The notes below the pieces were generated by a model. It saw only the letters and a list, made by a program, of their open reading frames with translations, did not search any database and was not told the DNA's origin. From positions 1 to 31,556 of the IMG/VR virus record IMGVR_UViG_3300028025_005515: a DNA stretch of 31,556 nt, one strand, 5' to 3'. This document shows positions 1 through 31,556 of this stretch, one piece after another. The DNA comes from a virus. The number at the start of each line of letters is the position of its first letter. Within the stretch, counting starts at the first letter, position 1. The translations under genes were made by a program, and so were the position numbers.

Positions 1-19
1 TTTGTTATTTCATATCTAA

Positions 20-511
20 GTGGGGGGTTATGAATTAAGAGGTTTACAACAAGCAGTAGGTACACCAATAACTTCAGGACGTACATTAACTACCGCAGGT
101 ACTTACTACCCAATTGTTTCGATTAGATTAAAATCAACAAGGTTAGATGCTGTAGTAATAGCCACAGCGCTTTCATTAGTTGGTACTACTACAGGTACAT
201 ATAATTGGCGTTTGGTTTCATCAGGTACAACATCAGGTGGAAGTTGGGTTAGTGCTGGTGTTGATTCAAGTGTTGAGTATAATTTGACAGCAACATCGTA
301 TTCAGGTGGAAGAATATTAGCTTCAGGATATTTTTTAACAACAAATCAATCAAATTTTTCAATTGACATTTTGAAAGAAGCATTATTTGCTAATCAATTA
401 GAAAGGAATGGTTTATCTGGTACACCTTTTGAGTTTTTAATAGCAATTTCTGCAGCAGATAATGGCGAAACCGTGTTTGCATCCTTAGATTGGGAGGAAA
501 TAAGTAGGTAA
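20..511 (+). CDS. C-terminal part of a virion protein, frame broken at a G6 run
   Basis: This open frame begins with GTG directly after an in-frame stop (17-19), so the visible start is probably not the true one. The other frame, read from base 1, gives FVISYLSGGL and then a stop at 31-33. Removing one G from the run at 22-27 would join it smoothly into YELRGLQQAVGTP, so this looks like the end of a longer protein that enters from the left edge. The 163 residues are rich in Gly, Ser and Thr, show alternating beta-strand patterns and have no Cys. They end in an acidic-aromatic segment (SLDWEEISR), a style I associate with C-terminal beta domains of tail or fibre proteins. No enzyme motif is visible. 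The family is an inference from composition and neighbours. The break could be a sequencing indel, a real mutation or a programmed frameshift. Confidence 0.6.
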   Translation: MGGYELRGLQQAVGTPITSGRTLTTAGTYYPIVSIRLKSTRLDAVVIATALSLVGTTTGTYNWRLVSSGTTSGGSWVSAGVDSSVEYNLTATSYSGGRILASGYFLTTNQSNFSIDILKEALFANQLERNGLSGTPFEFLIAISAADNGETVFASLDWEEISR

Positions 512-627
512 AAAACTTATATAGAATGTAAAGTTTTTATTTATAGATAACCCCCTCCAACTTTTAATAGTATTGTGGATATTTTGTATTATTTATAAAG
601 TCAAATAATCCTCTATATTTTTTTAAT
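512..627 (+). promoter_or_regulatory. Intergenic region with two TATTTAT motifs and a weak hairpin
   Basis: This 116-base gap is AT-rich and has no ORF of note. An 8-bp inverted repeat (AAAAACTT at 511-518 and AAGTTTTT at 531-538) follows the upstream stop. It could be a weak terminator, but it contains only one G:C pair. TATTTAT occurs at 538-544 and 590-596, and the second copy overlaps the palindrome TTTATAAA (592-599). The same heptamer is present in the sense orientation in the other gaps over 20 bases in the window, so it is a candidate phage promoter element for the gene at 628. No Shine-Dalgarno sequence precedes the ATG at 628. Confidence 0.35.
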
Positions 628-1605
628 ATGGAGGATTTAATTTTTGTATCAGCACAACCAGATGTACCATATTTTCACTGGCAAGTAAGAGTATATGTTC
701 ATAACTTTATTGAGATGGGAATTAACCCTAATCAAATACACGTATTATTTGCTATGGTGCATGGTAACACAAAACCAACTGAAGAATCACTTCAATTAAA
801 AGATTTGGATATTAATGTTCATCATTATTTAGATGATAGAAAACAGAAACATTATATACCCAATATCAAACCTTTTTTGGTTTATAAATTTTTAGAACAA
901 AATCCTAAATTAGGTAAAAACTTATTTCTACACGATGCCGACATAGTTTTCAGAAGATTACCTGATTTTGGTACTTTGTTACAAGATAATACTAACTATC
1001 TATCTGACACAATTGGTTACATAGGTTACAACTATATTATTGATTGTTGTAACAGATATGAATACAAACATCCCAATTCAAATAAAGGTCAATTACTACA
1101 AGAAATGGCAAATGTAGTTGGTGTTGATGTGAATATTATAAAAGAAAATCAAAATAATTCTGGTGGCGGACAATATCTGATTAAAAATTCTGATTATAAA
1201 TTGTGGAAAAAAATATATGAAGATTGTACACCACTATATGATCAGATGTTAAGTTATCAAAAAAGATTTCCAATTAATCCTGGTGAGATACAATTTTGGA
1301 CAGCAGAAATGTGGTCTTTGTTGTGGAATCTATGGTTACATAATTATGAAACAAAAATAACATCAGAGTTGGATTTCTCTTGGGCAACAGATTCAATTGA
1401 AATTTACAATACTAAACCAATTCTTCATATGGCTGGTGTAACTGATGACCTTAAAAATACTAAATTTTACAAAGGAGAATATATAAACGTTAATCCATTA
1501 GATAGATTACGTCAAAACATAAATCATTTTGATTACGTTGAAAAGGATAGTTCAACAATAAAGTATATCGAAATAATGAAAAAGATTGTTCAAAACCATC
1601 TATAA
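628..1605 (+). CDS. Glycosyltransferase-like protein (GT-A fold, DxD motif)
   Basis: The protein has 325 residues and no signal peptide. The strand-like segment LFLHDADIVF carries a DxD motif at Asp103-Ala-Asp105, the metal and nucleotide-sugar site of GT-A glycosyltransferases. A later NSGGGQYLI segment (177-185), a Glu-containing aromatic stretch (about 221-236) and a C-terminal ILHMAG with His267 resemble the acceptor loop and the late metal-binding His of such enzymes. The fold call is an inference from these motifs; donor and acceptor are unknown. The gene lies between virion protein genes, so virion proteins are a more natural target than DNA. The threonine-rich proteins just downstream are plausible acceptors, but this is speculation. 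There is no Shine-Dalgarno site; the start is the first ATG after a 116-base gap. The protein is cysteine-poor, unlike its downstream neighbours. Confidence 0.7.
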   Translation: MEDLIFVSAQPDVPYFHWQVRVYVHNFIEMGINPNQIHVLFAMVHGNTKPTEESLQLKDLDINVHHYLDDRKQKHYIPNIKPFLVYKFLEQNPKLGKNLFLHDADIVFRRLPDFGTLLQDNTNYLSDTIGYIGYNYIIDCCNRYEYKHPNSNKGQLLQEMANVVGVDVNIIKENQNNSGGGQYLIKNSDYKLWKKIYEDCTPLYDQMLSYQKRFPINPGEIQFWTAEMWSLLWNLWLHNYETKITSELDFSWATDSIEIYNTKPILHMAGVTDDLKNTKFYKGEYINVNPLDRLRQNINHFDYVEKDSSTIKYIEIMKKIVQNHL

Positions 1606-1616
1606 ATCTATTTATA
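1601..1616 (+). promoter_or_regulatory. TATTTAT motif within an AT palindrome
   Basis: TATAAA, a four-base loop TCTA and TTTATA form a perfect 6-bp inverted repeat that includes the glycosyltransferase stop codon. TATTTAT lies at 1609-1615, 15 bases before the next ATG (1631). It belongs to the motif set found in the other intergenic gaps. A promoter role is inferred. Confidence 0.3.
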
Positions 1617-1630
1617 TTAAAATCTAATAA

Positions 1631-3835
1631 ATGAGTTGTTTTTGTCCATCAGGTTATACTGCGTTACCCGACAATACTGCGTGTGTAAGACAAATAACCG
1701 CATCCACAAGTGGGTCTTCCTCGACTTTGACTGCGTTAAAGTCAGCTCAATTTCCTACCAATGGATTTATGGGAACAATATTCTATGAGGATATTACGAA
1801 CTTAACTTATCCAATTATTTTAACGGGTACAACTGGTTTAAGTCAAACCAAAAATGGTACACCAATATTTAACACAACTTTTTTTATTGATTCAGACACA
1901 ACAAAAAGTTTGAAGGATAGAACATTAAATTATGTTTTGGGAGGCCCTGGTGTTGGTCAATCAGTAGTTTCACCAAATGGTGCTTTAGAGAATTGTAGTT
2001 TAAGTGGAACAACTCACGGACCTAAAATATTTCCTTGTGCCAATTCCAACACAGTTTGGGGTAACAAAAGTACCACTCTTTTACCTAATTCACCAGGTCG
2101 ATTGAATTATTGCGGTGTGTGGCCAACAACTGGTGGGACACCATTTAACACTTGGATTGGTTTTACAGCATGTTTTAATAACCCAGTTTCTCAAACTTAT
2201 TATATAGGTTTGGGTGCTGACGACTATTTTAGATTCAAATTGAATAGTGTACTTTTAGTAGAAGCAAACACGAGTGGATTTACAAATGGAGTTCAATACA
2301 ATAATCTTACTTCAGCATATCGTACATATGGGCAAACTTTTTCAACATGGTCTGTTTTCCCAATAACTTTACCAGCCGGACCTAATTATTTAGAAATTGA
2401 GGGATTAAATGCAGGGTCTAATGCTGGTTTTGGTGCTGAAATATATTCAGGAAGTATAACCACATTAACTGCTATAACATCACAATCGGACTTAACTCAA
2501 GTTACCGTTTTTTCAACAAGAAATTTAACAGGTTCAACTTTTGACAATTCAGGAAATTCAGGATTAACATGTGCAAGTGGTTTTACTTTAGTAACTTGTA
2601 CAGGTACTCCTTTTTGTTCACAAGTACTAAGAACTGGTTGTGTAGGGACTACAACCTCTACATCAACAACAACTACGACAACAAGACCTTATATAAATGC
2701 TGGTTATATTCCAGTGAATGATTGTAATGTATTAACCATATCACCACTAAATGTTTTATGTTCAGTCACGAATGTAACAGGTAAACCAGATAGTGCAAAT
2801 GGTTCGATAACCCTAAATATCACTGGTGGTGTACCTCCATACACAATTAGATGGACATACCCTAATGGTACAATAAGAGTAGGTGGTGACACAATAGGTG
2901 GTCTTTCAACTGGTAATTATACAGCAGTTGTAACTGACTATTATGGTGACTATACTTTTACAACAACTTGTACGATACCAGGATTTACTACAACCACTTC
3001 AACCACAACTACAACACCTCCAGTACCAAATTATGCTGAGAATATTTTCTGTTTAACTATAGACATTACAAAGAGAATCGGAAAGACAGATACACCATTA
3101 CAAGAACAATTAACTTTTGGATTAAACAATTATATCAATGGTTATGTATCGTGGATTTCAAGTTCGGGTAATGAGATAGTATTTTTTAATCCAACCATTG
3201 GTACTTCAGGTGCTTGGTCATTGTCTGCTTCAACAATTAGTGATTTGAATACGACTTTCTTTGGTTATAGTGGTTGGTATATATACAACTCATCACCTAT
3301 TGCACCAATACCAGGTGTTGACCCGAATTATGTAGGTTGGGTCATGAATAGTATTTACACAACACAACAAACCATTTCAACGTTCGGACCTTGTGAAAAA
3401 TATCTATACGTCTCTATAAATGAATGGTGGGGATTGAACTATAATAATATACCTTCATTATATAAATTCTCAGGTGGAACTTGTACTGGTGGTAACTCCA
3501 CACCTTGGATAAAATGGTATTTACAAGGTGGTTTAACAAGTTCTCAGATAAGTAGTTACGAAATTTACTGTGAGGACTTGGATAACCCAGGTTATGTTCA
3601 TTGGGATGTGACCAACATCAATCCTTCGCAAACTGAAGTCAGTAGTAGTGTAACATGGATTGGTTCACCAACAATCAATCCAACTACAGATGACCCAGGT
3701 GCATCGAACATTAGGGGATGGGAAGGTCCCTGTCCACCAGTTGGTACAACACATACTTATCAAATTACGTTAACTGCTAATTTGGTTGCAGGTGGTACAT
3801 TAACAAGTTCACTAACATTTAAATCTTCGTCATAA
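1631..3835 (+). CDS. Modular surface protein with SprB-like repeat and Thr-rich linkers
   Basis: The protein has 734 residues. It starts with a small Cys-containing motif (MSCFCPSGYTALPDNTACV), and the MSCF start recurs in the gene at 8424-10568. Residues of about 60-280 form a beta-rich domain; its GADDYFRFKLNSVLLVE and LPAGPNYLEIEGLNAG stretches recall PA14/GLEYA-type carbohydrate-binding domains (tentative). A Thr/Ser linker follows at residues 340-351. Next comes one SprB-like repeat at about 375-450, with the typical pattern (S/G)-I-x-L-x-I-T-G-G-x-P-P-Y-x-x-x-W and G-L-S-T-G-N-Y-x-x-x-V-x-D. A second Thr/Ser linker (453-462) and a C-terminal domain of about 270 residues complete it. There is no signal peptide, so the protein is more likely a virion part than a secreted phage protein. 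It probably forms a tail appendage or receptor-contact protein. The role is inferred; the repeat call is reasonably firm. Confidence 0.7.
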   Translation: MSCFCPSGYTALPDNTACVRQITASTSGSSSTLTALKSAQFPTNGFMGTIFYEDITNLTYPIILTGTTGLSQTKNGTPIFNTTFFIDSDTTKSLKDRTLNYVLGGPGVGQSVVSPNGALENCSLSGTTHGPKIFPCANSNTVWGNKSTTLLPNSPGRLNYCGVWPTTGGTPFNTWIGFTACFNNPVSQTYYIGLGADDYFRFKLNSVLLVEANTSGFTNGVQYNNLTSAYRTYGQTFSTWSVFPITLPAGPNYLEIEGLNAGSNAGFGAEIYSGSITTLTAITSQSDLTQVTVFSTRNLTGSTFDNSGNSGLTCASGFTLVTCTGTPFCSQVLRTGCVGTTTSTSTTTTTTRPYINAGYIPVNDCNVLTISPLNVLCSVTNVTGKPDSANGSITLNITGGVPPYTIRWTYPNGTIRVGGDTIGGLSTGNYTAVVTDYYGDYTFTTTCTIPGFTTTTSTTTTTPPVPNYAENIFCLTIDITKRIGKTDTPLQEQLTFGLNNYINGYVSWISSSGNEIVFFNPTIGTSGAWSLSASTISDLNTTFFGYSGWYIYNSSPIAPIPGVDPNYVGWVMNSIYTTQQTISTFGPCEKYLYVSINEWWGLNYNNIPSLYKFSGGTCTGGNSTPWIKWYLQGGLTSSQISSYEIYCEDLDNPGYVHWDVTNINPSQTEVSSSVTWIGSPTINPTTDDPGASNIRGWEGPCPPVGTTHTYQITLTANLVAGGTLTSSLTFKSSS
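2648..2683 (+). repeat. Threonine-rich linker tract (12 codons)
   Basis: This tract codes for residues 340-351 of the 734-residue protein, TTTSTSTTTTTT. The ACN codons are mixed, so the DNA is not a simple microsatellite. A similar tract follows at 2987-3016 in the same gene. Both flank the SprB-like repeat, as expected of inter-domain linkers that could also be O-glycosylated. Confidence 0.8.
2987..3016 (+). repeat. Second threonine-rich linker tract
   Basis: Codes for residues 453-462 (TTTTSTTTTT), followed by Pro-Pro. It separates the SprB-like repeat from the C-terminal domain. Confidence 0.8.
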
Positions 3836-3837
3836 TT

Positions 3838-4563
3838 ATGATTCTTACATCAATAGTAAACATTAATCAAAATATTTGTGGATGTGATGGTTCTTTTGCA
3901 ATCCAAGCATATAATGGAACACCACCATATTCGTATTCTATTGATAATGGTTCGACTTTCAGAAATACACCTTTGTTTTCAAATTTGTGTCCTGGTCAAT
4001 ATTCAGTCATAGTAAAAGACGTTTCAGGTTCAACCTCAACTAATACACCAATTTTAATTGAGTCGAATAACTCAATAACGTATAATGTTACATTAAACAC
4101 ATCGACTAAAACTATTGTTGACAATAATACTACATTAACTAAACAATATCAAACGACTATTTCAGTATTTCCTGAATTACCAAGTGGGGTTACTATTTCT
4201 TTCAATTTAATACACTTAAACACCGCTAAGAGTTCCCCATTTTCAGGTACATCGACCACAACATCGAATAGTACACTTCAGAAGAACAGTAATACACAAA
4301 GTATTTCGTCAACAGGACTAACAAAATCAACGTCTTACAATCCTAATCCAGGTTGTCAAAATCAAACATTGTTTATTAATTCTTATAACGAAATTTGGAA
4401 TAATATTAGTTTGACAAGTTCTGATACACTACTACTTACCACTAATACGACTTTAACTAAAAACCAAGATATTGCTTGTTATTTCGGACAAACAAATGAA
4501 ACATTTTCTTTAAGTAATGTTTCGATTTCAGGTTGCTATTGTTGTAGGGTTATAATAACATAA
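3838..4563 (+). CDS. Small protein with one N-terminal SprB-like module
   Basis: The protein has 241 residues and starts two bases after the preceding stop, so it is probably co-transcribed and possibly translationally coupled. Residues of about 5-75 form a single SprB-like module: a start with Cys residues (NICGCDGSF), then GTPPYSYSIDNG, then LCPGQYSVIVKD. The rest is unusually rich in Thr, Ser and Asn (NTSTKTIVDNNTTLTKQYQT and similar) and predicts as irregular beta structure. It ends with a Cys cluster (GCYCCRVIIT). There is no signal peptide, transmembrane helix or enzyme motif. Its place between two large surface-type proteins suggests a small appendage component or an accessory of one of them. 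Beyond the repeat module I do not recognise it. Confidence 0.6.
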   Translation: MILTSIVNINQNICGCDGSFAIQAYNGTPPYSYSIDNGSTFRNTPLFSNLCPGQYSVIVKDVSGSTSTNTPILIESNNSITYNVTLNTSTKTIVDNNTTLTKQYQTTISVFPELPSGVTISFNLIHLNTAKSSPFSGTSTTTSNSTLQKNSNTQSISSTGLTKSTSYNPNPGCQNQTLFINSYNEIWNNISLTSSDTLLLTTNTTLTKNQDIACYFGQTNETFSLSNVSISGCYCCRVIIT

Positions 4564-4576
4564 AATCAATTTTGGA

Positions 4577-4583
4577 TATTTAT
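4577..4583 (+). promoter_or_regulatory. TATTTAT motif just before the 1076-residue gene
   Basis: The motif sits in a 24-base gap, inside GATATTTATC, and ends four bases before the ATG at 4588. The spacing equals that of the copy before gp25 (26144-26150). At this distance it could not be a standard -10 element unless the transcript were almost leaderless, so a role in translation initiation is also possible. Confidence 0.25.
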
Positions 4584-4587
4584 CACT

Positions 4588-7500
4588 ATGGGATATATTT
4601 TAAAAAACACATCGGGTTTAATAAACACAAGAATTACCGATACTGGTAGACAAAAAATTTCACAAGGTAATTTTAACATAAGCTATTTCCAAATTGGTGA
4701 TAGTGAGGTTTCGTATAACGCAATTCCACAAACACAATATAACCAATATAATAGTGTTATTTTGGAACCAAGTTTCAATGCTCAGAATTCTGCAGGTGTT
4801 CCTCAGTCAAATAAAGAAAATATTAAGTATCCATATTTCGTTGATGGTAACGCAGGTAACACATATGGAATACCCTTTATGCAATCTATTGTTAGTCCAG
4901 TTTATAATACAGCATCACCAAGGGGGTTTTTCTTGGGTACAACAACAAATTCCACTACTTTGTGGAGTGCTATAACAACTGGTGATTATGCACTTACATC
5001 AAACTATGTAATCCAAATGAATAGTTTGAATGGTTCAAACACAATTGTGGTATCATCAATCACTTGTAATACAAATTTTGTTAGAAATTATAAAGTTGGT
5101 GACATTATTACAATAATATACGATGGAAGTGGTGTTGATAATTGTAATTGTTATTCAGCTACTACTACAACCACAACAGCCCCGACAACAACGACAACAA
5201 CAACTAACCCTTGTAATCCACCACCACCTCCAACTACTACAACTACCACAACTTGTCCCGTAACTAATTGTGGACCTTGTATTCCAAGTTATTCAGCAAC
5301 TTGTGTTGTTGATATGTCAAGTTGTTATTCAATTTTAACCTACAGAATTGTGGATGTTTGTTTGACTAACATTACGTTAGATAGAACTACGCCTGATTTT
5401 TCATATTTAAGTAGTGATTGTTATGCTCGAGTTATCGTTTATCCTTCAGGTATGACTGAAATATACGATAGTGTTACACCTTTCCAACATTTTCCTTATG
5501 ATGTTATAAATTTTGAATCAGTTTGTTACACTGACCAATTTGATGTGAAAATTTGGAATATGAATATTCCTTGGTCTGAAAATCCTGCAGGATTAAATTC
5601 AGCAATATATAAGGATTATACACAATTCGGTTCAATCAATTATTTGGGGTCTAAGGAGTATTTTGGTTATGCCTCGAGTAGTGGACAAACGGATACTGAT
5701 TCAACATATTATTTTAACTCATTCGATGAAAAAATAATAGTAACACCTGAAGAACAAAAAGCTATAGCTATTATTCATTATACAAATAATACAATTGACT
5801 TCTTTTATGGTGAAAAGTTTGCTTTAGAACCCCGTGATATCACAGAACCAGAAGATAACACTGGTGAGGCTCGAAACTTCAAAGTTCATTTGCCTTGGAT
5901 AATGTGGCACAAAAACCCACAATGTTGTTATGGTCAAACTTTTTATGTTGACCCTCCTGGTTTTGATAGTTTACTAACACCATTATTTGAGGTTCATTAC
6001 TTGGAATCAACTAAGAATGAAGATATGAATAACCCTGGTATTAGATATTACCACCTATGGGATACTAATCCAAATCAGAATTCAACACCTGAAGCAGGAA
6101 TTCCAAATAGAGTTGGGAAGGTATTTCCAGACCACAAACTAATTATAATTGATGATGAAGAATTGGTTGCTGCTTTATCTTACAAATCGAATAGAAACTG
6201 GACGTTACCAGCACCAAAAATTTCTTTAATTACACCTAATATTTGTGGGTTAGATAATAATTCAGTTGAGGGGATTTTGACTGGTAGTTCTGATTATTTG
6301 TATGTAACATATCGTTTATCTAATAGTTCGTCATTTACTAATTCTTTACACTCCAACTATTATCAATTAATACAAGGACCGAATGTTACTTGTAACCCAA
6401 TCAATTCACAAAATGTTAGTGTTAGATTTGGTAATGAGTTTGGTTGTTTATCTTCAGCTCCGACTTCAATTCAACCTTGTTGGTACACTGGATTCACTTT
6501 TTGGGTAACATTAGACCCTGATACAAATCCAAATGATTTTGCAGCATATCCATTCGTAAAAACCTCTGAAATATTGAATGGTTATCCAGTGTATAGAACT
6601 ATTATTGTGGGGAATGACATTTATAATTTATATTTCAATGGTACTAATTGGATTTTTGTAAATAGTGGTTCAGCTGAAGATTTGATAGTTGACTTTGATA
6701 CAAATATTCCTTTTGGTAATTTTACTATGGATAATGGTTCAAGTATTCTTTCTGGTTTTACTGATTGTAGTTATGAACCTTTAGTTTGTGTGACGATTTG
6801 TCGACAAAATATTTCTTGTGTCGAGGAACAATTTATAAAGTTTTTAAGTGGTAACACTGAATTATATTTGGATAACAATTTGTCTACAAACAAGACAATA
6901 GTATATAGTGGTGCAAGTTGGCAACTATTTTCAGGAAACACAAAAATTGCAACTATAACTGGTCTAACACAGAATGATGTACCATTAGGAACTTGGAATT
7001 TAGATGTTCCATCAGTTACTGGTGTAACTTCAACTTTATTCGAGGATTGTTTAACTTTCAGTTGTCGAACTTATACCGCACAAACTATTTCAGTAGGACA
7101 ATCAGTAATAAAGGTAGTGGATTGTGATTATGTAATCAGTACACCAATTACAGGTACAAGTTTTAGTGGCTGTGCACTTACCATTGATGGTTTATTTGAT
7201 AACACTATTAGAGATGTTTCAGGTACTACAGTGGTTGGTTTCGGGATAGGAACTTGTACAACTACAACTACTACAATTTGTCCGACACCATGTGATGTAT
7301 TTAGTGGTTTTATAGCAGATAAATTTGAAATGATTTGTCAAAAAATTGTAAGTTCGGGTAGACCAGAATCAACAGAATGGAAAATAATTGATTTTACTGA
7401 TCAACTTACCGGTACTTCGATAAATGGTTATATTACATCTTCAGGCCTAACTGGTAATACTTTTGTAATAACACAAGAGTTATACGATGATGCCCCAACA

Positions 7501-7818
7501 TATGATTTAAGTGACTATATAGATTTAACAACAGTTGGTTTTACTGGTACTCAACTTAACTTTGGTGACGAATATTATTTCTATGGAAACATAGAAACGG
7601 ATATACAAGCAACAATTTATGAAATGAGGTATCAAGTTGTATTAGGTCAATCGGAATTTCAATATTCATCTAATCCAAGTTGGGATAGTTCAGTCCAACC
7701 ATTCGTTAGTGAGATTGGTCTTTACGATTCTGATAAAAATCTTATGATTATATCTAAATTACAATCACCTTATCCTAGAACAGGGATACAACAATTTGTG
7801 ATTAAGTTAGATATTTAG
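4588..7818 (+). CDS. Large virion appendage/fibre protein with T4-like structural N-terminus
   Basis: The protein has 1076 residues. Its N-terminus (INTRITDTGRQKISQGNFNISYFQIGDSEVSY, given here in parts: residues about 12-24, then QGNF, YFQIGDSEV) matches a pattern common in T4-like phage structural proteins: TDxGR, a QGxF and a FxxGDxE. The last 60 residues, with FVSEIGLYDSDKNLMIISKL, also follow a pattern of phage tail proteins that carry virion-attachment ends. Between them are a Thr/Pro linker region (residues 192-222, including a five-Pro run at 211-215), many paired Cys residues and a further short Thr run (891-896). It is therefore probably a long, multi-domain fibre or decoration protein anchored to the tail. 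The central domains are not recognised. There is no Shine-Dalgarno site. It is the last structural gene before the nuclease and is five bases from it. Confidence 0.7.
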   Translation: MGYILKNTSGLINTRITDTGRQKISQGNFNISYFQIGDSEVSYNAIPQTQYNQYNSVILEPSFNAQNSAGVPQSNKENIKYPYFVDGNAGNTYGIPFMQSIVSPVYNTASPRGFFLGTTTNSTTLWSAITTGDYALTSNYVIQMNSLNGSNTIVVSSITCNTNFVRNYKVGDIITIIYDGSGVDNCNCYSATTTTTTAPTTTTTTTNPCNPPPPPTTTTTTTCPVTNCGPCIPSYSATCVVDMSSCYSILTYRIVDVCLTNITLDRTTPDFSYLSSDCYARVIVYPSGMTEIYDSVTPFQHFPYDVINFESVCYTDQFDVKIWNMNIPWSENPAGLNSAIYKDYTQFGSINYLGSKEYFGYASSSGQTDTDSTYYFNSFDEKIIVTPEEQKAIAIIHYTNNTIDFFYGEKFALEPRDITEPEDNTGEARNFKVHLPWIMWHKNPQCCYGQTFYVDPPGFDSLLTPLFEVHYLESTKNEDMNNPGIRYYHLWDTNPNQNSTPEAGIPNRVGKVFPDHKLIIIDDEELVAALSYKSNRNWTLPAPKISLITPNICGLDNNSVEGILTGSSDYLYVTYRLSNSSSFTNSLHSNYYQLIQGPNVTCNPINSQNVSVRFGNEFGCLSSAPTSIQPCWYTGFTFWVTLDPDTNPNDFAAYPFVKTSEILNGYPVYRTIIVGNDIYNLYFNGTNWIFVNSGSAEDLIVDFDTNIPFGNFTMDNGSSILSGFTDCSYEPLVCVTICRQNISCVEEQFIKFLSGNTELYLDNNLSTNKTIVYSGASWQLFSGNTKIATITGLTQNDVPLGTWNLDVPSVTGVTSTLFEDCLTFSCRTYTAQTISVGQSVIKVVDCDYVISTPITGTSFSGCALTIDGLFDNTIRDVSGTTVVGFGIGTCTTTTTTICPTPCDVFSGFIADKFEMICQKIVSSGRPESTEWKIIDFTDQLTGTSINGYITSSGLTGNTFVITQELYDDAPTYDLSDYIDLTTVGFTGTQLNFGDEYYFYGNIETDIQATIYEMRYQVVLGQSEFQYSSNPSWDSSVQPFVSEIGLYDSDKNLMIISKLQSPYPRTGIQQFVIKLDI
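5161..5253 (+). repeat. Thr/Pro-rich linker region
   Basis: The region codes for Thr192-197, Ala-Pro, Thr200-206, a short Cys-containing spacer, Pro211-215 and Thr216-222. Thr codons ACA, ACT, ACC and ACG are mixed. It resembles the tracts at 2648-2683 and 2987-3016 in composition and codon use, so these genes share a linker type. A shorter Thr run lies at 7258-7275. Confidence 0.8.
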
Positions 7819-7823
7819 AAATT

Positions 7824-8423
7824 ATGACAGAGAAAATCAAACAATCGCCTAAGGTTTTAGGTTTAGACGTTTCAACTAAAACCATAGGCTGGGCTCTTTT
7901 CGATATGGAGTCAAAGGACTTATTAGAACTAACTCATATATCCCCCATTTTGAAGCCCAAAGAGGAAAATAAAATGAAAGAGTTATTTTTAAAAACAGAG
8001 GTTTTTAAAACTAAACTTGAGAAATACGATGAACTAAATATAAAAAAGGTTATTATCGAAGAACCTTTACTCAATAGTAACAATGTTTACACCATACAAA
8101 CATTAATGAGATATAATACTCTTATCTCCAAAGAAATATATGATGTATTGGGTATAGTACCCGAATACATTTCAACTTACAACTCAAGAAAGAATGCCTT
8201 CCCTTGGTTAGTGAAAGACAATGGTAAAGGTAAGTTTGTACTTTTTGGTGGCTTACCAAAAGATTGTGACAAGAAACAAATTATTTGGGAACAAGTCGCA
8301 AAAAGAGAACCCCAAATAAATTGGGGTTATACTAAGAACAACACACTCAAAAAAGAAAACTTTGATATGAGTGATGCTTATTGTTGTGTTTTAGGGTTTA
8401 TGAAACAAGAAAATATTTGGTAA
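7824..8423 (+). CDS. RuvC-like (RNase H fold) nuclease, putative Holliday junction resolvase
   Basis: The protein has 199 residues. The first strand GLDVSTKTIGWALFD holds the catalytic Asp15 typical of RuvC and related RNase H-fold nucleases (GxDxSxxxxGWA). The second acidic position is in IIEEPL (Glu79/Glu80), and the C-terminal helix has DMSDAYCCVLG with Asp181 and Asp184. Spacing of the three acidic sites and overall length fit RuvC-type resolvases. The likely job is resolving branched phage DNA before packaging, the part played by gp49 in T4, which belongs to an unrelated fold. It starts five bases after the 1076-residue gene, so it shares a transcript with virion genes and would be expressed late. 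Its stop directly touches the stop of the converging gene. The family assignment is firm; the exact substrate is inferred. Confidence 0.8.
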   Translation: MTEKIKQSPKVLGLDVSTKTIGWALFDMESKDLLELTHISPILKPKEENKMKELFLKTEVFKTKLEKYDELNIKKVIIEEPLLNSNNVYTIQTLMRYNTLISKEIYDVLGIVPEYISTYNSRKNAFPWLVKDNGKGKFVLFGGLPKDCDKKQIIWEQVAKREPQINWGYTKNNTLKKENFDMSDAYCCVLGFMKQENIW

Positions 8424-10568
8424 TTACGCACAACTAACACAATTTATATCATATTGTATTTTTACATTTATGATTACAGTTGCATCTATGTAACTAATAG
8501 ATGGATTACATAGTGTACTTATAGTAATTTCTCCAGTATAAGGGTCTATTGTTGCACTTTCAATTTCCGAATAAAGTGCTAATAACGTTTCAACAACACT
8601 AAAAAATACGGAGTCAGATGGAAAGTCACTCAGTGTAGTACTATTGTAGAAACCAATACTATTTACAACACCATTAACTGATACTTCACATACAAAGGTT
8701 GCCGCACTTAATAAACAATTTGTATCCCCTGACGTTAAATCAAAGAATCCTTCCAAGTACATTTGTTGAAGTCCCTTTTTAATCAGTTGTCCGCTATTTT
8801 GGAAATCATCATTACAAAGATTCAAAACTTGATATGATGATATAAGATTATACCCAAACAGAGATATACTTCTAATTTGTGTACATCCATCATCATCAGT
8901 AACACCCAAAGTATAAGTACCAGCAGATAGACCTGAAATTGTTAATCCAGTTTGACCACTTGGAACATTTGAACTCCAATTCAAGGTAAATGGTGGTGTA
9001 CCATCTAAAATAAATGTTTCTATTATTCCATCGTTACCCAAACTTGGTGATGTTGGGTTCAAAATAAAATTAACTGAAGATGAACTTGGTACTAAAATTG
9101 GTAATATTTGTTGACACGAATTTGCATCTATTACAGAAGCTGTATAATTACCTGCAGCTAAACCTGAGAAAGTATAACCTGATAAATTTGTAGTAATTAT
9201 TACACCATCTAATTCGTAAATATAAGGAGCTGTGCCACCACTACTAATATTTAAAGTGATAACACCATTATCTTGGCCACAAGTAGTTGCTGAAACAACA
9301 GATGATAATGTAAATAAAGTTGTATTATTGATTGCAACACCTTGTGTAAAAATACAAGGTCCACCATCTGTAATCTGAATAGTATAACTACCTGATGTCA
9401 AACCATTAAAGTTAACGTTAGTCGTGTTTGTAACCGTTGTTGCGGAATTACCAGTAAAGTCAATTAAAGTGTATGAATATGGTGGTGAACCACCGAAAAG
9501 TGAAATAGATACTGAACCTGAATTATCATTACATAATGAGTTTGTGGTCGAAACAGAAACATTTGTAAACGAATTTGGTGTTAAAACTACCGTGGATGCT
9601 AAAAAATTACATAAACCAGCATCAGTTACACTCACTGAAAAATTACCCGCTGAAATACCTGTAAATGTATGACTTGAGGCAAATGTTATAGTCACACTTC
9701 CATTTGAACCTGAATAATAATATGGTGCTGTACCTCCTGTAGTAACAACTGTTACACTTCCATCTGATGAGTAACATGAGGGATTTGTAACCGTGAACGT
9801 ACCTAATCCAACTGGTGGAACTTCTACAACGACAGCTGATAGATTTTTCGAACAACTAGAACCATCTGTAACTGTAACATTGTAGTTACCAGGTGTTAAT
9901 CCCGTAATTTGTGGTGTTGATTGACCATTAGACCAAGAGTATGTGTAAGGTGGAATACCAGTCAAACCAGTCACATAAAGTGCACCTGAATCAACCGCAC
10001 AACCCGCGTCATTTATAATGTATATTCCAAAATCTAAAGTTGAGGACGATTTTACAATACAACTTTCCGAACGACCAGTACAACCACCCCCATCATCAGC
10101 AACCACATAATATGTACCAGCAGACAATGAGTCAAAAACGAATTCACTTGTAAAACTTTGTCCTGAAGTTATAAATCCACTTGTTAATTCATATAAACTA
10201 AATGTACTTGTAGCATAATAGTAAGTTGTATCGGCAGTCAAACTACCATTATTTTGATTACAAGTTGTATTTTTAATACCTGAGAATGTAACACAAGTAC
10301 CAGTAGATATAAAAACACTCACAGGATAAATTGTACTTGTACCTGAACAACTATCAATCACCTCAAAAACATAAGTACCACCTGATAGACCAGTTTTTGT
10401 ATATCCACTCGTACCACCAGTTAATGGTATATTCCCCAAAGGTGGTGATAACCAAGAGATTGTATAATTTGGTGCACTACCATATATATCAATACTGAAT
10501 GCACCTGATGAGGTATTACTACAATCGCCCGTGATACTATAAACGTTTACATCTAAAAAACAAGACAT
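8424..10568 (-). CDS. Seven-repeat SprB-type virion protein
   Basis: The ATG at 10568 is preferred: it overlaps the upstream stop as TAATG and gives MSCF, like the gene at 1631. A TTG three codons upstream is the alternative start. The 714 residues hold about seven tandem SprB-like repeats of 75-85 residues each (about 1-87, 88-175, 176-251, 252-331, 332-415, 416-496, 497-572). Typical signatures are GGTAPY or GIPPYTYSW in the middle and GLSAGTYTLGVTD or GLTPGNYNVTVTD at the end, with a Cys pair per repeat in most. A different C-terminal domain (about 585-714) resembles the end of the adjacent 1025-residue protein. SprB itself is a host gliding adhesin. Here the repeats lie in a baseplate operon, so the product is probably a tail spike, fibre or baseplate-attached adhesin. 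It has no signal peptide. Confidence 0.75.
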   Translation of the reverse strand: MSCFLDVNVYSITGDCSNTSSGAFSIDIYGSAPNYTISWLSPPLGNIPLTGGTSGYTKTGLSGGTYVFEVIDSCSGTSTIYPVSVFISTGTCVTFSGIKNTTCNQNNGSLTADTTYYYATSTFSLYELTSGFITSGQSFTSEFVFDSLSAGTYYVVADDGGGCTGRSESCIVKSSSTLDFGIYIINDAGCAVDSGALYVTGLTGIPPYTYSWSNGQSTPQITGLTPGNYNVTVTDGSSCSKNLSAVVVEVPPVGLGTFTVTNPSCYSSDGSVTVVTTGGTAPYYYSGSNGSVTITFASSHTFTGISAGNFSVSVTDAGLCNFLASTVVLTPNSFTNVSVSTTNSLCNDNSGSVSISLFGGSPPYSYTLIDFTGNSATTVTNTTNVNFNGLTSGSYTIQITDGGPCIFTQGVAINNTTLFTLSSVVSATTCGQDNGVITLNISSGGTAPYIYELDGVIITTNLSGYTFSGLAAGNYTASVIDANSCQQILPILVPSSSSVNFILNPTSPSLGNDGIIETFILDGTPPFTLNWSSNVPSGQTGLTISGLSAGTYTLGVTDDDGCTQIRSISLFGYNLISSYQVLNLCNDDFQNSGQLIKKGLQQMYLEGFFDLTSGDTNCLLSAATFVCEVSVNGVVNSIGFYNSTTLSDFPSDSVFFSVVETLLALYSEIESATIDPYTGEITISTLCNPSISYIDATVIINVKIQYDINCVSCA
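8853..10568 (-). repeat. Tandem SprB-like protein repeats (about seven units)
   Basis: The units are diverged at residue level and share mainly the PPY/APY turn, the GL(S/T)xGxY strand and the closing V(T/I)D with Cys. They are therefore old duplications rather than recent DNA repeats. The unit at about residues 88-175 has lost the PPY turn, and the last unit (497-572) lacks the early Cys. Confidence 0.75.
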
Positions 10569-13500
10569 TATATACAATAAATTGAGAAGTTTATTCCGAC
10601 ATTTAATTTAAAATTAATATCAGTTTCAGGTATGGTACATATCTGATTATATACTACAATAGTATCATTAGTTGTAAAGTAATAATCATACCCCAATGGT
10701 TTTAACAAATTCAAAGCTGAAACAATTGCTGTGTCCCAATCAGAGGTTGTTGGATAACTCAATGGAATAAAATTATATCCGATTCCATTAAAGAATGGAT
10801 ACGATACTACTTGAACATCATCTATCCTAATATCAACATACCATTGTGTTGTTAGATTATTTAAACTACAATTGTTCGGATCATACCCAACTGATGTTAA
10901 ATATTCATTTAATAATTTTCCTAATACACTACCAAAGTTGGGAAGTTTAGGATCACTTTCCCAAGGATATTTTGGACATTCAGTATTTTGTACTGGACAA
11001 TCGTAAGTATATATGTTATCAATCAATTCACAAGGTCTACACAAAGGTGGTCTCAACGCAATAATTGTTGCATCAGGGGCAGTACCACCCCCAGTTTCAG
11101 GTGTTGGTTGAGTTATTATCTGACAACCTCTTTGTCTTTTCCATTGAAATTTTTGTCTATGGAAAATTGAATTTTCCATTTTTACACCAGTGTTCCAAAT
11201 AGTGGTTGCTGGCACCATTTGTTCAATCAAACGAATCCAATAATCACCCAAACCATTGACGTAATCAATCATCGTTTTATAGGTAAAATTATTGTTTGGA
11301 ATATTCACATCTTGTAACGATTGTAAGTACTTCCAATATATCGATTGTAGTGTTGGATATCCACTTGTTTTTCCATCTGTAGAAAATTGTCTATTTCTTA
11401 CATTGATTGTGTTTTTCCAAAACGTCTGAGCAAATTCAAAAAATGTTTTCTGTTTTGGTTGAGGATTAATAATAGTCCAATCCACACCACCTCTATCAGG
11501 ATAACAAGTTGCAGCATTAGGAAAACATCCATTTGGATTTACGTAGTTCAACCCTTGATTAGGTATTGGATAGTTCAAAGTGGATGACATAAACCACACA
11601 TCATAAACCAACCCCTGAGCAGGATTTAAAAATATTTCAGTATTTTTAACATTTAAAACTAATTTGTCATCGGAAACAAAATATCTCGCGTTTATACCAC
11701 CATCCAAATTAACTCTCGTTAATACTTCATCATCATACCAAGATTTATTATTATCAATCGAAGGTGATAAACTATAACCAAGTTGTAAAAATGGAAATTT
11801 TCTAAATCTATCCAAATATTCCTGACCATATGTATATGGTTTCAAACTTGTTTGATAGTCAGGATTATTACCACTAAATACACTTAAAGTAAAATCGACT
11901 TGTTCTGGTGCCCTGTGTTGTGGAGTTTGTTCAAACCAACCACTACCTATTTGGAAATAATAAGATTCACTATCTGTAATAGTTTTGGGAAATCCTAAGT
12001 TATCTATTGGAAATTCATCAATTGTAATATTAACATCCGTAATTGTAGCAGTTGTAGTGAATCCCGTGTATTGAACACCAAAAATTGTGAATACATTCGA
12101 ACTTTCCAAAGTCGGAGTTTGTTCGACTAATGTACCACCTGAAATTTGTGCGAAATATCTGTTGAATTTATCAATATTTATTCTTTGGTCGGCCAAATAG
12201 ACATATTCATTAAACTCAATTAAAGCATCAGGTGCACCAATCAACCTTAATAAATTTTCAATTGATTTTCTAGTACCTTTAGATTTAAAAAGGAATGCAG
12301 TATTCAAAATTATATTTCTATAAAACTGATAATTTAATTCATCAGGTGTTTGAGACACTGGAACACCAGAAAAGTTTGATTTTTCTTGGTTGGGTTGCCC
12401 AAATACAGAACCTAAAAAATCTGAGTTAGTAATAGGTGAAATGTTAGTTTGCCACCCTAATGTTTGTGCTAAATTTCTTAATAATTGTGATGATATATCA
12501 TTACCAACATTATAATTTACGGAGGTTGTGTAAGCTAAACCATATATGTATTTGTTAATTTCATCGAAACTTCTACCATATAATTGTAAAACTTTATCCA
12601 TCTTTTGTCCGATTGTATCAAACTCTTTAAAAGCTGGTGTGGTAAAAAATCTTGAAATTAAGTTAGTACGATAAGAGTCGAAAGATTCACTTATATCATT
12701 TAGATTTGTCAAATAATCCGTAAAACTTCCTGAAATGATATCTAAATTCCATATACCAAGTATTGGCCAAGTTACAGAATCAGTATCACTAAAATATGTT
12801 CCATCATCACTTTCTTTAGGTACAACGAAAGATGCGGTATAAATTGGTGTTGATGTTCTATTTAATAAAAAGTTTTCAACCTCATCTAAGTTTTCATTAA
12901 AAACTTTATTAACCTCTTGGTCATTTGGTCTAATTATAATATTATCATATACTATTGTTTGACTCGAAAAAGGGTTTCCAACAATAGTAACATTTAACAA
13001 TCCACTTGTTAAACTTTCTGTTGGTATAATTCTTAACAATTGATAACCAACTTCTTGGAAATACAAAGAATATTTTGCATATTCCAAGGTCATATTTCTC
13101 AATTGTGAAACCTGAATTTCTCTTAGTTGTAAGTTTCTAGTTGAGTTAGTCGTGAAGTCAATTCCGAATGGATTTCTTATTTTCGTTAAATCTAAATCAA
13201 ATGTTGTTTCATTATATGTTTGACTATAAACAACGTTGAAGGCCGTAACTCCAGTACTATAATCAACTCTCAATGTTGTTGACTCTAATGCCGCAGGAAA
13301 ATAACTAATGACTTGTGTGATAGCAGCCGACATTCTTTTAGCCATCGAGCCATACATAACAAAATTAGTTACTTGGGTTAGATCAAAATTTGGATATACT
13401 TTGAAGTTTTTTTCAACAATAAGCCTCGATTGATTTACGTCTGATATACCCAATCCATCTAAGTTTATCGGATTCGAGAAAACACCAGTAGAAAAATTTC

Positions 13501-13645
13501 TATTGACCTTTTCTGAACTCGACAAAGTAAAATTAAAATTACCTTGGGTTAATCCTCCACCAGCAACAAGTTGTAATCCAACTAAATTGTCTGAAAAAGT
13601 TCCAAGACCCGATGGTTTTTGTGGTGGACATGTAAATTTAGCCAT
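10568..13645 (-). CDS. Putative baseplate wedge protein, gp7/P2 gpI-like
   Basis: The protein has 1025 residues, close to T4 gp7 (about 1030). Residues 345-480 resemble the P2 gpI tail-protein family: a helix with LLRNLAQTLGW, then FYRNIILNTAFLFKSKGTRKS and LLRLIGAPDALIEFNEYV, with the family's KGT at 456-458. In contractile tails the gpI/gp7 type protein pairs with two copies of the gpJ/gp6 type to form the wedge core, and gp6 is encoded in the same operon. The N-terminal 340 residues are beta-rich. Residues of about 860-900 hold several Cys (CRPCELIDNIYTYDC) and may bind metal or form disulfides. The last 125 residues resemble the C-terminus of the next gene. The start overlaps the stop of the upstream gene (TAATG at 13645). 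The gp7 equivalence is inferred from the gpI-like segment, size and location. Confidence 0.6.
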   Translation of the reverse strand: MAKFTCPPQKPSGLGTFSDNLVGLQLVAGGGLTQGNFNFTLSSSEKVNRNFSTGVFSNPINLDGLGISDVNQSRLIVEKNFKVYPNFDLTQVTNFVMYGSMAKRMSAAITQVISYFPAALESTTLRVDYSTGVTAFNVVYSQTYNETTFDLDLTKIRNPFGIDFTTNSTRNLQLREIQVSQLRNMTLEYAKYSLYFQEVGYQLLRIIPTESLTSGLLNVTIVGNPFSSQTIVYDNIIIRPNDQEVNKVFNENLDEVENFLLNRTSTPIYTASFVVPKESDDGTYFSDTDSVTWPILGIWNLDIISGSFTDYLTNLNDISESFDSYRTNLISRFFTTPAFKEFDTIGQKMDKVLQLYGRSFDEINKYIYGLAYTTSVNYNVGNDISSQLLRNLAQTLGWQTNISPITNSDFLGSVFGQPNQEKSNFSGVPVSQTPDELNYQFYRNIILNTAFLFKSKGTRKSIENLLRLIGAPDALIEFNEYVYLADQRINIDKFNRYFAQISGGTLVEQTPTLESSNVFTIFGVQYTGFTTTATITDVNITIDEFPIDNLGFPKTITDSESYYFQIGSGWFEQTPQHRAPEQVDFTLSVFSGNNPDYQTSLKPYTYGQEYLDRFRKFPFLQLGYSLSPSIDNNKSWYDDEVLTRVNLDGGINARYFVSDDKLVLNVKNTEIFLNPAQGLVYDVWFMSSTLNYPIPNQGLNYVNPNGCFPNAATCYPDRGGVDWTIINPQPKQKTFFEFAQTFWKNTINVRNRQFSTDGKTSGYPTLQSIYWKYLQSLQDVNIPNNNFTYKTMIDYVNGLGDYWIRLIEQMVPATTIWNTGVKMENSIFHRQKFQWKRQRGCQIITQPTPETGGGTAPDATIIALRPPLCRPCELIDNIYTYDCPVQNTECPKYPWESDPKLPNFGSVLGKLLNEYLTSVGYDPNNCSLNNLTTQWYVDIRIDDVQVVSYPFFNGIGYNFIPLSYPTTSDWDTAIVSALNLLKPLGYDYYFTTNDTIVVYNQICTIPETDINFKLNVGINFSIYCI

Positions 13646-14553
13646 TATGCTGTTATATTAGTAAAGTTTTTACTGAAATCGATATTATTACCTCTATCTT
13701 GTCTAACTTCATAAAGAAGTTCATTAAATTGGTCTCTAATTTCGTAAAGGTTATATTGTCTATAGATGTTATTTTGTGGATCATACATTGTGTAGATACC
13801 ATCATCAATTGATTTTGTTTGATTACCGAACAGAGCAATTGCCAATGTTGAAAAGTCGTGTTCAGCGACTTCAATATCTAATGTAATTGGGTTGAAAAAG
13901 GTATTAGTTATTATAATATCTTGGTCAGGTTGTCCAATATAAGGTATTGCATTTGGTTTGTTTGTTGGCGCTGACGATGGAGACAATGTACAAAATAAAA
14001 TGTTACTTGAACTATCTGTATATCTGTAGCGAATTGCTTTTTGTGATGTATTAGTCAAATTTTGTATTACTGGTTCACAGAAAAAAGAAGAGGTAATTAC
14101 TCTAAAGAAATTCGGTATTTTTGAGCCATCAGTATTCAAATATTCAACTCTAAAACCAACTAAACCCTGATTAGTAAATTTATTTCTATATTGGTTAGGA
14201 ACTTGATTTAAATCAATAATTATTCCTCTAACATTTGGAAGTGCAGATAAAACACCACAATCAAGAATTTTAGTTCTTATTTGTGTTGGTCTAATATACA
14301 ATGTATAAATTCCCAACGCATTAAATTGATCTGCAGGTAATTTAAGATTATATAAACCACCCAATATTTCAATATTGGCATTTCCACCCGTACTTTGATT
14401 ATTAAAATAAGGTCTTAATATTGAAACAGAATCCAATTTGGTCAAAACAAAATTCGCAGTGTCGTCCCTCGATGGGGTATAGTGTAAGATGATTTCAACA
14501 TCTTCAGGTGAAACATCTGATGGTCTTATTGTTCCATAACTCGCAAGTGCCAT
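13645..14553 (-). CDS. Baseplate-cluster protein of unknown function (302 residues)
   Basis: The protein begins MALASYGTIRPSDVSPEDVE. It is mixed alpha/beta with no signal peptide, transmembrane segment or enzyme motif. Visible landmarks are IRPTQIRTKILDCGVL, RGIIIDLNQVPNQYR and a C-terminal YDPQNNIYRQYNLYEIRDQF, which looks helical. Its size is near that of T4 gp8 (334), a wedge protein, and it directly precedes the gp7-like gene as a possible partner, but I see no residue-level match and do not claim it. The stop overlaps the next start as TAATG, which suggests coupled translation and matched amounts. A 55-base leader with promoter-like motifs precedes it, so it may begin a sub-transcript that continues with the gp7-like and SprB-repeat genes. 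Confidence 0.6.
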   Translation of the reverse strand: MALASYGTIRPSDVSPEDVEIILHYTPSRDDTANFVLTKLDSVSILRPYFNNQSTGGNANIEILGGLYNLKLPADQFNALGIYTLYIRPTQIRTKILDCGVLSALPNVRGIIIDLNQVPNQYRNKFTNQGLVGFRVEYLNTDGSKIPNFFRVITSSFFCEPVIQNLTNTSQKAIRYRYTDSSSNILFCTLSPSSAPTNKPNAIPYIGQPDQDIIITNTFFNPITLDIEVAEHDFSTLAIALFGNQTKSIDDGIYTMYDPQNNIYRQYNLYEIRDQFNELLYEVRQDRGNNIDFSKNFTNITA

Positions 14554-14608
14554 TTATTACATTTTTATATTTTATTTATACTCACTAACTTATTTATAAA
14601 TATAGAAG
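14554..14608 (-). promoter_or_regulatory. Candidate internal promoter with T4-late-like box and hairpin
   Basis: Read on the minus strand, a 7-bp stem (bases 606-612 and 585-591 of the 14000 block, CTAACTT and AAGTTAG) closes around the palindrome ATTTATAAAT. It overlaps the stop of the 391-residue gene. Two exact TATAAATA boxes on the minus strand lie at 14573-14580 and 14591-14598. TATAAATA is the T4 late promoter core. TATTTAT in the sense direction lies at 14596-14602. The box at 14573-14580 is 19 bases before the ATG. Whether this phage uses a T4-type late sigma factor is not visible here, and AT-rich DNA makes chance matches easy. Confidence 0.4.
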
Positions 14609-15784
14609 TTAGAACTTTGTAACTTTAAAAAATCCATATCCATAATTGTCCAAATCTCCTAAATTGTCTACCTCACCTAATCTTACTAATGTTTCAATAC
14701 CTGAATTCTTCCCCCTTTCGACAAAAACATTTGTTTGAATTACTGGTTCATCTATAACATTCAACAAAGCCTCATTTTTAGTTATAGCAGAACAAACCAT
14801 GTCTATTTGAGATACACCAGATACAATAAACAAAGTTGTACCATCAGGATAATCATAGTAATCAACACCATTAATTGTATATGCAGTATATCCGTTTGGA
14901 TTAGGTCCCCAAAATGTCCCAATAGTACCACTTGACCCTATTACTTGAGTCCCAATATCGTACTTACCATCGTATAACGAGGTTCTTTTACCATAAACCT
15001 CTAAATCACTTAATCCTGATTTACTATAACCAGTTATGATTAATGGTTCGTTACCCAAGAAATTATTAAATCCATCTAAACTTGTTTCACAATCACTATC
15101 ACCACTATAGATATAGTTGTAATTTAACGCTGAACCTGACCAACTTCCACCAAGTGGTGTAAAGTATGCAGTACCATTTGGGTTATTAATTGTGACAGAC
15201 GAAAAAGGTATTGTAATCGTTTTTTTAATCGTATTGTAACCCCAAGGACTCATACCTGACATAGATATCGTGTACTCACCACCAGTTACATATGTATGTG
15301 AATATGGTGTTGAGGTATAAGGACTAACTGGAGTTACAACACCATCACCCCAATCAATTTGATAATTAGAAAATGAAAGATATTTTTTTAATTCTATTTC
15401 AGATGTATTATATAAATTTACAGTAAAATTGTAAGGAAAATAAGGTGAACCTGAAAACACAAAATTTGTCATAACATCTTGTTGGAGAATCATTCCATCG
15501 AATACTGAGTAATATCCGAAATCCACCGCACTTTGTGTTAACATAATTGGGATAGTCAACCCTGTCAACAAAGAATCCCCATTGGTTCCACCAGTTAAAA
15601 CTTGTGTCATAGAAGAATAGACATATGTAAAACCAGTATTTCTAAACGTTGTTTGAGTTGTTGTAATTGTACAACAAGGATCAGGTTCTATCGTAGGTGA
15701 ATTACCTGCCAAGAATGGTACAACAAATAAGTCATTCGAAATAACTTCTGGTGAAATTCGTATATTATAAATTTTACTTTCCAT
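14609..15784 (-). CDS. Baseplate-cluster protein with PKD-like domain (391 residues)
   Basis: The clearest domain is PKD-like (about 118-193). It has YQIDWGDG (Asp144-Trp-Gly-Asp-Gly148), then YSHTYVTGGEYTISMSG, the two hallmarks of PKD Ig-like folds. These domains usually mediate protein or glycan contacts. The N-terminal 110 residues include a CC pair (37-38). The C-terminal 40 residues have a striking polar pattern, FVERGKNSGIETLVRLGEVDNLGD followed by LDNYGYGFFKV (quoted in pieces), which looks like a conserved attachment segment rather than a linker. The start overlaps the upstream stop as TAATG (15784). It is probably a structural protein of the baseplate periphery. The domain call is firm; the role is inferred. 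Confidence 0.6.
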   Translation of the reverse strand: MESKIYNIRISPEVISNDLFVVPFLAGNSPTIEPDPCCTITTTQTTFRNTGFTYVYSSMTQVLTGGTNGDSLLTGLTIPIMLTQSAVDFGYYSVFDGMILQQDVMTNFVFSGSPYFPYNFTVNLYNTSEIELKKYLSFSNYQIDWGDGVVTPVSPYTSTPYSHTYVTGGEYTISMSGMSPWGYNTIKKTITIPFSSVTINNPNGTAYFTPLGGSWSGSALNYNYIYSGDSDCETSLDGFNNFLGNEPLIITGYSKSGLSDLEVYGKRTSLYDGKYDIGTQVIGSSGTIGTFWGPNPNGYTAYTINGVDYYDYPDGTTLFIVSGVSQIDMVCSAITKNEALLNVIDEPVIQTNVFVERGKNSGIETLVRLGEVDNLGDLDNYGYGFFKVTKF

Positions 15785-16629
15785 TATAAACTTGGTGGAT
15801 TTACATATTCATACCATTTCATAGGATTTGTTGTTGTTCCTATTCTAGTATTAGGGTTATTACCATCATATATTTCATATGTTTTGGTTTCGTAATTCAA
15901 GATTACTTTATGATAAAAATACTTACCTGATTCAAATTGATATTTGTTTGGTAAACTACATTGTGGTACATTCATCATTCTAACAAAAACACCCTCTTTT
16001 GCATCAAAAAACTTTATTGACATATAAAACGTGTTTATTGTCAAAAATTGTGGTATATCTAACCAATAAACAAAAAAACCTTCCTTATCACCAACGAAGT
16101 CCAATTTAAATTTTGGTATTTTTATTTTTACTGATGGTATGTAAGGTGAAATTGACGCTGTGGTAGTAAAACCTTGTTGTGTTGGTATTATGATGGTAAA
16201 ATAGTTAGTTTGATTTTTTTCATCATTACTATCATAAAAGTCCAATTTGAAAAAAGAATTGGCAAATGAATTTGCAAAATAATATAACTCTTTTGAGTTA
16301 AACCCTTCAGCTAAATAATTATTTACCCACAAACCTAAATCAGTAGAAGTTGGTAGTGGGCAAGTGGTCGCACTCAGTGTATTTACATTTCCACTATAAA
16401 AATAAAATTCATAATTTACTGATGTTTCCGTATTTGTAGGAGAATATTCATTATGAGCATACCTTCCTACCTCAAAGTCGGTAGCAACTCCAATAACCTC
16501 ACCTAATACTTCATCCTCATAGAGTTCAATACTATCGGTTCTACCTAAGAAATCTTCTGTAATTTCAATAGGTATGTTGATTTCTTGATCCGTTGTTGGT
16601 AATGTTATATAATATCTGTTACTATTCAC
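15784..16629 (-). CDS. Hypothetical structural protein (281 residues), GTG start
   Basis: The start is GTG at 16629, within the end of the upstream gene; the two overlap by eight bases (GTGAATAG). No other early Met exists, so GTG is favoured. The protein is acidic at the N-terminus (EITEDFLGRTDSIELYEDEV) and rich in aromatic residues. Its second half looks like a beta sandwich, with an alternating IPSVKIKIPKFKLDF stretch and the paired FFVYWLDIP and FVRMMNVPQ strands. The late segment FYHKVILNYETKTYEIYDG resembles strands of concanavalin-type jelly rolls, but this is only an impression. It has no transmembrane segment or signal. Close packing and overlap on both sides place it in the baseplate operon. 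I do not recognise the family. Confidence 0.55.
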   Translation of the reverse strand: MNSNRYYITLPTTDQEINIPIEITEDFLGRTDSIELYEDEVLGEVIGVATDFEVGRYAHNEYSPTNTETSVNYEFYFYSGNVNTLSATTCPLPTSTDLGLWVNNYLAEGFNSKELYYFANSFANSFFKLDFYDSNDEKNQTNYFTIIIPTQQGFTTTASISPYIPSVKIKIPKFKLDFVGDKEGFFVYWLDIPQFLTINTFYMSIKFFDAKEGVFVRMMNVPQCSLPNKYQFESGKYFYHKVILNYETKTYEIYDGNNPNTRIGTTTNPMKWYEYVNPPSL

Positions 16630-18463
16630 AATTATCGGTTATTGGTTGAGTAATTATGGTCTGTTCTGTATAATTAGTTCCTTCTGGTATTATTCTAAAA
16701 GTGTAATTATTATAGGGATAATGAACTCCATTTAAAAAAGGAAAGTCATAACCCAATCCGGAAGAATCCACAAACCCATAAGGATACAAATCCCTCCATC
16801 TAAAAGTATTCTGAGATGTTGAGAAGTAAGCGTAATTAGGAACACCAACAATGTTATTAAAATTACCCTCCTCGATGTAATCAGAGAAAACCCTTATTGG
16901 TAAACTATAATGTGGTTTATAATAATATCCTTTTGAATTTTGATTCAAAATAGTATTGTTGTTTATCGAAAAGACGTAAGGATTAAATCTTATTTTGTGG
17001 TATATATCAGTAACAACCCTTTCCCTTTGTTCGAAATTATTCCATTCACAAATTTCTCCATCTAATACATCACCTACTTTTAAAGATTCAACGTAAGTGA
17101 AACCTCTAAATGTTGATGAGTTGAATAACCCTGTATTGTATGTACCTAACGGAAAGTTTGTTTCTGACCTCGGTTCATTATTTGACCACCATGGACTTGG
17201 TGTATCAGTTGAAGGTTCAAGTGGTAAATTGAATTCCCATCCTTGTTTTAAACCATAAAAACCAGTTTGGGGTGGGATTTTTGGAATTCCCATTGTCCAA
17301 CCAAAGTAACCTTTCCAAATAACTGAAAAAAACAACTCAGTTAATGGTCTTCTTTGATTATCTAACAATGTCGATATTTCAATTTTTTTATTAAATGTTA
17401 CTGAGTATGTTTGACCACCTTCTTTTATTGATACTCTTGCTATTCCATCAGGTGTAAATCCACTACTTTCATATTTTTTTACATTCCCAAAAGCATTTTC
17501 TTCAAAACCAGTTTTCACTAATAAACTATCATTAACATCAGTTAAGATTTTATGAGTTCTTACATAATATTCTGAAATTGAATCAGATACATTATTAACA
17601 TTTAAAACTCTTTTTGCAGTACCCTTATTACCAACATTGAATGTGTTGCCAGTATAACCATAGTTTATTAGGTTGAAGATAAACACCTCCGACCCATAAG
17701 TGTAATCTCCCAAGCTATATACTTGAAACAATGTGTTTCCATCATAAGTAAAATTGGAACTTAGTTGAACATATTCACCAACATTTAATCCATGTTTTAT
17801 CGGACATCTAAATCTCAAAACATTTCTACCATTAAAAGTACCATTAGTCACAACAAATGGAATTCCATCACTAACTGTCCAATTTACAGTTTCATAATAA
17901 GGATTGTTTGTATCAGGAATTAAAAATTTTGCAGTATGAGTTTTCGTATAGTCATTGTCATAACCATATGTTACGAAAAAATTCCAATTGTAGGTTGTTG
18001 CACTTTTAGATACAAAATTAACGTGAACTGATGGTGGTGTTGTATTTCCAGAAGGAATGGTATAACCCGATACATTATAATCATTACGTATAAAATCGAA
18101 TTCATTATATAATGGAAATCCACCCCAAGGTAAAGGTGAGTTACCACTTAAGTTTGCACATCTATCAGTAATAACTGATTCGGCATTCGTATAGTACAAA
18201 TTTCTTTCAAATGGTGTATATCTAGTTGTTCCAGTATAAGCATTTTTAAAAACTAACTGAAATTTACAAGAAGGTCTTATTGAGTTTGAATTTTCACGTT
18301 CGTCCTGAAAAACTTGTTGTAAGTTAATATCAGCCGTTCTATCATACTCAATCAATTCTCTTTGAGTACTTTTAAATGGTACTTGTAGAGATAAGTCAGT
18401 ATCAGGTGATGACTTGTACCTTAAAGACCCCAAAACAATTCTTGTATAGTTAATATTTCCCAT
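16622..18463 (-). CDS. Large baseplate-cluster protein of unknown function (613 residues)
   Basis: The gene begins one base after the upstream stop. The N-terminus (NYTRIVLGSLRYKSSPDTDL) is followed by a polar stretch and then mainly beta structure rich in Tyr, Asn, Phe and Gly. An internal segment at about residues 215-290 (NVLRFRCPIKHGLNVGEYVQL, with GHGL-like turns) recalls small beta-barrel modules seen in phage tail proteins, but I cannot name the family. The C-terminal half contains an IFSVIWKGYFGW-type hydrophobic strand region (about 372-385) that is too short and polar for a membrane helix. There are no catalytic motifs. Its place directly after the 1765-residue gene suggests that they assemble together. 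Confidence 0.55.
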   Translation of the reverse strand: MGNINYTRIVLGSLRYKSSPDTDLSLQVPFKSTQRELIEYDRTADINLQQVFQDERENSNSIRPSCKFQLVFKNAYTGTTRYTPFERNLYYTNAESVITDRCANLSGNSPLPWGGFPLYNEFDFIRNDYNVSGYTIPSGNTTPPSVHVNFVSKSATTYNWNFFVTYGYDNDYTKTHTAKFLIPDTNNPYYETVNWTVSDGIPFVVTNGTFNGRNVLRFRCPIKHGLNVGEYVQLSSNFTYDGNTLFQVYSLGDYTYGSEVFIFNLINYGYTGNTFNVGNKGTAKRVLNVNNVSDSISEYYVRTHKILTDVNDSLLVKTGFEENAFGNVKKYESSGFTPDGIARVSIKEGGQTYSVTFNKKIEISTLLDNQRRPLTELFFSVIWKGYFGWTMGIPKIPPQTGFYGLKQGWEFNLPLEPSTDTPSPWWSNNEPRSETNFPLGTYNTGLFNSSTFRGFTYVESLKVGDVLDGEICEWNNFEQRERVVTDIYHKIRFNPYVFSINNNTILNQNSKGYYYKPHYSLPIRVFSDYIEEGNFNNIVGVPNYAYFSTSQNTFRWRDLYPYGFVDSSGLGYDFPFLNGVHYPYNNYTFRIIPEGTNYTEQTIITQPITDNCE

Positions 18464-18464
18464 T

Positions 18465-21400
18465 TTAATCAGTTATTGTATCAAATTTTAACCATTTTTT
18501 ACTGAATCTGTCAAAAGAGGTTTTACCCTTTTTTAACCCAAAATAAAAATGGAAAGGAGCTCCAACCGTGATAGTGTTTTCATCAGGATTATTATGTGTC
18601 CATAAGTTTCTATTTCCACTTTCATCACCACTAATAGGATCTGTTGCAAAAATGTAACCAAGACCACCATTTGTATTATATCTAAAATATCTAGAGTTAG
18701 CATTTAATCTATCCATAGATTGGTATTTTGAACTAAAAAATGTATCATTTGTATTGATTGGACTTGTGTACCAATTATTACCTTGAGAACCAAATATACT
18801 CTCGGCATTACCTCCATTGAAATTAGGTTTTATTTCCCATTGATAAAAAGGAACTTCTTGTGAAAATACTGGAATATTTGAAAAAGCACAAATAGAACCT
18901 AAATTCGCATTACTATTGATTATGTTTCTCTTTGGTGCGATAAAATCTCTTATTTGGGTATTACTCGACCAAAAAATCCCCATCACAACATCATCAGCTG
19001 TTCGACTATTAATAAAAATAGGGTCTTGTCCATTTGGGTCAGTCGGATAATTTATTGGTTCAAATGTTGATATCCCCAATTCAGAACTTATAGATATCAT
19101 TTGTGCATAGTCAGCATCCACTAAATTTTTAAAAGCATCTCTGTCATTTAAGAAAAATCTGAACACAGTACCACCAGCTGAACTTAATAGAATACCTATA
19201 AAACTTAGATTTGTTAATCTACTTATTATCAACAAATTTAATATTTCACTTACATCGGTATAGGATGAATCAATAAGTCGATTAGCTACATACCCATCAA
19301 ATTCATCTGAAAATACAAGTTCTTGTAGATATTGTGACCTAGGTCCTAAGTCCATCATAGTGGTCGGAAATTTTAAATTTCTATCATTACCACCAAAAGG
19401 GATTCCAATAAAAGTACTTGGTGGTGCGCCAATAAACCCTTCAGTTGTTCCTGTCATATATGGACTACTTCTGTAGTAGAAATTGTTAGTTGGGTGGAGA
19501 TATAGTGTCCTCCTACAATAAACACTTGAGGGTCTATTATTCGCGTCAAATATTCTGTCATTTTTAAAGGCAAAGGCATACAATGAACCATTAATCCAAT
19601 TGTTCACAAACAAATGTGACCAAACGTTTCTACACGCACCAAAATTGACCAGTAATCTAGATGTCCATTCATTTACAATTAACAAGTCAGCCGGTAATGA
19701 TAAAATAACTGCAGAAATTAATTTATAACACCCCTTTTCCATAATTTTAGCTCCAGTTACACCATTCGTGTAACATATATTACCATCAGGTCTAATTGCT
19801 ATTTCATCGTTATTGGGGTAGTAACAAAAAAGTGGTACAGAACCCTCACAAGTAAACGATTCAAATACAGGATTTCCGATAGTTTCATCTTCTAATAATG
19901 CAAAAGCATTTCCATCACCACCACCCCCAATAGAAGACGCAGTACCAGTAGTACCTTGAGCTACACCATCATCAGTATATGTGTAAATACTGAACTTCAA
20001 GTTGTTTTGTAAAGTAAAACTATTTCCCTGAACATCAGTCACTGTTGTTGATGTTGGTAATCTATCTGAACGCATTACAATTTTACTTGCATTTGTTGGT
20101 GTTGTTGCTTCAATAAAATTATAGGTATTCGTGTATCTTGGTGAAAAATACCAACCATCAGCAACAAACACAGGAGGATTCGGAATACTAATCGCTGATT
20201 TTTTTTGTCCCATTAAAGAACCACCATCCACAATTTCATTTATGAAGTAACCTCGATTATCCGTGTTGTAATTATTAGGTCGAGGTCCGAAATAATCTTT
20301 AACACAATTTGACGTAACATTGAAAATGGATGGCACACCTCCCGCAAGGGTTGTATCAATTTTAGAGTCAAATTCCACGGTAAAGCCATAGTACATATCG
20401 TTATTATATGGTAACACTTGAAATCCAGCTGTTGATGTAGTTGTCGTGGATGGATTCAATAAAACTCTTAAAACACCATTATTATTGTACCCAATTGGTG
20501 TAGTAGTATATCTTCTTATACTAACGTCATTCGGAGCATCAGTAGGTTTAAATGAATTATTAAAACTTGTTCCTAATTGTGAACTATCCAATGCTGAATA
20601 ATAACTAGGTAAATCAGAACTAAAACCACTAAACTTAGCTAAGCCAGTTGTTGACAAACGAAAGTGGTAAGAGTCATAATACAATGGAATACCAGTTATT
20701 GTATCAATAGTTGTTAAAATATTGACCGATGTGCCAGTTAGTCCAAAGTTATGTCTTACAGCCCTTAAACCATTCACATTCGATGTATTACTTGATGGTT
20801 GAATTGGTATGTTCAATTTATAATTACCAGTTACAACCCTATGTCCCCAACTATTAGTAGGGAATCCAAATAATCTACTTAAATCGAACTGACAAGTTTG
20901 TCTTGTTGAATTGGGGTCAACACCTCTTACTAAAAAAATCAAAACTTGTTCCTCATGTTTCTTATAAAGAGACATTGGGTTATAAACTCTACCAGGTGGA
21001 TAACTCGGATGTGGTGGTGATGGTGCATAGTATGAGAAAGTTAGATTTTCACTAACCTCACGTAAAACAATATCATTATTTAAGAATCGATTGTTCAAAG
21101 ATAAAATATCGTATTGACACTGAGCTGAAAACGTATTATAAGTCATTGCAGTAACAACTTGAAAATACTCAATATCCATAGGAAATTTATGGAAAAAAGT
21201 ATCATCTGATTGTGATAGAAAATAACTAACTTGTAAAGGAGTTGATGAAGTACCATCAGGATTGGCATATCTTACAATCACAGGTGTTGATGGTGAGTTA
21301 TTGAATGTTTCTCCAGTCACACCTGCTGTACCAAATTGGTTTAAATCAACAAAACCATTAATATTAATGTCTTTTGATAATGTAGGGTCTTGGAATGATA

Positions 21401-23762
21401 TAATTTGACCTACAGTGAAATTGGATAGTGATCCCTCTCTACAAGAAACCACCAACATATTATCGAGATGGGACTTAGTATTTGGGTCATTAAGTGGTGT
21501 ATTAAAAGTTACTTTAATTCTATTTACACCACCACCAGGGTTGTTCGGACTGTCATTAAAATATTTGGCTTTAACGTTGAACAAATTAATTCTTTCAGCC
21601 AAAGTTATATTATTAGTAAACAAAACTTTAGGGCAAGGATCAGCATTACCATCCTCACCATTTCCACAAACGTTTTGACCACAAACATCAGTATCTGTTC
21701 CAAAAGAAGAAAATTGAGGTACTCTCGCTTTACCAGATGGTGAATCATTAGTATATGGTCCACCTGCCATCAATGATTGTATAGCACTTCTAAATTGTAC
21801 GTCAACATCGGTAACATCATATTGAGTTGGTAGCATATAAGTGGATATCAAACTATTTCCTCCCACTTCGGCTGTTGAAGCGGCATAACCAGATGTCAAA
21901 GAGTTGTTTGCTGGTGTGTCAGATATCTCACCACCAGGTGAACAAGAACACAACTCACAACTTGGATAAACCAATAATGGTAAATTAATATTTTGAATTT
22001 TTTGATATAATGTTGCAATGTCTCTTGCAATTTGGGCGATTTCTCCAGGGTCAATACAATCAACGGGATCCAAGCTTGCACCCAACCAATTGGCAAATGC
22101 AACTATACCTGCTATAAGATAACAAATAGGTAAAATTACTAGTAAAATAAGTGAAACGATAATTGCAAAAATAAAACCCAACAACATAACTAAAAAAGCA
22201 ACAATATGTATTATTGGAACTAAACCAAATAATATTGGTTTGAAAATAAACATTGCAATAAGTGTTAATAGATATAGTAAATCGAACCTATAATTTGCAT
22301 CGTTATTAGGGAACTTTACATTATCACTTTCACAAGATTCATCCAAATTGTTTTTAATTCCAATAAACTCGTTGGGTAAAAATCCTCTTCTATACTGATC
22401 AATTAATTGTGAAACGGTATATACTTTATTAAATGACATAAAATAAAAAGTATCCTCACAATTAATTGCCGCTTGTGGGTCTACATAGTCGTTCCAATCT
22501 AAACTAAATGAATATGATTTGACTGCGTTCTCAAAAGATGTTGTTGATATTGGATTTACCAAAGGGTCATTATCGAAATTCTCCCATCCATACTCTCGTA
22601 TATTTGGTACCAAAAAATAACCCCTTTTAATATCCTCAGATAAAGTTGGGGATTGATTCCATTTAACTTTAAATCTATATTTACCACGTGTTGGAATACC
22701 AACTTTGGGGTCATCTGAGATTACCCTTTCACCAAATTCATTAGTTGTAACATAATCCAAATTCATTGGTACGTCAACTAACCAAGCTCCATTATCATCA
22801 ATGACTTGACCACCTGAATCTAACGCAAAGGTTTCAAGTACAGGTCTTCCTGTATCGTCATTGAATATTGTTTGTCTTATTGCCAAAATTTCACCAGGAC
22901 CGGCAACTAAATTACATAAATCACCACTTCTTAATTTAGGTCTACAACGTTGAGTTTGATATTGGTCATTTCCATTTGAAAAAATACTCCCCATAAAAAT
23001 TGCAGTCGGGGTTATTAAAACGTTCGCTTCTGACGTAATATCAAAGTCAGTTCTTGTTATACCAATTGTACACACTTCAGGTTGTCCCCATAGTGGTTCA
23101 ACATTAATTGTCCGATTAAGTGAAATAATTTGTGGTAAGGTATTTAAATCCGTAGAACTTCTGAACTCAGTACCCGCAACTTGTGTTTCTGTAGCAACTC
23201 CTAAACGTATCAAATCTTGTGGTGATAATGAGAATTCCCCAATATCTGATAAATCGATATCAACGTGAATTGTTTGTGTTCCAAGAGGAACACCAAAAAT
23301 CATAAAGTCACCACTATCATTTGTTTTGGTTGTGAATTTATAATATTTGTCATAAACCTCAATTACATTAGGGTCTGTTAATACATCTATTCTGTCAGGA
23401 AAAGAACCTGTTGGATTATGTCCACTATGAGAACGGACATATGGTAGTAAATTGTAACGATAACCATCTACATTTGTATCTGTCAGAGATTCATAAGGAT
23501 ATAATTCAGAAATTATCGGGTTACTTTGGTCTTCGTTACTTAATGGTATAAAAATTGATACCTTACAATTAGGTAGACCAAAACCTGAGTTAGCAGTAAT
23601 TCTACCAGCAACAACACCATAATCCGAACATAATCTTGTGTAAATTTGACTTTGTAAAATTTTGAGCGAAAGTATTTCTAAGTACTCGAAATCTTGTTCC
23701 AATAACACATTTACATACTTATCTTTACCAAGTTCGGTTCTTATTCTATATGAGTTAGACAT
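18465..23762 (-). CDS. Giant baseplate-cluster protein with internal membrane-like segment (1765 residues)
   Basis: This is the largest gene in the window. The N-terminal part has a beta-sandwich region, VVAGRITANSGFGLPNCKVSIF (about 50-71), followed later by TNDSGDFMIFGVPLGTQTIHVD. Both resemble carboxypeptidase-regulatory-like (transthyretin-type) domains seen in phage and bacterial surface proteins. Residues 493-561 form an unbroken hydrophobic block that could make about three membrane helices. A Cys-rich motif follows (CELCSC, about 602-607), then a long beta-rich C-terminal region of about 1150 residues, with another Cys pair (CGQNVCGNGEDG). No nuclease, lysozyme or peptidase motif was recognised. 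Position directly after gp6 implies a baseplate or central tail role. The hydrophobic block is unusual for such a part and might act on the host membrane on infection (inference). The first ATG is preceded by a 74-base gap with an AT palindrome. Confidence 0.6.
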   Translation of the reverse strand: MSNSYRIRTELGKDKYVNVLLEQDFEYLEILSLKILQSQIYTRLCSDYGVVAGRITANSGFGLPNCKVSIFIPLSNEDQSNPIISELYPYESLTDTNVDGYRYNLLPYVRSHSGHNPTGSFPDRIDVLTDPNVIEVYDKYYKFTTKTNDSGDFMIFGVPLGTQTIHVDIDLSDIGEFSLSPQDLIRLGVATETQVAGTEFRSSTDLNTLPQIISLNRTINVEPLWGQPEVCTIGITRTDFDITSEANVLITPTAIFMGSIFSNGNDQYQTQRCRPKLRSGDLCNLVAGPGEILAIRQTIFNDDTGRPVLETFALDSGGQVIDDNGAWLVDVPMNLDYVTTNEFGERVISDDPKVGIPTRGKYRFKVKWNQSPTLSEDIKRGYFLVPNIREYGWENFDNDPLVNPISTTSFENAVKSYSFSLDWNDYVDPQAAINCEDTFYFMSFNKVYTVSQLIDQYRRGFLPNEFIGIKNNLDESCESDNVKFPNNDANYRFDLLYLLTLIAMFIFKPILFGLVPIIHIVAFLVMLLGFIFAIIVSLILLVILPICYLIAGIVAFANWLGASLDPVDCIDPGEIAQIARDIATLYQKIQNINLPLLVYPSCELCSCSPGGEISDTPANNSLTSGYAASTAEVGGNSLISTYMLPTQYDVTDVDVQFRSAIQSLMAGGPYTNDSPSGKARVPQFSSFGTDTDVCGQNVCGNGEDGNADPCPKVLFTNNITLAERINLFNVKAKYFNDSPNNPGGGVNRIKVTFNTPLNDPNTKSHLDNMLVVSCREGSLSNFTVGQIISFQDPTLSKDININGFVDLNQFGTAGVTGETFNNSPSTPVIVRYANPDGTSSTPLQVSYFLSQSDDTFFHKFPMDIEYFQVVTAMTYNTFSAQCQYDILSLNNRFLNNDIVLREVSENLTFSYYAPSPPHPSYPPGRVYNPMSLYKKHEEQVLIFLVRGVDPNSTRQTCQFDLSRLFGFPTNSWGHRVVTGNYKLNIPIQPSSNTSNVNGLRAVRHNFGLTGTSVNILTTIDTITGIPLYYDSYHFRLSTTGLAKFSGFSSDLPSYYSALDSSQLGTSFNNSFKPTDAPNDVSIRRYTTTPIGYNNNGVLRVLLNPSTTTTSTAGFQVLPYNNDMYYGFTVEFDSKIDTTLAGGVPSIFNVTSNCVKDYFGPRPNNYNTDNRGYFINEIVDGGSLMGQKKSAISIPNPPVFVADGWYFSPRYTNTYNFIEATTPTNASKIVMRSDRLPTSTTVTDVQGNSFTLQNNLKFSIYTYTDDGVAQGTTGTASSIGGGGDGNAFALLEDETIGNPVFESFTCEGSVPLFCYYPNNDEIAIRPDGNICYTNGVTGAKIMEKGCYKLISAVILSLPADLLIVNEWTSRLLVNFGACRNVWSHLFVNNWINGSLYAFAFKNDRIFDANNRPSSVYCRRTLYLHPTNNFYYRSSPYMTGTTEGFIGAPPSTFIGIPFGGNDRNLKFPTTMMDLGPRSQYLQELVFSDEFDGYVANRLIDSSYTDVSEILNLLIISRLTNLSFIGILLSSAGGTVFRFFLNDRDAFKNLVDADYAQMISISSELGISTFEPINYPTDPNGQDPIFINSRTADDVVMGIFWSSNTQIRDFIAPKRNIINSNANLGSICAFSNIPVFSQEVPFYQWEIKPNFNGGNAESIFGSQGNNWYTSPINTNDTFFSSKYQSMDRLNANSRYFRYNTNGGLGYIFATDPISGDESGNRNLWTHNNPDENTITVGAPFHFYFGLKKGKTSFDRFSKKWLKFDTITD
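22080..22286 (-). other. Hydrophobic block, about three predicted membrane helices
   Basis: The block codes for residues 493-561 of the 1765-residue protein. It is made of Leu, Ile, Phe, Val and Ala with no acidic residue and a single Lys near residue 508. Pro515 and Pro545 break it into helix-sized pieces. It ends at GIVAFANWLG before a polar stretch (DPVDCIDPGE). Confidence 0.75.
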
Positions 23763-23836
23763 TAATTATCTTTTAAAAATAAATAGTTTATTTATCCATT
23801 TCAAAAAGATAAACCATCACAATTCAAAATAAATCT
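23763..23836 (-). promoter_or_regulatory. Intergenic gap with AT palindrome and TATTTAT motif
   Basis: This 74-base gap separates gp6 from the giant gene. A perfect 7-bp inverted repeat (AAATAAA, loop TAG, TTTATTT on the plus strand, 23777-23793) lies 14 bases upstream of the ATG. TATTTAT in the sense orientation is at 23785-23779, and GATAAATAA just beyond it resembles a T4-type late box. This is the best place for an internal promoter driving the giant gene. Confidence 0.35.
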
Positions 23837-25675
23837 TTAGGAGAAATTGACCGTACTTAAATTCTTCACTCTAACGTTAATATCTCTATTTGGATATCTA
23901 ACTTGATAGGTTTGACTTGGTTCTGCAAAGATTGTGTCATCAATCAACTCAATTTGTTTTGTTTCTGAATCGACATATCTTTGAGAAGTTTGAGACGAAG
24001 AATATTCACCACCAACTTTATTGAAAATTGAAATGCTTGAAACTGTAATAACACCATTTTGTGATTGTAACAATCTTCTCAACTCTGAAACATTTACATT
24101 TTCACCCAAATTTCTATTTGTTGGTGCCATAAAGTTAGTTACAGTATCAACAATTTGTGTAATTACAGCACCTTGGTTTTGACTATTATCCAATACAACA
24201 TCAATGTTATATGCTAAGTCAATTACATTGGCAGTTTCTACTGATATATAATCATTTATCATTCGATAGTTTGATAAGTAATTTGCTACATTGTTTTTGA
24301 GTGTGTTTGATACAACTTCAGTCAATCGTCCTGATTCATCATAGGACAACATTTTAATTTTGATTTTGTTGTTTTCTTCCGTGATAGTCACTTTTGCTGG
24401 TGCACCAAATTGTGATGGCATCGTTCTAATAATTGATTCGTAATCATTTATTGTAACGGCACGATATTGAGCTGAGAAATTAAATGCTACTAAATTTCTT
24501 ACTTCTTCAGTAGTTGGTGCTTGTGCTCCACCAATTGCCGCAGTAATATTAGTACATGCTAAAGAGTTTATAACACTTGTATTTACGGATACAGAAGGAC
24601 CATTAACGTTAAAATTAATTGTACCGATTTGATTTATTACATTTACACCTAAATTACTACCAGTTCCACCACCTATTCTATACTGAACAAATAATGTGGA
24701 ATTAGCTTTTAAGGTACTACCTAAAGAAAAATTGTTTGAGTACTTATACAAATTAAGTTCGAATCCATTTCTTGCAAATTCTCTCAGTTGTTCATCAGCA
24801 GATTGACTACCACCACCAAATGTTAATTTACAGAAACCTTCAGGTGTAAATTCACTAATGAATTTTGTATTAGTTTGGATGTATTTACCAACCTTAATAC
24901 CAGGATTATCTGAAACTTTTGTTGGGTCTTCAATGAACACTCTATCTTCTACCAATGCTTTAACTTCATACCATCTATTGTCAGTACCTAAAAATTCTTC
25001 AACTGATGGTACGTTAGCATATTGTGTACCATCTTTTAATAAAACACTTGTTATCCCCAAAACATTTCTTTCAGGTAAAAACAATTCAAAAAATGGTCTT
25101 ATATCATTTGGAGTTACAACTCGTTTAAAAACTTTAGTAGTACCGTTAACAACAGTTTCTCTTTTTACAATAGTATAATTTAATAATCTGTTGTTTGAGT
25201 CAAAGTTAGGTATTTTTAATCTATTGGGTACGCCATCAGCACTTGTTGGTGAAGCAAAATCAATATCAGTTATAGTTTCAAATACTTGACCAGCACCATT
25301 TACTTGTGATCCTCTCCTTAATATGCCACAATATCTTAAATCTTCAGCATCACCATAAACTGGTACAACTATTGAAAAGTCAACTAACGCAACTGATGGT
25401 CTTTGACCTGGTACTTTAAGACCATAAGTTCTTGCAATGTTAAAAACTGAAGAACGTTGTTGAGCATATTGTAAAACTGTTTCTTGGATACTTCTATCAA
25501 TATTGTATTGAAGATTATCTGAAACAGCAGCATTTAAGTCCAACAAAGCAGAAAATACTGAAGCATCATTGAAATTATCAATTAAGTCAGGATAATAAGT
25601 TCGAGTAAAATTAATTAACTCCGTTCTTATTGATTGGAAATCTCTTGTTGTATATGATATTTTCTTGTTGGCCAT
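23837..25675 (-). CDS. gp6: Baseplate wedge protein gp6-like (baseplate J family)
   Basis: The protein has 612 residues (T4 gp6 has about 660). The N-terminus, SYTTRDFQSIRTELINFTRTYYPDLIDNFNDASVFSALLDLNAAV (in pieces: YTTRDFQSIR, YYPDLIDNF, LLDLNA), then IDRSIQETVLQYAQQRSSVFNIARTYG, is the familiar gp6/baseplate J opening. Central residues include the GGGTGSNLGVNVI turn, and the region around NDYESIIRTMPSQFGAPAKVTI is the typical second domain. In T4, two gp6 copies join gp7 in the wedge and form the inner baseplate ring that controls sheath contraction. It starts five bases after gp25, a classic neighbour in contractile-tail clusters. The assignment is firm. There is no Shine-Dalgarno site before the ATG. 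Confidence 0.92.
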   Translation of the reverse strand: MANKKISYTTRDFQSIRTELINFTRTYYPDLIDNFNDASVFSALLDLNAAVSDNLQYNIDRSIQETVLQYAQQRSSVFNIARTYGLKVPGQRPSVALVDFSIVVPVYGDAEDLRYCGILRRGSQVNGAGQVFETITDIDFASPTSADGVPNRLKIPNFDSNNRLLNYTIVKRETVVNGTTKVFKRVVTPNDIRPFFELFLPERNVLGITSVLLKDGTQYANVPSVEEFLGTDNRWYEVKALVEDRVFIEDPTKVSDNPGIKVGKYIQTNTKFISEFTPEGFCKLTFGGGSQSADEQLREFARNGFELNLYKYSNNFSLGSTLKANSTLFVQYRIGGGTGSNLGVNVINQIGTINFNVNGPSVSVNTSVINSLACTNITAAIGGAQAPTTEEVRNLVAFNFSAQYRAVTINDYESIIRTMPSQFGAPAKVTITEENNKIKIKMLSYDESGRLTEVVSNTLKNNVANYLSNYRMINDYISVETANVIDLAYNIDVVLDNSQNQGAVITQIVDTVTNFMAPTNRNLGENVNVSELRRLLQSQNGVITVSSISIFNKVGGEYSSSQTSQRYVDSETKQIELIDDTIFAEPSQTYQVRYPNRDINVRVKNLSTVNFS

Positions 25676-25680
25676 AGTTG

Positions 25681-26139
25681 TTATATATTAATAATCACAA
25701 AATCACTACTATTAAATGCAGTATCTGTTATTATGTAGTCAATTTTTATTTTTGCTGTGTGTTCTAATTGTCCAATATTTGGTACTTTGAATTCCCTTTG
25801 ATTGTCTTCATTCACATAATACCCTTTGTCCTCATCACCCTCTGAACCTGGTGTTATTGTTATTTTTGTTATAGTTATACCAGGTATATATTCACCCACT
25901 GAATCTCTTATTTCAGATTCTAAATCTGAAAATGTCGGACCATCTAATGGTTCGAATAAGTATTCATATAATCTTGTACCAAAATCAGGTAAATAATATC
26001 TCGTACCTTTTCTTGTTAAAAGTAGATGTACAAGGTTACTTCTGATTTCATCATCAGTAGTTTGTGACAAACTTAAATAGTTTCCCTCGTATGAATCCCT
26101 GAATGGGAAATTTATTCCATAAGTTATTCCATTAGCCAT
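25681..26139 (-). CDS. gp25: Baseplate wedge protein gp25-like
   Basis: The protein has 152 residues (T4 gp25 has 132). The core motif is present: RSNLVHLLLTRKGTRYYLPDFGTRLYEYLFEP (in pieces: NLVHLLLTRKGTR, PDFGTRLYEYLFEP), the hallmark of the gp25/GpW lysozyme-like family found in contractile tails and type VI secretion (TssE). The family name refers to fold similarity only; T4 gp25 is a structural protein. In T4 it links the wedge core to the sheath and acts with gp6 and gp53. About 20 extra residues with Glu and Asp (GSEGDEDKGYYVNEDNQRE) form a polar insertion near the C-terminal third. It is the first gene of the structural operon on this strand. The start is the first ATG after a terminator-containing gap. 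Confidence 0.92.
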   Translation of the reverse strand: MANGITYGINFPFRDSYEGNYLSLSQTTDDEIRSNLVHLLLTRKGTRYYLPDFGTRLYEYLFEPLDGPTFSDLESEIRDSVGEYIPGITITKITITPGSEGDEDKGYYVNEDNQREFKVPNIGQLEHTAKIKIDYIITDTAFNSSDFVIINI

Positions 26140-26178
26140 AACAATAAATATAATACCCTACATATTTCAATAAATACC
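26140..26178 (-). promoter_or_regulatory. Upstream region of gp25 with two TATTTAT motifs
   Basis: Sense TATTTAT copies lie at 26150-26144, four bases before the ATG, and at 26176-26170, 30 bases before it. Because the terminator ends the upstream operon, the structural operon needs its own promoter here. The distal copy is at a suitable distance for a -10-like element. Confidence 0.4.
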
Positions 26179-26182
26179 ATAA

Positions 26183-26212
26183 AACAAAAAATCACGACAT
26201 TTGTCGTGATTT
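26183..26212 (-). terminator. Intrinsic terminator after nrdA
   Basis: On the minus strand, just after the nrdA stop, the sequence ATCACGAC, loop AAAT, GTCGTGAT forms an 8-bp perfect stem (plus-strand arms 26191-26198 and 26203-26210). It is followed by TTTTTTGTTTT. This is a textbook rho-independent terminator. It separates the replication/nucleotide operon from the structural operon on the same strand. The hairpin would also form on plus-strand RNA, but the T tail is far better on the minus strand. Confidence 0.88.
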
Positions 26213-26218
26213 CTTTAT

Positions 26219-28636
26219 TTAAGATGAACAACCAAAACATTCGAAAGGTGAATCTGTTGGTTTGTTTGTTATTACTTCAACGTGTGGTAATGTTGGTGTA
26301 ACTTTTGGTTTTTCTATTTTTGATATATCTACCGCTAAATGTTTTGCACCAGTTGATATTGCTTTAGTTCTAACATAGTAACAAAGTGTCTTCAATCCTT
26401 TTTGCCAAGCGTGGAAGTGTGACGATGTTACTTTAGATAAAGTTGGGTTACCCATATAGATATTCATTGATTGTGATTGGTCAATAAATGGAGCTCTATC
26501 TGCTGCCATATCAATCAATTCTCTCTGTGAAATTTCCCAAATGGTTTTGTATTTCTTAATCAAATGTTCAATTCTTTTAACCTTTTGGTTGTATTTCTTG
26601 TCTTCCTTATCTAAATAGTTGTTGAAGTTAATGTTTTGAATTGAACCTTCATTCAATATAATCTCGTTTTTCAAATCTTCACCCCAAATTCCAAGTTTCT
26701 CAAAGTCAGCAATTAGATATTTGTTTACAATCATAATCTCACCACCAACTACTCTTCTATTAAAGATTGCTGAGTGTGCTGGTTCAGTCATTTCATAAGA
26801 ACCTGTTATCTTAGCCGAACTCGCAACTGGCATCTGAGCAGTGAACAATGAGTTACAAATACCATATTTCATAACATTTTCTTTCAAATCATTCCAATCC
26901 CATCTTCCTGATAAATCAGATTCGGATAATCCCCACATATCAAATTGGAAGATACCTTTTGACATTGGTGAACCTTCAAAGAAATCATATTTTGGATATT
27001 CACCATCGTGAGTTAATTTATTACTTTCGCTAATTGCCGCATAATAAATTGTTTCAAATATTTCTTTGTTTAACTTCTTTGCTTCTTCAGAGGTAAACTC
27101 ATAATCCATTAGATAAAATACATCAGCCAAACCTTGTGTTCCAATTGCAATTGCTCTTTGTTCTTTACCACCTTTTTCACCTTTACTTGTTGAGTAATTG
27201 TTGATATTAACAACTTTGTTCAAAGCTCTAACTACTTTACAAGTTTCATTATAAAGTCCCTCAAAATCGAATTGTCCATCGTGAACAAAGTTCTTTAATA
27301 CCATTGAAGATAGGGTACAAATAGCAGTTGTTGTTTCATCAGTATATTGGTAAATCTCATTACAAAGATTTGATTGTTTGATTACCCCAATGTTTTGATG
27401 ATTTGTTTTTCTGTTTGCACTATCTTTAGAACAAAGATATGGTACACCAGTTTCAATTTGAGATTCAATTACTTTATTCCAAATATCTTGAGCTTTAACT
27501 TTTTTACCTAATCCAAGATTAACTGCTTGTTCATATACAGATTCATATTCATCACCGAAACATTCTTGTAATGGTTTCAATCCCGACTTCTTAATATCAT
27601 TAGGACAGAATAAATACCAATCACCATTTTCTTTAACGGCTCTCATAAAGTTATCAGGTATCCATAGAGCTGTGAATAAGTCACGAGCTCTTAATTCTTC
27701 AGCACCTGTATTCTTTTTGATTTCTAATAAATCTATGATGTCTTTGTGCCAAGGTTCAAGATATATTGCCGCAGAACCTGGTCTTCTACCTTGTTGATTG
27801 AAGAATCTTAATGACTCATTTACAATCTTAAGATATTTCAACAAACCACCCGCAAATCCACCTGATGTTGATAATCTACTTTCCTTACTTCTGATATTTG
27901 ACATACAAAGTCCAATACCTGCAGCATCGGCTGAATAGGTTGAGATATCATTCATAGTTGACAATAACCCCTCTCTTGAGTCATCATTATTATAATGTAA
28001 CACACAAGATGCTAACTGAGGTATCTTTGTACCTGAATTAATCATAATTGGTGTTGCAGGAGAAATAAGTTGAGTTGATAATGATTTGTAGTATTCAACC
28101 GCTTCTTCAAAGGATTTTGTAACCCATAGAGCAACCCTCATATACATATGTTGAGGTCTTTCAATTGTAACACCTTGTGGTGTTTTCAATAGATACATCT
28201 CATATAATGAACGCCAAGCGAAATAATCAAAGTTGTAATCATTTTCGTGATTGATAACTTCATCAATATTACTTGCACCATAACTTTCAATCGTTTTCAT
28301 CAACTCGTCATTTACAATACCTACAGAATGTAATGTATTCATTGTATTTGAGAAACTTCCATCAGTTTCTTTGTGATAAGATGATATAGCGATTTGAGAT
28401 GCCAATCTTGAATAATCGTGATGACTTCCTGTATATGATGCGGCAATCTCATAAATCAACTTATCAAGTTGTTTTGTTGTAATAAGTCCTTCAGTAGGTA
28501 CTGAAGTGATTACTTTAATAAAAATCTCATCCGAATTAACACTGAGTCCTTTACTTGATCTCTTGATTCTATTGTAGATTTTTTGGGGGTTGAAGGCAGC
28601 TTCTTCCCCATTTCTTTTTTGAATTTTTAATGACAT
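26219..28636 (-). CDS. nrdA: Class Ia ribonucleotide reductase, large subunit
   Basis: The protein reduces ribonucleoside diphosphates to deoxyribonucleotides with the NrdB radical subunit. It has 805 residues. An N-terminal ATP-cone (about 1-90, KIQKRNGEEAAFNPQKIYNR) suggests allosteric control of activity by ATP/dATP. Catalytic residues are visible: Cys211 (QLASCVLH) and Cys440 (AICTLSS) as the redox pair; Asn423, Cys425 and Glu427 in SNLCNEI, with Cys425 as the thiyl radical site; and the radical-transfer pair Tyr753-Tyr754 (LCYYVRT). The C-terminal ECFGC (Cys800, Cys803) gives a redox pair like CxxC in eukaryotic-type R1. All expected residues are present, so the enzyme should be active. 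It starts 11 bases after nrdB; nrdB, nrdA and the helicase form one operon. Confidence 0.95.
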   Translation of the reverse strand: MSLKIQKRNGEEAAFNPQKIYNRIKRSSKGLSVNSDEIFIKVITSVPTEGLITTKQLDKLIYEIAASYTGSHHDYSRLASQIAISSYHKETDGSFSNTMNTLHSVGIVNDELMKTIESYGASNIDEVINHENDYNFDYFAWRSLYEMYLLKTPQGVTIERPQHMYMRVALWVTKSFEEAVEYYKSLSTQLISPATPIMINSGTKIPQLASCVLHYNNDDSREGLLSTMNDISTYSADAAGIGLCMSNIRSKESRLSTSGGFAGGLLKYLKIVNESLRFFNQQGRRPGSAAIYLEPWHKDIIDLLEIKKNTGAEELRARDLFTALWIPDNFMRAVKENGDWYLFCPNDIKKSGLKPLQECFGDEYESVYEQAVNLGLGKKVKAQDIWNKVIESQIETGVPYLCSKDSANRKTNHQNIGVIKQSNLCNEIYQYTDETTTAICTLSSMVLKNFVHDGQFDFEGLYNETCKVVRALNKVVNINNYSTSKGEKGGKEQRAIAIGTQGLADVFYLMDYEFTSEEAKKLNKEIFETIYYAAISESNKLTHDGEYPKYDFFEGSPMSKGIFQFDMWGLSESDLSGRWDWNDLKENVMKYGICNSLFTAQMPVASSAKITGSYEMTEPAHSAIFNRRVVGGEIMIVNKYLIADFEKLGIWGEDLKNEIILNEGSIQNINFNNYLDKEDKKYNQKVKRIEHLIKKYKTIWEISQRELIDMAADRAPFIDQSQSMNIYMGNPTLSKVTSSHFHAWQKGLKTLCYYVRTKAISTGAKHLAVDISKIEKPKVTPTLPHVEVITNKPTDSPFECFGCSS

Positions 28637-28647
28637 AATTAATTTTT

Positions 28648-29598
28648 TTAGAAGTCGTCTGTGAATGTTAGAGTTTCGTTCAATTTAGCTTTTTGATACT
28701 CCATTGTTCTTGATTCGAAGAAATTACCTTTTGTTTCAACAGCTATTTGTTCCATAAATTTGAAAGGTTGTTCTACATTAAATTGTTTTTTACATCCAAA
28801 TTTAACTAACAATCCATCAACAACAAACTCCAAGTATTGTTTCATTAGGTTTGAATTCATACCAATAAGAGATACAGGTAGAGATTCAGTGATAAATTCT
28901 TTTTCGATTTCCAAGGCTGAAAGTAGAATTTCTTTGATTCTCTTTTCACTTGGTTTATTTTCAACATGATTATTCAATAAGTGAATTGCGAAATCACAAT
29001 GTAAGTTTTCATCCTTAAAAATCAAAGAGTTAGCATTACATAATCCTTGCATTATTCCTCTTGATTTTAACCAGAATATTGAACAGAATGAACCTGAAAA
29101 GAATATACCTTCAACTGCAGCGAAAGCAACCAACCTTTCTTGGAAAGATGCTTTTTCAATCCAATCTAAAGCCCATTTAGCTTTCTTCTGAACCGCAGGT
29201 AATCTATCAATTGCATTGAAACATTCGTCTTTCTCTTTTGGATTTGAAATGTAAGTATCAATTAATAAAGAATACATTAAAGAATGGATATTTTCCATCA
29301 TTAATTGAAATCCGTAGAAAAATTTAGCTTCAGGATATTGTACTTCTCGGTAGAAGTTTTCAGCCAAGTTCTCATTTACAATACCATCAGAGGCCGCAAA
29401 GAAAGATAATACATTCTTAACAAAATACTTTTCATTGTCAGAAAGGTTTTCCCAATCTCTAATATCGTTGGTTAAATCAACCTCTTCTGCTGTCCAAAAT
29501 GCCGCTTGGTGTTGTTTATAGTATTCCCAAATATCATCGTATTGAATTGGGAATATAACAAATCTACCAGGGTTTTCCGTTAAAATCTTTTCAGTCAT
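28648..29598 (-). CDS. nrdB: Class Ia ribonucleotide reductase, small (radical) subunit
   Basis: The 316-residue protein houses the di-iron centre and the stable tyrosyl radical. Predicted iron ligands are Asp41 (FWTAEEVDL), Glu102 and His105 ([10 protein letters not shown]), Glu163 (AVEGIFFSG), and Glu197 and His200 ([10 protein letters not shown]). The radical Tyr is Tyr109. The C-terminal FTDDF tail follows the acidic FTLDADF type that docks the small subunit on the large one. Wording of the core ([44 protein letters not shown]) is close to eukaryotic-type R2 rather than E. coli NrdB. It follows the helicase with a two-base gap and precedes nrdA by 11 bases. There is no Shine-Dalgarno site; TTATG follows the upstream TAA, so translation may be coupled. 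Confidence 0.95.
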
Positions 29599-29600
29599 AA

Positions 29601-30980
29601 TTAAATCGTGTTTTCTCTTTGTTTTCTTTTTTCTAATAAATCTTTAATTCTTTGTCTGTTGTTTTCTTCTTTTTGTTCTTCGTGTCCCAAGAATGTAACC
29701 GAAGATTCAGTATCAATTTCCAACATACTATTGTCAAACTTACAATTTTCGAAGATAATTCCATCGTCACCAATCCTTGATTTTGTAATTGCAATTGTTG
29801 CTAATTTCATTTCTTTCTGTTGTAATGTTTTAGCTATTGAAATAATAACATGTCCAACTTGGGCTTTCTTAATTGACCCACCCATTTGGTCTGTTGTTAC
29901 AACTTCAGATGAAATAGAACTTCTATTACCTTGTGTTGCAGTCCAACCTACTAAATTAAGTTCGTGACACATTGCTTCGAATCCTCTCATTACAGAACCT
30001 TCTGACTTCCATTCATCACCCAAGTTTTTTTCAGGTACAACACAGTCAATATAGTCCAACAAAACCATATCTACTTTAATACCATCAGCAATCTTCTTTC
30101 TAATAAGATTTTTGATTTGAGTCATTGTCATTGTATCAGATGGAAGTTTCTCCAAGATAAGTTGATTTGTCATTTTACTTTCAACTTCCTTAACTCTCAT
30201 CAAAACTTCTTCCTTTTTATTGGACATATCATCTGGGTGGATTTTACTCCACAATGTAAAATGTTTTCTTTGAATAACCTTGGGATTATCCTCAAAAAAT
30301 ATTTGAAGAACATTATATCCAAGGTTAAATGCGTGGTTGGCAATCTTGGTTAATATGGTTGATTTACCCACACCTGTTGGTGCTAATACAACACCGATTT
30401 CACCTTTAGCTAAACCACCTTTCAGTAATCTATCAATACCAGGGATTCCCATAGGTATTGGATGTCTATAATCCTCATTTAAAACATCATCCAAGTTGGA
30501 GAAGACATTTAACATACCATCTTCAACGACCCCAACTTGGAGTGCTTCTCGTATCATTTCTTCAAGGGCATCGTAGTTCTCGAACTCACCACCATCGATA
30601 ACCTTTTGAGCTTTTGTTATGGCTTTTTGTAACTCTTGTTGTTTACAAAACTTCAATGCTTTTTCTTGAACAAAGTCCCCACCTGATACTGGTGCCTCTT
30701 TAATTTTTCTTATAGTATCTATAACTACTTTAGCGATAGATTCTTGCTGAAATTCAGATTTTGTTATTTGTTCAAGTGTTTCAAAACTAGGAACACCATC
30801 CCATTTTTGGTTATACTCCTTAATCATTTGGATAATGATTTTGAAGTATTTGTTATCGAAATAATTGGATTCAATTACATCAACAATAGACCTTGAGAAC
30901 TCTTTATCTACTACGATTTGATTAAGTAGTTGTACTTGAAAAGAGCTTCCTAAGTAATCAAAATTTTTGTTAGATGACAT
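29601..30980 (-). CDS. gp41: Replicative DNA helicase, DnaB/gp41-like
   Basis: The 459-residue protein unwinds DNA at the replication fork as a hexamer. The N-terminal half (about 1-150) is helical. The RecA-like motor holds a Walker A motif APTGVGKST (200-208), a catalytic Glu in FFEDN (Glu230), and a Walker B strand MVLLDYID (about 305-312). It also has the QGNRSS segment (350-355) and a conserved helix [11 protein letters not shown]. This order and spacing fit DnaB-family SF4 helicases, and the length is near that of T4 gp41 (475). A basic/acidic C-terminal tail of about 25 residues ([23 protein letters not shown]) is likely helical. Primase and loader genes are not in the window. It is the third gene of the operon and sits 27 bases after the duplicated-half gene; the gap holds one TATTTAT. 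Confidence 0.9.
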
Positions 30981-31007
30981 AAGTTTAAGTTATTGTATGA
31001 ATAAATA
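30981..31007 (-). promoter_or_regulatory. TATTTAT motif upstream of the helicase gene
   Basis: The 27-base gap contains sense TATTTAT at 31007-31001, within AATATTTATT, 20 bases before the helicase ATG. It adjoins the stop of the upstream gene. It is a candidate internal promoter or an element shared with the other gaps. Confidence 0.3.
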
Positions 31008-31460
31008 TTACACTCTGGTATTAAGTCCGAGATAATCAAATGAAAGGTCTTTTGCTGAAAATAAATTAGTCAATTCTGACAAAATACCTTTGATTGTTTG
31101 TCTGATGTCAACTGTGTATCTAACCTTTGGGGGGTAGATTTTGGCATCAAATCTTCTGTGACAAAGTAACTTATCCCCTTGTTTTAAATAAATGTTAAAA
31201 TACTCAGGACCATCGACATATGATGTATTAAGAAGATTTGGATTGTTGGTGATATCGTATTGATTTTCCAATAGATAACTAACTGCCTTCATTTTAAGTT
31301 GATAATTAAGATTATGAATCAAATCATCCATAAACTCTTTGAAATCAACTGAATTTCTTGTATCAGGATTGTAATCTCTAACATTGAAATATCTTTGAAC
31401 TATGATGTTATCATTAACCATCATTAAGAATTCCAATTTGGTGATGTCTTGTTCTCTCAT
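31008..31460 (-). CDS. Small protein with two similar halves (150 residues)
   Basis: I do not recognise the family. The protein has a clear internal duplication: residues 16-40 and 95-119 align without a gap, sharing Asp17/96, Arg23/102, Phe25/104, Tyr30/109, Pro32/111, Arg35/114 and the Val-Asp pair 38-39/117-118. Each unit runs strand, R-x-F turn, strand (V-D), then a helix (FMDDLIHNLNYQL and IKGILSELTNLF). A linker of about 30 residues joins them. There is no signal, membrane segment or enzyme motif. It precedes helicase, nrdB and nrdA, so an early role in replication or nucleotide metabolism is likely by context only. The start is the first ATG, five bases after the upstream stop. Confidence 0.7.
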   Translation of the reverse strand: MREQDITKLEFLMMVNDNIIVQRYFNVRDYNPDTRNSVDFKEFMDDLIHNLNYQLKMKAVSYLLENQYDITNNPNLLNTSYVDGPEYFNIYLKQGDKLLCHRRFDAKIYPPKVRYTVDIRQTIKGILSELTNLFSAKDLSFDYLGLNTRV

Positions 31461-31465
31461 TGTTT

Positions 31466-31556
31466 TTACTTTTTTGTTTTAAAATTGTTTTTTTCTTTTC
31501 GTGTTAGTTTTAAAAATGGTTTTACGAAGTTTACCCAAGCATCATCCCCCTTCGGT
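31466..31556 (-). CDS. C-terminal end of an unknown protein, cut by the window edge
   Basis: On the minus strand, the last 29 codons of an open frame run from the right edge to a TAA at 31466-31468. They read PKGDDAWVNFVKPF, then a basic tail LKLTRKEKNNFKTKK. The frame ends five bases before the ATG of the next gene, the tight spacing seen elsewhere in this operon, and the other two frames have early stops or look less protein-like. The rest of the gene and its function cannot be seen. The lysine-rich end is compatible with a nucleic-acid-binding protein, but this is weak evidence. Confidence 0.55.
   Translation of the reverse strand, partial: PKGDDAWVNFVKPFLKLTRKEKNNFKTKK

Follow-up and report, generated by a model that had tools for sequence, protein, structure and literature searches.

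Gene neighbourhood of G

The window, that is the whole stretch of 31,556 nucleotides analysed here (IMG/VR virus record IMGVR_UViG_3300028025_005515), carries on its minus strand a baseplate gene cluster that includes a giant protein, hereafter G, encoded between a gp6-like baseplate wedge protein and p613 (Table 1). The order RNR-gp25-gp6-G-p613-p281-p391-p302-p1025 is kept in the clade to which the window belongs, and the run gp25-gp6-G-p613 recurs in rumen-type and other contigs of up to 412 kb. In one relative, L039, the gene for the RNR large subunit appears as two ORFs (527 and 413 amino acids), possibly because of an inserted element or a frameshift. The p1025 protein is about 25% identical to a 1336-residue protein of Microcystis phage Mel-JY01 whose gene lies three genes beyond gp6; a gp7-like core suspected in p1025 by eye was not supported by hhalign.

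Table 1. Features of G and of its gene neighbourhood (nucleotide positions in the window; KD, Kyte-Doolittle mean)
Feature	Position	Strand	Basis
gp25-like baseplate wedge protein	25681..26139	-	Pfam GPW_gp25, E 3e-10
gp6-like baseplate wedge protein	23837..25675	-	PHROG 219, E 1.4e-21; Baseplate_J
G, giant protein (1765 aa) in the baseplate gene cluster	18465..23762	-	ORF
N-terminal conserved region of G, residues 1-460	22383..23762	-	consensus share mostly 0.75-0.9 per column
C477, invariant Cys before the block	22332..22334	-	63 homologues
Hydrophobic block, residues 493-561 of G	22080..22286	-	KD peak 3.27; kept in 233/236 distinct homologues
Predicted continuous alpha-helix, residues 495-559	22086..22280	-	AlphaFold2 model, 63 homologues
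Predicted first helix with conserved polar/small stripe, residues 495-530 (K508, H519 here)	22173..22280	-	100-degree periodicity, three clades
C602-E-L-C605-S-C607, Cys motif after the block	21942..21959	-	C602, C605 invariant; C607 at least 90% (63 homologues)
Variable middle region, about residues 620-1370, many indels	19653..21905	-	alignment, profile matches
C-terminal conserved region, about residues 1374-1765, NxW[IV]NGxLYAF and FYFGLKxGKT	18468..19643	-	profile matches (distant clades, block-less L144)
p613, constant downstream neighbour of G	16622..18463	-	synteny
p1025, conserved structural-cluster protein	10568..13645	-	conserved gene order
SprB-repeat protein (p717), end of the baseplate cluster	8424..10577	-	Pfam SprB, E 8e-19

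SprB repeats typically occur in surface proteins of Bacteroidota. Their presence in p717, the listed frame of which begins at TTG with an ATG three codons further in, and the origin of one G homologue from a Bacteroidota bin point to a probable Bacteroidota host for the window's clade; some phages of the group, at least, probably infect Bacteroidota. Three loci found in one genome scan, L144, L145 and L146, carry G homologues in bins labelled Wolfebacteria, Mycoplasmatota and Bacteroidota, and the first two labels may be binning errors. A brief pattern scan for a gene of ribosomal protein S21, the trait sought as a link to freshwater Bacteroidetes phages already described (PMC9723584), was negative in a close relative of 194 kb.

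This relative has a T4-like tail cluster comprising sheath, tube, hub and a helical protein of 603 amino acids, which lies between the hub-like gene and large downstream genes and, by its size and position, is taken as the tape measure protein (TMP). The sheath protein is 1197 residues long (L323:3566-7159), with the sheath-domain match confined to its last third, and a protein of 2450 residues (L322:3805-11157) has a tail-protein match near residues 2017-2128. At about 119-146 kb (L325-L326), a run of genes whose first residues appear by eye to be glycosyltransferase- and nucleotide-sugar-dehydrogenase-like suggests phage-encoded glycan synthesis.

The G family and its domain architecture

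At least 595 stretches homologous to G were confirmed in IMG/VR with one query, and the family was extended by further queries with divergent members and by the genome scan. It comprises three divergent clades, A, B and C, with contigs of up to 412 kb; the window's G belongs to clade A. All 14 large contigs searched contain G, as one ORF each by the listed reading frames. The G family is large, widespread and so far without a name, and is carried by many uncultured large phages. No significant match was found in Pfam, PHROGs, PDB sequences or annotated phage genomes, and profiles of both halves of G gave nothing at E<=1 in a PDB sequence search. Clearly homologous, at 38% identity, is an uncharacterised protein from Myoviridae sp. 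ctPuP5 with a BFVD model. The nearest annotated phages by gp6, Flavobacterium phage immuto and Mel-JY01, have no detectable G, and a TM-like protein was not found directly after their gp6 genes.

Outside the block, G is predicted to be strand-rich. The N-terminal region weakly resembles carboxypeptidase-regulatory or prealbumin-like domains: Pfam CarboxypepD_reg (PF13620) matched five homologues at E 0.0018-0.27, all under the cut-off, and Foldseek with the low-confidence N-terminal model (mean pLDDT 57) returned PA1324 with probability 0.99 at an E value of 3e-3. The only PDB match below 0.001 for this model was an S-layer protein (E 2.9e-4); the others were weak and included prealbumin/pilin-like proteins and dioxygenases. 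The C-terminal region is common to distant clades at modest profile scores, and its structure model (mean pLDDT 66.6) gave no PDB match at E<=0.001 in Foldseek.

Three homologues of about 750 amino acids (L144, L146 and L229) have no block. L144 retains the N-terminal region and part of the C-terminal region, and L229 ends at the contig end. These proteins suggest that the block, together with the Cys motif and the variable region, was inserted between the conserved N- and C-terminal parts of G. With such an insertion the two flanks would more readily lie on the same side of a membrane, but in many clade B members just one hydrophobic segment is clear. A separate TM gene was looked for in block-less relatives: there is none among the genes beside G in L307, nor was a TM-like stretch present in the three other main forward-strand ORFs of L144. 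L146 has more distant ORFs with KD up to 2.08, and no relatives were found with L146 as the query.

A conserved hydrophobic block

The initial annotation had placed a hydrophobic block at residues 493-561 of G, and the position on the minus strand was reproduced exactly. The block is hydrophobic over 65-70 residues, with charged side chains almost absent over about 65 residues and a peak 19-residue Kyte-Doolittle mean (KD) of 3.27. A KD of 1.6 was reached by none of the 15 other window ORFs checked, a set that left out the two RNR subunits and the helicase. The estimate of about three membrane helices held in part: greedy non-overlapping 19-residue KD segments number three, whereas under a biological-scale sum, taken without the position weighting of the published predictor, one segment is very strong (526-544, -6.0) and another borderline (495-513, +0.8). 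Two to three helices is therefore a fair, if provisional, description.

In the AlphaFold2 model the block has a pLDDT of about 72-88, and the values fall below 50 before it and after about residue 590 (whole-model mean 57). In this model, of low overall confidence, the block is flanked by low-confidence linkers and does not appear to pack into beta domains. AlphaFold commonly renders isolated hydrophobic segments as one continuous helix, so the continuous helix of 65 residues is weak evidence. The soluble-looking beta domains described on either side agree with strands predicted on both sides of the block, the N-terminal model being of low confidence. The Cys motif reported after the block is real, as C477, C602 and C605 never vary among 63 homologues and C607 is nearly invariant. 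In L230 and related clade C loci the stretch after the block is exceptionally Cys-rich, and the family has up to 23 Cys per 150 residues; metal binding or disulfides are suggested.

Conservation among homologues, a check proposed in the initial annotation, was examined in 236 distinct G homologues of at least 600 amino acids. The block reaches a KD of at least 1.6 at the same site (residues 421 to about 660) in 233 of them and of at least 2.0 in 217, and it is the most hydrophobic stretch of the whole protein in 233. A second hydrophobic stretch is present in most of the window's clade. KD never reached 2.0 in seven neighbour families (gp25, gp6, p613, p281, p391, p302 and p1025), which rules out a simple composition effect. 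The consensus share per column is 0.24-0.5 in the block, compared with mostly 0.75-0.9 over the N-terminal region. When the window was set against two close relatives, 12 of 12 and 20 of 22 substitutions in the block stayed hydrophobic where a fraction of 0.60 was expected (p about 0.002 each, for two comparisons that are not independent). The hydrophobicity of the block is maintained while its sequence diverges. A frameshift or assembly error is ruled out, since the frame is intact in the homologues and the changes keep hydrophobicity. We are highly confident that the block is a membrane-type module that is real and under selection, within a protein at the core of the baseplate gene cluster. 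The membrane character of the block is predicted by hydropathy only, and we judge it to be a genuine bilayer-interacting module that would insert into a membrane.

Polar stripe of the first helix

An invariant P-x-N precedes the block shortly in all clades, and positions of the stripe were counted gap-free from its Pro. First-pass anchoring on this motif dropped 57 sequences, several of them from clade A; the periodicity test used a wider search window. The stripe spans the first ~35 residues with an exactly alpha-helical period, and in each of the three clades the signal is strongest at 100 degrees. Power at 95-105 degrees was significant in clades A (p=0.0004), B (0.0002) and C (0.0002) by position permutation after 80% clustering, p-values that take alignment positions as exchangeable among related sequences. 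The best heptad phases of the three clades overlap.

In clade C the stripe reads C16, T20, G23, G27, N30, N34, N37, T41 and C44, with N30 and C16 at 100% and the other positions mostly I, L, V or F. Clade B has C16 (100%), K or T20 and N30 (100%), and the anchorable subset of clade A has H34 (92%) and T, R or K at 23. Seam residues are C, T, G, N, H or K on a remainder of mostly I, L, V or F, and in the window's own copy of G the clearly polar ones are only K508 and H519. The first helix is, as far as these residues predict, inside-out, with a polar/small seam and an otherwise hydrophobic surface, the reverse of a soluble coiled coil. This arrangement would fit packing in a membrane helix bundle better than a solvent-exposed coiled coil.

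Comparison with known systems

A search with hhalign of G profiles against T4 gp5-gp12, gp25, gp53 and wac gave no significant match; this test is insensitive, because the window's own gp6 family scored just 7.9% against T4 gp6. The initial annotation considered membrane-like helices unusual in a baseplate protein on the ground that such proteins are soluble. A strongly conserved block of membrane type in a contractile-tail baseplate-cluster protein was indeed found, but the premise is not strictly true: T4 gp7 has a TM-like helix (residues 886-904, KD 2.07), for which GenBank lists a predicted integral membrane domain, and one TM-like stretch is present in T4 gp29 (KD 2.2). Like G, gp7 is encoded right after gp6; it is about 1000 amino acids long. 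Unlike G it has a single helix, the block of G being two to three times longer, and a sequence relation between the two was not detected in the low-sensitivity test.

TMP-like homologues have KD maxima of 0.74-1.45 in clades A and C and of up to 2.05 in clade B, compared with 2.2 in T4 gp29. The idea that G makes up for TM stretches that the TMP has lost agrees with clades A and C and fails in clade B, where the block is still present in G; G is therefore not a simple replacement of TMP function. TMPs are mostly alpha-helical, set tail length and are encoded between the tube and hub genes. G itself was ruled out as a TMP because it is strand-rich outside the block, adjoins gp6 and, in the 194-kb relative, coexists with a separate helical protein of TMP size. 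In pore-forming colicins, a hydrophobic helical hairpin is masked within a soluble protein until membrane contact; its likeness to the block is a mechanical analogy only, colicins being free toxins.

The closest analogues of G may be the TM anchors of contractile injection systems (CIS) and the TM regions of TMPs. In Anabaena, the tail-fibre-like protein Cis13 has a predicted TM helix and anchors the CIS in thylakoids (PMC8894136). Compared by description, it shares with G a predicted membrane helix in a protein of a contractile machine, and differs in belonging to a host-encoded CIS rather than a phage and in being a small protein with its TM helix in a C-terminal helical extension. In Streptomyces coelicolor, the TM protein CisA is encoded directly downstream of the CIS baseplate genes and is required for firing, and the particles are described without components that bind the host membrane directly (PMC12237407). 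CisA resembles G, again by description, as a TM-type protein encoded with baseplate genes, and differs from it in being bitopic and of another architecture. As with Cis13 and CisA, a TM helix of G, predicted by hydropathy, is encoded with baseplate genes, here next to gp25 and gp6. The TM regions of TMPs (T4 gp29, diffocin CD1366, phiCD508 gp59) have been suggested to let DNA or ions through by opening the inner membrane (PMC10996793, PMC11948020); they are hydrophobic helices in a tail protein, like the block, but TMPs are alpha-helical and lie in the tube lumen, whereas G is strand-rich and encoded elsewhere in the genome.

Discussion

The best explanation of these data is that a broad group of uncultured, large contractile-tailed phages encodes G in the baseplate gene cluster as a core component. 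We tentatively propose that its module engages a host membrane during infection; for this reading we infer that the block inserts into a membrane, that G oligomerises and belongs to the virion, and also when and in which membrane the module acts. The module would begin with a helix, about 25-35 residues long, that bears the polar/small seam and would, in most of the window's clade, also include the second hydrophobic stretch. Several G subunits would join their helices via the polar seam, and the hydrophobic sides would face lipid or stay masked before use. On opening of the baseplate and contraction of the sheath, the module would engage a host membrane, where it would anchor the tail or help to open the cell membrane.

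This proposal is consistent with a block kept in 233 of 236 homologues, and the maximum of the protein in 233, next to neighbour families all below KD 2; with hydrophobicity preserved despite sequence divergence; with the 100-degree seam of overlapping heptad phase in three clades; and with the constant order gp25-gp6-G-p613. The N- and C-terminal parts of block-less L144 agree with an inserted module, the 194-kb relative has a T4-like tail cluster, and the TMP-like homologues of the window's clade and the next have no TM-like stretches, unlike T4 gp29. On the other hand, G may be absent from the virion, and the clade B TMP-like proteins reach a KD of 2.05 although G keeps its block there. Among baseplate proteins, T4 gp7 provides a precedent for a TM-like helix, and the window's own copy of G has a weak seam. 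Improbable, in our opinion, is the further step in which contraction would bring helices of several G subunits together in the host cell membrane as a polar-lined bundle or channel, and DNA would cross, in this phage group, by way of a baseplate-encoded protein and not of the TMP.

So hydrophobic a block might also insert into the host membrane during synthesis, which would favour a role in assembly. It is conceivable, if somewhat unlikely, that G is a membrane-anchored assembly platform: the block would enter the inner membrane as the protein is made, baseplates would be built or held there, and G may be missing from the released virion. Very high hydrophobicity favours co-translational membrane insertion, as a KD of 3.27 would in this case. 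We know of no membrane-bound baseplate assembly in free phages, however, and the huge size and fast-changing middle region of G are as expected of surface-exposed virion parts. Arguing for a platform are CisA, a membrane protein needed for the firing of particles described as lacking direct membrane binders (PMC12237407), and the cyanobacterial tail-fibre-like protein whose TM helix anchors the CIS in thylakoids (PMC8894136).

We consider it unlikely that the block is a purely structural buried core, such as a long hydrophobic trimer helix wrapped by baseplate domains, that never meets a membrane. The TM-like helix of the baseplate protein gp7 and the single 65-residue helix of the AlphaFold2 model are compatible with such a core, but ~65 nearly uncharged residues with a one-sided polar stripe are the reverse of a soluble coiled coil, and the flanks modelled, at low whole-model confidence, are linkers rather than packed beta domains. 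It is very improbable that G is no part of the tail but some other late membrane protein whose gene accompanies the baseplate operon: its virion membership is putative and it has no database annotation, but synteny between gp6 and p613 is strict over divergent clades, a signal peptide is not evident by eye, and the N-terminal domains are beta-rich and adhesin-like.

The DNA route through the inner membrane is unsettled in contractile-tailed phages, and the usual candidate is the TMP. Host-membrane engagement by G, the reading that we prefer, places next to this candidate a baseplate-cluster family with a membrane-type helix and a conserved polar face, and suggests that part of the injection machine of these phages works inside a lipid membrane. 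Testable targets are the segment 495-530, K508 and H519 in the window, and N30 and C16 of the motif in relatives, and the three natural block-less relatives serve as a comparison for the block. If true, this reading would also connect the baseplates of phages with the anchors that fix bacterial contractile injection systems in membranes.
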